Positions 1 through 64,000 of a stretch of 64,000 nucleotides of DNA are shown here, one piece after another. Source of the stretch: Haloarcula taiwanensis (GTDB lineage: Archaea > Halobacteriota > Halobacteria > Halobacteriales > Haloarculaceae); NCBI GenBank assembly GCA_002844335.1, contig CP019155.1, forward strand, positions 248,001-312,000. Direction: 5' to 3'. Position 1 is the stretch's first letter. Every line of letters starts with the position of its first letter. Both the position numbers and the translations under genes were made by a program. The notes under the pieces were generated by a model. The model was not told the origin of the DNA and did not search any database. It saw only the letters and a list, made by a program, of their open reading frames with translations.

Positions 1-414
1 GAGCATATCCGGCTGAAAGCGGACGCCCTCCTCGTTACTCCAGGCGACGACCTCTAGCGGGCGTTCGGTCGTCACCCCGGCGTCGTTGAACGCCTCAATG
101 ACTTCCAGTCCACCGAGGACGCCGATAACGCCGTCGTACCGCCCGCCGCTGTACTGGCTATCGATGTGCGACCCGAACAGGACCGGCGCGGCGTCCTCCA
201 CCGCTCCGTCCCGCCGACCGAAGATGTTGCCCATCGTGTCGATACGGACCTCCAGCCCGGCCTCGCGGAACCACTCGACCAGCGTGTCCCGGGCCGCCTT
301 GTTCTCGTCGGACAGGCTCGGCCTGTTCACGCCGCCTCGTTCCGTCGCGCCGATCTCGTTGAACGTATCGAAGCGCCGTCTGAACCGCTCGCTGTCGAGA
401 CTGACCGATGGCAT
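1..414 (-). CDS. M20 amidohydrolase, AllC/HyuC type (N-terminal part)
   Basis: This is the N-terminal 138 residues of a zinc amidohydrolase of the N-carbamoyl-L-amino-acid hydrolase / allantoate amidohydrolase family; the rest lies beyond the window edge. Visible family signatures are GSHIDSQYSGGRYDG (metal ligands H83 and D94) and EVVAWSNEEGVRF (catalytic and metal-binding E128/E129). Such enzymes hydrolyse N-carbamoyl or ureido groups in hydantoin and purine breakdown. The start is the ATG read from 414. It is divergent from the D-aminoacylase-type gene at 564, leaving a 149-bp shared promoter region. The nearby allantoinase-like and SsnA-like genes suggest a ureide or purine substrate, but allantoate and carbamoyl amino acids cannot be told apart from this fragment. 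Confidence 0.85.
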   Translation of the reverse strand, partial: MPSVSLDSERFRRRFDTFNEIGATERGGVNRPSLSDENKAARDTLVEWFREAGLEVRIDTMGNIFGRRDGAVEDAAPVLFGSHIDSQYSGGRYDGVIGVLGGLEVIEAFNDAGVTTERPLEVVAWSNEEGVRFQPDML

Positions 415-563
415 TGGGTAGCTGTTCCGCGGTGTCGTCTTGAAGATTGCGTCGGGGTGGTGCCACACAGATTGACAGACGCAGTGTGGCACGCGCTCGC
501 CCGCTGTGACACACGGTCGGGACCACCGAAAGAGCCAAACGACCGTTCCGCGAGTCGGCAGAC

Positions 564-2276
564 ATGACCGAGCCGAGTGTCGCGTCTATCGCGTTTCGAG
601 ACGCGCGGGTGCTGGACGGGAGCGGTCGCCCTCCGTTCACTGCGAGCGTGCGTGTCGCCGACGGTCGAATCGACGCTATCAGCGACGCCCCGCTGGACGC
701 CGACCGCGTCGTTGACCTCAACGGGTTGTATCTCGCGCCGGGGTTCATCGACATGCACGCGCATTCGGAACTGCGGCTGTTCGGACGTCCCGGGGCAAAG
801 GAGAAACTGACACAGGGGATCACGACGGAAGTCCTCGGCCAAGACGGTGTCAGTGTCGCGCCGGTGCCGCCGAACCTCACCGACGAGTGGGCGGAACGGG
901 TCAAGTCACTTGACGGCACGCTGGGCGAAACGTGGCCGTGGCACACCGTTTCCGGCTACCTCGAAGCGCTTGAATCCGCCGAACCAGCCGTCAACTGTGC
1001 GTACTACGCCCCACACGGCAACATCCGGTCGATGCTGGCCGGATTCGAGGACCGCCCACTTAGCGGTGAACACGTTGTCGCCGCCGGGCCAGTCACCGGT
1101 CACCGGCTGGATAGACCAAAATCGGACCACGACACAGCGCCCGGTGAACTCGACGCGATTCGACAGGAGCTCGAAGTTGCGCTGGAAGAGGGCGCGTTCG
1201 GTATGTCCAAAGGGATGATATACCCGCCGAGTTCCTACGCTCGTGACGACGAACTGGTGGCGCTGGCGGACACTCTCGCCAAGCGTGACTCGTTTATGAT
1301 CTCACACGTCTGGAACGAGACGGACCGCGTAGTCGAGTCCATCGACCGGTATCTGGACATCTGCCGACGCGGCGGCTGTCACGCCCACGTCTCCCATCTC
1401 AAGGTCGGCGGCCAGCAGAACTGGGGGAATTCAGAGGCTGTCCTCGACCTGTTCGACGATGCCGTTGCCCGTGGCCAGCGGGTCACCTTCGACCAGTACC
1501 CCTACACGGCCGGATCGACGATGCTCACTGCGCTGTTGCCGCCGTGGGCGCGACAGGGTGACTCGGAGGCCATCCGTCACCGTCTCAACTCCGCAGCAGT
1601 TCGGGACCGCATCGCCGCCGACATCTCTCAGCCGGGCGACTGGGAGAACCTCGCGTACGCCGCCGGCTCGTGGGATAACATCCTCATTACGCGGACGGGA
1701 AGCGGGCGCTATCAGGGTGAAACCATTGCGGACATCGCCGCGGAGGTCGACAGCGAACCGGTCGACGCGATGTGTGACCTGCTTGTCGCGGAAGAGTTGG
1801 ACGTGACGATGGCGGACTTCGTGATGGCCGAGGAAGACATCGAGCGGTTCCTCGCCGACGACCGCGGCACGTTCTGCACCGACGGCATCTTCGGCGGGAA
1901 ACCCCACCCGCGGGCCATCGGAGCGTTCGGCCGCATCCTCGAACGCTACGTCCGAGAGCGGGACGTGCTCTCGCCGGCACTGATGGCCCGCAAGGCCGCA
2001 GGCAACCCCGCCGACATCCTTGGTCTCAGGGACCGCGGCTACGTCCGCGAGGGATACGTCGCGGACCTCGTGGCCTTCGACCCCGATTCCGTGTCCGCGA
2101 ACGCCACCTACGAGGAGCCGTTCCAGTACACCGACGGGATGGAGTACGTCCTCGTCGGCGGCGAAATCGCCGTCCGGGACGGCGAGCAGACCGGCGCTCG
2201 CAACGGCGCGGTGCTTCGCTCCTACGAGGAGTGGGGCGGTGGGACCCGTCCCGAACTCGACCGCGCCGACGAATAG
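564..2276 (+). CDS. D-aminoacylase / N-acyl-D-amino-acid deacylase family amidohydrolase
   Basis: A 570-residue amidohydrolase-superfamily protein of the COG3653 type, which removes acyl (or related) groups from D-amino acids. The metal-binding HxH lies in DMHAHSE (H65, H67), a further ligand region is HVSHLK, and a late SDG/HPR-like segment reads TDGIFGGKPHPR. The N-terminal beta-sandwich (FRDARVLDGSG) and C-terminal VREGYVADLVAFDPD segment complete the fold. Length is normal for the family (about 500-570). It is divergent from the M20 hydrolase and sits in a cluster of hydrolases acting on cyclic or acylated nitrogen compounds, so the true substrate may be a ureide rather than an N-acyl-D-amino acid. 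Confidence 0.85.
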   Translation: MTEPSVASIAFRDARVLDGSGRPPFTASVRVADGRIDAISDAPLDADRVVDLNGLYLAPGFIDMHAHSELRLFGRPGAKEKLTQGITTEVLGQDGVSVAPVPPNLTDEWAERVKSLDGTLGETWPWHTVSGYLEALESAEPAVNCAYYAPHGNIRSMLAGFEDRPLSGEHVVAAGPVTGHRLDRPKSDHDTAPGELDAIRQELEVALEEGAFGMSKGMIYPPSSYARDDELVALADTLAKRDSFMISHVWNETDRVVESIDRYLDICRRGGCHAHVSHLKVGGQQNWGNSEAVLDLFDDAVARGQRVTFDQYPYTAGSTMLTALLPPWARQGDSEAIRHRLNSAAVRDRIAADISQPGDWENLAYAAGSWDNILITRTGSGRYQGETIADIAAEVDSEPVDAMCDLLVAEELDVTMADFVMAEEDIERFLADDRGTFCTDGIFGGKPHPRAIGAFGRILERYVRERDVLSPALMARKAAGNPADILGLRDRGYVREGYVADLVAFDPDSVSANATYEEPFQYTDGMEYVLVGGEIAVRDGEQTGARNGAVLRSYEEWGGGTRPELDRADE

Positions 2277-2361
2277 CTGACTGACACGCTCTGCGCGCTG
2301 GTCGGTAGCTTCTCGGTCCGTGACGACGCGAAGCGAAAACCGAACCGCGAACCGGACCGCG

Positions 2362-3480
2362 CTACTCCGGCACTTCGGCGTCGACGGCGTCGACGAAACT
2401 GTTCATCTCCTGGAAGAGGAACTCGTCGCTCTCGCCCTCGAACGGCGAGCCGGCCCAGACGTCGAGGTCGCCGTTGACGATCTTCTCTTCCGTTTCCGCG
2501 ACGGTGTCTTTGACCTCCTGCGGGACCGCCGGACCCCACTCGTCGAGCGCAGGGAGGTTCGTCTCCATGCCGCCCCAGAAGGCGTCGGATTCCCAAGTCC
2601 CGTCCCGGACCGCGGAGATGGTCGGGTCGTAGACCTCTTCCCAGTTCCAGACCGGCGAAATGAGGTAGTTGTCGCCGCCGAACTCCCCCATCGGCGCGTT
2701 GTAGCCCGAGGCCCACACGTCCGCCTCGTTTGCGGCCCTGACCGGGGCGGGGGAGTCCTGCTCCTGTGAGATAACGTCACAGCCCTCGTCGATGAGTGAG
2801 TTGGCGGCCTGTTTCGAGGTCTGTGGGTCGAACCACGCGTTGACCCACCGAATCTTGAACGTCGCGTCCGGGTTCACCGACCGCGCACCGAGCGCCATCG
2901 CATTGATAGAACGGATGACTTCGGGAATCGGGAACGCGGCGACGTAGCCGATGGTGTTGTTTTCGGTCACCATCCCGGCGGCTTGCCCGGCGAGATACCG
3001 AGGTTGGTAGATCCGACCCATGTACCGCCCCATGTTCTCCCGGGTTCGATAGCCGGTCGCGTGCTCGAAGTAGGTGTCGGGATACTGTTCCGCAATGTTG
3101 AACATCGGGTCCTGGTAGCCAAACGTCGTCCCGAAGACGATGTCGGCGTCGCCCTGCGCGTATTGCTCGAACACGCGTTCCGAATCTTCCGGCGCGACAG
3201 CCTCGGTGTACTCGGTTTCCAGCCAGTCGTACTTTTCATCAACCGCCTTCCGGCCCTCGTCGTGGGCCCAGGACCACCCGAGGTCGCCCACCTCTGAGAT
3301 GTACACCCACGCGGCGGTGACGGAGTCCGACCCGGAGCCTCCATCGCCGCCGGTCGCTGTCCCGTCAGTCGTCTCACTGTCGCCGCTCCCGCCACTACAG
3401 CCGGCTAGTGCGGTTGCTCCTGTTGCCCCAAGCGCGCCCAGGATCTCCCGCCGCGATATCGTTCGGTTGGTATTCACCAT
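2362..3480 (-). CDS. BMP-family substrate-binding lipoprotein (first copy)
   Basis: A 372-residue extracellular solute-binding protein of the BMP/Med/PnrA family, which usually delivers nucleosides or nucleobases to an ABC importer. The N-terminus has a twin-arginine motif (SRRE) and lipobox LAGC, followed by a Ser/Gly/Thr/Asp-rich linker, so it should be Tat-exported and lipid-anchored. The conserved segment GDLGWSWAHDEGRKA follows. A TATA-like cgtttaag lies about 35 bp before the start. It is closely similar to the protein at 3675-4826. The cognate permease and ATPase genes are encoded on the opposite strand from 5135. Confidence 0.88.
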   Translation of the reverse strand: MVNTNRTISRREILGALGATGATALAGCSGGSGDSETTDGTATGGDGGSGSDSVTAAWVYISEVGDLGWSWAHDEGRKAVDEKYDWLETEYTEAVAPEDSERVFEQYAQGDADIVFGTTFGYQDPMFNIAEQYPDTYFEHATGYRTRENMGRYMGRIYQPRYLAGQAAGMVTENNTIGYVAAFPIPEVIRSINAMALGARSVNPDATFKIRWVNAWFDPQTSKQAANSLIDEGCDVISQEQDSPAPVRAANEADVWASGYNAPMGEFGGDNYLISPVWNWEEVYDPTISAVRDGTWESDAFWGGMETNLPALDEWGPAVPQEVKDTVAETEEKIVNGDLDVWAGSPFEGESDEFLFQEMNSFVDAVDAEVPE

Positions 3481-3674
3481 TACTGAACTGGGTAGAGGTA
3501 GCGGAAACTCCTACTTAAACGATACCATTCTTGACCTTGCAGCGAACGAATAGATCTGGTTACAGTTGGACAAAATATCATACAATCCAGAATAGTCCTA
3601 CGAACGTGGTTATATGTGCCTGCGGACCACAGTAATACCCAAGCGATTACCACAGCCCGAAACCGGTGTCGGGA

Positions 3675-4826
3675 TCAGTTCGGGACCTCACCCTCGACGG
3701 CGTCGACGTAGCTACTCATCTCCTGGAAGAGGAACTCGTCGCTCTCGCCTTCGAACGCCGAACCGGCCCAGATGTCCAGCTCGCCGTCGAGTATCGCTGA
3801 CCGTGACTCCGAGACGGTATCTTTCGTTTCCTGGGGCACTTCTGGCCCCCAGTCGTCCAGACTACAGATGCCTGACTCGATGCCTTCCCAGTACGCATCG
3901 GATTCCCAGGTCCCGTCCCTGACAGACTCGATAGTCGGACCGTAGAACTCCTCCCAGTGCCAGATCGGGGAGGTGAGATAGTTCTCGCCGGCGATGTCGC
4001 CCATCGGAGCGTCGTAGCCGGTCGCCCAGATACCTGCATCGGAGGCCGCTCTGAGCGCTGCGGGGGAGTCCTGATGCTGGGCCATTACGTCGACGTCTTC
4101 GTCCAGCAGGGCGTTCGCCGCCTCGCTCTCTGTCGGCGGGTCGAACCAGGAGTTCGTCCATCTGACTTTCAGCGTCGCGCTGTCGTTGACAGACGCGGCC
4201 CCGAGCGCGTAGGCGTTGATTCCACGGATGACCTCCGGGATCGGGAATGCCGCCACGTATCCCAGCGTGTCTGTCTCGGTTACGGTCCCTGCTGCCTGCC
4301 CGGCGAGATACCGGGGCTGATAGATCCGGCCCATGTACCGTCCCATGTTCTCCATCGTCAGGTAGCCGGTGTTGTGTTCGAAATAGGTGTCGGAGTATCG
4401 CTCCGCCACGGACGCCATCGGGTCCTGATACTCGAACGTACAGCCGAAGATGATATCGGCAGTACCCTGCGCGTACTGCTCGAACACCCGCTCGGAATCA
4501 GCGGGGGCAACAGCCTCGGTGTACTCGGTCTCTAACCAGTCGTACTCTGCTGCGACTGCCTTCCGACCCTCGTTGTGGGCCCAGGACCACCCGAGGTCGC
4601 CGACCTCGGAATTGTACACCCACGCGGCGGTGACCGAATCCATGTCGTCACTGCTGGTCGCGGTCCCCGCAGCGGCTCCCCCGTCGGCGGTGCCGGTCCC
4701 GCCCCCGCTGTCGCCGCCATCGCCGCCATCACCGCCACCGCTGCAACCGGCCAGCCCGGTAATTCCTGCTGCCCCAAGCGCTGCCAGTAACTCTCGTCTC
4801 GATCTAGTGTGGCTCTTGTCAACCAT
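3675..4826 (-). CDS. BMP-family substrate-binding lipoprotein (second copy)
   Basis: A 383-residue paralogue of the neighbouring binding protein, sharing long blocks such as YTEAVAP-DSERVFEQYAQG, GRYMGRIYQPRYLAGQAAG and GYVAAFPIPEVIR. It has a Tat-type N-terminus (SRRELLAALG) with lipobox LAGC and a glycine-rich linker. A tttaag TATA-like element about 35 bp upstream matches that of the first copy. The gene is divergent from the ABC ATPase at 5135. Having two binding proteins for one importer suggests either two substrates or two affinity states; the sequence alone does not say which. Confidence 0.88.
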   Translation of the reverse strand: MVDKSHTRSRRELLAALGAAGITGLAGCSGGGDGGDGGDSGGGTGTADGGAAAGTATSSDDMDSVTAAWVYNSEVGDLGWSWAHNEGRKAVAAEYDWLETEYTEAVAPADSERVFEQYAQGTADIIFGCTFEYQDPMASVAERYSDTYFEHNTGYLTMENMGRYMGRIYQPRYLAGQAAGTVTETDTLGYVAAFPIPEVIRGINAYALGAASVNDSATLKVRWTNSWFDPPTESEAANALLDEDVDVMAQHQDSPAALRAASDAGIWATGYDAPMGDIAGENYLTSPIWHWEEFYGPTIESVRDGTWESDAYWEGIESGICSLDDWGPEVPQETKDTVSESRSAILDGELDIWAGSAFEGESDEFLFQEMSSYVDAVEGEVPN

Positions 4827-5134
4827 TGACTAATCGGGTAGCCATTGCAGAATCAGTGACTTAAATTGTTCCGTTCACGCAGCTTTCGCTACCCTACTAT
4901 CCAGATATCTGCTGTAGAACTGGACTAATATAGCTATATCTGGCAACTATCTGGATTATATGTCAATACTATTGTCTGCGTCGACAAACGCAACCCAGAT
5001 CGACAACAGTCGCTAGCACACAACAACTGATACTTGGCAAATGTCCGGCATTTCACGGTCTGGACGGCGAATATAGCTACCTTTGGAAACAATTATGCCA
5101 CTACATTGTTGATACCCGCCCAAGACCAGAGAGC
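4827..5134. promoter_or_regulatory. Divergent intergenic region between binding protein and ABC importer
   Basis: This 308-bp AT-rich gap contains no convincing gene. It holds the promoter of the second binding protein (tttaag near 4860, read on minus) and that of the importer operon. Short symmetric elements cluster here: CAGATATCTG (4902-4911) and ATATAGCTATAT (4928-4939). There are repeated TATCTGG units near 4937 and 4949, and a second AATATAGCTA at 5070-5079. They are candidate operators for a regulator of the uptake system; this is inferred from symmetry alone. Confidence 0.45.
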
Positions 5135-6799
5135 ATGTCCGAACACACCACGCTCAGGATGGAGGGGATTCTGAAGGAGTTCCCCGGGGTCGTCGCCAAC
5201 GACCACGTCAACCTCTCCGTCGAGCGCGGAGAAATTCACGGCCTCCTCGGCGAAAACGGTGCGGGAAAAAGTACACTGATGAAGATTCTGTACGGGCTCT
5301 ACTCGCAGGATGACGGCGACATCTACCTTGACGGCGAGCGACTCGACCTGGAGTCGCCACAGGACGCCATCGACGCCGGGATTGGGATGGTCCACCAGCA
5401 TTTCATGCTGATACCACGTCTCACAGTCGCCGAGAACGTCGTGCTCGGTGAACGTGAACCGGCCACAGCGTTCCGCAGCGATGCGGAGGACAGCTGGCTT
5501 CCGGCGGCAGTTCGAAACAACAGTCTCGTCCAAGCGCTTGCCGGGCAGTTTTCGTTAGGCCTCGACGTGCCCGAACAACGGATTCAGGAGTTAGCGGACC
5601 AGTACGGGTTCGATATCGACGTGAGCGCAAAGATTTGGGAGCTCGATGTCGGCCAGCAACAGCGCGTCGAGATACTCAAAGCGCTGTACCGTGATGTCGA
5701 CCTCTTGATTCTCGACGAACCGACGGCGGTCCTCACACCGACGGAAGCCGAGCGGCTCTTCGACTCGCTCGAACGCCTGACCGACGAAGGACTCTCGATA
5801 ATCTTCATTACCCACAAGCTCACCGAGGTCGACGCTATCGTCGACCGGGTAACGGTGCTCCGAGAGGGGCAAAACGTCGGGACCGCCGAGGTGTCGTCAG
5901 TCTCCCGGGCGGACCTCGCGGAGATGATGGTCGGCCGTGAAGTCCTGTTCGAAATAGACAGGGAAGCGGTCGACCTCGGTGAGCCGGTCCTTCGCGCACG
6001 CGGGGTCAAGGCCACTGATAACCGAAATATCGAAGCTCTTTCCGGCGTCGACCTGACGGTTCGACAGGGCGAAATCGTCGGTATCGCGGGCGTAAGCGGC
6101 AACGGCCAGAAAGAACTCGCTGAGGTCATGGCTGGTATCCGTGACGTGACAGCCGGCGAGATACTGGTCAACGGCGAAGATATCACCGGCGCGAAACCGA
6201 AGACGTTCGTCGACAGCGGCGTCTCGTTCGTCCCCGAGGACCGGCTCCAGTACGGCTGTGCTGAGGACCTCTCGGTGATGCACAACGCCACGATGAAGGA
6301 CTTCAGAGACGGCGGGTTCGGCGACTGGCCGTTCCTTGACTACGGGGCACTCCGTGACTACGCCGAAACGCTGGTCGATGAGTTCGATGTCAGAGGTGTC
6401 AGCGACGTGACCGAGACAAAGGCCGGCGACCTCTCCGGAGGGAACCTCCAGAAGCTAATCTTGGCGCGAGAAATCTACCGCGACCCGGACCTGCTCGTCG
6501 CCAACCAACCCACCCGTGGCGTCGACGTTGGGGCAATCGAGTTCATCAGGGAAACGTTGCTTGAACAGCGGAAGGCAGGCACCGGTATTATCCTGCTTTC
6601 GGAGGACCTGGACGAAATATTTGACTTGAGCGACAGGATTCTCGTCGTCTACGAGGGTGAGTTCGTCTACGAGACGACACCGGCCGAGGCCGACCGGGAA
6701 CGGATCGGTCTGGAGATGACCGGCGGTGGTGGCGACGACGGAGGCGAAGTGGACACATCGCCGCCCTCGCCCGGAGTCACGCAGGGGAGTGAGAGCTGA
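5135..6799 (+). CDS. Nucleoside-type ABC importer, tandem ATPase
   Basis: A 554-residue ATPase with two fused nucleotide-binding domains, as in RbsA and the nucleoside importer ATPase NupA/YufO. The first half has a good Walker A (GENGAGKST) and Walker B (LLILDEPTAV), but its signature loop is altered (LDVGQQQR). The second half has a degenerate Walker A (GVSGNGQKEL) with an intact signature (LSGGNLQK) and a modified Walker B (ANQPTRGVD), the usual asymmetric arrangement of this class. About 40 extra residues (FRSDAEDSW onward) follow the Q-loop region of domain 1. It overlaps the next permease gene by one base (TGATG), so the three importer genes form an operon. Confidence 0.92.
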   Translation: MSEHTTLRMEGILKEFPGVVANDHVNLSVERGEIHGLLGENGAGKSTLMKILYGLYSQDDGDIYLDGERLDLESPQDAIDAGIGMVHQHFMLIPRLTVAENVVLGEREPATAFRSDAEDSWLPAAVRNNSLVQALAGQFSLGLDVPEQRIQELADQYGFDIDVSAKIWELDVGQQQRVEILKALYRDVDLLILDEPTAVLTPTEAERLFDSLERLTDEGLSIIFITHKLTEVDAIVDRVTVLREGQNVGTAEVSSVSRADLAEMMVGREVLFEIDREAVDLGEPVLRARGVKATDNRNIEALSGVDLTVRQGEIVGIAGVSGNGQKELAEVMAGIRDVTAGEILVNGEDITGAKPKTFVDSGVSFVPEDRLQYGCAEDLSVMHNATMKDFRDGGFGDWPFLDYGALRDYAETLVDEFDVRGVSDVTETKAGDLSGGNLQKLILAREIYRDPDLLVANQPTRGVDVGAIEFIRETLLEQRKAGTGIILLSEDLDEIFDLSDRILVVYEGEFVYETTPAEADRERIGLEMTGGGGDDGGEVDTSPPSPGVTQGSES

Positions 6800-7899
6800 T
6801 GAACGTCGCAGTAACCGTCGACGCGCGCGAAGACATTCCTGTCTGGCTGGCGTACGGGACGCCCGTGTTCACGGTTCTCGCCGCGCTGGCGGTCAGCGCC
6901 ATCGCGCTGGTCGTCCTCGACGTGAACCCTGTTGCGGCGTACGCGACGATGTTCGTCGACACGCTCGTGACCGAGTTCGGACTCACCGAGACGCTGACGA
7001 AGGCGGTACCGCTGATTCTCACTGGCCTGGCGGTGTATCTCCCGCTGAAGGCGGGCCTTTTCAACATCGGGGCTGAGGGACAGCTCGTCGCCGGTGCGCT
7101 TGCCGGGACGTGGATCGGGCTGAACGTCTCGCTCCCGGGGTTGGCACTGGTCCCGCTGATGTTCGTCGCCGCGGCCGTAGCCGGCGGTATCTGGGCTGGC
7201 ATCCCGGCGTACCTGCGTGCGAAGTGGGATGTCAACGAGATCATCACGTCGCTACTACTGACGTTCGTCGCCCTCGAACTCCAGAGCTACCTCCTCCGCG
7301 GGCCGATGCAGGGCGGCACCGGGAACTTTCCACAATCGGAGCGGTTCTCCGAGGCCGCGACGATTCCTGAACTGGTAAGCGGCGTCCATGCCGGCCTGCT
7401 CGTCGCCGTCTGTATGGTCGTGGTGACCTACGTCCTGATGACGCGAACGCGGCTCGGCTTCGAGATTACCTTCGTCGGCTCGAACCACGAGGCCGCCCGA
7501 CAGGCGGGGATGAGCAAGTTCTACGTGTATCTCTTCGTGTTCGTCGTCGGGGGCGCGTTCGCGGCCATGGGCGGCATCAGCGAAATTGCCGGTGCACAGG
7601 GGCGGTACCGTGCCGGGTTCGAACCCGGCTACGGCTTCACCGCCATCCCGATCGCCCTGCTCGGGCGCAACAGCGCGCTCAAGGTCTTGCTCGCCGGCCT
7701 GTTTTTCGCTGTGCTGTTCGTCGGCGGGTCGAGCATGGAGGTGGCCTTCGGCGTGCCCGCGGCGCTGGTCGAGATTATCCAGGCGCTCGTCATCCTCTTT
7801 CTGATCACTGCGGAGTTCTTCAAGAGCTATCGTGTCGGTATCGACATCAAACGCGGGCCAACAGAGACGCCTGCCCAGCCACAGCGAGGTGACGACTGA
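6799..7899 (+). CDS. Nucleoside-type ABC importer, permease 1 (YufP/NupP-like)
   Basis: A 366-residue multi-spanning permease of the BPD_transp_2 family. Typical segments are LKAGLFNIGAEGQLVAGA and the later GGAFAAMGGISEIAGAQGRY, with GYGFTAIPIALLGR near the end, all characteristic of the larger nucleoside-importer permease. It is translationally coupled on both sides (TGATG overlaps) with the ATPase and the second permease. With the two BMP-type binding proteins this makes a complete importer. Confidence 0.9.
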   Translation: MNVAVTVDAREDIPVWLAYGTPVFTVLAALAVSAIALVVLDVNPVAAYATMFVDTLVTEFGLTETLTKAVPLILTGLAVYLPLKAGLFNIGAEGQLVAGALAGTWIGLNVSLPGLALVPLMFVAAAVAGGIWAGIPAYLRAKWDVNEIITSLLLTFVALELQSYLLRGPMQGGTGNFPQSERFSEAATIPELVSGVHAGLLVAVCMVVVTYVLMTRTRLGFEITFVGSNHEAARQAGMSKFYVYLFVFVVGGAFAAMGGISEIAGAQGRYRAGFEPGYGFTAIPIALLGRNSALKVLLAGLFFAVLFVGGSSMEVAFGVPAALVEIIQALVILFLITAEFFKSYRVGIDIKRGPTETPAQPQRGDD

Positions 7900-8891
7900 T
7901 GGTGACGTTCATCGCCGGCCTGCTCGATGCGACCGTTCAGGCGGCGACCGTGCTCCTGCTGGCCGGGATGGGGGAACTCATCAGTGAGCGGGCGGGTGTC
8001 CTCAACCTCGGCGTCGAGGGGATGATGCTCGTCGGCGCGCTCGGCGGGTTCATCACGACCGTCCTCACTGGGAGCCACTGGCTCGGGTTCGGCGTCGGCA
8101 TCCTCCTGGGGATGGTGCTGGCGCTGGTGCATGCCTTCCTCTGTATCACGCTGAAGTCGAACCAGGTCATCAGCGGCGTCATGCTGACGCTCCTGGGGAC
8201 CGGTCTCACGACCTTCTTCGGGTCCGGCTGGGTCGAGGAGTCCATCGACGGCTTCCCGCAGATGACGTTCCCGCTCGTCGGGCAGTACCTCGTCGGCGTC
8301 CCGGTCGTCGGCGAGGCGCTCTTCCGGAGCACGGCGACGGACTACCTCGCACTCGGCCTGCTGGTCGTGGTCTGGTACTTCCTGCACCACTCGAACCTGG
8401 GGCTGGAGATGATAGCCGTCGGCGAGGACCCGGAGATGGCGGACACGATGGGCGTGTCCGTGTTCAGGCTGCGGTATCTCGCGGTGCTTATCGGTGGCGG
8501 GTTTGCTGGCGCGGCGGGCGCACACCTCTCGCTGGCCTTCTCGCAGCTCTGGGTCCCCGGCATGACCGCGGGCCGGGGCTGGATTGCCGTCGCACTGGTC
8601 ATCTTCGCCCAGTGGCGGCCCCGCCGGATGCTCGTGGGGGCGTACCTGTTCGGACTGCTCGACGCGTTGCGCATTCGCTCGCAGTCCATCTCGCTGACGC
8701 TGGGTCCTGACGCGCCGCTCGCCGGGGTCATCAACCCAATCGTCGAGTTCCTCATGACGCCACAGATCATGGGGACGTACCCCTACCTGGCGACGATTAT
8801 TGTGCTGGCCTACGCCGTCATCCGGACGAAAAGCGACCAGCTCGCGGTCCCGTCGGCGCTGTTGCAGTCCTATAGCCGCGAGACGGACTAA
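7899..8891 (+). CDS. Nucleoside-type ABC importer, permease 2 (YufQ/NupQ-like)
   Basis: A 330-residue permease paired with the preceding one. The hallmark LISERAGVLNLGVEGMMLVGA occurs near the N-terminus and GRGWIAVALVIFAQWRP near the C-terminus, both typical of the smaller BPD_transp_2 nucleoside permease. The start overlaps the previous stop by one base. It is the last gene of the ATPase-permease-permease operon; the following oxidoreductase has its own promoter. Confidence 0.9.
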   Translation: MVTFIAGLLDATVQAATVLLLAGMGELISERAGVLNLGVEGMMLVGALGGFITTVLTGSHWLGFGVGILLGMVLALVHAFLCITLKSNQVISGVMLTLLGTGLTTFFGSGWVEESIDGFPQMTFPLVGQYLVGVPVVGEALFRSTATDYLALGLLVVVWYFLHHSNLGLEMIAVGEDPEMADTMGVSVFRLRYLAVLIGGGFAGAAGAHLSLAFSQLWVPGMTAGRGWIAVALVIFAQWRPRRMLVGAYLFGLLDALRIRSQSISLTLGPDAPLAGVINPIVEFLMTPQIMGTYPYLATIIVLAYAVIRTKSDQLAVPSALLQSYSRETD

Positions 8892-8989
8892 CCGGTCCGC
8901 GACGCGCGCCAGTATCGGCGGCCACACCTTCCACAGACCGTGTGTGTGGCCAATCTATTTATCCATATTCGGAGAATTCAGCATGTCTC

Positions 8990-10024
8990 ATGAGCGCCAA
9001 TCAGGTCTTCGAGAGAGGCGACCGTGTCGGTCTCTACTTACAGGACAAACACTCGCTAGAAGAGAACGTGGAACTCGTGCAGTACGCAGAAGAGCAGGGC
9101 ATCGACGAGATCTGGCAAGCAGAATCGCGACTCGCACGCGACGCCGTGTCCCCACTCGGGGCGTACGCTGCGGTCACCGACGACATCAAACTCGGGACCG
9201 GTGTCATCAACAACTGGACGCGCAACACGGCGCTGATAGCGCAGTCGATGAGCACGCTGGAGGAACTCGCCGGCCCGGACCGCATCATGTGCGGTATCGG
9301 GGCCTGGTGGGATCCGCTGGCCGAGAAGGTCGGCATCGACCGCAGCGGCGCACTGCGGGCGATGCGGGAATGCGTCGAGGTGACGCAAGACCTGCTCGAC
9401 ATGGAGAACGTCACCTACGACGGCGAGTTCGTCCAGATGCGCGACGTGGAACTGGACGTCGTTCACGGCGACGACGGGCCACGCACCGTGCCCGTCTACG
9501 TCGGCGGGACCGGGTTCAAGATGCTGGAACTCACCGGTCACTTCGCTGACGGCGCGCTGTTGAACTACCTCGTCAGCCCCGAGTACAACGAGAAGGCCCT
9601 CGACGCCCTAGAGACCGGTGCCGAGCGCGGCGGCCGGACGCTGGAGGACATCGACCGGCCACAGCTGGTCGTCTGCTCGATGGACCACGACGAGGAGACG
9701 GCCCTGGACAACGCCCGCGAACTCATCACGCAGTACCTCGGGCAACAGCCCCACATCATGAAAGCGAGCGGCGTCAGCCAGGACCTCATCGACGAGGTGG
9801 GCGAGACCATCGGCGGGTGGCCGGCCGACCACGAAGACATCCAGGAGGGGATGCACCTCATCCCGGACGACGTGGTCCACAAGCTCACCGCCAGCGGGAC
9901 GCCCGAACAGTGCCGCGAGAAGGTCCGCGAGTACGCCGAGACCGGCTGTCAGTGTCCGATTCTCTACCCGCTTGGCGACGACCGGCGGCTGCTGATAGAC
10001 GAGTTCGCCGACGGCTACCTGTAG
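8990..10024 (+). CDS. LLM-class (F420-dependent type) oxidoreductase
   Basis: A 344-residue luciferase-like monooxygenase-fold protein resembling methylene-tetrahydromethanopterin reductase and haloarchaeal F420-dependent oxidoreductases. Supporting segments are VQYAEEQGIDEIWQAES, LGTGVINNWTRN and CGIGAWWDPLAEKVG. The ATG at 8990 is chosen because a TATA-like ctatttatcc lies about 27 bp upstream, fitting a leaderless mRNA; an in-frame ATG further upstream would overlap that box. The substrate is unknown. Its place between a nucleobase importer and a purine permease may indicate a reductive or oxidative step on a heterocycle, which is inference. Confidence 0.85.
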   Translation: MSANQVFERGDRVGLYLQDKHSLEENVELVQYAEEQGIDEIWQAESRLARDAVSPLGAYAAVTDDIKLGTGVINNWTRNTALIAQSMSTLEELAGPDRIMCGIGAWWDPLAEKVGIDRSGALRAMRECVEVTQDLLDMENVTYDGEFVQMRDVELDVVHGDDGPRTVPVYVGGTGFKMLELTGHFADGALLNYLVSPEYNEKALDALETGAERGGRTLEDIDRPQLVVCSMDHDEETALDNARELITQYLGQQPHIMKASGVSQDLIDEVGETIGGWPADHEDIQEGMHLIPDDVVHKLTASGTPEQCREKVREYAETGCQCPILYPLGDDRRLLIDEFADGYL

Positions 10025-10026
10025 GC

Positions 10027-11430
10027 TCAGTCGTCGACCGGCGGCGCGCCGGTCCCCGGGTCAGCCTGACTCGGCTCCAGCCCGGCGGTGTACTCGGTCG
10101 GCCCCGTCCCGACGCTCCCACCCGGGAACACGATGTTGAGAACGAGGGCAGCCATCCCGCCGGTGACGAGCGCGGACCCGAACAGCGTCTGGACCTCCGA
10201 CGGGAAGTTCTGGAGGATTTCGGGGCGGAACGCGACCCCAAGGCCCAGCGCCATCGACATTGCGAGGATAGTCGAGTTACGATGGTCGAGTTCGACATTT
10301 TGGGTGATGAGGCGCGCTCCCGAGGAGAATATCATCGCAAACAGAATAAGTGCGCCGCCGCCCAGCACTGCGTCAGGCATCGCCGAAACGACCGCGCCGA
10401 CCTTCGGGACAAACCCGAGTGCCAGGAGCACAACGCCCCCGATGCCGGCGACGTAGCGGCTTGCGACGCCGGTGAAATTCACCAGGCCGACGTTCTGCGA
10501 GAACGACGTGTTCGGGAGTGCGTTGAACACTGCGCCGAAAACGCTCATCACGCCGTCGGCGACGAGGCCGCCCCGGATTTCCTCACGGGTGGCGTCCCGC
10601 CCGGTAGCCGACACCGTCCCCGAGATGTCGCCGATTGTCTCCATGCCGGTGATGATGTAGAGGAACGCCACGGTGACGACGGCGCTTGGCTCGAAGGCGA
10701 GTCCGTACTTGAGCGGGACCGGGACCGTCACCCACCCGGCGGCGGCGACGGCCGAGAGGTCGACCACGCCCAGCGCGAGCGCAACAGCGTACCCAACGAT
10801 GATGCCCACGAACACGCTGATGACGCGGAGAAACCCCTCGAAGAACTGGTTTAGCCCGACCGTGACAATCAGAACGAGCCCCGCCAGGCCGAGGTTCACG
10901 AAGGAACCGTATCCCTCAGCTGACGGGCCGGCCGACGCGCCCGCGGCGTAGTTCATTCCCGTGGGGATAAGCGTCAGTCCAATGAGCATCACGACGATGC
11001 CGGTGACCAGCGGCGGGAAAAACCGCCTGAACCGGTCGAACGAAACGCCCATGATGATTTCGACCGGCGCAGCAAGCAGCGACGCGCCGAAGACGGCGGC
11101 GAGACCGAACTGGTTCCCAATGCCGATGAGCGGGCCGAGAAACGCGAAACTGGTTCCCATGACCACCGGAAGCCGCGCGCCGACGGGGCCGACCGGGTAC
11201 GCCTGAACAATAGTTGCGATGCCGGCGACGATAAGCGCCATCTGGACGAGAAACGTCGTCTCCCCTGTAACGGAGCCGACGGCCCCGGCGAGGATGAGCG
11301 GGGGCGCGACGTTGCCCAGAAACATCGCAAGCACGTGCTGGATGCCGAGCGGGATTGCCTTCCCTAACGGCGGTTTATCCTCGATATCGTACAGTACGAC
11401 TGACTGCCGTTCTCCCTCCGGACCGCTCAT
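10027..11430 (-). CDS. NCS2 xanthine/uracil permease
   Basis: A nucleobase:cation symporter-2 of about 467 residues with a dozen or more hydrophobic segments. Diagnostic stretches are GIQHVLAMFLGNVAPPL in the first membrane span and PNTSFSQNVGLVNFTGVASR, the family motif near the substrate site. The likely start is the ATG read from 11430 (MSGPEGERQ), downstream of a possible start at 11460. It probably imports xanthine, urate or uracil and fits the surrounding purine/hydantoin degradation genes. The gene converges with the LLM oxidoreductase with two bases between stops. Confidence 0.9.
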   Translation of the reverse strand: MSGPEGERQSVVLYDIEDKPPLGKAIPLGIQHVLAMFLGNVAPPLILAGAVGSVTGETTFLVQMALIVAGIATIVQAYPVGPVGARLPVVMGTSFAFLGPLIGIGNQFGLAAVFGASLLAAPVEIIMGVSFDRFRRFFPPLVTGIVVMLIGLTLIPTGMNYAAGASAGPSAEGYGSFVNLGLAGLVLIVTVGLNQFFEGFLRVISVFVGIIVGYAVALALGVVDLSAVAAAGWVTVPVPLKYGLAFEPSAVVTVAFLYIITGMETIGDISGTVSATGRDATREEIRGGLVADGVMSVFGAVFNALPNTSFSQNVGLVNFTGVASRYVAGIGGVVLLALGFVPKVGAVVSAMPDAVLGGGALILFAMIFSSGARLITQNVELDHRNSTILAMSMALGLGVAFRPEILQNFPSEVQTLFGSALVTGGMAALVLNIVFPGGSVGTGPTEYTAGLEPSQADPGTGAPPVDD

Positions 11431-11546
11431 AGGACGCCATCCAGCCGCCTGTCTTTTCAATCCACCTACTAGAATCCTTATACCAATATATGTGTTTAAC
11501 TTTACCCGGGATACCTATTCGTATGTCTCGCGAACAGGTGATATTT

Positions 11547-11560
11547 GTCGCATATGCGAC
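11547..11560. promoter_or_regulatory. 14-bp perfect palindrome upstream of the NCS2 permease
   Basis: GTCGCATATGCGAC is a perfect palindrome in the 231-bp gap between the permease start and the end of the threonine-synthase-like gene. A TATA-like ggtataagg for the permease lies nearer its start (about 11475-11483, minus strand), so the palindrome would be an upstream operator. It could also be chance. Confidence 0.3.
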
Positions 11561-11661
11561 CTGCTTCAGTTTCGAACTGCAACTGCTTGGCTTGCCAGTG
11601 TGTCGAGTCTGATTGTAAAACGACAGCGTGCTGGTCAGTGTTGGGGCAACCGTCGATAGCG

Positions 11662-12915
11662 TCAGTCGTCGGCCGCGGCTTCATCGGCCGTGCCGTACAG
11701 GCCTTCGACCTCCGCGATTTCGGGGTCGATTCGGTCTACTCCACCGGTCGCCTTCTCGGCGCTTTTCGTGTCCTTCAGGCCGAAACCAGTGGACACTACG
11801 ACGACGGTTTCATCCTGTTCGATGATACCCCGGTCGAGTGCCGTCTGGACGCCGGCAATTGGCGCTGCTCCCGCCGGCTCGGAATAGATCCCTTCGGTGC
11901 TGCCAAGTAACGTTTCGGCCTCTAGAATCTCCTCATCGGAGACCAGCACGCTCGTTCCGCCGCTCTGTTCCAGCGCGCGGCAGGCTTTGATGGTGTTCCG
12001 CGGCCGTCCGACCGCGATTGAATCGGCCAGCGTTTCGGCGATTTCGTCGATGTTCCCGTGATCGTGGAAGGCGTCGTGGATGGCTGACGCCCCCTCAGCC
12101 TGGACGCCAAGCATCTTCGGATGGTCGTCGACGTAGCCGAGGTCGTAGAACTCCTTGAACCCCTTCCAGGCTCCGGCTATCGTGCAGCCGTCTCCCATCG
12201 AGAACACGACCCAGTCCGGGACGTGCCCGCGAGCGACGGACTGGTCGGCGAGTTCGTGGCCGACGGTGCGCTTGCCCTCGACCTGAAACGGATTGATCGC
12301 CGCATTGCGGTTGTACCAGCCGTACTTCTCGGTGACCTCGACGCTGAGGTCGTAGGCTTCGTCGTAGCTGCCGTTGACAGCGAGTACGTCCGCACCGTAG
12401 ACGAGCGGCTGTGCGAGCTTTCCTGTCGGAGCGTCACCGGGAACGAAAATACGGCAGTCCATCCCCCCGCGGGCGGCGTAGCCCGACAGCGACGCGGCGG
12501 CGTTCCCGGTCGAGGCACAGGTGATGATGTCCCGACCGGCGTGTTTGGCTTTCGTGACAGCGATAGCGCTGGCACGGTCCTTGAAGCAGCCGGTTGGATT
12601 CCGCCCGTCGTCTTTGACAAGCGTCTCGACGCCTAGCGCGTCGCTGAGGTTCGGCGCGTCGAAGAGGTCTGTCCCGCCCTCGTTGAGCGTCACGATATCG
12701 GCGTCCGCTGCGACTGGCAGGAAGGCCTCGTATTTCCACTGGCTCGGTATCGGTCCGCCGAGGTCACCGTCGAACGCGTCGTCAATCGCATCGTAGTCGT
12801 ACGTTACTTCAAGTATCCCCTTCACGCCCTCGTGTTCGGGACAGGTGTAGATGATCTGGTTCGGGTCGTACTCCGCCCCACAGAGTGTACACTCGAGGGT
12901 TGTGACTTGCGTCAT
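11662..12915 (-). CDS. Threonine synthase-like PLP enzyme
   Basis: A fold-type II pyridoxal-phosphate enzyme of about 417 residues. The N-terminus carries a zinc-ribbon-like stretch (CTLCGAEY...YTCPEHEG). The PLP lysine is K112 in NPTGCFKDRAS, and CASTGNAAASLSGYAAR is the substrate/cofactor loop. Threonine synthase proper usually has NPTGSFKDR, so Ser is replaced by Cys here. It may make threonine from phosphohomoserine or be a paralogue acting as an ammonia-lyase. Its position among hydantoinase-, SsnA- and purine-permease-like genes makes the second reading worth keeping. The ATG at 12915 was preferred; 12921 is also possible. Confidence 0.8.
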   Translation of the reverse strand: MTQVTTLECTLCGAEYDPNQIIYTCPEHEGVKGILEVTYDYDAIDDAFDGDLGGPIPSQWKYEAFLPVAADADIVTLNEGGTDLFDAPNLSDALGVETLVKDDGRNPTGCFKDRASAIAVTKAKHAGRDIITCASTGNAAASLSGYAARGGMDCRIFVPGDAPTGKLAQPLVYGADVLAVNGSYDEAYDLSVEVTEKYGWYNRNAAINPFQVEGKRTVGHELADQSVARGHVPDWVVFSMGDGCTIAGAWKGFKEFYDLGYVDDHPKMLGVQAEGASAIHDAFHDHGNIDEIAETLADSIAVGRPRNTIKACRALEQSGGTSVLVSDEEILEAETLLGSTEGIYSEPAGAAPIAGVQTALDRGIIEQDETVVVVSTGFGLKDTKSAEKATGGVDRIDPEIAEVEGLYGTADEAAADD

Positions 12916-13079
12916 GCCCATACCACATCCTGAGTACAACCGGGCATAAAACCGTACTGTGGCTCCAACTCGATTGTGAGGCGAATCGCCTCTGTCGTGA
13001 CTGGCACACCATCACACATAGCTCACACACCACACATCAATGCGTGACTCGCTTGTCATATCAGACGATGATACCACTG

Positions 13080-14423
13080 TTACAGCGGGCGGTCCAGGAA
13101 CTGCCCACGACCCGCCGTTGAGTGGACCTTGTGATCCGTTGCGACAACCTCACCGCCGGCAATGACTGTGTCCACACGCGCGTTCCAGTGCTGTCCTTCG
13201 TATGGCGTCCAGTCTCCCACGAACGTTTGGTCGTCGGCAGTGACCTCGTACTCTTCAGTCCGAATGAGTACCACGTCCGCATCTGTTCCGGCCTGTAGCG
13301 AGCCTTTTTTCGGATAGATCCCAGCGCTCCGGGCCGGTGCCGCACACACGAGTTCGCGGAGCCGCGGCCAAGATATCCGGCCTTCGTGGACGCCGCCGCT
13401 GACGAGGAACTCGACCATCGTCTCGACGCCCGGGAGCCCGGCGTAGGGCTCCCAGATATCCTCCCAGCCGGCTTCGCGCGTCTCGCGGTAGGTCGGGAAG
13501 TGATCCGTGCCGATGATGTCGATTGTCCCGTCCTGTACTGCATCCCAGAGCCGCTCCCGCTGGGTGTCGGATTTGAGGCTGGGATTGACCTTCAGGAACG
13601 GTCCCCTGTCGGCAACGTCATCTTTCGAGAAGGCTAGATACTGTGGACAGGTTTCGAGCGTAACTGGAACGTTGGCTCGTGATTTGAAGCGCCCGGCTTC
13701 GCGCGCACCGCTCCCACTTGAGATGTGGACGACGTGTAGCGGACAGTCGGCGTATTCTGCGAAATAGCCCGCCCGAGAGATCGCGTCAAGTTCGGCCTCC
13801 AGCGGTCGTGAGTCCATGTACACGTCGGGTTCGTCGCCGTCGATAGTCGACCGTGCGTCGTCGAGCAGTCCTTGCGTCTCGCAGTGAACACGAACTGTTC
13901 CCCCGGCATCGCCGACACGCCGCATGAGCCGGGCGATGGTTTCGTCGTCAGCCAGATACGGGTCAGCGGTAAATGTCTTGAAATCTGCTGTTCCGGCGTC
14001 CATGATGCCGGTCACGTCGATTTCAGGGTCTTGCACGTTGCCCGCAACGAGGCCGAAATCGACGTGGGCCAGCGCGGAGCACGTCTCTGCTTTCTCCTGC
14101 AGTGCATCTGGGGTTGTGATCGGGGTCTGTGTCGGTAACTCGATGACCGTCGTCACTCCACCGGCGACCGCACTCGCGGTCTGTGACGCGAAGTCGATCC
14201 CGTCCGGAAACAGCTCGTCGTCGTGCATATGCGTGTGTACGTCGATAGCGCCCGGAAGCGCGACCATGCCGTCAGCGTCGATGACAGCATCCGGGTCACT
14301 GGGGGCTGGGACCGACGACACGGGACCGGCAGCGTCTATCGTCCCGTCGGATATCGTGATTTCACCGCTCCGGACGCCCGACGCCGTTACCACCTGTGCA
14401 TCTTTGATGTGAATGTCTGTCAT
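13080..14423 (-). CDS. Allantoinase / dihydropyrimidinase-like cyclic amidohydrolase
   Basis: A 447-residue member of the dihydroorotase/allantoinase/hydantoinase family, which opens cyclic ureides. It shows the metal HxH in DVHTHMHDD (H63, H65), a likely carboxylated lysine K149 in DFKTFTAD, later ligand motifs VHCET and HVVHIS, and ETCPQYL and GTDHFP near the active site. ETCPQYLAFS is typical of hydantoinases and allantoinases rather than the pyrimidine-synthesis dihydroorotase. The start MTDIHIK at 14423 was chosen over 14474, whose extra residues do not look like a domain. It is divergent from the SsnA-like gene. The likely product would feed the M20 amidohydrolase at 1-414. Confidence 0.85.
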   Translation of the reverse strand: MTDIHIKDAQVVTASGVRSGEITISDGTIDAAGPVSSVPAPSDPDAVIDADGMVALPGAIDVHTHMHDDELFPDGIDFASQTASAVAGGVTTVIELPTQTPITTPDALQEKAETCSALAHVDFGLVAGNVQDPEIDVTGIMDAGTADFKTFTADPYLADDETIARLMRRVGDAGGTVRVHCETQGLLDDARSTIDGDEPDVYMDSRPLEAELDAISRAGYFAEYADCPLHVVHISSGSGAREAGRFKSRANVPVTLETCPQYLAFSKDDVADRGPFLKVNPSLKSDTQRERLWDAVQDGTIDIIGTDHFPTYRETREAGWEDIWEPYAGLPGVETMVEFLVSGGVHEGRISWPRLRELVCAAPARSAGIYPKKGSLQAGTDADVVLIRTEEYEVTADDQTFVGDWTPYEGQHWNARVDTVIAGGEVVATDHKVHSTAGRGQFLDRPL

Positions 14424-14565
14424 GCTGTAACAGCCCGGGCGAATGACGAAAACAGTTGGTGTGTGAGACGCCACATCCGTCGCACACGCTTGTTGTGCTA
14501 CGGTGGCTGCTAAGGCTGTTCTGGGGCGGAGTAGCTTTTAGTCGATTGACGGTTACCGCCAACCT

Positions 14566-15864
14566 GTGATACTGAACGCAGGGACGCTCATCACCATGGA
14601 CGATGCGCGCACGGTCCGGTCGGAGGCACACGTCGTTGTCGAGGACGGTGACATCGTCGCTATCGAGGACGGCTACGCGTCGGGGGCCGACGTGATCGAC
14701 GCCACTGACGAAGTCGTCATCCCGGGACTGGTGAACTGCCATACTCATATGTACGCGCTCCCGATTCGCGGCGCGCCCCTCGCTGCGTCACCTGAGAGCT
14801 TTTACGAAGCGCTTGTCGACATCTGGTGGAACGTCGACGAGGCGTTTACCGAACGTGGCGCTCGCCTGTCCGCACTGGGTTCCTGCGCCGAAATGCTGCA
14901 GAGCGGCGTCACTACCTTCTGTGACAACTACTCTGGGCCGAACACGCTGCCGGGCGGTCTCGATGCCGTTGCCGAGGGGGTGTCACAGACGCCGATCCGC
15001 GGGATGATTTCCTTCGAGACGACAGCCCGTAGCTCCGAGGCCCAGGCCAGAGACGGAATCGCGGAGAATACGCGATTCATCGACGAAGCGGAAGACCGGT
15101 ACGACTCCGTGTCTGGCCACTACTGCCTCCACACGCTGTTCACCAACACCGAAGACATCGTGAGAGAGTGTGTCGACAGGGCCACCGACGACGACCGCCC
15201 TATCCAGATACATCTCGAAGAGGGGCTGGTCGACGTTCACGAATCTATTGCCGACTACGGCAAACGACCGGTACCAGCGTTAGAAGACATGGGCTTTTTT
15301 GACGCCGAAGTCATCGCCGCCCACTGCGTCCATTCTACCGAGTCCGAAATCGAAATCCTCGCAGAAAACGACGTGAGCGTCGCTCACAACCCCTATTCTA
15401 ACATCAACAACGCTGTCGGTATCGCCGATGTCGAAACGATGCAAGCCCACGAGCTGACAATCGGACTCGGTGACGACGGGTGGGATCCGGATATGTTCGA
15501 GACCATGCGTTCGGCCGTCGGCATACACAAACTCAAGCAGCGCAACCCGAGCGGCTTCGACATGGCGACCGCGCTCGAATGGGCGACAATCGGCAGTGCG
15601 GCGGTGCTGGGGATGGACGACGCTGTCGGCAGTATCGAGGTCGGCAAATGCGGTGATTTCGTCACGCTGGATCTGGGTCCGAACCCTGTGTTGGACGAAA
15701 GTGCTCCCTACTACGTTGTCAGCGCCGCAAGCCGTGGGGATGTGACCCGGACGATTATCGACGGGGTACCTGTGTACGACCAGAACTCAGGCGTCGCTGG
15801 TGTCGACGATTCGGACATGACCGCCGTCGGCGATGCGAGTGCCGAACTCTGGGAACGGTTATAA
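14566..15864 (+). CDS. SsnA-like metal-dependent aminohydrolase
   Basis: A 432-residue amidohydrolase related to guanine deaminase, chlorohydrolase/MTA deaminase and SsnA. Metal ligands are visible in NCHTHM (H59, H61), QIHLEE, AAHCVH and LGDDGWDPD. The stretch HTHMYALPIRG...DIWWNVDEAFTERG is reminiscent of SsnA, a member of the bacterial purine-catabolic yge/ssnA cluster. Translation starts at a GTG; a TATA-like tagctttta about 27 bp upstream suggests a leaderless mRNA. It probably removes an amino group from a purine or pterin-like ring; guanine deaminase activity is an alternative. Confidence 0.82.
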   Translation: MILNAGTLITMDDARTVRSEAHVVVEDGDIVAIEDGYASGADVIDATDEVVIPGLVNCHTHMYALPIRGAPLAASPESFYEALVDIWWNVDEAFTERGARLSALGSCAEMLQSGVTTFCDNYSGPNTLPGGLDAVAEGVSQTPIRGMISFETTARSSEAQARDGIAENTRFIDEAEDRYDSVSGHYCLHTLFTNTEDIVRECVDRATDDDRPIQIHLEEGLVDVHESIADYGKRPVPALEDMGFFDAEVIAAHCVHSTESEIEILAENDVSVAHNPYSNINNAVGIADVETMQAHELTIGLGDDGWDPDMFETMRSAVGIHKLKQRNPSGFDMATALEWATIGSAAVLGMDDAVGSIEVGKCGDFVTLDLGPNPVLDESAPYYVVSAASRGDVTRTIIDGVPVYDQNSGVAGVDDSDMTAVGDASAELWERL

Positions 15865-16167
15865 CCACGTTGTCGGACCGGTGTAGTTCACATCTGTTGT
15901 CATTTGACCCAATTCAATAACACCCTAAGTGTGTAAATTTAGTCCGCTGATCCCTCCTGAAGGACCCTCTCCGACAGCGCACATATTTACACCCTGAGGG
16001 TGTATATCAATGGTTGGGATTCTGATTCCACCGCCAATGTGCACATTCTGTACACACGGGATTTCCACTCTAGCGTAGATGAGGGGCCAAATTTGTCTAC
16101 CCAGTATATTGTAGCAAATGTTTCTGGTTCCCATATGTAATAGTGGGGCTGTGTGCGTGAGTGGCAT
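15865..16167. promoter_or_regulatory. Intergenic region with two related imperfect/perfect palindromes
   Basis: No gene was found in this 303-bp gap. Two related symmetric elements stand out: ACACCCTAAGTGTGT (about 15919-15933) and TACACCCTGAGGGTGTA (15988-16004, arms of 8 bp around one central base). Both carry an ACACCCT half followed by a GTGT half. They lie 70 bp apart, roughly seven helical turns, upstream of the hypothetical gene at 16168. They are candidate binding sites of a regulator that may be one of the two following genes; this is inference. Confidence 0.45.
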
Positions 16168-17088
16168 ATGGTAGTTAGTGACGCCTTTGAGACTTTCACG
16201 CAGGTACTCGAATGCCTCGACTCGTCTGACACTGAGGTCAAGTCGGTCTCAGTGAAGGGTCAGACGACCGCGGATAACGATGAAATCAGCGCCGACCTGA
16301 CGCTCGCAACGCCGGTATTCGGTGGACTCTCGATTCACGATGACGTATCCGTTGACGCGGAGGAGTTCGATGTAACTGATAAACGGATTGAGATTGACGT
16401 GACTGTTACCGTCCCCGTCGGAACCGACATACCGGTTCCATCAGAGGGGGAGAATGACACGTCCAACGAACTGGCGGACACCCTCTCGCAGTCGGACTCC
16501 GTGCCAGCATACAAAGACCCCGAGGCACTCCGGGCGGCCTACGACGCCTGCGATACGTTCCCGGAGATGACCGAGGCGCTTGACGCCGATGTGACCTCCG
16601 AAACGGTCCGTCGGTACATGGTAGAGTACGATATCCATGACCCGACTGACACGACGCCACAGGCAGGCGGACTCACCCTCGCAGACGTGCAAGATGATTC
16701 CGATACCGATTCTGATCCGTCTGGTGGCTCAGACCCTTCTGACGACAGGCCGAGCGACACCAGTCAAGCCGAAAGTTCGGACGGACTGGGAGCCAGATCT
16801 GTCGCTGAGTTGCTCGCTGAGGCGGACTCGCAGGACAGCGACGACAATCTCGTCGCCGATGGACTCGGTATCTCTCGGGACGTCACCGTGGCTGAGCTCG
16901 CACAGACCGTTACACAGGCCACTTCGCTGGACGAGGTAACCCAGCGTCTTGAGTTGAGCCAGACGCACGCACGGAGGTTACTGTCGGAGCTTGATCTCCT
17001 TGACCTCGTCACTCATCGGCTCGCTGCCAATCAGATCCGTGTCTCGAACGCCGAAATCAAGCGCCGTATCACTGCCACCAGTCAGTAA
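16168..17088 (+). CDS. Haloarchaeal hypothetical with HTH-like segments
   Basis: An acidic protein of about 306 residues that I cannot assign to a named family. Residues 1-95 form a beta-rich domain (VKSVSVKGQ, ISADLTLATPVFGGLS, KRIEIDVTVTVPVG). A helix-turn-helix-like segment follows (FPEMTEALDADVTSETVRRYMVEYDI), then a Ser/Asp-rich linker. The C-terminal helical region (VAELAQTVTQATSLDEVTQRLELSQTHARRLLSELDLLD) again looks like a winged or simple HTH. The start at 16168 was preferred because the five residues before it are not conserved-looking. It is followed by another hypothetical in the same direction, and paired palindromes lie upstream. Confidence 0.7.
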   Translation: MVVSDAFETFTQVLECLDSSDTEVKSVSVKGQTTADNDEISADLTLATPVFGGLSIHDDVSVDAEEFDVTDKRIEIDVTVTVPVGTDIPVPSEGENDTSNELADTLSQSDSVPAYKDPEALRAAYDACDTFPEMTEALDADVTSETVRRYMVEYDIHDPTDTTPQAGGLTLADVQDDSDTDSDPSGGSDPSDDRPSDTSQAESSDGLGARSVAELLAEADSQDSDDNLVADGLGISRDVTVAELAQTVTQATSLDEVTQRLELSQTHARRLLSELDLLDLVTHRLAANQIRVSNAEIKRRITATSQ

Positions 17089-17171
17089 CGACCCTCTCGG
17101 TGGTCGCTCGGAGGATTAACCTTCATTATAAAAGGAAAATGTTTTTGCAGTCTGGTCTGGATGTGTGATAA

Positions 17172-18020
17172 ATGGCAACTATCCGCGTACGCGACTGGAC
17201 GAAAGAACAGATAGAGAAAATACGTGATACAGAGTCGCACTCCTCGCATGACTCGGTTATCAAGTCGCTACTGAAAGACCGGAAGCTGGCCAAGTACGCG
17301 GACGATGCCGCAGAGCCCGTTCCGGAGTCGCAATCCGAGACCCGGATGACAGACCCCGACACTACCTTCGATGATCTGACCGTGCTCGGCGAACTCTCCG
17401 GTGCGGACAACGGGGTCTTGTTTCTCTGGTGTCCCAGTTGCGGGAACGAACTGGCGCACTTGACTGCTGATAACCCGCTCGGCCTGTCCGTGTTCGAGAT
17501 CGAATGCCAGCGCTGTCTCACCCATCTTGACAGACACGCCATCGTTGCCATCGAGATCGGCTATCCGATTGAGCAGAAACTGGTCGAAGACTGTCTGCAA
17601 GACGACCTCAAGGAATGCGTCGTCGACTACTGGGACCGGACACTTGAATCGGCCACTGTCGGTGCGCTTGACGACGATCTCGACCCGGCACATCTCGTCT
17701 GGCAGTTCGACCAGTATCTTCGGCAGTTTTCGTGGGAATGGCCGGCGGATGTCCCTGTTGTCGGCTTTGCCACGGGCGAAACCTACCGCAACTCCGTCAC
17801 CGGCGAGCATCTCGAAGTCATCGAACCAGTCTCGGAGAACCGGAATGCGATGGATTCGTTCAAGATACGGCGGTACGCCGGTGACCCAGAAACCCACGCC
17901 GGTGAAACAGAAATTCTCGACAGCACCACTGTCGTCGACCACATTGTTAGTCGCCGATTGCTGATGGAAGCGCGTGCTGATTCGGCTTCACTGCCCGAGT
18001 CGTCCGAACCGACAACGTGA
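17172..18020 (+). CDS. Haloarchaeal hypothetical with zinc-ribbon-like cysteines
   Basis: A 282-residue acidic protein of unknown function. The N-terminal 45 residues (ATIRVRDWTKEQIEKIRD...VIKSLLKDRKLAKY) resemble a ribbon-helix-helix DNA-binding unit. Residues near 90-120 contain paired cysteines (LWCPSCGNE and IECQRCLTH) that could bind zinc. The remainder has no recognised motif. A TATA-like cattataaaagg lies at about 17123-17134, so it probably has its own promoter with a leader of roughly 20 nt. It may work with the preceding HTH-like gene. Confidence 0.7.
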   Translation: MATIRVRDWTKEQIEKIRDTESHSSHDSVIKSLLKDRKLAKYADDAAEPVPESQSETRMTDPDTTFDDLTVLGELSGADNGVLFLWCPSCGNELAHLTADNPLGLSVFEIECQRCLTHLDRHAIVAIEIGYPIEQKLVEDCLQDDLKECVVDYWDRTLESATVGALDDDLDPAHLVWQFDQYLRQFSWEWPADVPVVGFATGETYRNSVTGEHLEVIEPVSENRNAMDSFKIRRYAGDPETHAGETEILDSTTVVDHIVSRRLLMEARADSASLPESSEPTT

Positions 18021-18229
18021 CTGACGCCGTCCTTGTATAGGTGTTTTTCTCCATCCGTCAATTCTTGCTGGCCTGATAAATACAAATCTGTTCAGAATAG
18101 GCTGACTAGTGCCAGAACAAGCGGCAAATCAGTAGACACTATTATAACGATAGCATCGGCTATTGAAAAATCAAACTATAGCTGAGGCGTTGCGAGGTTT
18201 CGTCATACTCAGGGGGAAGACGATGTGTC

Positions 18230-19000
18230 TTAGTTTGTTTCGGCTGTTGGTCGGGAACACCGCAGGCACACGACGCTCTCTGCGACCCAGTTCACATCTG
18301 TTGAGTCACAGTGCGGACAGCGGTGGTGGTCAGTGTCGTACTCCGTGGTTCCACGAGGAGTGGCGAGGAAGCCGTCGTTGATCACCTGCTCGACGAGAGT
18401 CGAGAACCGTTGGCGCTTGACGATGGCTCGCTGTGCGAGGAAGCTGCCGGCGTCGTCTGGGTCCGCGCCGTGGAGGTCTTCCCAGGGAATAGCGATCTCG
18501 CCGTTAGCCGGGCCACGAGCGACATGCTGGATGAGGGTCGCAGCGGCCTCGAACAGGGGCGTCGTCCCCCACGCCTGCGGATTGTCGACAGCACTTCCGG
18601 CGTCGTTGTATGCCGCCTCAGCCTCGCGGTATGCCGTCTCGACCCCGTCGAGGCCCCCGACCGCCCGGAAGTCCGCGACGAATTCCTTGAGACAGGCGTG
18701 CTGAACCGGATGTTCGAGCCCGTTGGTCACATCCTTGGCCACGGCGACGCCCTCGACGCCGCGACGTGTGGCGCGCGTATCCTGTCCGGCGACGCGGTAA
18801 CAGACCGCGCTCGTCGCGAGGTACTGAAGCCCGTCACCGACCCACCCCTTCTCGTCGGCCGCGAACGGCTCGATACCGTCCCGCGGGTCCGCAAGAACAC
18901 GCCAGCCTGCCCGCGTGTATTCGTCGCCGGCACGCCGGTACTCGCGGTCAGCGATGGCGGCGACTGCCGCCGCCCGGTGTCCCGCATCCTGTGTGCGCAT
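18230..19000 (-). CDS. Hypothetical helical protein with C-terminal zinc ribbon
   Basis: A protein of about 256 residues with no recognised enzymatic motif. The first 200 residues are alanine-rich and look like helical repeats (AAVAAIADREYRRAGDEYTRAGW and later EAEAAYNDAGSAV), similar in style to TPR-like haloarchaeal proteins. The C-terminus is a two-pair zinc ribbon, CPHCDSTD...VVCLRCSRPT. The ATG at 19000 was chosen because the 32 upstream in-frame residues are basic and unlike haloarchaeal coding sequence. It is divergent from the membrane protein at 19107. Confidence 0.75.
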   Translation of the reverse strand: MRTQDAGHRAAAVAAIADREYRRAGDEYTRAGWRVLADPRDGIEPFAADEKGWVGDGLQYLATSAVCYRVAGQDTRATRRGVEGVAVAKDVTNGLEHPVQHACLKEFVADFRAVGGLDGVETAYREAEAAYNDAGSAVDNPQAWGTTPLFEAAATLIQHVARGPANGEIAIPWEDLHGADPDDAGSFLAQRAIVKRQRFSTLVEQVINDGFLATPRGTTEYDTDHHRCPHCDSTDVNWVAESVVCLRCSRPTAETN

Positions 19001-19106
19001 GCGCTGTTTACGACGGACGGCCTTAGAGGCTTTTGCACCCAATAAATCGGTACCGCTGTCGGCCCGAACCGTCAGACAGAATACGGGTCCGTCCACTCAA
19101 TAGTAC

Positions 19107-19580
19107 ATGGAGTCGGTACCTCTTGTCACGGCGCTTACGGTGTCACTCCGGTTTGGTATCGGCGTGGCTGCTGGTGTCGTCGCGACGGTTGTGATGGACC
19201 TAGTGATGGCCAGACTGCCGGAAGGCGAAACGCCGCCGTTCATTGCCTCCGGTGTATTGACCGATAGCGCCCCGCAGAACGCCCCCGAGCGGCTCGCGAG
19301 CGTGGTCCACTATATTGCTGGCTGGCTCACTGGCCCGCTGTTCGTCTGGGTCCTTTTCACCACTGAAGGGTTGCTGGGCGGGCCGTCGATAGTCGTAGCG
19401 GTCCTCGCTGCCGCCGTCCTCTACACGCTGATGGTCGGCTTTTTTGTCTTCGCCGTCCTCCCACGCTCCCGGCTGCCGTCGGCCCGGGTCCCAGACATCA
19501 GACGCGACTGGGCGATCTCGGCGGCCGGATACCTACTCGTCCTTGTGCCGCTTGTCGCGCTCGGGTTTCGCCTCGTCTGA
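19107..19580 (+). CDS. Small multi-spanning membrane protein
   Basis: A 157-residue protein with about four hydrophobic segments (near residues 15-35, 70-85, 90-120 and 135-155). The first contains GIGVAAGVVATVVMDLVMARLP. No catalytic or transport motif is recognisable. It converges with the hemerythrin fusion gene with about 54 bp between the stops. Function unknown. Confidence 0.7.
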   Translation: MESVPLVTALTVSLRFGIGVAAGVVATVVMDLVMARLPEGETPPFIASGVLTDSAPQNAPERLASVVHYIAGWLTGPLFVWVLFTTEGLLGGPSIVVAVLAAAVLYTLMVGFFVFAVLPRSRLPSARVPDIRRDWAISAAGYLLVLVPLVALGFRLV

Positions 19581-19634
19581 CCCGTGTGACCGCGGCACCG
19601 CTTGACTGCACTGCCACGGGCTTCACGGCCGCTC

Positions 19635-21470
19635 TCACTCACCGAGCGAAAGCGTGCCGTCCGGTCCCACTTCACCGACTTCGCCGGTGTGATACCAGTT
19701 GTCTCGGAGCGTCTGCGCGCCGGTCTGGTCGTCGTGGAGGAAGCCGCCGAGGACGGTCGGGCCGCGGACCAGTAGCTCTCTGTTTTCGGAGACGGCGATT
19801 TCAACGCCCGGCATCGGGTCCCCAATCGACCCTTCGACGTAGGAGTCTGCCGGGTTCAGTGCCCCCACACCGGTTGTGCCGACGGAGCCGTAGAGCTCGC
19901 ATATCGGAACCCCCAGCCCCCGGAAGAAGTACAGCAGATGGTCGTCCAGCCGGCCGGTCCCGGAGAGTGCGTAAGTGAGGTTCGATAACCCCGCGTCTTG
20001 TCGGAGCGGCTTGTAGACGAGGCGATTGGCGGCTCTGTATTTCAGCGGCGTCCCCTGTCCTTCGACGACTCCTTCTCCGTAGGACGCTACTCGACCGCCG
20101 ACCTTCCGTTTCATCCAGCCCATATCGCCGAGACGGTCCTGAATCGTTCCGTAGAGCTGCTGGTACATCTTCGGGACACCGACGAGCACATCTGGCGCAA
20201 CAGCCGCGAGCTGGTCGACGAACTCATCGGTCCCGAGGTAGGCGACGGCGCTCCCGGTCGCCCAGAGGTAGTACGTCGCGACGCGTTGATAGATGTGTGC
20301 CAGTGGGAGCGAACACGTTCCGGTCGCTCCGGGGCCTGTGGGAAGCGCCTCTCGGAGGCTCTCTGCGGCCGCCAGTAGATTTCGGTGTGTCAGCGCGCAA
20401 CCGGCCTTCTCCGCAGGGGATGCCACGTCGAACGCAACTGTCGCAACCTCGTCACCGTCCGTCTGTAGGCCGGGAAGCACTCTCGCCTCAGCTGTCGGGA
20501 GGTCCTCGAAAGCAAGCACGGTTTCGACGGCCAGTGCGAGGTCTTCGGTCACGTCTCCCGCTGCCACAAGTCCGGTTGCGCCAGTCCGTTCGATAATCTG
20601 GGCTGCCCGGTCGTCGCTCGCAGACGGGTAGAGCGCGACCGGGACCAGTCCAGCGAAGTGAGAGGCCAGGTCCAGAACGGACCACTCGTACTGGGACTGT
20701 GCTCTGATTGCCAGCCGGTCCCCCGGACGCAGTTCCGTCGAGAGGAGTCCGCCAGCGACTGCTTTCGCCTGCTCGGCCAGCTCATCGAAACTCCGTTCAA
20801 CGAACTCGCCGTCATCTCGGACGAGCGCCGCGGTCCGATCCCCGTGCTCCGAAACGACATCTTCGAACCAGGCCGCTACTGACCCGTCCGGGACCGAAAG
20901 CGAGCCCCCGTCGTAGATGTCGCTGTCGAGGCGCACCCCGTCGGCTTCGCTCTGCCGGTCAACTGGGACCGGGTCTTCCGATGCCGTGCGGTCCTGATAT
21001 AGCTGCCCGGGTTCGTACTCGTAGTCATCGCTGACCTCGTTCTGGAAGTAGTCCGCGTAGTTCTGGTCTTCGTCGCCGGCGGCGATGTGCGCATCCAGCC
21101 AGTCTCGGGCGACTGTCAGGACCTCCATCGTGACGTACTCCCCGTTTTCGTGTTTCTCGCGGAGTTCTCGCACTTTGTCGGCGAACTCCTCGTGCATTTC
21201 ACGGTGGTTGTAGAAACAGTCGCTGCAGTCCATGGCGTAGCCACAGTTCTGCATGAACTCCTCTTCGTCACCGAAATGGTACTCGGTGTAGCGTTCCAGT
21301 TCCCGGAGAATGTCACCGACCTCCTCCTCCGAGTGGCCTTCGTTCATTGCAGTGTGGAGGTCGTTCAGTAGCCCGAACAGGCGCTTGTGCTGTTCGTCGA
21401 ACCGCTCGATATTGGTGCTGTACCGTTCTTCGTCCCACTCGGCGAACGCCCCCGTCGAGTCTGTGCCCAT
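19635..21470 (-). CDS. Hemerythrin domain fused to degenerate AMP-forming acyl-CoA synthetase
   Basis: A roughly 611-residue fusion. Residues 1-140 form a bacteriohemerythrin with all seven di-iron ligands (H28, H65, E69, H89, H93, H128, D133), within FDEQHKRLF, YHFGDEE, NHREMHEEF and HIAAGDED. Residues about 190-611 match the large domain of long-chain acyl-CoA ligases (RPGDRLAIRAQSQYEWSVLDL, LPLAHIYQRV, VGVPKMYQQLY, GEDP-like SIGDPMPGVE). Several catalytic elements are altered: the P-loop TSGTTGxPKG reads DVASPAEKAG, YGxTE reads YGSVGTTG, and TGD reads TGE. The protein stops right after GTLSLGE, so the C-terminal lysine domain is absent. It is probably an O2/redox-linked pseudoenzyme. The start at 21470 fits a TATA-like element near 21492; 21488 is possible. 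Confidence 0.88.
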   Translation of the reverse strand: MGTDSTGAFAEWDEERYSTNIERFDEQHKRLFGLLNDLHTAMNEGHSEEEVGDILRELERYTEYHFGDEEEFMQNCGYAMDCSDCFYNHREMHEEFADKVRELREKHENGEYVTMEVLTVARDWLDAHIAAGDEDQNYADYFQNEVSDDYEYEPGQLYQDRTASEDPVPVDRQSEADGVRLDSDIYDGGSLSVPDGSVAAWFEDVVSEHGDRTAALVRDDGEFVERSFDELAEQAKAVAGGLLSTELRPGDRLAIRAQSQYEWSVLDLASHFAGLVPVALYPSASDDRAAQIIERTGATGLVAAGDVTEDLALAVETVLAFEDLPTAEARVLPGLQTDGDEVATVAFDVASPAEKAGCALTHRNLLAAAESLREALPTGPGATGTCSLPLAHIYQRVATYYLWATGSAVAYLGTDEFVDQLAAVAPDVLVGVPKMYQQLYGTIQDRLGDMGWMKRKVGGRVASYGEGVVEGQGTPLKYRAANRLVYKPLRQDAGLSNLTYALSGTGRLDDHLLYFFRGLGVPICELYGSVGTTGVGALNPADSYVEGSIGDPMPGVEIAVSENRELLVRGPTVLGGFLHDDQTGAQTLRDNWYHTGEVGEVGPDGTLSLGE

Positions 21471-21572
21471 ACCTGTTCTGTTACCCATTATTTGAAAAGT
21501 AACTCTCACGTTCCCACCGAGTGAAAATGCGGTCTAATTCCCAAGTAGTTGCCAGATAACGTTGTATTCGGG

Positions 21573-22007
21573 ATGCAAGAACTAAGTGACGACGCGGTCG
21601 TTGATGTCCTCACCGACAACGGAATCGGCGTGCTGGCACTGTCCAGTCCAACTGGGGGGGCCCCGTATCCGGTCCCGGTGGCGTTCGGATACGATCCAGC
21701 GACGGATAGCTTGGCGTTTCATCTGTCAGAGAGCGACGATAGCCAGAAACACCAGCATCTGACTGCAGACGCCACCGTCGGGTTCACCGTGTACGAGGAA
21801 ACCGAACCTAAATCGGTGTGGCGGAGCGTCGTGGTCACGGGTGAACTGGTGGAGGCGACGTACGACGAGGTAGAGCCGGCCCTTGCCTCGCTGGCCAGCA
21901 ACACACAGTTCGCCCCGAACCCAGTTAGCTGGGACGATACAGCCACGACGACGCCGTATGAACTTCGAATCGATGACTGGCACGGCCGTGAATTCCGCGT
22001 CGGGTGA
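21573..22007 (+). CDS. Pyridoxamine 5'-phosphate oxidase-like flavin-binding protein
   Basis: A small FMN-binding split-barrel protein of about 144 residues. The order LTDNGIGVLALSS...YPVPVAFGYDPATDSLAFH...DATVGFTVYE...WRSVVVTGELVEA is characteristic of the haloarchaeal PPOX-fold proteins. The ATG at 21573 was chosen over an upstream TTG at 21549. These proteins bind FMN, F420 or haem; which one cannot be told here. It is divergent from the hemerythrin fusion, so a shared redox role is possible. Confidence 0.82.
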   Translation: MQELSDDAVVDVLTDNGIGVLALSSPTGGAPYPVPVAFGYDPATDSLAFHLSESDDSQKHQHLTADATVGFTVYEETEPKSVWRSVVVTGELVEATYDEVEPALASLASNTQFAPNPVSWDDTATTTPYELRIDDWHGREFRVG

Positions 22008-22160
22008 AACCGGTGTTGAGAGCCACGGACACTCCCGGGAACAGACTCCTCTCCCAGGGGAGAAGCCGCCGCTTTTCGCCCGCGCTGTGTTCTCAGTCTA
22101 TGGGAAACAGCGCACGTAATTATGCCATAAGATTCGTATCTACAAACAGAGGTGTCCCAG

Positions 22161-22439
22161 ATGCTTTCACTAACAACTGCACTACTCCAGCACGGACCGA
22201 TGGGGCCCCACGGTGGGGGAATGGGTATGGGCATGACCCCGGGCGGTTGGTGGCTGCTGTTCGCAGCATTTATCATCGCTGCTATCGCGGTCGGTGCTCT
22301 GCTGTACGTACAGCTTCAGGGGGAGGCGACCGTCGAGCCGGATTCACTGGAAACGCTCAAACAACAGTACGCATCGGGTGAGATTGACGAGGCGGAGCTT
22401 GAAACACGGGCTGACCGATTGCTCCAGTACGAGTCATAG
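22161..22439 (+). CDS. SHOCT-domain small membrane protein
   Basis: A protein of about 92 residues with a Gly/Met/His-rich N-terminus, one transmembrane helix (WWLLFAAFIIAAIAVGALLYV) and a C-terminal SHOCT motif (LETLKQQYASGEIDEAELETRADRLL). SHOCT motifs commonly end short membrane-anchored proteins and are thought to mediate oligomerisation. The ATG at 22161 has a gaggtg ribosome-binding-like sequence 8 bp ahead; an in-frame GTG at 22152 is the alternative. Confidence 0.8.
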   Translation: MLSLTTALLQHGPMGPHGGGMGMGMTPGGWWLLFAAFIIAAIAVGALLYVQLQGEATVEPDSLETLKQQYASGEIDEAELETRADRLLQYES

Positions 22440-22579
22440 CCCGTCACCGGCAGTTCTACCCGCTCCCAGTCTGGATAGAGTGTCACCTGTATCACAGTAA
22501 GGATGGTCCTTGCTTGCGTCCATCGACTGTCCGGCACGCACTTCGTGGTGCATTTATTCCGCAACGGTGAACGGTAGGT

Positions 22580-23197
22580 ATGGACCCGGACGACGTTCGC
22601 AACGACTGGGCCTCCCGTTCCGGGAAGTTCTCGCCGGAGTACTACGCTGAACTCGGACCGAACGAGGTGAGTGAGACGCTGGTCAATGTACTCGACCACT
22701 ACGTCCACGACGACGCCCGAATCATCGAACTGGGCTGTGGCTCGGGTCGCCACTTGGCGCATCTGCAGACCAACGGATACGGGAATCTCACCGGCATCGA
22801 CATCAACGACGAATCCTTCGACGTGATGGCTGAGCACTACCCTCGGCTCGCGGATTCGGGGACGTTCCATACCGGTGCCCTCGAAGACATCGTCACCGAG
22901 TTCGAGGCCGACGCCTTCGATGTCGTCTACTCGGTCGAAACCCTCCAGCACATCCACCCCGATGACGCATGGGTGTTTGAAGAGATCGCCCGTATCGCCG
23001 GGGACCTCCTCATCATCGCCGAAAACGAGGGGAACAGCCCCGAGCGTGGACGCGAAGACACTGCGGTGAGCTACGTCGACGACGAGTTCCCGCTGTATCA
23101 CCGCAACTGGAAGCAGGTGTTTTCGGAACTCGGGTTCGCGCAGCTAATCCGCGAACCCACGTCCCGGGACACCATTCGCGTGTTCCGTGCCCCGTAG
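22580..23197 (+). CDS. Class I SAM-dependent methyltransferase
   Basis: A 205-residue Rossmann-fold methyltransferase. The SAM-binding motif I is IIELGCGSGRHLAHL, followed by the acidic loop LTGIDINDES and motif DAFDVVYSVETLQHI. The N-terminus starts at an ATG about 25 bp after a TATA-like atttattcc, consistent with a leaderless message. The substrate is unknown; length and style match generic small-molecule methyltransferases. Confidence 0.85.
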   Translation: MDPDDVRNDWASRSGKFSPEYYAELGPNEVSETLVNVLDHYVHDDARIIELGCGSGRHLAHLQTNGYGNLTGIDINDESFDVMAEHYPRLADSGTFHTGALEDIVTEFEADAFDVVYSVETLQHIHPDDAWVFEEIARIAGDLLIIAENEGNSPERGREDTAVSYVDDEFPLYHRNWKQVFSELGFAQLIREPTSRDTIRVFRAP

Positions 23198-23321
23198 CTC
23201 TTTTCGTATCTGTCACTTCTCGGTGGTGCCGTCATCGAATACCCATCCACCGATAACTTCACAATCGATAACCAGGCAGCAGCTATTTGTGTCACGGTAT
23301 CATGCATCAAGTTGGATCGCT

Positions 23322-23591
23322 ATGCAACTGTGCCAAAACTGTCAGGCGGCTATCGACGAGTACCTCTTGGACAAACAACTCGAACCCCTGCGAGACCTCA
23401 CAGTCGACGACTTCAATCTCTGTTCTGACTGCGTGACTGTCGTCGCAGACGCCTGTGTGGAGTGCGACGGCGCGGTGTACGTTCCCAGGTCCAAATCCGC
23501 GGTTCCTGACTGCTGTCCCGCGTGTCGGTCCGAGTACATCGACAAGACCGGGACCGACCCGGGCTGGCATTTCGACACGATGTCAAGCTGA
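23322..23591 (+). CDS. Small multi-CxxC zinc protein
   Basis: An 89-residue acidic protein with four cysteine pairs: LCQNCQ, LCSDC, CVEC and CCPAC. They suggest two zinc-binding knuckles. The start at 23322 was chosen because it begins directly before the first pair. Function unknown; haloarchaea encode many such small zinc-finger proteins, often regulatory. Confidence 0.72.
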   Translation: MQLCQNCQAAIDEYLLDKQLEPLRDLTVDDFNLCSDCVTVVADACVECDGAVYVPRSKSAVPDCCPACRSEYIDKTGTDPGWHFDTMSS

Positions 23592-23868
23592 CCCCTGCCT
23601 GCGTCGGACTGCTGACGTGGGCATCATCCTCGTTTTGCTGTTGCTGACAGTATACTGAACGGTTGTCCGGTGACCGAATGAGAGCTCTGTGTTCCGGAGC
23701 CGAGAAGAACGATACGTCTCGGTACAAGTGGCCGCAATAGTACTGCGGACACACACTGTTTTCGGGAATTTCTGAACAACGGGGAGGGCCGTAGAGGCCG
23801 TGTGTGTGCGTCACAGTGGCGATAGAAGCTTCATACTCCTCCAGCACATACGGATAGTCTCTACTGGA

Positions 23869-24858
23869 ATGACACGCTCGACACGATATATCGGCTTGCT
23901 GTTTGCTGCGCTCGCACTCATCTGGGGACTCTCATTTGTGGCGATCAAGACTGGTCTCGAAAGCGTCCCGCCGGTGTTGCTGGCAGCTGTCCGACACGAC
24001 ATCGCTGCAGTCGTCCTGCTTGGCTATGCTCTCTGGCGAGGGCGGGCGCTGCGTCCACAGACTCGCGATGACTGGTCGCTGATTTTCATCGGCGGCACCG
24101 TCCTCATCGGGGCACACTTCGCGCTTCTGTTTCTCGGCCAGCAGTACGTCCCGAGTTCCTTCGGCGCAATCCTGCTCAGTCTCACGCCGGTCGTGACGCC
24201 GGCGTTCGCATCGACGTTGATACCGAGCTACAGGGCTCGACCACACGAACTCATCGGCACCGTCTGTGGGTTCATCGGTGTGGTCATCATTGCGAACCCC
24301 ACACCGGGAGCGGTCGGCGGTCGGCTGCTCGGTGTCGCCCTGCTCATCAGTTCGGCTGTCGCCTTCGCCGTCGGCGCAGTCCTGACCGAGCGCTACACCA
24401 GTTCGCTCCCGCTCGTGAGCCTGCAGGCCTGGATGACGCTGCTCGGGGCAGGCATCCTGCACGCTGTCAGCGCGGGGCTGCCATCGGAGCAGCTGGGAAC
24501 CGTCACGGTCGGGCTCGAACAGATAGCCGCAATCGCGTATCTCGGCATCGTGGCCAGCGCAATCGGGTTCCTCCTCTACTTCCGCCTGATCAGCACAGTC
24601 GGGGCCGCTGAAACCAGCCTGGTGTCCTACGTGGTTCCGGCAGTGACGGCCATCAGCGGCTGGCTCCTGCTCGGTGAGACACTCGGCCCGGTGACCATCG
24701 CTGGCTTCGCCGTAATCGTGGTCGGCTTCGCGTGGGTGAAAGCCGACGTGCTCCGGTCGCTCCGTCGTCGCCGGACGGACTCGCCATCGTACCGACCGTA
24801 CGGGCCACGGGACGATTGCGTCGTCGTCAGCGGGAACGCGTACACGACCCGCGAGTGA
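23869..24858 (+). CDS. EamA/DMT-family transporter
   Basis: A 329-residue drug/metabolite transporter with about ten membrane helices arranged as two EamA repeats. The first repeat begins LIWGLSFVAIKTGLESVPP and the second ends GWLLLGETLGPVTIAGFAVIVVGF, both typical. A charged C-terminal tail follows. The ATG at 23869 was chosen over 23800, whose extension is not hydrophobic. It is clearly related to the protein at 49707-50702 (shared FVAIKTGL and LLFLGQ segments). Confidence 0.87.
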   Translation: MTRSTRYIGLLFAALALIWGLSFVAIKTGLESVPPVLLAAVRHDIAAVVLLGYALWRGRALRPQTRDDWSLIFIGGTVLIGAHFALLFLGQQYVPSSFGAILLSLTPVVTPAFASTLIPSYRARPHELIGTVCGFIGVVIIANPTPGAVGGRLLGVALLISSAVAFAVGAVLTERYTSSLPLVSLQAWMTLLGAGILHAVSAGLPSEQLGTVTVGLEQIAAIAYLGIVASAIGFLLYFRLISTVGAAETSLVSYVVPAVTAISGWLLLGETLGPVTIAGFAVIVVGFAWVKADVLRSLRRRRTDSPSYRPYGPRDDCVVVSGNAYTTRE

Positions 24859-24910
24859 TGCCCCTGAGCAGGGGCGTCAGGCCTTAGCCGCTGCCACCCA
24901 ATGTACCGGT

Positions 24911-26371
24911 ATGGCTTCTCACCCCGGATTCCACTCCCTGTATGATGAGACGGCGGCATCCATCTCCGTGACCGGTGACCTCCCGGACTGGCTCCGCGGC
25001 AGCCTCATCCGGAACGGGCCCGGCGCGTTCTCCCTCCCGAACGGTAGCAGTGTCGACCACTGGTTCGACGGGTTCGCGATGCTGTACCGGTTTACCTTTG
25101 ACCCCGACACTGACGCGGTACACTATCGGAACCGCTTCCTCCGGACGGACGCGTACAGGGCGGCGACGAGTGGCAACTTCGAGGGCGGCTTTGCGACGGG
25201 CGAGACGACGCTTCGCTCGCGGCTGGCTACGTTCCTGACCGACCCCTACGATAACACGAACATCATCGCCGAGCGGTTCGGCGACGAGTACCTCGCACTG
25301 ACTGAATCGCCCCGGAAGGTTCGTTTCGACCCGAACACGCTCGAAACGACAGGTCACCTCGAACACGACGACGACGTGCCGACCGGCCACCTCTCCTGTG
25401 CCCATGTTAAACGCGACCCGACGAGCGGCGTCCTTGTCAACGTCGAAACGGCGTTCGGACGGACCAGCCAGTACCACGTCACCGCAATGTCGCCCGACGG
25501 GACCCGACGACACGTCGGGAGCGTCGACACCGACCGGCCGGCGTACATGCACAGTTTCGCGCTTACGCCCCGGTACGTCGTCTTGACGGAGTTCCCGCTC
25601 CGACTCGACCCGCGACGGTTTCTCAAGCCCGGCCGGCAGGCGCCCTTCATCGAGCAGTTCGAGTGGGACCCCGACCGCGGGACTCGAATCATCGTCATGG
25701 ACCGGACTACCGGGACGGTCGTGGCCGAGCCGGTCACCGACGCCGTGTTCGGCTTCCACCACGTCAACGCGTTCGAGCGAGCCGGCGGCAGGGAACTCGT
25801 GTTCGATCTCGAAACAGTACCCGACGCGACGACTATCGACTCCTTGTATCTGGATAACCTTCGTGCGGGCGAGATGGGAGCTATCGTCGGCCGCATCGAG
25901 CGGTTCACTGTCGCTCTCGGTACCGGGAGCGGCGTGACCCGCTACGGCCCTGCCGACGCGACGGTGGCGCGAGAGATGTTGTACCCCGACGGCAGCGCAC
26001 TTCCGACTGTCTCACCGTCGCGGTGGTGTCGCCCGCACCGCTACGTGTACGCGATGGGGATGGACACCCCCGTTACCGAGTGGGCCCGTCGTGTGCTGAA
26101 ACTCGACACTGACACTGGTGCTGTCGAGACGTTCGACGACGGTGGGGACTACTTCGGTGAGCCGGTGTTTGTTCCCGCACCAGACGGCGACACCGAGGAT
26201 GACGGCGTGGTGCTGGTCGTTGCGCTGAACGCGGCAGACGACCAGTCCCGGTTGCTCGTACTCGACGGCCAGACGTTCGAAGAGCGCGCCAGAGCATCGC
26301 TTCCCCACGCAGCCCCGTTTGATTTCCACGGTCGATACTTTCCCGAACTTCGAGTGGCGACCGGCAACTGA
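24911..26371 (+). CDS. Carotenoid cleavage oxygenase (RPE65 family)
   Basis: A 486-residue beta-propeller iron oxygenase. The four iron-binding histidines are visible: LSCAHVK (about residue 162), YMHSFAL (about 213), FHHVNAF (about 282) and DFHGRYF (about 471). The N-terminal LPDWLRGSLIRNGPG is also a family signature. Members cleave carotenoids or apocarotenoids, giving retinal or related aldehydes. In haloarchaea retinal usually comes from the unrelated Brp/Blh enzymes, so this may be an alternative retinal source or an apocarotenoid breakdown enzyme. It stands 52 bp after the DMT transporter. Confidence 0.88.
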   Translation: MASHPGFHSLYDETAASISVTGDLPDWLRGSLIRNGPGAFSLPNGSSVDHWFDGFAMLYRFTFDPDTDAVHYRNRFLRTDAYRAATSGNFEGGFATGETTLRSRLATFLTDPYDNTNIIAERFGDEYLALTESPRKVRFDPNTLETTGHLEHDDDVPTGHLSCAHVKRDPTSGVLVNVETAFGRTSQYHVTAMSPDGTRRHVGSVDTDRPAYMHSFALTPRYVVLTEFPLRLDPRRFLKPGRQAPFIEQFEWDPDRGTRIIVMDRTTGTVVAEPVTDAVFGFHHVNAFERAGGRELVFDLETVPDATTIDSLYLDNLRAGEMGAIVGRIERFTVALGTGSGVTRYGPADATVAREMLYPDGSALPTVSPSRWCRPHRYVYAMGMDTPVTEWARRVLKLDTDTGAVETFDDGGDYFGEPVFVPAPDGDTEDDGVVLVVALNAADDQSRLLVLDGQTFEERARASLPHAAPFDFHGRYFPELRVATGN

Positions 26372-26485
26372 CGCTACTAGCGGTGAGTCTGCTCCCGCTG
26401 GCCGCTCGTCGGTCGAGAAATCGTCCTATTCGAGCGACCACACCGGACGTGCCGCTCTGGTGGAAATTGTGAACGACACACATAT

Positions 26486-26503
26486 TGTTCGGTCTGCCTA
26501 AAA
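26486..26503. promoter_or_regulatory. Imperfect iron-box-like site upstream of TATA
   Basis: The sequence TGTTCGGTCTGCCTAAAA carries a perfect right arm CCTAAAA, a four-base spacer, and a left arm matching TTTTAGG at five of seven positions. It lies just upstream of the TATA-like ctttatcc at about 26514-26521, while a perfect copy lies downstream of that box. Confidence 0.45.
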
Positions 26504-26522
26504 TTCGAAAACGCTTTATCCA

Positions 26523-26538
26523 TTTAGGCTGCCCTAAA
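26523..26538. promoter_or_regulatory. Iron-box operator TTTAGG-N4-CCTAAA
   Basis: TTTAGGCTGCCCTAAA is a perfect inverted repeat with a four-base spacer, of the DtxR/IdeR/SirR type. It sits between the TATA box and the ATG at 26543, where a bound repressor would block transcription. The genes downstream encode an iron-siderophore importer, supporting the call. Confidence 0.75.
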
Positions 26539-26542
26539 CAGT

Positions 26543-26620
26543 ATGTTGGACGCACTGATCGACACCGCTGAACTGCCGCGCCGGCTGTCGATATCACGGA
26601 TACCGAACGGAGCGTCGTGA
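26543..26620 (+). CDS. Possible 25-residue leader peptide overlapping the flavoprotein gene
   Basis: An ATG at 26543 opens a 25-codon frame (MLDALIDTAELPRRLSISRI and five more residues). Its TGA overlaps the GTG of the next gene in the string GTGA. The ATG lies 26 bp after the TATA-like ctttatcc, so it would be at or very near the 5' end of a leaderless mRNA. This would let ribosomes load at the short frame and re-initiate on the flavoprotein. It is too short to judge by composition, and the peptide itself may have no function. Confidence 0.4.
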   Translation: MLDALIDTAELPRRLSISRIPNGAS

Positions 26621-27603
26621 CTATGGTGACAGTCGGGAACCGAACGGGGACGACCTTCGACCGGGATGTCATTATTGTCGGGGGCGGTCCGGCGGGGTGT
26701 GCGGCGGGTGTGTTCACGGCCAGAGCGGACCTCGATACGGCAATCTACGACTGTGGCCGGTCGTCGCTCAAGCGCTGTGCCTACCTCGAAAACTACCTCG
26801 GTTTCCCGGCCGGTATTGACATCGACACGCTGTACGACCGCATTCAGGACCATGCTGAGACCGCTGGCTGTACCGTCGTCTCCGAGTTGGTCGAATCGCT
26901 TGACAGAACCGATGAGGGGGAGGGGTTCGTAGTCCAGACGCAGGCGGGGGAGACGGCCACGACTCGTCGTGTCATCGCGGCGACCCGCTACGACGGCGAG
27001 TACATGCGTGGCTTAGACGACGACGCGGCGATGTTCGAGACGTACGAACACGACGGCGAGGAACGCGAAACCTTCGACCGTGAGTATGCCAACGCGGACG
27101 GCACGACACCGGTTCCGGGTCTCTACGTGGCGTCACCGTCCGACGAAGCGGATATGCAGGCGATCATTGCAGCCGGCCGGGGCGCGCGGGTCGCCCGCCG
27201 GGTGATCGCGGATGTGCGAATAGACGACGGCTGGTGGGAGGCTGTCGCTGACGGTGTGGACTGGGTCCGTCGCGAGGCCGAGCTAGACGACGAATGGACT
27301 GATCGAGCGACCTGGGTCGACTATTTCGACGACCGGTACGCCGAGGACGCCCCCGTTGCGCCGGAGTCGGAGCGGTTCCAGCGGGTCCGTGAGGCGGTCA
27401 TCGACGAACGCCGGTCGTCGTATATCACGCCCGACGAAATAGCCGCCCGGACCGAAACAGGGCAGGAAACACTAGCGGGCTACCTTGACCCCGAAGCGGT
27501 CGTTTCGGGGCTCGATCAGACTGCTGTCCTCGATGCGATAGACGACGAAACAATCCGGGACTACCTCGACGCGAGCGACGGACGTGCGGAGGTGAGCGAG
27601 TAA
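26617..27603 (+). CDS. Thioredoxin-reductase-like FAD protein of the siderophore locus
   Basis: A 328-residue flavoprotein starting at GTG. The FAD-binding fingerprint is DVIIVGGGPAGCAAGVFTARA, followed by the TrxR-like ENYLGFPAGI and a late GLYVASPSDEADMQAIIAAGRGARVARRV segment. The NAD(P)H-binding domain normally inserted between these parts is missing, and there is no redox CxxC. About 130 acidic residues of unknown fold follow from near residue 195. It overlaps the permease gene by one base (TAATG), so it belongs to the iron-uptake operon and could reduce or release ferric siderophore after uptake; this role is inferred. Confidence 0.82.
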   Translation: MTMVTVGNRTGTTFDRDVIIVGGGPAGCAAGVFTARADLDTAIYDCGRSSLKRCAYLENYLGFPAGIDIDTLYDRIQDHAETAGCTVVSELVESLDRTDEGEGFVVQTQAGETATTRRVIAATRYDGEYMRGLDDDAAMFETYEHDGEERETFDREYANADGTTPVPGLYVASPSDEADMQAIIAAGRGARVARRVIADVRIDDGWWEAVADGVDWVRREAELDDEWTDRATWVDYFDDRYAEDAPVAPESERFQRVREAVIDERRSSYITPDEIAARTETGQETLAGYLDPEAVVSGLDQTAVLDAIDDETIRDYLDASDGRAEVSE

Positions 27604-28718
27604 TGGCCAGTGAGACACAGGGCGCTACCGATGCGTGGTCGCAAGCCAGATCCTGGCTCGACACCCTCGATGGGTCCCTGTTCGGACTGTGTGTCGCAAG
27701 CATTGCCGTCGCCTTTGGGGCTGGCCTGCTCCAGGTGAGCTTCGGGGCGTATTCGATGACAATCCTTCAGGCGTGGCAGGCCGTGTTCGATCCGAAGGTG
27801 TGGTTCAGTGTTCAGGCGTGGCAGTCGTTTTTCCTCGGTGCCGAGCTCCCCGAACTACCGAAACGGACACTCATCGTCTGGAACATCCGGATGCCGCGGG
27901 TCATCGTCGCGGTGCTTACGGGGATGTGTCTCGCCGTCTCCGGAGCGATATTCCAGGCCGTGACACGAAACGAGCTGGCAAGTCCGTTTGTCCTGGGCGT
28001 GAGCTCCGGAGCGGGGCTCACTGTACTGCTAACCCTCGTTCTGTTCAGTAGTCTCGCCCCGTTCCTCCCGCTGTTTGCCGCGGTCGGTGGTTCCATCGCG
28101 TTCCTGCTTGTGTATATGATCGCGTGGAAGGGCGGAACGAGCCCGGTCAGACTGGTCCTTGCCGGTGTCATCGTCAACATGGTGTTTACCTCCCTCCAGC
28201 GGGGACTGTTCTTCTTCGCCGACGATCTGGGCGTTGTTCAGTCAGCACTGGCATGGATTACCGGCTCGCTTACCGGCGTCGGCTGGGAAGAGTTCCGAAT
28301 CGCTATCATCCCGACGATGGCTGCGACACTACTCGCGCTGGCCGGCGCACGCCAACTGAACCTCCTCCTGCTCGGCGAGGAGACCGCGCGCTCGCTCGGG
28401 ATGAGTGTCGAGCGGGTTCGGTTCCTGCTTTCTGGAGTCGCCATTCTGGCGGCCAGCACGGCGATCTCCGTCGCGGGAATCATCGGGTTCTTCGGCCTCG
28501 TAGTGCCTCACATCGTCCGACTCATCGTCGGGAGCGACTACCGCCGGCTCCTCATCGGTTGCGTGTTCGTTGGGCCGGCGCTGATGGTCGTCGCAGATGT
28601 CGGTGCGCGGCTGGCCCTGAACCCCGCGCAGGTTCCGGTCGGCGTCGTCACCGGCGTCGTCGGCGGCCCGTACTTCCTCTATCTGATGCGGCGACAGGAA
28701 CAGATGGGTGAGATCTAA
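27603..28718 (+). CDS. FecCD-family iron-siderophore permease
   Basis: A 371-residue permease with about ten membrane segments. Signatures of the FecCD/BtuC family include RMPRVIVAVLTGMCLAVSGAIFQAVTRNELASP, GITGSL-like AWITGSLTG, and GIIGFFGLVVPHIVRLIVG near the C-terminus, where the ATPase docks. It is coupled by one-base overlaps to the flavoprotein before it and the ATPase after it. Its partner binding proteins are the two lipoproteins downstream. Confidence 0.93.
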   Translation: MASETQGATDAWSQARSWLDTLDGSLFGLCVASIAVAFGAGLLQVSFGAYSMTILQAWQAVFDPKVWFSVQAWQSFFLGAELPELPKRTLIVWNIRMPRVIVAVLTGMCLAVSGAIFQAVTRNELASPFVLGVSSGAGLTVLLTLVLFSSLAPFLPLFAAVGGSIAFLLVYMIAWKGGTSPVRLVLAGVIVNMVFTSLQRGLFFFADDLGVVQSALAWITGSLTGVGWEEFRIAIIPTMAATLLALAGARQLNLLLLGEETARSLGMSVERVRFLLSGVAILAASTAISVAGIIGFFGLVVPHIVRLIVGSDYRRLLIGCVFVGPALMVVADVGARLALNPAQVPVGVVTGVVGGPYFLYLMRRQEQMGEI

Positions 28719-29650
28719 TGCCACAGAACAACTCGAACTCGGACGGTATCGCCTCGACCAACGACACCGCTGCTGGGCCCCAGTCAGCCCGCCGGGACCG
28801 GCCGCTGGTCGGCGACGATGTGGTGCTTTCGTACTCCAGTGCGGATGACCCGGTCATCGACGGCGAGTCGATTTCCGCTGAACCGGGGGCCGTGACAGCG
28901 CTCGTCGGCCCGAACGGGTCCGGCAAGAGCACGTTGCTGAAAGGGCTCGCAAATCAGCTCCAACCCGACGCCGGATCTGTACTGCTCGACGGACAAGACA
29001 TCCAGACGCTTGAGACCAAAGCGATTGCCCGAAAACTCGGCCTCCTCTCTCAGGAGAGTACGTCGCCGAGCAGCATATCGGTCGAGGATCTGGTGTATCA
29101 CGGTCGCTACCCACACCGCGGGTTCTTCGACAGCGTCACCGAAGAAGACGAGGCTGCTGTCGAGCGGGCGATTGATCTGGCCGGCTGTGGACACATCCGT
29201 GAGCGCGAAGTCGGCAGCCTCAGTGGGGGCCAGAAACAGCTCGCCTGGATCGCAATGGTCCTTGCACAGGACACCGACGTGCTGTTGCTCGATGAGCCGA
29301 CGACGTTTCTCGACCTGCACCACCAGCTTGAGGTGATGGAGATAATCGAAACGCTCCGGGACGAGAGTGACATTACCATCGTTGTCGTCCTGCACGATAT
29401 CGAGCAGGCGGCTCGCCTCGCCGACCGGATGGTCGCACTCAAAGACGGCGAGATTCAGGCACGGGGACGGCCAGAGGATGTCGTCACCGAACAACTACTC
29501 GCGGACGTTTTCGAGATCGAAGCAGAGGTCACGGCCACGCCACACGGCCCACGCGTGAATCCGATCCGTCCCCGCCACGACGGTGACGAACACACTGCTG
29601 GTGACGATTCTGCCGACTCGGACCGTGCTGAGGAAGTCGTTGCCGAATAG
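28718..29650 (+). CDS. Iron-siderophore ABC transporter ATPase
   Basis: A 310-residue FecE/FepC-type ATPase. It has Walker A LVGPNGSGKSTLL, signature LSGGQKQLAWIAMVLAQ, Walker B VLLLDEPTTFLD and the switch histidine in VVVLHDIEQA. The family is usually about 260 residues; here there is a roughly 40-residue Ser/Asp-rich N-terminal extension and an acidic tail of about 25 residues, common in haloarchaeal proteins. It is the third gene of the operon. Confidence 0.93.
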   Translation: MPQNNSNSDGIASTNDTAAGPQSARRDRPLVGDDVVLSYSSADDPVIDGESISAEPGAVTALVGPNGSGKSTLLKGLANQLQPDAGSVLLDGQDIQTLETKAIARKLGLLSQESTSPSSISVEDLVYHGRYPHRGFFDSVTEEDEAAVERAIDLAGCGHIREREVGSLSGGQKQLAWIAMVLAQDTDVLLLDEPTTFLDLHHQLEVMEIIETLRDESDITIVVVLHDIEQAARLADRMVALKDGEIQARGRPEDVVTEQLLADVFEIEAEVTATPHGPRVNPIRPRHDGDEHTAGDDSADSDRAEEVVAE

Positions 29651-29763
29651 AGCTACAGAGACCACCTTGCCACCGCGGTTAGAATGACGGAATCTTGAAA
29701 CGGACGCTAGACGGCGTTTGCTATCGACTGTTCTGGGTCGGCAAATCGGAACAATTATATGTT

Positions 29764-29781
29764 TTTTAGGTCAGCCTAAAA
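29764..29781. promoter_or_regulatory. Iron-box operator TTTTAGG-N4-CCTAAAA with TATA box
   Basis: TTTTAGGTCAGCCTAAAA is a perfect 7-4-7 inverted repeat ending two bases before the ATG at 29784. A TATA-like attatatg lies at about 29754-29761, giving a leaderless start. The repressor site would therefore cover the transcription start. Its core matches the site at 26523, so the two transcripts are probably co-regulated by iron. Confidence 0.8.
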
Positions 29782-29783
29782 TA

Positions 29784-30989
29784 ATGGCTGGCGACGCTAC
29801 AGACGCCGAGACACCGACGCGGAGAGAGTATGTGAAGTACGGGGGAACGGTTCTCACCGCCGGGTTGCTTGCGGGATGTACCAGTGACGCCGAGCAGGGG
29901 GCCACAGAAACGGCGTCCGGAGCGGAGACGGACACCCACACGGTCGACGGTTCGTACTCTGTGTCGATGTCACCGATGGGAGCGGTGACCTTCGACTCGC
30001 CACCGGAGACCGTCTTTACGCGGCTCACACACCACGCCGACATGGCATTCGCGCTGGGGCGTGGGGATACCGTCACGGCAATGCACGCCCCTGAATATTA
30101 TAACGGGCTCTGGAACCAGTTCGTCGACCGACTTCCGGGGGTGTCGCTGGACTGGACCGGACTGTACTCCTCGTGGAAGCCGAGCAAGGAGAAACTGTAC
30201 GAACTGGACAGCGATATCCATCTGGCAGACCCGGCCTGGATCGCCAAACAGGACAACTGGGACCGGGAGGACTTCGAGGAGGTCGCCACCAACGTCTCAC
30301 CATGGTTCGGCAACTCACTGAGCGACCGGCACGCCGAACCCCCGTCCGGGTGGGCTGACTACGAGTACTACACCCTCTGGGAGCAGTTCGAACTCGTGGC
30401 CGAGGCGTTTCAGGAACAGGCCCGCTACGAGGCGCTTGCGGCGATCCACGACGAGATGCGCTCGACTATCGACGCGAATCTGCCGCCCGAGTCGGAGCGG
30501 CCGTCGGCAGTGATGCTCGCCGCGGCTGACCTCGACGAGATCTACGCCTATACGCTTGACAACCCCGGATTCCTGACCGCGCATACCCGCCCATTCGGGG
30601 CACGAGACGCCTTCGAGGGGTCGGTCGAAACGAACTCTGTGGTCGACTTCGAAACCCTACTTGAGGCCGACCCGGATGTAATCTTGCACCTCGGCGGGTT
30701 CGAACCGAGTACGAGCCTTCCGGAGCGACGGGAAGCGTTCAAATCTGACCCGGTCGGGTCGGAGATTACGGCCGTACAGAACGACCGGATTTACCCACAG
30801 GGGGCGAGATATCAGGGCCCGATACTGCACCTCTTCCAGCTGGAGATGACGGCTAAGCAACTGTATCCCGAGCAGTTCGGCGAGTGGCCGACCTACACTT
30901 CGGGGCCGTACCCTGAGATTCCGCCCGAGGAACAGCTGTTCGACCGCCAGCGGGTCGCAGACATCATCAACGGAGCATTTGAAGCATGA
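29784..30989 (+). CDS. Iron-siderophore substrate-binding lipoprotein 1
   Basis: A 401-residue periplasmic-binding-fold protein of the FepB/FhuD/BtuF class. The N-terminus has a twin-arginine signal (TRREYVKYGGTVLTAGLLAGC) ending in a lipobox, then a Thr/Ala/Glu-rich linker. The core shows DPDVILHLGGFEPS and VQNDRIYPQGARYQGP, typical of siderophore binders. It has its own iron-box promoter rather than depending on the upstream operon. It overlaps the next, paralogous, binding protein by four bases. Confidence 0.88.
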   Translation: MAGDATDAETPTRREYVKYGGTVLTAGLLAGCTSDAEQGATETASGAETDTHTVDGSYSVSMSPMGAVTFDSPPETVFTRLTHHADMAFALGRGDTVTAMHAPEYYNGLWNQFVDRLPGVSLDWTGLYSSWKPSKEKLYELDSDIHLADPAWIAKQDNWDREDFEEVATNVSPWFGNSLSDRHAEPPSGWADYEYYTLWEQFELVAEAFQEQARYEALAAIHDEMRSTIDANLPPESERPSAVMLAAADLDEIYAYTLDNPGFLTAHTRPFGARDAFEGSVETNSVVDFETLLEADPDVILHLGGFEPSTSLPERREAFKSDPVGSEITAVQNDRIYPQGARYQGPILHLFQLEMTAKQLYPEQFGEWPTYTSGPYPEIPPEEQLFDRQRVADIINGAFEA

Positions 30990-32203
30990 GTGATAACGAC
31001 ACGACAACCGACGCACGAACGCGCAGAGACTATCTGAAATACGGCGGGGCGGTCATCAGTGGTGGGCTGCTCGCCGGCTGTACCGGCGATGCCGACTCAC
31101 AGTCGACGCCGGAATCGACAGACAGTGACGCGTCGACAGTTACTGCAAACCCCGACGCGACGACACCGACTGCAGCGGACTCGTACACGGTGTCGATGGA
31201 GCCGATGGGCGAGGTACAGTTCGACTCGGCTCCTGAGCGGTGGATGGCCTACTTCAGCACCTACGGGGACATGGCTATCGCGCTGGGGCAACTTGAGGGT
31301 CTTGCGGGGCTGATATTCACTGAGAACTGGCCGATGGCGTTCTTCGACGCCATCCCGAACGTCGACGTGACGTTCGATGATATTCCACAACTGATGCGCG
31401 ACGGGAGTATCGGCAAAGAGGCCTTCTACGAGATGGACTCTGATGTCCACCTGTTTGACCCGAACTTCGTCCGGGTGCTTGACGACACCTGGTCCGATTC
31501 GGACTTCACTGAGGTCAGAACCAACATCGGCCCGATCGTCGGGAACAGCATCCGGCGACGGAACGACGACTGGCACGATTACCGGTACTACTCGCTGTAC
31601 GAGGCCTTCGACCGAATCGCCGATGCGTTCCAGGAACGCGAACGCTACGCGGCGTTTGCTGACCTCCACGATTCGCTGCTCACTGAAATCAATAACGGGC
31701 TGCCGCCTGAAAACGAACGGCCAACAGTCGGTCTGCTCTCGATCAACTCCGACTTCGAAGGCGGGTCGTTCTACGCTTATCCCGTCCACGATGGAAACGG
31801 GCACAAGCAGTACCGTGACCTTGGGATGCGCGGTGCGTTCGACGAAGTTATCGACGGGAGCTACGCCGAGTGGGACTACGAGCAACTCCTCGATGTCGAC
31901 CCCGACATCCTCCTGTTCCAGTACGGCTTCTCGCACGTTTCGACCGAGGAGTTCGAGGACCGAATGGCCACGATGCGAGAAGACCCTATTGGTCAGCAAC
32001 TCTCAGCGGTTCAGAATGACCGACTCTACCGCGGTGGGACTTCGTATCAGGGACCAATTATTAATCTGTTTCAGACGGAAGCCGCCGCCAAACAGTTCTA
32101 CCCTGAGACGTTCGGCGAGTGGCACGGCCTCGGTACTACCTCGGACCAGGAGCAACTGTTCGACCGACAGCGAGTGGCAGCCATCATCAACGGCGAAATC
32201 TAA
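30986..32203 (+). CDS. Iron-siderophore substrate-binding lipoprotein 2
   Basis: A 405-residue paralogue of the preceding protein, with a Tat signal (TRRDYLKYGGAVISGGLLAGC) and lipobox. Shared blocks include YSVSM/YTVSMEPMG, DPDILLFQYGF, VQNDRLYRGGTSYQGP and EEQLFDRQRVA near the C-terminus. The ATGA overlap with the first copy implies co-translation. The two copies probably widen the range of ferric siderophores delivered to the single FecCD permease, or form a heterodimer; the sequence does not decide. Confidence 0.86.
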   Translation: MSDNDTTTDARTRRDYLKYGGAVISGGLLAGCTGDADSQSTPESTDSDASTVTANPDATTPTAADSYTVSMEPMGEVQFDSAPERWMAYFSTYGDMAIALGQLEGLAGLIFTENWPMAFFDAIPNVDVTFDDIPQLMRDGSIGKEAFYEMDSDVHLFDPNFVRVLDDTWSDSDFTEVRTNIGPIVGNSIRRRNDDWHDYRYYSLYEAFDRIADAFQERERYAAFADLHDSLLTEINNGLPPENERPTVGLLSINSDFEGGSFYAYPVHDGNGHKQYRDLGMRGAFDEVIDGSYAEWDYEQLLDVDPDILLFQYGFSHVSTEEFEDRMATMREDPIGQQLSAVQNDRLYRGGTSYQGPIINLFQTEAAAKQFYPETFGEWHGLGTTSDQEQLFDRQRVAAIINGEI

Positions 32204-32378
32204 CCGCTCTCCCCCACACTCTTAGAACCGGCTTGCGTAACTGTATTGAGATCGATACCCACATATCTGGATGAATGGTCTACAACTATAGCAATCACTG
32301 CCAGTATATATGGTATATAAGGGTATAACAGTCTGTTTGTCCAGAAAGAATTTATACCACCATGCCATCATCTCACAT

Positions 32379-32516
32379 ATGTTAGTACACGAAGGGAACA
32401 CGCATTCCTACACCACTGGCTCCGACCGATACTGCCGTCATTGCAACGACGTTGCGCTGGCGTATGACCCCTCGGCTGACCGCCCGCGCTGTCGTTCGTG
32501 TGGAAAGCTCGTCTAG
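32379..32516 (+). CDS. Small zinc-ribbon protein
   Basis: A 45-residue protein with two cysteine pairs, CRHC and CRSC, in the pattern of a minimal zinc ribbon. The ATG at 32379 lies 26 bp after a TATA-like tttatacc, so a leaderless transcript is likely and supports this start. Function unknown; it may bind nucleic acid. Confidence 0.65.
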   Translation: MLVHEGNTHSYTTGSDRYCRHCNDVALAYDPSADRPRCRSCGKLV

Positions 32517-32658
32517 CTGGGTCTGTCGATTACGGGGAACTCGCCACAGGAGCACATCGTTTGTGCCGGAGCTTCGGCCGTGTGAGTCGTCTAGAACTAG
32601 CCGTACCGTTTAGCGAATCATCCCGCGGTTCGCATGACTGTCAGTCACCACAGACCGA

Positions 32659-33699
32659 CTACAACTTGACGAGAACCTTGATCGCCTCGCGCTCGTCCAT
32701 CGCCCGATATCCCTCGGGAACACCGTCGAGATCGACTGTTTTCGTGAAGATCGGCGACGGGTCAAGCGTGCCCTGCAACACATCGGCCAGCAGGTCGTCA
32801 GCGTAGGCACGAACCGGTGCGACGCCGCCGTTGAGCCCGATATTATCGCCGAACAGCGAAAACATATCTAGCCCGGAGTCATCGAGCCCGTGCGGGACGC
32901 CGACGTAGCCGACGGTCCCGCCCGGGCGACAGACATCGATGGCAGTCTCCATTGCTGAAGCCGCACCGACACACTCGAGGACGTGGTTTGCCCCGCCGTT
33001 GGTCAGGTCGTCCGCGGCGTCCACGGCCTCTTGGCCGCGTGCGGCGATGGTCTCTGTCGCACCGAACGACTCGGCGAGTTCGAGGCGGTCCTCGTGGTGG
33101 CCCATCGCAATGATGCGTTCTGCACCTAAGCGGCGTGCCGCCAGCACCCCGCACAGTCCAACGGCACCGTCGCCGACAACAATACAGGTGTCGCCTTCCC
33201 TGACACCGGCGCTCACCGCCGCGTGGTGGCCGGTGCCCATAACATCTGTCAGGGGCAGAATCGCTTCCAGCGTGTCCTCGTCGTCGGCGTGACGGTCGGG
33301 AACGCGGACCAGCGTCCCGTCGGCTTCCGGCGCTCGGACGTACTCACCCTGCCCGCCGCCGTTTTCGCCGCCCCACGAATCGCCATTGACACAGGACGTA
33401 TGCAGCCCTTTCCGACAGAACTCACACCGGCCACAGCTGATAACGAACGGGGCGAACACCCGGTCGCCGGGTTCGACAGAGCGCACATCGTCGCCGACCT
33501 CCTCGACGATACCCATCGGTTCGTGGCCGACGCGTGACCCTTCCTCACGGTCGCTCTGGCCGCGATAGAACCACAGGTCGGAGCCACAGACAGCGGTGTG
33601 GGTCACGCGTACAATCGCGTCGGTCGGCGATTCAATCTCTGGTCGGGGGACCTCTTCGACGGTAATCTCACCGGGGCCACGGTAGATGGCTGCGCGCAT
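32659..33699 (-). CDS. Zinc-dependent alcohol dehydrogenase family protein
   Basis: A 346-residue medium-chain dehydrogenase. Catalytic zinc residues are in AVCGSDLWFY and GHEPMG, structural zinc cysteines in CGRCEFCRKGLHTSC, and the nucleotide-binding motif is GDGAVGLCGVLAAR. The start MRAAIYRGPG is typical. The substrate is not predictable; related haloarchaeal enzymes act on alcohols or polyols. It is divergent from the single-domain flavoprotein at 33813 with 113 bp between them. Confidence 0.88.
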   Translation of the reverse strand: MRAAIYRGPGEITVEEVPRPEIESPTDAIVRVTHTAVCGSDLWFYRGQSDREEGSRVGHEPMGIVEEVGDDVRSVEPGDRVFAPFVISCGRCEFCRKGLHTSCVNGDSWGGENGGGQGEYVRAPEADGTLVRVPDRHADDEDTLEAILPLTDVMGTGHHAAVSAGVREGDTCIVVGDGAVGLCGVLAARRLGAERIIAMGHHEDRLELAESFGATETIAARGQEAVDAADDLTNGGANHVLECVGAASAMETAIDVCRPGGTVGYVGVPHGLDDSGLDMFSLFGDNIGLNGGVAPVRAYADDLLADVLQGTLDPSPIFTKTVDLDGVPEGYRAMDEREAIKVLVKL

Positions 33700-33812
33700 G
33701 GGCGTGCTTCGGGTCGGCTGTGCAAAACCGTTCTCATACTGCGCACCAAATCCGACTGGCCGCTTTCATTGGATGAAAACAATTACCAGTGAGCGAATAG
33801 AAATGCAGAAAC

Positions 33813-34391
33813 ATGACAGACATTCTCATTGTCGGCGGCGGCCCCGCCGGCCTGAGTGCGGCACTGTTCGCACAAAAAAACGGACTGGAGACGACGGTCT
33901 TCGACACTGACGGGACGTGGATGCACAAAGCACACCTGTTCAACTATCTCGGGGTCGGGTCCCAAGACGGCTCCGCGTTCATGGAAACCGCCCGGTCACA
34001 GGTCGATAGCTTCGGCGTCGACCGAAAGCAGGGTACAGAGGTGACCGACGTACAGCAAACTGACGCCGGATTCGAGGTCACCACCGAAGATGACACGTAC
34101 CAAGCGGCGTATCTCGTCCTCGCGACGGGGGCCAACCGTGACCTCGCTGCGTCGCTCGGCTGTGACATGACCGACGAGGATACCGTTGACGTGGACGTGA
34201 CGATGGAGACGAGCGTCAACGACGCCTACGCGACGGGGGGTATGGTCCGAGCCGAGGAGTGGCAGGCCGTCATCTCTGCCGGAGACGGCGCGGCCGCAGC
34301 GCTGAATATCCTCACGAAGGAGAAGGGAGAGCACTTCCACGACTTCGATACCCCCGCCGACGCGGACGAGATGTTCGGCCCCGAAGCATAG
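33813..34391 (+). CDS. Single-domain thioredoxin-reductase-like flavoprotein
   Basis: A 192-residue FAD protein with DILIVGGGPAGLSAALFAQ at the N-terminus, FNYLGVGSQDG, and AYATGGMVRAEEWQAVISAGDGAAAALNI near the end. Like the protein at 26617 it lacks the NAD(P)H domain and the CxxC redox pair of true thioredoxin reductases, and is well below their usual 310-330 residues. It may take electrons from a partner or serve as an FAD carrier or sensor. Similar short proteins recur in haloarchaea. Confidence 0.82.
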   Translation: MTDILIVGGGPAGLSAALFAQKNGLETTVFDTDGTWMHKAHLFNYLGVGSQDGSAFMETARSQVDSFGVDRKQGTEVTDVQQTDAGFEVTTEDDTYQAAYLVLATGANRDLAASLGCDMTDEDTVDVDVTMETSVNDAYATGGMVRAEEWQAVISAGDGAAAALNILTKEKGEHFHDFDTPADADEMFGPEA

Positions 34392-34609
34392 GCCTCGAAG
34401 CGAGTTCGGGCAGGCCTATCTCACTACTACCCACCGGACACTGTGTCGCTGGACACTGGCCGGCGAACACAGACTGTATTCGACGATAGGTAACCTCACA
34501 TCTCCTGACTCTAACCAAGTGCGTACTCTACGCTACTGCGACCGATACCAGCCACTACAGTCGGTCTGAGGTTCTGAAGACGACAGCTAGCATTATCCAC
34601 TGATTCACT

Positions 34610-35178
34610 ATGACATCACAGAGCCGTGAAGCTGGTATGAAGGAGGTCGCGTTCACCCTCAGGTTCGCTGCGGGTGCTGATCCAGTGATGGACCTGTTTC
34701 AGGAGTATCCGAGGGTACGACTTCGGAACGCCACGTGTACCGTGACTGAAAACGCCCTCTGGCGTATCAACCATGTTGACGGTCCCGCTGACGCCATCGC
34801 TGCGTTCGATGACGTGTTTCTCGATGCTGAACGCTGTAACGAGTGTCTCGACGGACCCTGCTGTTCTGCGACGCGAGAACACAGGTCCTTGATTGCCGAC
34901 TCGCCAGCAGGACGGTATATACGTATCACGAGCAGGCTGACCGGTGTTGTGCCGTGCCTGCTGTCGTTACCGATTCTATTGGCGATGGTGTCGTATTCGA
35001 GTCGGAACGCACCGGGGGCGCGTACCGATGGCGAGTGCTGTCGCCGGTCGGGACATCGTTTGAGCCGCTGTTCGACCGCCCCGAATCGACACTCCAGACG
35101 GGAATACAGCTCGATGTAGAGCACACAGGAAGTGCTGAACGGTGGCGAGCGAAGCCACAGCCCGTGTTTCCACAGTGA
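34610..35178 (+). pseudogene. Frameshifted bacterio-opsin-activator-like regulator remnant
   Basis: The first reading frame from 34610 gives MKEVAFTLRF...DLFQEYPRVRLRN...NECLDG, typical of the N-terminal domain of haloarchaeal HTH-10 (Bat-like) regulators. The match then moves to another frame near 34850. From there to the stop at 35178 the text reads LLFCDARTQVLDCRLASRTVYTYHEQADRC...GDGVVFESERTGGAYRWRVLSPVG, which is the normal continuation of the same domain. The C-terminal helix-turn-helix is absent. One frameshift plus loss of the DNA-binding end indicates a decayed gene; a sequencing error would explain the shift but not the missing end. Confidence 0.68.
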
Positions 35179-35268
35179 CCGCATCGAGTCCATTGCTGTG
35201 CGTATACAATGTAATAGAACGAAATCAAACACCTGTTACACACGATTCGGCTGTACGCGAGGCTGAAA

Positions 35269-36009
35269 TCAGTGGACCGACCGCTCGTCGCTTTCGTCGA
35301 TGTCTTCGATGGGGTCGGCGTTGCCAAACGACGGTTCCGGTCCGTCCCCTGCCGCGGCCCACTCGCAGGCATTGGCGAGGACCTGCTGGATAGCTTCGTC
35401 GTGGTAAATCGGATAGGTCTCGTGGCCCGGCCGGAAGTAGAAAATACGACCTGCGCCGCGGCGGTAGCAACAGCCCGACCGGAACACCTCGCCGCCCTCG
35501 AACCAGGAGTTGAACACGAGCGTGTCCGGCGCGGGGATGTCGAAGCGCTCGCCGTACATCTCGGTCTCCGGGAGTTCGATGTACTCGCCGACCCCATCGG
35601 CGATTGGATGGCCGGGTTCGACGACCCATAACCGCTCGGTTTCGGCGGCCTCGCGCCACTTCAGGCTGCAGGTCGTCCCCATCAGCTCGCGGAATATCTT
35701 CGAGTAGTGGCCCGAGTGGAGGACGATGAGTCCCATGCCGTCGAGGACCCGCTCTTTCACCCGGGCGACCACTTCGTCAGCGACCTGGTCGTGTGCGGCG
35801 TGTCCCCACCAGGTAAGGACGTCCGTTTCTGCCAGTACATCCTCGGTGAGACCGTGCTCGGGTTCTTGGAGTGTCGCGGTTTCCGCGTCGAATCCGCGCT
35901 CTTCCAGGGCTGAGGCGATAGCGCCGTGAATTCCATCGGGGTACAGGTCTGCGACTGCTTCGTGTTCCTGCTCGTGAACGTACTCGTTCCAGACTGTGAC
36001 GCGTGTCAT
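35269..36009 (-). CDS. ThuA domain protein
   Basis: A 246-residue protein of the ThuA (trehalose-utilisation-like) family, a glutamine-amidotransferase-like fold. Diagnostic segments are [48 protein letters not shown] and [25 protein letters not shown]. The ATG at 36009 was chosen over 36048 because the family starts at this conserved motif. Members act in disaccharide or keto-sugar metabolism; no sugar genes flank it here. Confidence 0.87.
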
Positions 36010-36294
36010 ACTCGTGGTTTCCACCTCCGCCGTAACGGCGTTCGCCAAGCGGCAATCCGTACGACGAGCGAACGCGATACGGTCTCGTCTCCGCGACTGT
36101 TCGCTGAGGGACTCTCTACAGTACCGCTGTGCACCTCAGATACCTCTCTGTGTAGCTCAGCGCTGCGTGTCCGGTTCGCGAGCGCGCGCCAGCTCCGCTC
36201 GACAGTGGCTATGACGACCCCGACGCTGAGCGCCACTGCGACTCGATCTCCAACCCCATCCACAGGACCGCGAATGTCGCTCTGAAACCGTCAA

Positions 36295-36310
36295 ATACAG
36301 ACGACTGTAT
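36295..36310. promoter_or_regulatory. Palindromic operator candidate, copy 1
   Basis: ATACAGACGACTGTAT: six-base arms around ACGA. It differs from copy 2 at one base and shares the core TACAnACGACTGTA with the site just upstream of the regulator at 44281. Confidence 0.6.
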
Positions 36311-36326
36311 GGCGCTTCACCAAGAG

Positions 36327-36340
36327 TACAGTCGAGTGAA
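36327..36340 (-). promoter_or_regulatory. Degenerate operator candidate between copies 1 and 2
   Basis: Read on the minus strand this is TTCACTCGACTGTA, matching the core TACAnACGACTGTA except at two positions. It lies between the two good copies and could help cooperative binding. Confidence 0.35.
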
Positions 36341-36366
36341 ATCCCGGCGTAAAGAACTGCTATACC

Positions 36367-36386
36367 GGATACACACGACTGTATCC
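36367..36386. promoter_or_regulatory. Palindromic operator candidate, copy 2
   Basis: GGATACACACGACTGTATCC has perfect seven-base arms (GGATACA / TGTATCC) around CACGAC. Its core is one base different from copy 1, 74 bp away (about seven helical turns). Confidence 0.6.
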
Positions 36387-36632
36387 GATTTCGGAGGTTT
36401 GTACAAAACACTCCCTGATTTTTGTTGTATCAACGTCTCTCGCTCCCGTTTCGACGCTAATCTGAATAGACTATAATGTAAACAGTAGATAGGTATATAT
36501 ACTCCCTGCTAGACGACGTGACTGATGCATTCCATCAGAAACCGCTGTCTCGGAAGGTTTCGACCGATAGAGCTGTGTACCGAGGTGGTTCCGAAATGAG
36601 AGCCCGCCATCGTTTCTCGGGGGTGACGCGCG

Positions 36633-38411
36633 ATGTCTGAGCACACACTGGTGCTCATGGCACTACTCCCGCTAGCGACGATTGCGGTGCTGATGGTTGG
36701 CCTGTACCAGCCTGCGACACGGACAATGCCAATCGCGTGGGCGGTGGCGGCTATCGCCGCCTTCGTCGGCTGGCAGATGTCGCCGACGCTCATCGCCGCC
36801 GCGTCGATACGTGGCGCGCTGACAGCGACCAGAATCCTTGTTATCGTCTTCGGGGCGATACTCCTCCTGTACACGCTGAAACAGTCCGGTGCCTTCGAGG
36901 TGATCAATGCTGGGTTCTCCTCGATTAGCGACGACCGGCGCGTACAGGTCATCCTGCTCGTGTTCCTCATGGGGTCGTTCATTGAGGGTGCAGCCGGCTT
37001 CGGGACGCCAGCGGCTATCGTTGGCCCGCTGCTGGTCGGCCTCGGTTTCCCGCCGCTCGCCGCCGTGGTCGTCGCGCTCACGGGGAACATCCTCGCAATC
37101 ACCTTCGGCGCGGTCGGTACGCCGCTGATTATCGGTCTCCGCGACGTGGTGTTCGCTGAGGGGACCGGTGCGGCACAGCAGGTGGTCCAGCAGGGCGGCT
37201 TCGAGAGCGTCGGCGCGTACGTCGCACAAATCGGTGTGTGGGCGGCGATAATCCACGCTATCGTCGGCATCGCCATCCCCTTTATCGGCGTGGCGATGAT
37301 GACCCGCTTCTTCGGCGAAGAGCGGTCGATTAAGCCCGCGCTCGAAGTCCTGCCGCTGTGTCTCTTCGCGTGGGCGTCTTTCGCAATCCCCTACGTCGCG
37401 ACCGCGTACTTCCTCGGTCCAACGTTCCCGGGACTGCTGGGTGCGATGGTCGGGCTCCTCGTCGTTACGACGACGCTCCGAGCTGGCTACTTCCTTCCCG
37501 ACGATGAGTGGGACTTCGGTCCACAGGACCAGTGGCCGGACCACTGGATCGGTAGCATCGAACCCGGAGAGGGTGTCGGCACCACTACGGGCGACAGCCG
37601 GGAAGGCACGGTTGCAGCCGACGGTGGCACGGCAACGTTCGAAGAATCTCACTCGCAGGATATGTCGCTGGGGATGGCCTGGCTGCCGTACCTCCTCGTG
37701 GCTGCGCTGCTCGTCGTGACTCGTGTCGTCGGTCCGGTTCAGGAGTTCCTGGCGACCACCGGCGTTCTTATGTGGAACAACATCCTCGGCACGCCGTTCT
37801 CTGAAGGCGTCGAGTTGTTCTACCTCCCCGGGAGCCTGTTCGTTCTCGTCGCGGTGATCACCTACGCGCTCCACGGGATGGACACTGACGGTATCAAAGC
37901 CTCGTGGAGTGAGGCACTCCGAAACATCGCACCAGCCGTCGTCGCGCTGTGGTTCGCAGTTGCCACGGTCATGATCATGCAACGGACCGGCAGTGCCGTC
38001 GTGCTGGAGACTGCGCCGATCAACTCCGGGATGCTCGGACTGCTGTCGGAGATTACTGCGAACACGACCGGCCAGATGTTCCCGTTCTTCTCGGGCTTCA
38101 TCGGTGCGTTCGGCGCGTTCATCGCTGGCTCGAATACGGTCAGCGACATCCTGTTCGGGCTGTTCCAGTTCCAGGCTGCCCAGCAGATCGGTGCGCCGAC
38201 GCAGATCATCGTCGCCGCACAGGCGGTCGGTGGCGCAATCGGTAACCTCATCGCGATTCACAACGTCGTGGCCGCTCTCACCGTGGTCGGCCTCATCGGC
38301 GAGGAGGGACGCGTCATCCGCCTCGAACTGATTCCGGTACTGTACTACGGCGTGTTCACGGGCATACTGACGCTCATCCTGGCCTACGTCGTGGCACCGG
38401 GCGCGTTCTAA
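36633..38411 (+). CDS. Lactate permease (LctP family)
   Basis: A 592-residue membrane protein of the LctP family with about a dozen or more helices, importing lactate (and often glycolate) with a cation. Family segments are [45 protein letters not shown], and [26 protein letters not shown] hydrophilic loop near residues 290-340 is acidic. It starts at ATG 36633 with a ggtga ribosome site. The D-lactate dehydrogenase follows 25 bp later, so the pair forms a lactate uptake and oxidation operon. Repeated operator-like sites lie upstream. Confidence 0.93.
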
Positions 38412-38436
38412 CTCGACTCCTCTTCCGTTCTTACTC

Positions 38437-41400
38437 ATGGCATACGACTCCCGACCCCCCCAACAGCACGACCCGGCGACAGACCCGAGCGCGAACTACG
38501 ACTACCAGGGCGACAGCGTCAACCGGCCGGACCTCGTTGCGGCCTTAGAGCGCCGCGTTGACGGCGACGTACGCTTCGACGCGTACACCCGGGAACTGTT
38601 CGCGACCGACGCGAGTGCCTACGAACAGCTCCCAATCGGCGTCGTCTCGCCGGTCTCGACCGACGATGTGGTCGCGGTGATGGAGTACTGCGCCGAGGAG
38701 GATATTCCGGTCCTCCCACGGGGCGGCGGGACCAGTCTCGCCGGACAGTCGGTAAACGAGGCGGTCGTCCTCGATTTCAAGCGGCACATGGACGAACCGC
38801 TGTCGGTTGACCCGGAGGCCGAACAGGTCCGTGCGCAGGTAGGCATCACGATTGCTCGACTCAACGACCGACTCGAACCCCACGGCCTGAAGTTTGCGCC
38901 GGACCCTGCGTGGGGGGACAAGAGCGTTCTCGGCGGTGCAATCGGGAACAACACGACCGGCGCGCACTCGCTGAAATACGGCAAGACAGACGCCTATATC
39001 GAAGAGTGTGAGGTCGTCCTCGCGGACGGCACCCGGACGACCTTCGGCTGGGTCGACGTCGACGACCTCGAAGCGCGAGCGGCCGAGGCCGGCCCCGACG
39101 CCGACCTTGAAACCCGGATTTACGCCGAAGTCGCTAAGATCATCTCGGAGGACGCCGACGCGATAGACGCCCGGTATCCGGACCTCAAGCGCAACGTCTC
39201 CGGGTACAACCTGGACGAACTGGTCGACAACGCCAGAGAGCGCGGCGAGGTCAACCTCGCCCGTCTGCTCGCGGGGAGCGAGGGGACGCTGGCGGTCGTC
39301 ACGGAGGCGACGGTCTCGCTGGAGCCCGTCCCCGAGGCCACGGCCGTCGCCATGCTGACATACGACGATATCATCTCGGCGATGCGGGATGTCGACCCGA
39401 TTCTGGACCACGACCCCTCGGCCGTCGAGGTGATGGACGACGTATTGCTGGACCTCGCGGCGGAGACGCCGGAGTTCGCTGACGTTGTCGGCATGCTCCC
39501 CGAGGAGACCGACTCGACGCTGCTCGTCGAGTTCTACGCCGATTCGCCAGACGACGGGGCCCAGAAAGTCGCCGACCTGCTCGCCGACCGGCTTCCGGGC
39601 TACGAAGCACGAGAATCGCCGCGTGACGGGGCCGCTTCCGTCACCGACGCCCCTGTTCACGCTGTCGACGCGCTGGAGGCGTACGACGCGGACCGGCAGG
39701 CGAAGTTCTGGAAGATGCGCAAAGCCGGGCTGCCGATTCTGCTGTCCCGAACGGGCGACGACAAGCACTGGCCGTTCGTCGAGGACACGGCGGTCCCGGC
39801 CGAGAACCTCCCGGAGTACGTCGCCGATATCCGGGAGTTGTTCGACGAGCACGACACCTTCGCCTCCTACTACGCCCACGCCGGCCCCGGCGTCCTGCAC
39901 ATCAGGCCGCTGTTGAACCTGAAATCCGAGGACGGTATCGAGACCATGGAGGCCATCTCCGACGCCATCACGGACCTCGTCGTCCAGTACGACGGCTCCG
40001 TCTCCGGCGAACACGGTGACGGCCGCGCCCGGACCCAGTGGAACCGGAAACTGTACGGCGACGACCTCTGGGAAACGTTCCGCGACCTGAAATCGGCGTT
40101 CGACCCCGACTGGCGGCTGAACCCGGGGAACATCTGTGGCGACCACGACCCGGCCGACGACCTCCGGTACGACCCCGATTACGCCTTCGACGCGGGCTTC
40201 GAGCCCACGCTGGAGTGGGACAACGACAACGGGTTCCAGGGGATGGTGGAACTCTGTCACGGGTGTGCGGGCTGTACCGGCCACCAGGAGACCACCGGCG
40301 GCGTCATGTGTCCGACATACCGCGCCGCCGAGGAGGAAATCACCAGCACCCGCGGCCGGGCCAACATGCTCCGGTCGGCGATGGACGGTGACCTCCCCGA
40401 CGACCCCACCGACGAGGAGTTCATCACCGAGGTGCTGGACCTCTGTATCGGCTGTAAAGGCTGCAAGAAGGACTGTCCGAGCGGCGTCGACATGGCGAAG
40501 CTCAAAGCCGAGGTGGTCCACGAACACCACCAGCGCGAGGGCATCTCACTGCGAGATCGGCTGTTCGCCAACGTCGAGACGGTGCTCTCGCTCGGGAGTG
40601 CATTCGCTCCAGTGTCGAACTGGCTGATGGACCTGCCGGGGGCGGGCCGTCTCATGGAGAAAACGGTCGGCATCACGGAAGAGCGCACCCTGCCCGCCTT
40701 CCACCGGACCACGTTCCGGGACTGGTGGGCCGACCGCGGCGGGGCGCTTGTCGCGGCGAGCAGAGCCGACCGGAAGGCGCTCTTGCTCGCCGACCCGTAC
40801 ACGAACTACAGCCACCCCGATGTCGGGAAAGCGGCCGTAGAAGTGCTCGAGGCGGCGGGCGTCCACGTCGTCATGCCAGACGACGTGACAGACAGCGGTC
40901 GGCCCGCGTTCTCCAAGAGTATGCTGGACCACGCTCGCGAGACGGCACGGGCAAACGTGGACGCGCTCGCGCCGCGAATCCGTGAGGGCTGGGACGTTGT
41001 CACTATCGAACCCTCCGACGCGGTGATGTACCAGGTCGACTATCGGGACCTCCTTTCCGGCGACGACGTCGACGCCGTCGCAGAGAACACGTACGGCGTC
41101 TGCGAGTACATCGACACGTACCGGCTAGGGGAGGCTATCTCCTTCGGTGACGCTGGCGACTCGCTAGCGTACCACGGCCACTGCCACCAGAAGGCGACGA
41201 AGAAGGACCATCACGCCGTCGGCGTCCTCCGGCGGGCCGGCTACGATGTGGACCCGCTGGATTCGGGCTGTTGTGGCATGGCCGGCTCCTTCGGTTACGA
41301 GGCCGAACACTACTCAATGAGCGAGGCCATCGCTGACCTCTTGCTGGGCCAGATAGATGACTCGCCGGCCGAACAGGTCGTCGCACCCGGCGCGTCCTGT

Positions 41401-41481
41401 CGGTCTCAGATAGACGATTTCGGCGATGGCGACGCGAAACCGCCCCACCCAATCGAGATGGTCGCGGCGGCGATGCGGTAA
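38437..41481 (+). CDS. FAD/Fe-S D-lactate dehydrogenase (GlcD-GlpC fusion type)
   Basis: A 1014-residue fusion. Residues about 25-590 form the FAD-linked oxidase (LPRGGGTSLAGQSV binds FAD; GAIGNNTTGAHSLKYGKT; SGEHGDGRARTQWNRKLYG). Two [4Fe-4S] motifs follow: CHGCAGCTG...CP near residue 606 and CIGCKGCKKDCP near 668. The C-terminal part carries heterodisulfide-reductase-like cysteine/histidine motifs HGHCHQK and LDSGCCGMAGSFGYE near 914 and 942. Such enzymes oxidise D-lactate (or glycolate) and pass electrons to the membrane quinone pool. Its position directly after lctP supports the lactate substrate. Confidence 0.92.
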   Translation: MAYDSRPPQQHDPATDPSANYDYQGDSVNRPDLVAALERRVDGDVRFDAYTRELFATDASAYEQLPIGVVSPVSTDDVVAVMEYCAEEDIPVLPRGGGTSLAGQSVNEAVVLDFKRHMDEPLSVDPEAEQVRAQVGITIARLNDRLEPHGLKFAPDPAWGDKSVLGGAIGNNTTGAHSLKYGKTDAYIEECEVVLADGTRTTFGWVDVDDLEARAAEAGPDADLETRIYAEVAKIISEDADAIDARYPDLKRNVSGYNLDELVDNARERGEVNLARLLAGSEGTLAVVTEATVSLEPVPEATAVAMLTYDDIISAMRDVDPILDHDPSAVEVMDDVLLDLAAETPEFADVVGMLPEETDSTLLVEFYADSPDDGAQKVADLLADRLPGYEARESPRDGAASVTDAPVHAVDALEAYDADRQAKFWKMRKAGLPILLSRTGDDKHWPFVEDTAVPAENLPEYVADIRELFDEHDTFASYYAHAGPGVLHIRPLLNLKSEDGIETMEAISDAITDLVVQYDGSVSGEHGDGRARTQWNRKLYGDDLWETFRDLKSAFDPDWRLNPGNICGDHDPADDLRYDPDYAFDAGFEPTLEWDNDNGFQGMVELCHGCAGCTGHQETTGGVMCPTYRAAEEEITSTRGRANMLRSAMDGDLPDDPTDEEFITEVLDLCIGCKGCKKDCPSGVDMAKLKAEVVHEHHQREGISLRDRLFANVETVLSLGSAFAPVSNWLMDLPGAGRLMEKTVGITEERTLPAFHRTTFRDWWADRGGALVAASRADRKALLLADPYTNYSHPDVGKAAVEVLEAAGVHVVMPDDVTDSGRPAFSKSMLDHARETARANVDALAPRIREGWDVVTIEPSDAVMYQVDYRDLLSGDDVDAVAENTYGVCEYIDTYRLGEAISFGDAGDSLAYHGHCHQKATKKDHHAVGVLRRAGYDVDPLDSGCCGMAGSFGYEAEHYSMSEAIADLLLGQIDDSPAEQVVAPGASCRSQIDDFGDGDAKPPHPIEMVAAAMR

Positions 41482-41511
41482 CCGGGTGCCTGGTGATACC
41501 TCCGTCTGCAG

Positions 41512-41949
41512 TCAGAACCCGATACCGTCCCTTTGTCTGACGGTGACGTCGTGCCCGTCTACCGTTGACCGAAGCGCCTGTGTGAACGGTTCGGCGTCGA
41601 ACTGGCCGTGGACGCGAAGAGTCGTTGCGGAGTCTGTTCGGGGCCGTGCTGTGATTTTCGGCCGACCGACTCGGCCACCAGTGTGGATATCGACACTGTC
41701 GAGTGTGTCGTATGACTGCGTGTCGACCTGTTCGGCTGTCTCGATGGCCGCCGGGACGCCCTCTTCGACCACCCGTGAGGCGAACGCGGCGGCCCGCTGA
41801 CCCGGCGATCCGAACACCAGGTCGACGGGGGTAAGATAATCGTACTCGACGAAGTAGGCTCGTTCCGTACAGAACAACACGTCGACCAGCCGAAGCGGGT
41901 ACGATCCTCGCATCGTATAGTGCAAGTGGACGCGGAGTTCGTCGGTCAC
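41512..41949 (-). CDS. Haloarchaeal hypothetical in the Nramp-like operon
   Basis: A 145-residue protein with no family I recognise. The N-terminal half (ELRVHLHYTMRGSYPLRLVDVLFCTERAYFVEYDYLTPVDLVFG) is beta-rich and the C-terminus contains RVHGQFDAEPFTQALRSTV. The GTG at 41949 overlaps the transporter stop in GTGA, the same coupling seen between the first two genes of this operon. It probably assists or is co-regulated with the transporter. Confidence 0.7.
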   Translation of the reverse strand: MTDELRVHLHYTMRGSYPLRLVDVLFCTERAYFVEYDYLTPVDLVFGSPGQRAAAFASRVVEEGVPAAIETAEQVDTQSYDTLDSVDIHTGGRVGRPKITARPRTDSATTLRVHGQFDAEPFTQALRSTVDGHDVTVRQRDGIGF

Positions 41950-43712
41950 GAGAACCACCCTTTCGCAGCGGCCGCATCAGCGACCGTTCCGTCTGCCGCG
42001 ACCTTCGCACGTCCGACTCGATACATCGTGTACAGCTGGACGAGCAGGAAGACTGCCCAGAGGACGTACCCTCCCGGTCCACTGCCGAGTACGGCTGGCT
42101 GGACGGTGAACACCCGCAATCCCAGTCGTGTCGTCAGCCCCGTGCCAATCAAGAGGACGCTGAAATAGCCGAAGAACGCGGCAGCGACCCACATCGCGAC
42201 GATGCGCCCCCAGCCCGGCATCGTATGCTCCGGGAGCCGGACCGTGTTGACGAGCTGTACGATGACGATGTAGGGCCACATCAACAACCCGGACATCGCC
42301 GCCCCAACGACCAGGAGTCCGAAGGGGTCGGATATCGATATCGGCAGGCTGAGAATGAGCACGCCCCAGCCACAGAAGACAGTCAGCAATCCCCAGAACA
42401 GCCGCGGCAGACTCCAGCCCGCTTCTCGGCCGTACAGCTCGTAGATAATATCGGAACTGTTCCGGACGAACGACTCGATGATCGCGTATTCGGTTGTGAA
42501 CAGGGCGAGAAACAGCGTGACGTAGATGACGCTCGTCGTGACCCCGCCGACCGATGGCGCGATCTCGATGAGCCACATATCTACTGCGTCACTCGTCGTC
42601 CCCGGTGCCTGCGACACGGCGATGACGACCAGTATCGTCGTGACCAGAAGGAGACCAAGCAGGAAGGTCAAGAGGTGTTCGAGCTGTGTCACGCGCCACC
42701 AGCCCCGCCAGCGTTTGAGGTTCTGCGTGTCCGGGGTGAACGTGAACCCGTCTTCGTGGACGGTTTCGGGGTCGTCGCCGGCGAAGGGGTTCTTGATCCG
42801 GCCCTGATACCGGCCCATTCCATACCCTTTCTCGCGTATCCAGAGGCTCTGTGAGAGGTTGAGGTAGCCGCCCGCCCCGGCGTAGGCCAGCGCCCCGACC
42901 AGCACGGCGATGGTCCCGACCGGCGAGTAGTCCCCGACTTCTGTCAGACTTCCTGGAACGCCAAACAGCACGTCCACTGACCCGATGAGCACGAACAGCA
43001 ACAGTGTAAACGCGATGGACAGTGCCACCAGAACAAGCTGGAGGCTCTCGACGACATTGTACATCAGCGGCGTCACCTGGTAGGTAATCCAGATGAACAC
43101 CATGAGCCCGATACCGAACAGTCGCCAGCCGACGATGTCGACGCCGGCGAAGTCATACGTACCGAGTGCGAGCCCTTCGGCCCCGATTCGTGCGGCGCTT
43201 GCGGCCCAGCCCGGCCAGCCGAGACTGACGAACCCGCCCAGTAGCATGGCCAGCGGGAGGACCGGATGAACCCGCTCGAACGCCCGAAACACGCTCTCAC
43301 CGGTCGCAAGTGTCCACCGCTGTATCTCGGTGTTGATGATAAAGTGGAGGCTGACAGCCACGAGGAACAGCCAGTACAGTCCCCACCCGTAGCTGGCGAC
43401 CAGATGCGGCCAGAACAGCGTTTCACCGCTCCCGAGCGACGCCCCGAGCATGATTGCGCTGGGGCCGACGACGTGGCGGAGCTTCGGCACCTTCGGCAAC
43501 GAGAGTTCTCTGAACCGCCCGCCTGTTCCCGTGTCCGGATGGGCATCACTCTCCGGTGCCGCTTCGAGATTGTCGTATGCGACCGGGGTGTACGATGAGA
43601 TAGGATACCGCTGCTCTTTGCGAGAGGCGTACACCTCCTCTGTCTCTGACTCCGTCTCGTCTGCTACGTCCGACTGTTCCGTCGGCTTTTCCTCTGGCAT
43701 CGATGAACTCAC
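41946..43712 (-). CDS. Nramp-fold transporter lacking classical metal-binding motifs
   Basis: A 588-residue membrane protein resembling Nramp-family carriers, with a roughly 75-residue hydrophilic N-terminus and about eleven helices. In the first helix the expected DPGN motif is replaced (GPSAIMLGASLGSGETLFWPHL). In the sixth the expected MPH motif is also gone (YAGAGGYLNLSQSLWIREKGYGMG). These residues bind the divalent metal in true Nramp proteins, so the substrate is uncertain. A GTG start at 43712 is chosen because it overlaps the regulator stop (GTGA); ATG at 43700 is the alternative. It lies in an operon opposing the lactate genes. Confidence 0.82.
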   Translation of the reverse strand: MSSSMPEEKPTEQSDVADETESETEEVYASRKEQRYPISSYTPVAYDNLEAAPESDAHPDTGTGGRFRELSLPKVPKLRHVVGPSAIMLGASLGSGETLFWPHLVASYGWGLYWLFLVAVSLHFIINTEIQRWTLATGESVFRAFERVHPVLPLAMLLGGFVSLGWPGWAASAARIGAEGLALGTYDFAGVDIVGWRLFGIGLMVFIWITYQVTPLMYNVVESLQLVLVALSIAFTLLLFVLIGSVDVLFGVPGSLTEVGDYSPVGTIAVLVGALAYAGAGGYLNLSQSLWIREKGYGMGRYQGRIKNPFAGDDPETVHEDGFTFTPDTQNLKRWRGWWRVTQLEHLLTFLLGLLLVTTILVVIAVSQAPGTTSDAVDMWLIEIAPSVGGVTTSVIYVTLFLALFTTEYAIIESFVRNSSDIIYELYGREAGWSLPRLFWGLLTVFCGWGVLILSLPISISDPFGLLVVGAAMSGLLMWPYIVIVQLVNTVRLPEHTMPGWGRIVAMWVAAAFFGYFSVLLIGTGLTTRLGLRVFTVQPAVLGSGPGGYVLWAVFLLVQLYTMYRVGRAKVAADGTVADAAAAKGWFS

Positions 43713-44281
43713 CCACCGACGTAGTGCCAGACGTGCTCGTGGTCGGCAGCCAGGTCAACCTGTGGGAGGTCCTCTAGAGCGGGTCCGATTGCGTCCCACC
43801 ACTCGTCAGCGGTTTTGTAGCCCGCCGGATGTTCCTGAAACACCTCGGTAATGAGTTTTCCGGCATCGGTATCAGGGTTTTCACGAAGATAATCGTACGC
43901 GGCCCGCAACGCCGTACGTCGGTCGTCCAGTGTATCCCCCGTCCCCGGTAGGTCCGCATCGGCGATACTGTGCTCGACTGGTGGCTCGCGGTCCCGTTGT
44001 GGTTCCGTGCCTGGGCCGACGAGCTGGGAGAACGGGATCCACCAGACCCGACTCCGTGCGCCGACTTTTCGCGTTTCCAGCTCCCCTCGCTCCACGAGTA
44101 TGTCGAGCTTGTTGTGTGCCGTCTTCCGGGAACAGCCGAGCGCGTCCATCACATCGGTTGCCGTCAACGGCTTCGCTTGGTCCGTCCGGTCTTGAAACAC
44201 CGAGAGCACTCGCTCCGGTGTGAACTCTGCCGTGGACGGTGGCGACCCGTCAGCCTGACCATCGTCCGCGGTATTGCTCAT
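43709..44281 (-). CDS. Winged-helix transcriptional regulator
   Basis: A 190-residue protein. Residues about 20-85 form a helix-turn-helix (LTATDVMDALGCSRKTAHNKLDILVERGELETRKVGARSRVWW) with a wing-like hairpin. The C-terminal region (AAYDYLRENPDTDAGKLITEVFQEHPAGYKTADEWWDAIGPAL) is a second helical domain, possibly a sensor or DNA-binding module. A palindrome directly upstream of its start suggests autoregulation, and the same core motif occurs before the lactate permease. It is the first gene of the three-gene minus-strand operon. Confidence 0.85.
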   Translation of the reverse strand: MSNTADDGQADGSPPSTAEFTPERVLSVFQDRTDQAKPLTATDVMDALGCSRKTAHNKLDILVERGELETRKVGARSRVWWIPFSQLVGPGTEPQRDREPPVEHSIADADLPGTGDTLDDRRTALRAAYDYLRENPDTDAGKLITEVFQEHPAGYKTADEWWDAIGPALEDLPQVDLAADHEHVWHYVGG

Positions 44282-44289
44282 ACGTAGCC

Positions 44290-44307
44290 ATTACAGTCGT
44301 ATGTAAT
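44290..44307. promoter_or_regulatory. Operator candidate at the regulator start
   Basis: ATTACAGTCGTATGTAAT has six-base arms around GTCGTA and ends nine bases before the regulator ATG. On the minus strand it contains TACATACGACTGTA, the same core as the two sites upstream of lctP. Confidence 0.62.
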
Positions 44308-44492
44308 AGACTTTTCTGCACGAATCTCCGTTTCGGGAGCGAACGCTTACCCGGCGTCAGACGCTCGATAGGTCTCAATCACACACGAAGGTATGAACGG
44401 ACCCCTCTCAGTAGACTCAGCAACAATGCGGTGCCGAGACTCCGCTCTATCGGTTCACTGCCGCAGCCATCGCGCTTCGTTCGGTCTAATTT

Positions 44493-45827
44493 TCACTCAG
44501 CAGGCTCCGGCGGAGGCACCGACTGCTCGGTTTCTACGACCGCACGCTCCGGAAGCTCGGGGTTGGGTCTCCGACCGACTGTCAGCAGCCGCTCGGTGAG
44601 TGTCAACTCCTCCGGGCTGGGACTCGGTTTCTGAACCTCCTCGTAATCGACGACCACCTGCCTGCCTTCGGCGGTGATGCGCACCGCACAGAGCTGGTAG
44701 GAGGGGTAAAACACCGGGGGCAGAAGCCCGATAATGCCGTCCCGACGGTGAAGGCGTTTGAGCCAGGTCCCGGTGTTGACGACCAAGCCGCCGTCGACCG
44801 ACTGTACGCTCGGCCGGTGTGTGTGGCCGTAGCAGAAGACAACAACGTCTTCCTTTTCTTCGAACACTTCCTGGGCGGCTTCCCTGTATGGCGTCTGGGT
44901 GTCGACTGTCAGGTCAGTTTCGAAGACCCCGAAGCGGTTGATTGTCTTCTTGATGTCCCGGCGCAGCAGATACAACGGGATGCCAACGAGCAGCAGAAGG
45001 CCGGCGAGCGACGCATTCACGACAAGCAGCACCCAGATGGCGGTGCCGACCGTACCGAACTGGCCCAGAAACGATGTCGTCGTTTCGACCGGCGCGGACC
45101 AGACGCCGAGGAGATTCAGCGCTGCCAGAATCGCCAGGAGTGCGCTGATATTGAACAGCAAGAGGAACGGTACCAGCGCATACCGAAGCAAGGGGTTCAT
45201 CTCGCGATAGAAGTACTTCGAGAGCATCCACACCGGAACCCGCTCCGTCGGCGTCACAGCCTGGACATCCTTGAGCCAGTTGTACCGGCCCCGGTCTGAG
45301 AGCTGACCGGCCCGGCTCGTGACAAGTGTGTTGTAGTAGTAGCCAAGCGGCGTCACGTTGGTGTCGCCCCAGTCCTCGATACGGTTGTTTGGGTCCTGCT
45401 GATTACCGTGTTCGAGGTGGATGGCCTTGTCACCAACCGGCCGGGTAACCGACTTCGACTGGACGAGAGTGACGTTGTACGCCGCGAACCGCTCCACGTA
45501 CTCGTCGTAGGCTGCGAGTTCGTGGTCGTGATTCCCCGGAATCAGGGTTATTTCGATGTTCTCGCCGGTCTTTCGCAACTGCTCGAACAGGGTCGGATAG
45601 GTCTCTTCGAGGGCGTCGAACTTCTCCAGTCCCGACATACCGGTAAACTCCCATAGCCCGAACGCGTCTCCGTTAATGAGCAACTCGGCGTCCTCGTCGG
45701 TGGTTTCTAACCGGGTCAGAAAATCGAGCAGTTCGTCGAGAAATTCCACTTCCTCTAGCTGCTCGTCGCCGCCGATGTGAAGGTCGCTGATGACGTAATA
45801 GACGCGGTCGTCGGCGGTGCCGTCCAT
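44493..45827 (-). CDS. Metallophosphoesterase with two membrane helices inside the catalytic domain
   Basis: A 444-residue calcineurin-like phosphoesterase. The metal motifs appear in order: SDLHIGGD, NGDAFGLWE, PGNHDHE, LEHGNQQDP and, after a long insert, CYGHTHRPS. The insert contains two hydrophobic helices (about residues 215-245 and 260-290) that would anchor the enzyme with both catalytic halves on the same side of the membrane. The C-terminus is proline/glutamate-rich. The substrate could be a nucleotide, UDP-sugar lipid or phospholipid. It stands alone, with a 120-bp gap to the alcohol dehydrogenase. Confidence 0.83.
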   Translation of the reverse strand: MDGTADDRVYYVISDLHIGGDEQLEEVEFLDELLDFLTRLETTDEDAELLINGDAFGLWEFTGMSGLEKFDALEETYPTLFEQLRKTGENIEITLIPGNHDHELAAYDEYVERFAAYNVTLVQSKSVTRPVGDKAIHLEHGNQQDPNNRIEDWGDTNVTPLGYYYNTLVTSRAGQLSDRGRYNWLKDVQAVTPTERVPVWMLSKYFYREMNPLLRYALVPFLLLFNISALLAILAALNLLGVWSAPVETTTSFLGQFGTVGTAIWVLLVVNASLAGLLLLVGIPLYLLRRDIKKTINRFGVFETDLTVDTQTPYREAAQEVFEEKEDVVVFCYGHTHRPSVQSVDGGLVVNTGTWLKRLHRRDGIIGLLPPVFYPSYQLCAVRITAEGRQVVVDYEEVQKPSPSPEELTLTERLLTVGRRPNPELPERAVVETEQSVPPPEPAE

Positions 45828-45949
45828 TGAATACGGGTTCTTGACCCACGGACAAAGGCGTTGCTCTCCGGTAAATCACGACGGGAAGCGGGATCGTAAC
45901 TATGACCGTACGCCAGAGCCCCGCTCCAGCCGGTACTGGACCTGCCTGA

Positions 45950-46966
45950 TTACAGTTCAAGCACGGCTCGGAACCGCGCTTCGTTGTCGATCATCCGCCC
46001 GTACGCTTCACTAACATCCTCGAGCGGGTAGGTCTCTATCTCCGGCGCGATGTCGCGGAGCGAACTGAACTCCAGCGTGTCCTGTGAGTCCCGTGCGTGT
46101 CCGGAGGCCCAGCCCTCGACAGCGCCCCGACTCTGGACGAGTTGCTGTGCGCTCACTTCAACTGGCTCGCCGGGAACACCGACGACGACGACAGAGCCAT
46201 CGACACCGACTCCGCTGACGATTGAACTGATCGCGTCACTCGATGGTGCCGTCGCCAGCACCACGTCGGCCCCGCCCAGCTCTTGCAGTCGCTGGCCGGC
46301 ATCCGTCTCCGCCGCGTCGATGAAGTGGTCGGCTCCCAGCTCTTTCGCTAGCGATTCCTTCTCCGGCGTCCGGGAGATGGCGGCCGTCTCGAAGCCGGCT
46401 GCGTGTGCATACTGGATGCCGAGGTGACCGAGGCCGCCGACACCCTGCACGGCGACGAGGTCACCGACGTTCGCATCACTGTTTCGGAGCGCGTTGAACG
46501 TTGTCACGCCCGCACAGAGCAGTGGTGCCGCGGCCGCCGCATCAAGTGATTCCGGAATCTTCGCGAGCGCCTCCGATGGTGCGGTCATGTACTCCGCGTA
46601 CCCACCGTCGTAGCTTAGCCCGGTAATGTCGCCGTTTTCACACTGGAGGAAGTTCCCCCGGCGACACTGATCACACGTCGAACAGTGGCCGCCGTGCCAG
46701 CCGACGCCGACCCTGTCGCCCACGTCCCAGGCGTCGACAGCGTCGCCGACGGCGTCGATGCGACCCGCCACCTCGTGGCCGGGAACCCGCGGATAGGAGA
46801 CGCCCGGATAGGTCCCTTCTTTCGCGTACACGTCGCTGTGACAGATGCCACAGGCGTCCACTGCGACTCGTACCTCGCCGTCGTCCGGGTCGGGGATGTC
46901 CCGCTCGACGACCTCGAAGTCTGCCCCTGGCTCAGGCACAACCGCCGCTTGCATCGTGTCGGACAT
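45950..46966 (-). CDS. Zinc-dependent alcohol dehydrogenase
   Basis: A 338-residue class I-type alcohol dehydrogenase similar to bacterial AdhA. It shows the catalytic zinc motif CGICHSDVY, GHEVAGRI, structural zinc cysteines CSTCDQCRRGNFLQC and the coenzyme-binding GVGGLGHLGIQYA. It probably oxidises primary alcohols or reduces aldehydes with NAD(P). It is transcribed alone, upstream of htpX in the same orientation but with a long gap. Confidence 0.9.
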   Translation of the reverse strand: MSDTMQAAVVPEPGADFEVVERDIPDPDDGEVRVAVDACGICHSDVYAKEGTYPGVSYPRVPGHEVAGRIDAVGDAVDAWDVGDRVGVGWHGGHCSTCDQCRRGNFLQCENGDITGLSYDGGYAEYMTAPSEALAKIPESLDAAAAAPLLCAGVTTFNALRNSDANVGDLVAVQGVGGLGHLGIQYAHAAGFETAAISRTPEKESLAKELGADHFIDAAETDAGQRLQELGGADVVLATAPSSDAISSIVSGVGVDGSVVVVGVPGEPVEVSAQQLVQSRGAVEGWASGHARDSQDTLEFSSLRDIAPEIETYPLEDVSEAYGRMIDNEARFRAVLEL

Positions 46967-47102
46967 AGCGTTACTTTCGGCTCGATGCTGATAAACGGCC
47001 AGTTAGCAGCTATCTCTCTGTCGACATTCGCTAACACAATCAGACCGCGAGACCTCCGAGACAGTGTCGGTGATTCGAAGAAGACGGTCGACCCGTCAGC
47101 GC

Positions 47103-47927
47103 TCAAGACCGGAGCCGCTGGATGCGCTTCTCCGTCGGCGGGTGGGTCGAGAACAGCCGCTCGAACAGCCCCTTGTCGGCGTTGAAGATACAGAGGGCGT
47201 TCATGCTGTCCTCGACTGTCGATTCGCGTCCTTCGGCACCGCGAGAAATCTTTTCGAGCGCCCGGGCCAGCGGCTCGCCGGTGCCGATAGCGCGGCGAGC
47301 GTCCGCGTCGGCGACGTACTCGCGGTAGCGGGAGATGGCAAGCACGAACACCATGACCAGCCCGTTCGCCAGCGAGGAGGCGACCATCGCCAGGAGCCAG
47401 GAGCCGATGTTGCGCTCGCCGCCGAACAGCACCGCGAAGTAGGCGACGTAGCCGACGAGCATCCCGATGGACTGGCCCACGACCATCGTGATGACGTCCC
47501 GGTTCTTGATGTGGGCCAGTTCGTGTGCGATGACACCTTCCAGTTCATCATCGTCGAGGAGCTGCAGCAGCTCGCTCGACACGACGACGACGCCTGCACC
47601 CTTCCGCCCAACCGCAAAGGCGTTGGGGACGCCCATGTCCATCACCATCAGCCGTGGCTCCTCGACATTCATGTCTCTGCAGAGCCGGCGAACCATCTGG
47701 TGAACGTAGCCGAACCGCTGGTCGTCCGGCATATCCTCCGCACCACGGAGCGCCAGCCACTTCCCGAGCTTGTACTGGATCGCTGGCACGACGAGGATGC
47801 CGACGAGAAGCACCGGGACGAGCGGCAGGCCCAACAGCACCGACAGCGCCGTGCCGGCGAACACGTAGAACGCGAACAGAATCGCACCGACCACCAGCAT
47901 CCGCACCTGTAGTCCGAAGTCTGTCAT
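47103..47927 (-). CDS. htpX: HtpX-family membrane zinc metalloprotease (M48)
   Basis: A 274-residue membrane protease. The zinc site is HELAH in GVIAHELAHIKNRD, with the downstream glutamate region SRYREYVADADA. There are two hydrophobic helices near residues 10-50 and two near 150-190. HtpX degrades misfolded membrane proteins under stress. It is divergent from the small membrane protein at 48044. Confidence 0.92.
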   Translation of the reverse strand: MTDFGLQVRMLVVGAILFAFYVFAGTALSVLLGLPLVPVLLVGILVVPAIQYKLGKWLALRGAEDMPDDQRFGYVHQMVRRLCRDMNVEEPRLMVMDMGVPNAFAVGRKGAGVVVVSSELLQLLDDDELEGVIAHELAHIKNRDVITMVVGQSIGMLVGYVAYFAVLFGGERNIGSWLLAMVASSLANGLVMVFVLAISRYREYVADADARRAIGTGEPLARALEKISRGAEGRESTVEDSMNALCIFNADKGLFERLFSTHPPTEKRIQRLRS

Positions 47928-48043
47928 ACAGGGTCAAATCTGCCCGGCCGTATAAACAGTCTGGCTGATGATGCCGGGGCCTCGTTTCCGCTTTCTACGC
48001 GGGGTAGCAACACCTATACAGCTGGGTACGGAACCGCTCCGAC

Positions 48044-48643
48044 GTGTCCCTCCAGCGCTACGTCGGACGGTTCCGGCCCTACTCTCTCCCCATCTGTCTG
48101 TTCGCTCTGGTTGCGGGTACCGTAACTCTCGTCCCGCCGCTGGTGCTCGGGGAAGCGACCGCCCGCACGTACGCGCTGACCGTAGCAGTACTCATCGTCG
48201 CCGTCTCGTCGGTCCTCCCGTACGCCGTCGCCGTTGCCGTCCTGACCGTTCCGTTCCCCTACGCCGGACTGGGGAGCTACGCGGCTCCGGCCGCCGGCGA
48301 GCCGTTCTCGCCAACCGCGGCGCTCCGCCACGCCGTCGCCGGCGTCTCGTACGTCGTCGCAGCCACCGCCGTCGGCGCTGTCGCCGTCGGCATCGACTTC
48401 GCGGTTTCGAGCGGCTCGAACCCACTACAGGCGGTACAGTTTCCGGGGCTCGGGGTTCCGCCGTTCCTGACGCTCGGCGGCGCGGCCGTCGCCGCCGTCT
48501 ACGTCGTCGTTCAGCTGTGGCGATACGACAGCCCGCTCGCCGAGATAGGGCTGAACGCGGTCCTCGGGACGGTGGTCCTCGGCGTTCTCCTCGCTGCGTC
48601 GCCCGTCGCCGCGCTCTGGCTGTTCGGGACCTATGGGTTCTGA
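48044..48643 (+). CDS. Haloarchaeal multi-spanning membrane protein
   Basis: A 199-residue, strongly hydrophobic protein with about five or six helices starting at GTG. No recognised motif. It is divergent from htpX, and the compact 116-bp spacing could reflect co-regulation. The overlapping plus-strand frame from 47968 is arginine-rich and not credible as a protein. Confidence 0.7.
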   Translation: MSLQRYVGRFRPYSLPICLFALVAGTVTLVPPLVLGEATARTYALTVAVLIVAVSSVLPYAVAVAVLTVPFPYAGLGSYAAPAAGEPFSPTAALRHAVAGVSYVVAATAVGAVAVGIDFAVSSGSNPLQAVQFPGLGVPPFLTLGGAAVAAVYVVVQLWRYDSPLAEIGLNAVLGTVVLGVLLAASPVAALWLFGTYGF

Positions 48644-48723
48644 ATGCCCGCGCCCCCGTTACACAGGCGGTTTTCCACGCCGTCTTCAAAACGTCTTAAA
48701 GTCGCAAGCACCGGATATCGGAT

Positions 48724-49560
48724 ATGACGAAACAACAGTCCCCGACAGGCGGCCCGCGAGCGAGCGGCATGCCGATGCTCGGTCTCGGCACCTGGCAGAA
48801 CGACGACGCAGAACAGTGTGCTGAGAGCGTTCGGACGGCTCTGGAAGCCGGCTACCGACATATCGACACTGCACAGGTCTACGACAACGAAAGCGCCGTT
48901 GGTGACGGAATTGCCGCGGCTGACGTCGAGCGTGACGATATTTTTCTGGCGACGAAAGTATGGATCTCGAATCTCACACACGACGACGTGATAGAAACGA
49001 CCGAGGAGAGCCTCGACAAACTCGGTGTCGATTCTGTTGACCTGCTGTACGTCCACTGGCCGGCACGCGAGTACGAACCTGAGGACACACTCCCGGCGTT
49101 CGATGAACTCGTCGACCGCGGCCTCATCGACAACGTCGGCGTCTCGAACTTCGAACCGAACCACGTCGAAACGGCGATGGACGTCCTCGACGCGCCGGTG
49201 TTCGCAAATCAGGTCGAGGTCCATCCGTTCCTCCAGCAGTCGGAGCTGCGCGAGCACGCGGCCGAACAGGACTACGAACTGGTCGCGTACTCCCCGCTGG
49301 CACGCGGTGAGGTGTTCGGCCACGATGTCATCGAAGCCATCGCCGACGACCACGACGCCAGCGAGGCGCAGGTCAGCCTCGCCTGGCTCCGCGAGAAGGG
49401 CGTGACGGCGATTCCGAAGGCCACGAGCGAAGCTCACATCACCGACAACCTGACGAGCCTCGACCTGTCGCTGACGGACGCCGAAATCGACCGTATCGAC
49501 AGTATCGATACTGTCGACCGACGCGTTGACCCGGACTTCGCGCCTGCCGCGTGGGACTGA
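48724..49560 (+). CDS. Aldo/keto reductase
   Basis: A 278-residue TIM-barrel NADPH reductase. The catalytic tetrad is visible as D and Y in GYRHIDTAQVYDNE, K in LATKVWISN and H in LYVHWPA. The C-terminal NADPH loop IPKATSEAHI is also typical. It resembles 2,5-diketogluconate reductases; substrates are aldehydes or ketones. Confidence 0.92.
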   Translation: MTKQQSPTGGPRASGMPMLGLGTWQNDDAEQCAESVRTALEAGYRHIDTAQVYDNESAVGDGIAAADVERDDIFLATKVWISNLTHDDVIETTEESLDKLGVDSVDLLYVHWPAREYEPEDTLPAFDELVDRGLIDNVGVSNFEPNHVETAMDVLDAPVFANQVEVHPFLQQSELREHAAEQDYELVAYSPLARGEVFGHDVIEAIADDHDASEAQVSLAWLREKGVTAIPKATSEAHITDNLTSLDLSLTDAEIDRIDSIDTVDRRVDPDFAPAAWD

Positions 49561-49706
49561 GTCGACGCCGGCGTTTCCTGGTCGGGAAGTCCAAATCGGC
49601 TGTCGGTCCGTGACACCACGTCTCCCACAGCCCTCTTCACATTTCGACCCATTGAACAGGTAATGAGATATTTTCGTTTTAATGGGTGGTCCAACTGACC
49701 TGGCCT

Positions 49707-50702
49707 ATGCTGCGGTCCGCGGTCACTGAGCGCCCCTCAATCCCGGCCCGCTATCGTGACAGTGCGCTGTTTGTCCTGCTTGCGGTACTGTTTGGCGGTT
49801 CGTTCGTCGCGATAAAAACCGGACTCCGTGAGCTGCCACCGGTGCTGTTTGCCGGCCTCCGGTTTGACCTGGCAGCGGTGACGCTGCTTGGCTACATCGT
49901 CGCTACCCGGCCCCGGTCGACGTGGTTACCGCAGACTCGCGGCGACTTCGTGGGAATCGGGATGGCGGCGCTGTTCCTCATCGCGCTCAACAACGGATTG
50001 TTGTTCCTCGGTCAAGGCACGACGACGCCCGCGGCGGCGTCTGTTATGTACGGCCTGAACCCGATACTTGCCCCCGTGTTCGCCTGGTGGCTGCTGGGCG
50101 ACCGCCTGTCGTGGCTCGGTGCGGTCGGTATCGGAATCGCGCTGAGCGGCGTCATCATCATCGTGCAGCCGTCGCCGTCGACGTTCACTGATGCGAGCGC
50201 TATCGGGCAACTTCTGGTCCTCGGTGCGGCCGCGGCCGTTGCTCTGGGCAGCGTCCTCCTCCAGCGTGTCAGCCCGCAGATGGACAGTACACCGCTGACG
50301 GCGTGGGCGATGGCCGTCGGTGCGGTACTCCTCCACATTGCGAGCCTGCTGGTCGGGGAGCCGCCCACAGCCGTGATCGGCATCGGGCCTGCAACGATTG
50401 CGAGCATCGTCGCTGTGGGCATCCCGTCGACAGCGGTCGCGTACGCCATCTACTTCGGCCTCATCAAACGCATCGGCCCGGTTCGCGCGAATCTGGTCGC
50501 GTATGTCGTCCCGATCTTCGCCGCGCTCATGGGATGGGTACTACTTGGCTCGTCGGTGTCGCTGTGGACGTTCGTGGGCTTCCTCGTCGTCGTTGCGGGC
50601 TTTGCTCTCATCGAGCGTGTGACGATTCGGATGGAACTGCGCAGGCTCTATCGTCGGTTCGAGGACACCGCCCCAAAGCAGACGCCGCCGTGTGACGACT
50701 GA
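49707..50702 (+). CDS. EamA/DMT-family transporter
   Basis: A 331-residue transporter with about ten helices in two EamA repeats (LFGGSFVAIKTGLRELPPVLFAGLRFDLAA; GWVLLGSSVSLWTFVGFLVVVAGF). The ATG at 49707 lies about 26 bp after a TATA-like gttttaat, supporting a leaderless mRNA and this start over GTG 49686. It is a paralogue of the protein at 23869. Substrate unknown. Confidence 0.87.
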   Translation: MLRSAVTERPSIPARYRDSALFVLLAVLFGGSFVAIKTGLRELPPVLFAGLRFDLAAVTLLGYIVATRPRSTWLPQTRGDFVGIGMAALFLIALNNGLLFLGQGTTTPAAASVMYGLNPILAPVFAWWLLGDRLSWLGAVGIGIALSGVIIIVQPSPSTFTDASAIGQLLVLGAAAAVALGSVLLQRVSPQMDSTPLTAWAMAVGAVLLHIASLLVGEPPTAVIGIGPATIASIVAVGIPSTAVAYAIYFGLIKRIGPVRANLVAYVVPIFAALMGWVLLGSSVSLWTFVGFLVVVAGFALIERVTIRMELRRLYRRFEDTAPKQTPPCDD

Positions 50703-50761
50703 GCAAGTCGACAGGTGACACAGGCCCGGCCAATCATGTACGGGCAGCCCCTAGCTATGAC

Positions 50762-51508
50762 ATGGACCCTTCTGATGTGCAGACCGTGTTTGTCGCCGGA
50801 GCCAGCGGCGGAACCGGGCGAGCGACGCTCCGATTGCTCAGTTCGCGCGTGCCGACGGTCCGGGCACTGACCAGCACACCGGCAAAAACAGACGACCTGC
50901 AGGCGGCCGGCGCTGACGAGGTTGTCGTCGACGATTTGCTGAACCCGACTGCGCTGACCGATGCGCTCTCTGACGTTGATGTCGTCCTGAGCGCGGTCGG
51001 CTCGAACATCACGGACGTCTGGTCCCGGGACGAGTACGTCGACGGCGCGGGGACGATCAATCTGCTCGATGCGGCTGTCGACGCCGGCGTCGAGGCGTTC
51101 GTCATGGAATCCGCTATCGGCGTCGGTGACGAGCCAGCCAGTCCGCTCGCAGCGGCGTTTGATGTCGTCATTCAGCCGATTCAACGAGCCAAAGCAGAAG
51201 CCGAGGCCGCGATCCGCGAGGCCCCGGTTCGGCACACGGTCCTCCGACCGGGCCTGCTCACGAACGGGCCGCGAACTGACACCGTCTCCGTCGCCGAGCC
51301 CGGAGCGAAGCTCTGGGGCAGCGTCTCGCGGGCCGACGTGGCCCGACTGATGATTGCTGCGCCCGTTACGTCGGCGGCCGCCGACCGCACGCTGGAAGTC
51401 GTTGCGAAGCCGTCGTTCCCGAAGCGCGCGGAAAATATCGACTGGCAGCTCCCACGAAACGAACGGGGCGGAACAGTGACGGTTGATACCCCTGACGACG
51501 GGCCGTAG
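50762..51508 (+). CDS. NmrA/SDR-like NAD(P)-binding protein
   Basis: A 248-residue atypical short-chain dehydrogenase. The nucleotide-binding loop is VFVAGASGGTGRATLRLL, and the later HTVLRPGLLTNGP segment is characteristic of NAD(P)-binding_10/NmrA-like proteins. The usual YxxxK catalytic pair is not evident, so it may be a redox sensor or reductase. It precedes the LLM oxidoreductase by 49 bp. Confidence 0.86.
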   Translation: MDPSDVQTVFVAGASGGTGRATLRLLSSRVPTVRALTSTPAKTDDLQAAGADEVVVDDLLNPTALTDALSDVDVVLSAVGSNITDVWSRDEYVDGAGTINLLDAAVDAGVEAFVMESAIGVGDEPASPLAAAFDVVIQPIQRAKAEAEAAIREAPVRHTVLRPGLLTNGPRTDTVSVAEPGAKLWGSVSRADVARLMIAAPVTSAAADRTLEVVAKPSFPKRAENIDWQLPRNERGGTVTVDTPDDGP

Positions 51509-51557
51509 TGGGCAACCCACCCGTGTGCAAATACGGCTCCAGCGTGAAAGGACCCTG

Positions 51558-52481
51558 ATGACTGCTGTGGACCACGCGAACGCCGGCTATCGCCGACTGT
51601 ACGAGCAGGATGGACTCTCGTTCGGTCTCGGATTCCCGCTCACAGGCGAACAGGAGTCGACGCCGGATATCGACGCGGAACTCCGGCTCGCAAGCCACGC
51701 CGAAGCGGTTGGTTTCGACGCGCTCTGGGCACGAGATGTGCCGACGTACTGGCCGCGATTTGGGGACGCAGGCGGGGCCTTCGACCCATGGTCGCTGCTG
51801 TCTCACATCGGTGCTCACACTGAGTCGGTGGCGCTCGGTACCGCGAGTATCGTGCTCCCGCTTCGCCATCCCATCCACGTGGCGAAGTCGGCCGCATCTG
51901 TCGACCGGCTCTCCGACGGCCGTCTCGTGCTTGGTGTTGCCTCGGGCGACCGCGACCCGGAGTATCCGGCGTTCGGTGTCGACCCCGACAACCGGGGGCA
52001 TCTCGTCCGCGAAAGCGTTGCCGCGCTTCGTGCCCTCTGGCGTGAGGAATACCCCACGCTCGACGGCTCCTGGGGCCACATCGACGGCGAACTGGATGTC
52101 CTCCCGAAGCCGACGACGGACACGCTCCCGGTCTTTCCGACCGGGAACGCCAGACAGTCCACGGAGTGGATTGCCGAGAACGGCGACGGCTGGATATTCT
52201 ATCACCTCCCAGAGTCGACCCTGGAGTCGTATCTCGACACGTGGCGAAGTCACGCACCCGAGAAGCCGTTCACGATTGCCGTTCAGGTTGCGTTCGCTGC
52301 TGACCCGACGGCCGAACCCGAACCGCTCCATCTGGGATACCGGGCCGGCGTCGAATGGTTCCGGGAGTACTTCAGGCGGCTCAATGACTATGGCCTTGAC
52401 CACGTTATCGTTGGCCTTCGAGCGGCGGAGCCACAGGCGGCGATAACGACGTTCGCCAGCGAAATCATCGATGAGTTGTGA
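51558..52481 (+). CDS. LLM-class flavin-dependent oxidoreductase
   Basis: A 307-residue luciferase-like oxidoreductase. Supporting segments are SFGLGFPLTGEQESTPDIDAELRLASHAEAVGFDALWARD, LGTASIVLPLRHPIHVAKSAASVDRLSDGRLVLGVASGD and a C-terminal DYGLDHVIVGLR. The ATG at 51558 was chosen because the 25 residues upstream overlap the previous gene and are basic. The cofactor is FMN or F420. Distinct from the F420-type protein at 8990. Confidence 0.88.
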   Translation: MTAVDHANAGYRRLYEQDGLSFGLGFPLTGEQESTPDIDAELRLASHAEAVGFDALWARDVPTYWPRFGDAGGAFDPWSLLSHIGAHTESVALGTASIVLPLRHPIHVAKSAASVDRLSDGRLVLGVASGDRDPEYPAFGVDPDNRGHLVRESVAALRALWREEYPTLDGSWGHIDGELDVLPKPTTDTLPVFPTGNARQSTEWIAENGDGWIFYHLPESTLESYLDTWRSHAPEKPFTIAVQVAFAADPTAEPEPLHLGYRAGVEWFREYFRRLNDYGLDHVIVGLRAAEPQAAITTFASEIIDEL

Positions 52482-52592
52482 CGCATGCCGTCGATGCCGT
52501 TTCTGTGGACCCCGCGGCGGGTGACGCTGCCGTCGTTCCCACCGACTGCCGCATTCTGGTGGGGCGTCCATAGCACCACCCTCTGATCTGGC

Positions 52593-52964
52593 TTATGGGT
52601 CGAATTCGTTCTGCCTGAGCCCTCTCCGAACCGGTTCGTGCTCGGCGTCGCTCGGCGGCGGCGCGGTCACCAGCAACGCTTCCAGCCGACTGTCCACGTC
52701 CGCTTTGACGCCGCGGTCGGTATCAGCCTCGACGACTACCACGTCGCCCGGTTCGACTGTCCGATTCGTGTCCCCGTCACGAACGACACCGGTCCCGGAC
52801 TGGACGTGTATCACTACGTCGCTCCCGGGCGCGTGGACCGGGATGAACTGTCCGGGTTCGAAGTAGCCACAGACGACTTTCAGTCGGTCACTGCGGAACA
52901 CCTCGACGGCCGAAAACTGGTCGTCGTCGTAGTCCCGGACGGCGTCGAAGTCAGTCGCCGTCAT
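52593..52964 (-). CDS. Cupin-domain protein
   Basis: A 123-residue single cupin barrel. The segment VVCGYFEPGQFIPVHAPGSDVVIHVQSGTGVVRDGDTNRTVEPGDVVVVEADTDRGV follows the two cupin motifs, though the first motif has fewer metal-binding histidines than usual. Function unknown; possibly sugar or metal related. Confidence 0.82.
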   Translation of the reverse strand: MTATDFDAVRDYDDDQFSAVEVFRSDRLKVVCGYFEPGQFIPVHAPGSDVVIHVQSGTGVVRDGDTNRTVEPGDVVVVEADTDRGVKADVDSRLEALLVTAPPPSDAEHEPVRRGLRQNEFDP

Positions 52965-53168
52965 CGCTCACTCTCCGTGCGTGGAGTTATGACTGACTGT
53001 GGACGCCTCGGTACACTGGTTCGATACAGTTCGTGCCGACTGGGGGGCCTCGCTTCCCTTCGCTGTGAGTCCATACGAGTGGGGTCGACCGCACCACGGA
53101 AAGTGTCGGTCCCGAACGGCTTCGTCCGCCCTGCGTCCGTGTCCTGTCGGCGGCGGTCGCTTCCCAAC

Positions 53169-53771
53169 TCACTCCGCGATGTCTGGATACGACTGTCGAC
53201 TGCCCTGTGTCTTTCTGGCGACCAGTTGCGCGGTGGCGGCAGTCGTTCCGTCCGTCGTCGTGGTCCGCTCGTCGTAGTGTAACACAGTCAATCCGAGTCC
53301 GGCCCTTAGTAGTTCGTTGGAAGCAAACCGGTATCGGTCCCCAGAGGGGCCGCCGTCCACGTCGTCGGTCGTCCGGAGGTGGTGCTGGATGAACAGACAG
53401 CCGCCGTCGGCCAGCCCCTCGATGATATCGGGGAGGCGGTCGACGGGGCGATAGAAGCTGACCGTGATGAGGTCGTACGTCGACGCCGGGTATGCGAACG
53501 ACTCGAGGTCTGCCTGTATCCACTCGATATTGTCTTCGACGCCCGCGGCGTGTGCGTTTTCGCGGGCAATCTGTAGCCCCGCACGCGACTGGTCGACCCC
53601 ATCGACGCGGTACCCGGCTGCTGCGACCGGCACCGCGTTCCGCCCAGTCCCGGTCGCGATGTCAAGTGCCCGACCCGGTGGAAAGGTCGGCAAGTATCGT
53701 TCTAACACCGGATGCGGGTCCGGGCGCTGCGGGTACGTGCCCGTTCGGTATCGCTCGTCCCAGGTCGGCAT
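53169..53771 (-). CDS. Class I SAM-dependent methyltransferase (TehB-like)
   Basis: A 200-residue methyltransferase. Motif I is ALDIATGTGRNAVPVAAAGY, followed by VDGVDQSRAGLQIARENA and the later YDLITVSFYR. The N-terminal WDERYRTGTYPQRPDP is a family opening. The small TehB-like class often methylates tellurite, thiols or small metabolites. Confidence 0.85.
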   Translation of the reverse strand: MPTWDERYRTGTYPQRPDPHPVLERYLPTFPPGRALDIATGTGRNAVPVAAAGYRVDGVDQSRAGLQIARENAHAAGVEDNIEWIQADLESFAYPASTYDLITVSFYRPVDRLPDIIEGLADGGCLFIQHHLRTTDDVDGGPSGDRYRFASNELLRAGLGLTVLHYDERTTTTDGTTAATAQLVARKTQGSRQSYPDIAE

Positions 53772-54293
53772 AGCTCTGCTACTTGTGGCCGAGACATGAA
53801 GCCTACGGGCTGTGGCACAGGCTCCGCCGAGACCCGCTTTCGAGCGCGTTACTCCCGACGGAGTTATCGGTACACCTGTGACTCAGCCGCAGGCGACCAG
53901 CTACGGCAGGGCAAACAGATGTGACCAGACGCGGCTACTCGTCGGTCGACGACGTCTCTTCACTCTGATCGGTGGTGGTAGTACCCACGAGTACTGGTTG
54001 CTGCAGGGCGACTTCTGTGGGCATACCGCGCCGGACGCACGCCGTCGGCCACGCTGGGTTCGTGACGCTGGGCCGCTCCCCGACGGCTAGCAAGACGTGA
54101 CCGTCTCTGCTCTCGTTGCTGACTACGACTCATACTTCGACCCGGGCGAGGGCTGTCTGGCGTCTATCGTTGCCGAAATCGAGCGACGCGGCTCTGTTTT
54201 GCCTGCCGCTGGTAGAACTAAGTACGGCGGAAGCGTTGTGTGCTCTATGCGAATCCCAGTCCGATCAACGGTTTTGACACGCTGGAGCGGGCT
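53772..54293. other. 522-bp region without a supported gene
   Basis: Several short frames exist here but none is convincing. One frame from GTG 54097 reads MTVSALVADYDSYFDPGEGC and a further stretch IVAEIERRGS, with haloarchaeal-like acidic composition for about 40 residues before turning basic. It may be a decayed gene fragment. The end of the region contains a weak TATA-like gttttgac about 24 bp before the next ATG. Confidence 0.35.
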
Positions 54294-54539
54294 ATGACTC
54301 TCTTCACAGCTGTTGTCGTCTTCGTGGTGGGGCTGCTCTCAGGCATCGTCGTCCGGTTGATCGCCGGCCTCGCCGCGGCGTTCGCGCTCGTTCTGGTACT
54401 GTTGGGGGCGACCACGCCGGATATCGGGCTGGTAAACTTCGTGCTCGAACAGTACTATCAGGGTAACGAACTGCTGTTTCTAGCCGGGTTACTGTTCGGA
54501 CTGGACGTCGAAAACACAAAAGATGCTGTTGAGGGGTAA
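54294..54539 (+). CDS. Small two-helix membrane protein
   Basis: An 81-residue hydrophobic protein with two likely helices (TAVVVFVVGLLSGIVVRLIAGLAAAFALVLVLLGA and LLFLAGLLFGL). The ATG at 54294 is chosen because the residues before it are not hydrophobic. No recognised family. Confidence 0.65.
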   Translation: MTLFTAVVVFVVGLLSGIVVRLIAGLAAAFALVLVLLGATTPDIGLVNFVLEQYYQGNELLFLAGLLFGLDVENTKDAVEG

Positions 54540-54653
54540 TCGGTCAGTTTCTCAGCAGGTAGCGGGCATATATTCGCTCTCGTACAGCTATATAGACAAC
54601 ATATAAAGTACCTATACCAGATTCACCGACGTACCACCAACGGCTCCATATAG

Positions 54654-55364
54654 ATGGTCGCATCACCGACGTTTCACCCGGATCTCGACGCATCACACCA
54701 GCGAATCAACAGCGATGAATGGGAGGAAATCTACGTTGTCGGCGACATCCACGGCTGCCGCCCGGCGCTCGAACGACTCCTGAACCGGCTGGACCCCACT
54801 ACGGACGAACTCGTCGTCTTTGTCGGTGACCTCGTTCGAAAAGGTCCGGACAGCGCCGGTGTCATCGATATCGTCCGGCAAACGCCGAACTTCCGTACGG
54901 TTCGAGGAAACAACGAACAGAAACTCATCGACGGCCGCAAATCGATACCGTCGCTGACTGACGACGACCTCTCGTGGATCGCCTCGCTCCCGGCGGCGAT
55001 ATCGTGGGACGATTCGCTGGTGGTCCACGGCGGCGTCGACCATCGCAAGCCCATCGCGGAACACGAACTGACCGAACTGCTGAACATGCGGTCTCTTGTC
55101 CCCGACGGGAGCTACGACCGCCCGTACTGGTTCGAAACGCGCCGTGACCGTCCTCGCATATTTTTCGGTCACACGGTGCTTTCCGAGCCGTTCGAGACAC
55201 CCAACGCGGTCGGTCTGGACACCGGGTGCGTGTACGGCGGGCAACTGACGGCGTACCAGTGTTCCACAGGCGACTTCATAACTGTCGAACCGGAGACAAC
55301 TCACGAAGACCGCTCGGCCGACAGTATTGTCGATCCGGAACGCGCCCCACCCACGTCTGTGTAA
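54654..55364 (+). CDS. PPP-type serine/threonine phosphatase-like metallophosphoesterase
   Basis: A 236-residue calcineurin-fold phosphatase of the bis(5'-nucleosyl)-tetraphosphatase/PrpE type. Motifs in order are VVGDIHGC, VGDLVRKGPDS, RGNNEQK, VHGGVDHRKP and FGHTVLSEPF. It ends three bases before the polyphosphate kinase start, so the two are co-transcribed. Possible substrates are dinucleoside polyphosphates, phosphoproteins or short polyphosphates; the pairing makes a role in polyphosphate turnover likely. Confidence 0.87.
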   Translation: MVASPTFHPDLDASHQRINSDEWEEIYVVGDIHGCRPALERLLNRLDPTTDELVVFVGDLVRKGPDSAGVIDIVRQTPNFRTVRGNNEQKLIDGRKSIPSLTDDDLSWIASLPAAISWDDSLVVHGGVDHRKPIAEHELTELLNMRSLVPDGSYDRPYWFETRRDRPRIFFGHTVLSEPFETPNAVGLDTGCVYGGQLTAYQCSTGDFITVEPETTHEDRSADSIVDPERAPPTSV

Positions 55365-55367
55365 TCC

Positions 55368-57881
55368 ATGGACCCAGATTCAGGACTGAATGTTCCTGCC
55401 TACGAGCCGGCGGATGTCGATCTGACCGACTCGTCGTTGTATCTCAACCGTGAACTGAGTGCGCTCGCCTTCCAGCGGCGCGTGCTTCACGAGGCACTGG
55501 ACGAACGGAATCCGCTGCTGGAACGGGTCAGATTCCTCGCTATCGTCACCCGAAACCTCGACGAATTCACGATGAAGCGTATCGGCGGCCTCAAACAACA
55601 GACAGAGGCCGACGTTACCGAGACAGCGCCGGACGGGCGGACGCCACGGGAGCAATGGGAGGAAGTCCACGAGACGCTCCGACCGATGCTTGCGACGCAG
55701 GCCCGTTGCTACCGTGATGCGATTCGCCCCGCGCTTGCCGCGGAAGGCATCGAAATTCTGGATTACGATAACGCGACTGCCGCGGAGCAGTCGGAGCTGC
55801 GCACCTACTTCGAGGAGTCTGTGCTACCGACACTGACCCCGCTTTCGTTCGACCCGGCGCACCCGTTCCCGTTTATCTCAAACCGGTCGCTGTCACTCGC
55901 TGTTCTCACCAGACAGCCAAACGCCGAGGACCCGACGTTCACCCGGATCAAGATTCCGCCGAACAGACCCCGTCTGGTCCAGATTGGGGACGAAACGCGG
56001 TACGTCCCACTCGAAGAGGTCATCCGCGCGAACCTCGATTTGCTGTTACCAAACGTCGAAATCGTCGACACGGCTCTGTTCCGATTGACTCGCAACGCGG
56101 AGGTCCGCCGAAATCAGGAAATCGCTGAGGACCTCATTGATATGGTCGAGGATGTCATCGAACAGCGGCGTTTCGCGTCGGTCGTCAGAATGGAGATCTC
56201 CGAAGACGCGGACTCCCGGATTCGCTCGACGCTCGCCACACAACTCGGTCTCGACGAACGCGAAATATACGACCTCCCGGGACCGCTGGACTACCGAGAT
56301 TTCGCTGAGCTGACCGATCTCGACCGGCCGGACCTCTCGCTTGACGAGTGGACGCCACAGCCCCATCCCCGACTTGACAGCCACCGACAGCAACCGAGCA
56401 CTGCGTCCGAGTCGACTGGTGCGAGCGTGTTCAGCCGTATTCGCGACGGGGATATCCTGCTGCATCATCCGTACCACGACTTTACCGACACCGTCCAGCG
56501 ATTCCTCTCGGAAGCGGCAGAGGACCCCGATGTTCTGGCAGTGAAAGCGGCTATCTACCGGACGGCAAGCGACTCACAGATAATCCAGTCGCTGATAACG
56601 GCCGCCGAAAACGGGAAACAGGTCGCGGTGATGGTCGAATTGAAGGCCCGCTTCGACGAACAGAACAACCTCGAATGGGTGCGGAAACTTGAGGAAAACG
56701 GTATCCACGTCGCCTACGGGACGGTTGGTCTGAAAACACACACGAAGACTGCGCTCGTGGTTCGCGAGGAAGATGACGGCGTCCAGCTGTACTCTCACAT
56801 CGGGACCGGGAACTACCACTCAGAAACCGCGAAGGGCTACGTCGACCTCGGGCTGTTGACTGCTGACCGGGATATCGGCCGCGACCTGACCAAAGTGTTC
56901 AATTTCTTCACTGGCCCGTCGCTGGACGAGGAGTTTCGAGAACTCCTCATCGCGCCGGTAACGATGCGCCGGGAGTTCACCCGGTGTATCCGCCGGGAGG
57001 CCCAGCACGCGCAGGCTGGTCGCCCTGCTCGTATTGTCGCAAAGGTCAACGGCCTCGAAGACCCTGCCATCGTTGCCGAACTGTACCGCGCATCGATGGC
57101 CGGCGTCGACATCGACCTCATCGTCCGCGACATCTGTCGCCTCCGACCCGGACTGGAGGGCATTAGCGAAAACGTCTCTGTCTACTCGCTCGTGGGCCGC
57201 TTTCTGGAACATTCCCGTATCTTCTATTTCGAGAACGGCGCACGGGCCGAGCCAGGCCCGGAAGACGACTGGGGCGAGCCGGAATACTACATCGGCAGTG
57301 CCGACTGGATGACTCGCAATCTCGATTACCGTGTCGAAGCCGTCACACCTGTCGCGAATCCCGAAATCCAGCGACAGCTCCGCTTCAATCTCGAACTCGT
57401 TCTCGCGGATAACCGCAAGCTGTGGGAGATGGATAGCGACGGCGAGTACCACCAGCGCTATCCGGCTGACGGCGAGCGCGTGATAAGCGCACAGGACATC
57501 CTGATGCGCGAAGCGCTGAAGGCCGGTCGCTCAGAGGACCACGCTGCCGGGATGCCCGGTGACTACCCACTGTCCAGCGACCTCTGTATCGCAGGCGACA
57601 GCACTCGACAGACGGCGGCGGAAACGCCGTCTGAATCTGAAGTCGAAACCGAGGGTCAGTACGCGGCCACCAGTGACGAGACACCCGGCCGCGAACCGTC
57701 TGAAGTCACAGATGGTGGGGAGACCGACCAGATACTCTCGAAGTACGGCGACCGGTGGTACGTCCCGGACAGCGTCGTGTACGACTACGCTGTCCGGACG
57801 CCCGATGGCGAGCGGCGCTATCTCAAAACCAAAGCTGGCGTTACTGACCTCCTCAAACGTCTGTATAGCGATACGGAATAG
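55368..57881 (+). CDS. ppk1: Polyphosphate kinase 1
   Basis: An 837-residue PPK1, which reversibly makes polyphosphate from ATP. It has the N-terminal domain (LYLNRELSALAFQRRVL, NLDEFTMKRIGGL), DILLHHPYHDF, KARFDEQNNLEW, KTHTKTALVVR, and the phosphorylated histidine in SHIGTGNYHSETAKGYVDL (about residue 476). The second histidine motif FLEHSRIFYF is near 612. The family is usually about 690-720 residues; here a Ser/Thr/Glu-rich C-terminal extension of about 60 residues precedes a final folded 50-residue tail. Long PPK1 with an upstream phosphatase forms a small polyphosphate operon. Confidence 0.95.
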   Translation: MDPDSGLNVPAYEPADVDLTDSSLYLNRELSALAFQRRVLHEALDERNPLLERVRFLAIVTRNLDEFTMKRIGGLKQQTEADVTETAPDGRTPREQWEEVHETLRPMLATQARCYRDAIRPALAAEGIEILDYDNATAAEQSELRTYFEESVLPTLTPLSFDPAHPFPFISNRSLSLAVLTRQPNAEDPTFTRIKIPPNRPRLVQIGDETRYVPLEEVIRANLDLLLPNVEIVDTALFRLTRNAEVRRNQEIAEDLIDMVEDVIEQRRFASVVRMEISEDADSRIRSTLATQLGLDEREIYDLPGPLDYRDFAELTDLDRPDLSLDEWTPQPHPRLDSHRQQPSTASESTGASVFSRIRDGDILLHHPYHDFTDTVQRFLSEAAEDPDVLAVKAAIYRTASDSQIIQSLITAAENGKQVAVMVELKARFDEQNNLEWVRKLEENGIHVAYGTVGLKTHTKTALVVREEDDGVQLYSHIGTGNYHSETAKGYVDLGLLTADRDIGRDLTKVFNFFTGPSLDEEFRELLIAPVTMRREFTRCIRREAQHAQAGRPARIVAKVNGLEDPAIVAELYRASMAGVDIDLIVRDICRLRPGLEGISENVSVYSLVGRFLEHSRIFYFENGARAEPGPEDDWGEPEYYIGSADWMTRNLDYRVEAVTPVANPEIQRQLRFNLELVLADNRKLWEMDSDGEYHQRYPADGERVISAQDILMREALKAGRSEDHAAGMPGDYPLSSDLCIAGDSTRQTAAETPSESEVETEGQYAATSDETPGREPSEVTDGGETDQILSKYGDRWYVPDSVVYDYAVRTPDGERRYLKTKAGVTDLLKRLYSDTE

Positions 57882-58021
57882 CTATTCGGATATACCGCTA
57901 TTCGGCTCCGCCCCTCTCGAGTGTTGTCTGCCCACATCTATGTGGTACCTCTTCGCACAAAATGCGTTTTAATCTTTCAGGAAGCCTATGCGTATGGCCT
58001 ATCCAGTGGTTCGGTGTAGTT

Positions 58022-58693
58022 ATGGATCTACAGGAATTCGTCCGCTCCAACGCCCCTGCAGACGGCGGCGATGGGTTCCAGAAAGAGAACAACAGGCTGC
58101 TCGATATCCCGCTTGACGGCACAGTGATGGTCAAAGCCGGATCGATGGTCGCGTACACCGGTGAGGTCACGTTCACCGGCAAGTCCTCGGCGGAGGGCGG
58201 TATCACGGGCTTTGTCAAGGAGGCCGTGAGCGGTGAAGGGACGCCGGTCATGGAAGCCGAGGGGAGCGGGCACCTCTACGTAGCCGAGAACGGCAAGAAG
58301 GTACAGGTGCTGACCCTCGATGACGGAGAATCGATATCGGTCAACGGCACTGACGTGCTCGCGTTCGAATCAACTGTCGACTACGAAATCAACACTGTCG
58401 GCAGTCTCTCTGGCATGGCTGCCGGCGGCCTGACGAACGTCTACCTCACCGGGCCCGGCGAGGTCGCGCTGACGACACACGGCGACCCGCTGGTGATGAC
58501 ACCGCCGGTGTTCACCGACCCTGACGCGACCGTCGCGTGGAGTTCGAACCTCTCGCCGTCTATCGAGATGAACAAGACGTTCGAAATCGGACAGACCTCC
58601 GGGGAATCGATACAGATGGAGTTCACCGGCGACGACGGGTTCGTCGTTATCCAGCCGAACGAGGAGGGGTCTGTCACACAGAGCCAGAGTTAA
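58022..58693 (+). CDS. AIM24-family protein
   Basis: A 223-residue beta-rich protein of the AIM24 (TIGR00266-like) family. Family segments are LDIPLDGTVMVKAGSMVAYTGEV, GTPVMEAEGSGHLYVAENGKKVQVL, and LTGPGEVALTTHGDP. The ATG at 58022 fits the usual start; an upstream ATG would add a hydrophobic but non-family stretch. The cellular role of AIM24 is poorly known. Confidence 0.87.
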   Translation: MDLQEFVRSNAPADGGDGFQKENNRLLDIPLDGTVMVKAGSMVAYTGEVTFTGKSSAEGGITGFVKEAVSGEGTPVMEAEGSGHLYVAENGKKVQVLTLDDGESISVNGTDVLAFESTVDYEINTVGSLSGMAAGGLTNVYLTGPGEVALTTHGDPLVMTPPVFTDPDATVAWSSNLSPSIEMNKTFEIGQTSGESIQMEFTGDDGFVVIQPNEEGSVTQSQS

Positions 58694-58704
58694 TCGCCGC
58701 CGAG

Positions 58705-59373
58705 TTACTCCGCCGGAGACACCGAGCGCTTGCGGAGCCGTCCCCGAACAAACGGGCGGACCGGTGTGACACCGAGATTGAGCCGCTCGATTTCGACGAC
58801 ATCGAACGACTGGGCCGCGGCGAGTCGCGACCCCGTCTGCCGGGTGAGATGACAACCGCCAGCGAGTCGTTTCCAGAGCGGTGCGAGGGCCGACTGTATC
58901 CGGGCGCGCCATCCGTCGTCGATGACGTGCTCGAAAAACCGCAGTTCGCCGCCGGGCTTGAGTACACGGGTCATTTCGCTCAGCGCGGATTCGGTGTCCG
59001 GAATCGTACAGAACACCATTGAGGCGATGACGACGTCGAACGTGCCCTCGTCGTACGGGAGGGCTTCTGCTGGTGCCGACTCGATACGAATCGGCGTGGC
59101 CAGCGCGTTTGCCTTCTCCTCTGCCTGCCGCCGCATGTGCGGGTCCGGCTCGGTAGCGTGAAACGCTGTCGAGTCGGTCGCAATCCGATCGAAATACGGA
59201 AACATCGTGCCGGTTCCCGCGCCGAGGTCCAGCACTGTGCCATCCATATTCGCCACCAGGTACTCACGATGTGGCCGTAAGAGCGTCCGCTCAACGAGCG
59301 CCGTGACAGGGTCGTAGATAGCCGCGAACAGCGGAGATGAGGGGCCTTGGTTGGGATTCGATTCTGCGGGCAT
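58705..59373 (-). CDS. Class I SAM-dependent methyltransferase
   Basis: A 222-residue methyltransferase with the SAM loop VLDLGAGTGTMFPYF, FDVVIASMVFCTIPD and VLKPGGELRFFEHV. The layout resembles UbiE/phosphatidylethanolamine N-methyltransferase-like enzymes and human METTL7-type proteins. The substrate is unknown. It converges with the AIM24 gene (11 bp between stops). Confidence 0.87.
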   Translation of the reverse strand: MPAESNPNQGPSSPLFAAIYDPVTALVERTLLRPHREYLVANMDGTVLDLGAGTGTMFPYFDRIATDSTAFHATEPDPHMRRQAEEKANALATPIRIESAPAEALPYDEGTFDVVIASMVFCTIPDTESALSEMTRVLKPGGELRFFEHVIDDGWRARIQSALAPLWKRLAGGCHLTRQTGSRLAAAQSFDVVEIERLNLGVTPVRPFVRGRLRKRSVSPAE

Positions 59374-59448
59374 AGCAGCAGTAACGCTTGCCCCCCTGAA
59401 AGCATTGGTTCACTTGCGCGGTGTCACACGGCCTGTCGTCTCTGACTG

Positions 59449-60918
59449 TCAGTCTCCGTCCGCTGATATCTCCATGCCTGCCTCGTCAATATCCACCTTG
59501 GCTTCGGTGAGGTTGCTGTCTTGCCACGTCCCGCGCCGATACCAGCCGTAGGCGATGAGCGCCCCTGCGACGTTCGAGACAGCGAACGACAGCCAGATGC
59601 CGGATTCACCCATCGGGGCCGCGGCGAACCACGCGATCGGGAAGCGGATGACGCCGAGCATCACCACCGATATCGCTGCGGCGGTGAGCGTCCTTCCGGC
59701 ACCGCGGAAGCTTCCGGTGTAGGCCCGCATAATCCCGATAAACCCGAAGGACAGCGCAACGTAGCGGAGGAACTGCGTCGTGATATCGACGACCTCGGCG
59801 TCCGTCGTAAACAGGTCTGCTATCGGTGCGGCAGTGAACCAAACGAGAACGCCAGCCAGGGTGAGCACACCGAACAGCACCGTCGCCGCGAGGCCGGCCG
59901 CTTTCGCTGCCCGGTTCGGTTTATCGGCCCCCATGTTCTGCCCGGTCATCGTCTCAACGCCACGAGCAACTGCGATCGCCGGCAGGAAAACGACCGAGAA
60001 CACGCGCGTTCCGATGCCGTAGGCGGCGACGACCGTGTCCGGGAACATTGCGACGATGACAAGCAGCAGGTTCATCGATAGCGCCCGGCCCGTCCCCTCG
60101 ATGGACGCGGGCAGACCGATGCGAACGAGGCGGCGGAGATACGAGAGGTCCGGAGCCATATCGCGGAGGTGAATCTGGACGCCGCGGTTCCCTCGAAACA
60201 TGATCGCCAGCCCCACAACCAGCGCCAGCGCCCGTGAAAAAACGGTCGCAATAGCGGCCCCTTCGATGCCCAGTTCGGGGAACGAAATCGTCCCGACGAG
60301 CGGCGCGTTCTCGACGACTGTCCAGCCGAATATCAGAAACGGGTCGATGATGATGTTGAGCACGACCGAACCGAACATGACGAGCATCGGCGTTATCGTG
60401 TCCCCATAGCCCCGCATGAGCGCGACGAAGACGAAGAAGCCGAACATGAACAGCAGGCCGAGTGAGATGACCTCCATGTAACTGGTCGCCATGGGGAGAA
60501 CGTCTGCGGACGCCCCCATCAGACTCAGAAACGTATCGACGCCAAGATAGCCCGCGATGCCGAGAACGAACGAGACGATGACGGCAAACGTGACCGTCTG
60601 TGAGGCGGCGTACTCGGCGTCGCGCTCCTCGCCCGCGCCGGTGAACTGCGCGACGAGGACGCTGCCGGCGACGGATATCCCCATCCCAAGCGAGATGAGG
60701 AGGAACACCATCGGGAACGCGAAGCTAATCGCCGCCAGCGCGTCCGTGCTGTACTGGCCGAGCCAGAACGTGTCTGCGAGGTTGTACGCGGTCTGGAAGA
60801 GATTAGTAATCACAATCGGCATCGAGAGGAAGAACAGCGGCTTCCCGATGCCACCCGACGTGAGATCGAACTCCTCGGGGCCCTTGAATAGGGCACTAAC
60901 GCGACTTCGAACACCCAT
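59449..60918 (-). CDS. MATE-family efflux transporter
   Basis: A 489-residue exporter with twelve predicted helices in two repeats. Family features are PIVITNLFQTAYNLADTFWLGQYS, LGMGISVAGSVLVAQFTGAG, and ARGVETMTGQNMGADKPNRA. MATE proteins export drugs or organic cations using sodium or protons. The start overlaps the stop of the TetR gene by one base (TGATG), so the repressor and exporter form one operon. Confidence 0.92.
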   Translation of the reverse strand: MGVRSRVSALFKGPEEFDLTSGGIGKPLFFLSMPIVITNLFQTAYNLADTFWLGQYSTDALAAISFAFPMVFLLISLGMGISVAGSVLVAQFTGAGEERDAEYAASQTVTFAVIVSFVLGIAGYLGVDTFLSLMGASADVLPMATSYMEVISLGLLFMFGFFVFVALMRGYGDTITPMLVMFGSVVLNIIIDPFLIFGWTVVENAPLVGTISFPELGIEGAAIATVFSRALALVVGLAIMFRGNRGVQIHLRDMAPDLSYLRRLVRIGLPASIEGTGRALSMNLLLVIVAMFPDTVVAAYGIGTRVFSVVFLPAIAVARGVETMTGQNMGADKPNRAAKAAGLAATVLFGVLTLAGVLVWFTAAPIADLFTTDAEVVDITTQFLRYVALSFGFIGIMRAYTGSFRGAGRTLTAAAISVVMLGVIRFPIAWFAAAPMGESGIWLSFAVSNVAGALIAYGWYRRGTWQDSNLTEAKVDIDEAGMEISADGD

Positions 60919-61517
60919 CAGCGGGTCGCCTCCACTGGCGTCTCCGCTCGGAAATCGGTCTCAACGCATCGCGTAATTGCCTCGCTGAATTGGTCTATCG
61001 AGCGGTCCGTAGCGACGTGTCGAGCATGCGCTCCGGTAATCCCGGTCACGAGGAACTGCGCTGTGACGGCCGGCTCGACCGCGCTATCGAACTCACCGGT
61101 TTCGATGCCAGCCGCGATGATTTCACGGAACCGGTCGAAGAGAACGGCATCGAACTTGGCGAGCTGTGTCCGGAAGGCGTCGTTGTACGGGGCCTGTGCC
61201 TTTATTTCGAGTATTGCCGTTCTGAACTCCTGACCGGGCGTCTGTCGCTCATCAGTGAGAACTGTATCCAACAGCGAGTCGAGTTCTTCCCGCGGTGTAC
61301 TCCCGTCCACGTCAAGTATCCTTGCAGTGTACCGCTCGCACAAGAAATCCAGAAACTCCCTACAGAGGTTCTCTCTGCTGTCGTAGTAGTAGTGCACCGT
61401 CGCTTTGCTCCGGTCTGCCTCGGCAGCGATGTCTTTGACCGTGAGCGCGGCACACCCGTGCTGGCAGAGGGCGCGGAACGTCGCCCCAAGAATCTCGGTA
61501 GCTGTATCGTCATCCAT
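60918..61517 (-). CDS. TetR/AcrR-family regulator of the MATE exporter
   Basis: A 199-residue repressor-type protein. The N-terminal helix-turn-helix is LTVKDIAAEADRSKATVHYYYDSRENL and the rest is the ligand-binding helical domain. The ATG at 61517 (MDDDTATE) is preferred over 61589. A palindrome TAATC/GATTA-type site lies 20 bp upstream, suggesting autorepression. It is divergent from a second TetR gene at 61697 and is closely similar to it in the DNA-binding region. Confidence 0.9.
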   Translation of the reverse strand: MDDDTATEILGATFRALCQHGCAALTVKDIAAEADRSKATVHYYYDSRENLCREFLDFLCERYTARILDVDGSTPREELDSLLDTVLTDERQTPGQEFRTAILEIKAQAPYNDAFRTQLAKFDAVLFDRFREIIAAGIETGEFDSAVEPAVTAQFLVTGITGAHARHVATDRSIDQFSEAITRCVETDFRAETPVEATR

Positions 61518-61536
61518 GGCGGCTGTGATTGAGCTT

Positions 61537-61550
61537 ACTAACCGATTAGT
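61537..61550. promoter_or_regulatory. TetR operator candidate A
   Basis: ACTAACCGATTAGT is an inverted repeat with five-base arms and a CCGA spacer, 20 bp upstream of the minus-strand TetR ATG. It shares the TAA-N4-TTA pattern with the site at 61618. Confidence 0.5.
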
Positions 61551-61617
61551 CAAAAACGCTGTGATGCCAGAAAATGGAGATATAAACAACTCTCAGGGAC
61601 AGAAAAGGGACAATCGG

Positions 61618-61631
61618 ATTAACTAGTTAAT
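61618..61631. promoter_or_regulatory. TetR operator candidate B
   Basis: ATTAACTAGTTAAT is a perfect 14-bp palindrome about 66 bp upstream of the plus-strand TetR ATG, in the 179-bp region shared by the two divergent regulators. Confidence 0.5.
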
Positions 61632-61696
61632 AATCCATCCGCGCAATAGTATGCGGGTCACAACGGTTATCCAACCTTAGGAGAAACCGGTACACA

Positions 61697-62287
61697 ATGG
61701 TTGGACCATCGGACCGGACCTTCTCGGACCAGACCGAGGAGATAATGCAAGCGACCTACCGCGCGCTGCGTGAGCACGGCTACGCTGACCTCACAATAAA
61801 ACGGATCGCGGACGAGTACGGCAAATCGACGGCTGCAGTGCACTACTACTACGACACGAAAGACGACCTGCTGGCGGCCTTTCTCGATTATCTGCTGGAG
61901 CAGTTCGTTGATTCGATTCACGATGTCGAGACGACGGACCCCGAAGCACGACTGGACATCTTGCTTGATGAATTACTGGTCAAACTCCAAGAAAACCCCG
62001 ACCTCTCGGTCGCACTGCTAGAAATGCGGAGTCAAGCACCGTACAAGGAAGCGTTCAGCGACCGGTTCCGCCAGAACGACGAGTATATTCGGTACCTGCT
62101 CAAGGCGGTCATCAACCACGGCATCGACGAGGGTGTATTCAACGATGTCGACGCGGAACACGTTACCCGTTCGCTGCTGACGATCATCGACGGTGCCCGG
62201 ACCCGCGCGGTGATGCTGGATGACACTGCGGAACTCGAAACGGCCCGACAGACGGCGGGTGAGTACGCTGACGCGATGTTACGGTGA
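61697..62287 (+). CDS. TetR/AcrR-family regulator (second, divergent)
   Basis: A 196-residue TetR protein with the helix-turn-helix LTIKRIADEYGKSTAAVHYYYDTKDDLLAAFLDYLLEQF, nearly the same recognition helix as its divergent neighbour (both have VHYYYD). The ligand domains have QAPY in common. It may control the MATE operon jointly with, or instead of, the other TetR. No target gene follows it directly. Confidence 0.9.
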   Translation: MVGPSDRTFSDQTEEIMQATYRALREHGYADLTIKRIADEYGKSTAAVHYYYDTKDDLLAAFLDYLLEQFVDSIHDVETTDPEARLDILLDELLVKLQENPDLSVALLEMRSQAPYKEAFSDRFRQNDEYIRYLLKAVINHGIDEGVFNDVDAEHVTRSLLTIIDGARTRAVMLDDTAELETARQTAGEYADAMLR

Positions 62288-62490
62288 CCCGTCGCCTGTC
62301 TCACCGATGCCAGTCGCTACGTATCGAAGTCGCTGACTGCCCATTCTATAGAATCACAGCACAGAGCGTATCGAACTCGCAAAATCAACTCTAAGTCCCG
62401 TAGGCACGCCTCCCCATCAGCCAACGACAGTTGAATACAGTCGGCTAACACTGCATTCGTTCCGGACTGTTTAAACAGTTGACGGGTTGC

Positions 62491-62769
62491 CTACGAGTCC
62501 ACAGTCCCGCTACCTGCGACACCCTGTTGTGCAGGCGGCTGAATGGTCAGGTGGTCCCGCATCGATTCGATGAGGGATGCTGGTAATCGAACATCCCCGT
62601 CAGGATCCCGCTCAACGCCGAATATCTCCTGCACGTCGCTGTCGATGACGATCGATTGAAGCTCTCCCGTGGCCGTGTCGACGGTAATGTTTTGCAGTGT
62701 GCCGACTTCGCGGCCATCGGTACTCACGACCCGGACGTTGGAGAGCTGGTTTGCGAGGACCGTTCGCAT
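62491..62769 (-). CDS. PRC-barrel domain protein
   Basis: A 92-residue protein with an N-terminal PRC-barrel (NVRVVSTDGREVGTLQNITVDTATGELQSIVID) and a short tail. Haloarchaea carry many such free-standing barrels, possibly linked to RNA processing or cell division (CdpA/CdpB proteins are of this type). The ATG at 62769 is chosen because a TATA-like tttttatgg lies about 30 bp upstream. Confidence 0.83.
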   Translation of the reverse strand: MRTVLANQLSNVRVVSTDGREVGTLQNITVDTATGELQSIVIDSDVQEIFGVERDPDGDVRLPASLIESMRDHLTIQPPAQQGVAGSGTVDS

Positions 62770-63024
62770 ACTAGTCAACAATACCGAAATTACCATAAAA
62801 ATACTGAATCTATCAGAACTTTCCGCGTCCTGCCGTCTCATAGTACAAAACTAGTGTGTCTGTGAATATCACGCAAATTATCGCCGCCGAGGAGCCGTCA
62901 GAAATAGTACTATTCGTATCAGGACGGCCTCGATGGGCTACCGGTCCGGACCGGCACTGCCGAATTCAACGCGAGTTTAAGCTATCGAAGGCAGTTTTTC
63001 AATCCCCTCATAATTGCTAACCGT

Positions 63025-63123
63025 ATGCCAGCGAATTGCCCTCCACCTGCGATGCGGTACTGTTGGCAGCATCGCTTTCAAACGTACGCAGAGATGCTCA
63101 GACCTCGGGAGGTGATTCTGTGA
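63025..63123 (+). CDS. Possible 32-residue upstream ORF overlapping the surface protein gene
   Basis: An ATG at 63025 opens a 32-codon frame (MPANCPPPAMRYCWQHRFQT and 12 more residues). Its TGA overlaps the GTG of the exported protein (GTGA). A TATA-like gtttttcaa lies about 25-30 bp upstream, so this ATG would be near the 5' end of the mRNA. The frame contains the Shine-Dalgarno of the next gene. It may be a real micro-protein or only a device for coupling; composition cannot settle it. Confidence 0.35.
   Translation: MPANCPPPAMRYCWQHRFQTYAEMLRPREVIL
63108..63116 (+). promoter_or_regulatory. Strong Shine-Dalgarno sequence
   Basis: GGAGGTGAT is complementary to the archaeal 16S rRNA 3' end and lies just before the GTG at 63120. 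It decides that start and shows the gene is read from a leadered mRNA. Confidence 0.7.
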
Positions 63124-64000
63124 GCGTTCGGTCGGTAGCGTTGGCCGCGATGCTTATTGCCGTGGCGGCGACGGGTCCGGGCCTTACCGCTGCGGAGCAG
63201 CAAGCCACGGTCTCAGAGGACAGCCTGCCGCTGTACGCCGACGAACAACAGGTGGTCACCGGGGAGACCACGCTGGAATCCGGGACGGAGATGACGGTCA
63301 GACTTGTGTCGGAAGATGCGTCGTCCCCGTTTCTTAAACAAAGAGAGGTCAGCGTGCAGCCCAACGGGACGTTCGTCGCCCAGTTCGACATGTCTAACGT
63401 GCCGGCGAACACGTCCTACGAACTCTCTGCCCATGTCGACGGCGATACGCTGTTTGAACGGACTGGAACCGTCGCTGAGTGCGACGGCAACTGCACCGAC
63501 CCGGTACCGGACATCCAGACTCCGACAGAGACTGACTCCGACGACAAGGTCGTCACGGTCCCCCAGGGTGGTACAGCCGAAATCCCGATCTCGATGAGTG
63601 ACGGCGGCGACAAAACGCTCTCCGTCGGCAGTGAGGCGGTCAATTATCAGATCAACGCGACTGTTAGTGATGAGGATGATGACGGTGAAGTGCTGGTTCT
63701 CTTCGACACCGCGGCCGCCGGCACAGACTCAGAGACCCTCAGTGTCGCGGACGACGGCGACTCGCTCACCGTAACTGCGACAGAGCCTGACCTCTCGTCG
63801 ACGCTTGCTCCCGCAGCGTACACCTATCGCGTGTTCGAGAGCCGAGAAACCGACGCCACGCCAACCACCGGGACCCTCCTCATCGAAGCAAACGAGACGG
63901 CAACCGAAGAGTTCGAGGTCGAGGAGACTGCCGAATTCGGCTTCGAGGAGTCGGTATCGAACGTTCAGCAGGGCGACACCGGTCGGATTTCAATCGTTCT
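63120..64000 (+). CDS. Exported surface-type protein (N-terminal part)
   Basis: The first 293 residues of a protein cut by the window end. A Sec-type signal (SVRSVALAAMLIAVAATGPGLTAA) starts it. The rest is acidic and beta-rich with Thr/Asp-rich repeats such as VVTVPQGGTAEIPISMSDGG and LSVADDGDSLTVTATEPDLSSTLAPAAYTYRVFES, which resemble haloarchaeal surface-glycoprotein domains. No complete anchor is visible. The GTG start is set by a strong Shine-Dalgarno and overlaps a short upstream frame. Confidence 0.75.
   Translation, partial: MSVRSVALAAMLIAVAATGPGLTAAEQQATVSEDSLPLYADEQQVVTGETTLESGTEMTVRLVSEDASSPFLKQREVSVQPNGTFVAQFDMSNVPANTSYELSAHVDGDTLFERTGTVAECDGNCTDPVPDIQTPTETDSDDKVVTVPQGGTAEIPISMSDGGDKTLSVGSEAVNYQINATVSDEDDDGEVLVLFDTAAAGTDSETLSVADDGDSLTVTATEPDLSSTLAPAAYTYRVFESRETDATPTTGTLLIEANETATEEFEVEETAEFGFEESVSNVQQGDTGRISIV

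Follow-up and report, generated by a model that had tools for sequence, protein, structure and literature searches.

Pathway-specific control of a lactate permease together with a dehydrogenase is described for the bacterial regulators LldR (PMC10272880) and LurR (PMC6456213), and the regulator considered here (REG) would resemble both in this respect. Unlike them, REG is an archaeal winged-helix protein in which no GntR/FCD or other effector domain was recognised, and its candidate operators are placed relative to TATA elements. TrmB-type regulators of haloarchaea are winged-helix proteins that repress or activate according to the position of their sites. REG is likewise a winged-helix regulator in haloarchaea, but differs from TrmB in its operator, in lacking the TrmB effector domain and in having a local instead of a global predicted regulon.

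The Haloferax cluster HVO_1692-HVO_1697 (ludB, ludC, ..., lctP and an FAD/Fe-S oxidoreductase) contains the same genes as the regulon proposed below. Deletion ties Haloferax ludBC to lactate use, with impaired growth on rhamnose (PMC8305020), and in an endA knock-down no gene is raised more than lctP, while dld rises as well (PMC7714728); the lactate genes are therefore regulated. The literature that we found on this cluster names no regulator, and a search for a haloarchaeal lactate regulator, from which coverage of most subscription journals was missing, returned none, so that the control circuit appears to be undescribed. In several Haloferax species, REG lies between lctP-dld and Nramp-ludC-ludB; synteny would make it either HVO_1694 or HVO_1695, the latter listed as a putative iron-sulfur protein (PMC11349517).

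Here we analysed a 64,000-nucleotide stretch of Haloarcula taiwanensis DNA (contig CP019155.1, positions 248,001 to 312,000; 'the window'). We consider it highly probable that the palindromes found there are operators of REG and that REG locally regulates a lactate regulon of haloarchaea.

Results

Two presumed operons in opposite orientation

The features of the locus are collected in Table 1. With only 26 bp between them, lctP and dld presumably form one plus-strand operon. LctP also matched TIGR00795 with 327.4 bits, slightly under the cut-off of 341. The dld product is presumed to be a D-2-hydroxyacid (lactate) dehydrogenase; its best curated model is the D-2-hydroxyglutarate dehydrogenase YdiJ, with a score under the cut-off of that model. 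On the other strand, REG, the Nramp-fold gene and the gene for a 148-aa protein, whose ends overlap, presumably form the opposing operon. Searches of Pfam and NCBIfam with the 148-aa protein gave no match.

Table 1. Features of the lactate locus (positions in the window)
Feature	Position	Strand	Sequence	Basis or remark
Operator O1	36296..36309	+	TACAGACGACTGTA	-229..-216 relative to predicted lctP transcript start; kept in relatives
Operator O2, degenerate copy	36327..36340	+	TACAGTCGAGTGAA	counterpart in nearly all close relatives
Operator O3	36370..36383	+	TACACACGACTGTA	110 bp upstream of lctP TATA box
lctP TATA box	36494..36501	+	TATATATA	equivalent box in relatives
Possible leaderless small ORF	36525..36599	+	MHSIRNRCLGRFRPIELCTEVVPK	begins at predicted lctP transcript start
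lctP, LctP-family lactate permease	36633..38411	+		Pfam PF02652, E=2.5e-96, 324 bits, cut-off 27
dld, FAD-oxidase/Fe-S/CCG fusion	38437..41481	+		Pfam FAD_binding_4, FAD-oxidase_C, Fer4, CCG
148-aa protein, third gene of REG operon	41512..41958	-		after Nramp gene in many loci
Nramp-fold transporter	41946..43712	-		NCBIfam NF037982, 230 bits, cut-off 50; start overlaps REG stop
REG, 190-aa winged-helix regulator	43709..44281	-		weak Pfam HTH_20 match; AlphaFold; linkage to lactate genes
REG operator	44292..44305	-	TACATACGACTGTA	10 nt before ATG; overlaps TATA-like element
TATA-like element, REG promoter	44303..44310	-	TCTATTAC	assigned by eye; overlapped by operator

A ThuA-like gene (35269-36048) is divergent from lctP, with the lctP operators lying between both starts; it is kept beside lctP only in close Haloarcula relatives. 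The same replicon carries ludC-ludB lactate-oxidation genes apart from the window (G000:C2:411803-414507, L145). These were checked for the operator and had none, which places them outside the regulon in this genome by the operator criterion.

The AlphaFold model of REG consists of a winged helix (residues 22-81) and a three-helix C-terminal module, and the protein is 92-96% identical in the named Haloarcula relatives. A full-length fold search returned generic winged-helix matches only, and no known effector or ligand-binding domain was recognised by family profiles or fold search; searches of PDB sequences with REG and with the Nramp-like protein gave nothing useful. The GntR HTH matched weakly in just 5 of 30 REG members, with no FCD among the matches listed, and REG is on this basis not a member of the GntR/FadR (LldR-type) family. 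The match of the REG family to the TrmB HTH was also weak (best E 0.0043), and the sugar-binding C-terminal domain of TrmB was not recovered. The C-terminal module of REG (~85 aa, PAGY...WW...W motif) recurs in other haloarchaeal proteins, once in tandem (L257-L261). Separately, a 92-aa paralogue (G000:C1:2349546-2349764) resembles REG in its winged helix, with 53% identity, and occurs in almost all of the Haloarcula genomes searched, among them genomes without lctP.

The top Foldseek matches of the Nramp-fold protein are Nramp chains (E about 5e-8), which assigns it to that fold. Nramp proteins coordinate metal through a DPGN motif in TM1 and an MPH-type motif, with its Met residues, in TM6. 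Across 21 homologues of the window protein, invariant GSGE and AGAGGYLN-like columns stand at the expected places of the metal motifs, with the register set by eye. Compared with the divalent metal transporters, the fold is shared but the DPGN and MPH-type motifs seem, by this alignment, to be replaced; the protein apparently is without the metal-binding residues and probably does not carry metals.

Palindromic sites at both promoters

The first-pass annotation had reported a shared motif, present twice upstream of lctP and once on the minus strand before REG, with a degenerate copy between the lctP pair. A pattern search of the window returned exactly three copies of TACANACGACTGTA at these positions and strands, compared with 0 in 100 shuffled windows, and the intervening copy is O2. 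The motif had been seen nowhere else in the window by eye, and this also held: the relaxed palindrome TWCANNCGNNTGWA has 4 matches, which are precisely O1, O2, O3 and the REG operator, where 0.13 would be expected. Every site is an inverted repeat in itself (TACAnnCG/CGnnTGTA), and the repeat is longer at 36370 (GGATACA...TGTATCC) and at 44292 (TTACA...TGTAA). The true unit is the palindrome TACAnnCGnnTGTA. The distance from the minus-strand site to the REG start had been given as nine bases and needs correcting to 10 nt (CAT at 44279-44281). Spacings between O1, O2 and O3 are 31 and 43 bp, approximately three and four helical turns. At the TATA-like element of REG, close relatives share the conserved block AAAAGTCTATTACATACGACTGTAATGG.

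In 36 of 86 lctP promoters the TATA box is followed by an ATG at 22-23 nt, where the transcript is expected to start; this distance is over-represented, and 39 of the 86 have an ATG at 21-25 nt. The small ORFs that it opens are 20-45 codons long, often end at or near the lctP start and are present with or without REG; they may possibly encode a leaderless leader peptide coupled to lctP. In several other genera, an inverted repeat ATGCCA...TGGCAT covers the first bases of the predicted lctP transcript; it may form a hairpin at the 5' end or serve as a further operator. Such a stable hairpin is not a general feature of lctP, since Haloarcula and most Haloferax lack it.

Occurrence in the genome and in relatives

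Whole-genome scans, run as pattern searches, found TACANNCGNNTGTA at 5 places in the 3.72-Mb genome and the reversed-pattern control at 3. Two of the matches fall within coding sequence, and the only non-coding ones are the three window sites, upstream of lctP-dld and of REG. The motif is not widespread in this genome, the outcome on which the first-pass annotation had made its proposal depend. The relaxed pattern occurs at 9 places (reversed pattern, 2), four of which are the window sites; no lactate-related target was evident at the others. Another genome (G281) has 15 relaxed sites elsewhere, against 4 for the control.

Within Haloarcula, intact or one-mismatch sites lie upstream of lctP in all 21 genomes that have the gene, and persist even where lctP identity is only 66% and the flanks have diverged. 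For more distant relatives, a matrix was built solely from the four window sites and the best match recorded in each ~20-kb locus. Of 56 such loci, 47 had their best match in a REG/lctP promoter, with 2.0 expected by area, and the other 9 had it elsewhere; the loci and genomes are phylogenetically related, so that this and the other counts overstate independence. Column-permuted palindromic matrices, the control for AT-rich promoters, gave a mean of 6.7 and a maximum of 34 of the 56 loci, and the mean best score was 18.2 for the real matrix vs 7.8 for the permuted ones. The sites thus recur in diverged relatives. The consensus of 107 sites is TWCASWCGWSTGWA.

Across Halobacteria, the neighbours of REG are lctP, dld, the Nramp-fold gene and the ludC/ludB lactate-oxidation genes. 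Haloferax and several other genera have lctP-dld divergent from REG-Nramp-ludC-ludB, with the sites in one common intergenic region; in Haloarcula the two operons are convergent, each promoter having its own sites. Natrialbaceae have a second lctP in place of the Nramp gene. Nramp genes that stand beside other dehydrogenases without REG had no such sites nearby. An operator shared by regulator and target promoters and a conserved linkage of regulator to pathway, two hallmarks of a local one-component regulon, are both found here.

Dependence of the sites on REG

Among 293 genomes surveyed in the order, 45 have a clear orthologue of REG (E below 1e-80) and 134 have lctP; lctP is present in 42 of the 45 genomes with REG vs 92 of the 248 without it. 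Taking at least 14 bits as the threshold for a site, 44 of 64 lctP promoters in REG-linked loci qualified, compared with 2 of 40 in a control set from genomes without a linked intact REG. Both exceptions involve REG: one genome (G182) has a REG pseudogene with stops adjoining lctP, and in the other (G283) an intact REG lies 538 kb away and the unlinked lctP carries a pair of sites with a spacing of 21 bp. In genomes without REG, none of the 38 lctP promoters had a site of at least 14 bits, and lctP genes 83-88% identical to that of the window have no site where REG is absent.

This comparison comes near to a set of natural knock-outs and provides the strongest evidence that REG would be the reader of the sites. 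It lends strong comparative support to the original proposal that the regulator links lctP-dld with the REG-Nramp operon, since the sites track REG and even the unlinked lctP carries a pair.

On a Haladaptatus litoreus contig (L207 / L235), REG is a pseudogene with internal stops, lctP is intact and the operators persist, which suggests that control was lost recently.

Site geometry and the mode of control

Of the 35 distant loci in which a site at REG could be scored, 21 have it ending 10-12 nt ahead of the ATG. For a leaderless start this is the side of the TATA element, which points to repression by REG of its own operon. Autorepression had been proposed beforehand, and the position of the site fits it in most loci, although in two genomes (G013 and G018) the promoter of the REG copy linked to lctP lacks a site. 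In the lctP promoters that were inspected, the sites precede the TATA box, by 110 bp here and by about 30-80 bp in many divergent loci, a position that favours activation. Adjacent sites are 21 or 22 bp apart in 38 of about 70 pairs from distant loci.

In the mechanism that we propose, a REG dimer would bind each inverted repeat, and arrays whose spacing corresponds to full turns of the helix (31 and 43 bp in the window, 21-22 bp in other loci) would allow cooperative binding. On its own TATA-overlapping site, REG would block initiation and so repress the REG-Nramp-148-aa operon; on the sites upstream of the lctP TATA box, it would activate lctP-dld. Genera with the divergent layout would use sites common to both operons, and Haloarcula separate sites for each. 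For lctP-dld, activation seems somewhat likelier than repression.

The most serious competitor is that REG is purely a repressor of both operons, released by lactate, with the upstream lctP sites acting through oligomerisation or looping. The site geometry at REG is repressor-like and multi-site arrays could spread or loop; moreover, many bacterial lactate regulators are repressors. Direct blocking is, however, impossible from sites as far ahead of the TATA box as those in the inspected lctP promoters, and we give pure repression an appreciable chance that falls short of even.

Discussion

Judged from genomic comparison, REG is very probably a local regulator of lactate use. The genes suggest lactate, or else a related 2-hydroxy acid, as the probable effector. 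A different signal for the regulon (glycolate or another 2-hydroxy acid, pyruvate, redox or iron state), with lactate being just one substrate, we regard as rather unlikely. It would accord with the unsettled substrate of the dld family, with the finding of no known ligand domain in REG and with the rise of Haloferax lctP-dld alongside iron-uptake genes in the endA knock-down (PMC7714728). Against this, most loci have REG in linkage with lctP and ludBC, and the growth defect of the Haloferax ludBC deletion is on rhamnose, which yields lactate (PMC8305020).

We find it very improbable that a different regulator reads the sites. The 92-aa paralogue of Haloarcula shares 53% of its winged helix with REG and was the obvious candidate; it was rejected since it occurs in genomes without lctP and has no operator nearby, and the sites follow REG itself. 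Scarcely credible is the idea that the palindromes are non-regulatory, by chance or as a general feature of AT-rich promoters, which permuted matrices do favour somewhat (6.7 of 56), given that shuffles yield 0, the real matrix scores 47 of 56 and lctP promoters without REG have no site.

With REG taken as the reader, its control type is conventional: one-component regulators dedicated to a single pathway are a known kind. That a second lctP stands in for the Nramp gene in Natrialbaceae is a hint that the Nramp-like protein may transport a related substrate. A joint reading, in which REG represents an archaeal family of lactate sensors, activating through arrays upstream and repressing its own promoter by TATA overlap, and the Nramp-fold protein is a carrier of lactate or hydroxycarboxylates, is put forward tentatively, as less likely than not. 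To our knowledge, this class of substrate is not known for the Nramp fold.

The expression of lctP is strongly variable in Haloferax or Haloarcula, yet the literature that we found names no regulator for it. The locus offers a concrete lactate regulon for haloarchaea, whose regulator gene is named, whose operator is defined and whose targets are predicted, and which is testable in Haloferax or Haloarcula. It also provides a natural set of promoters in which activation and repression by one archaeal factor can be compared according to site position.
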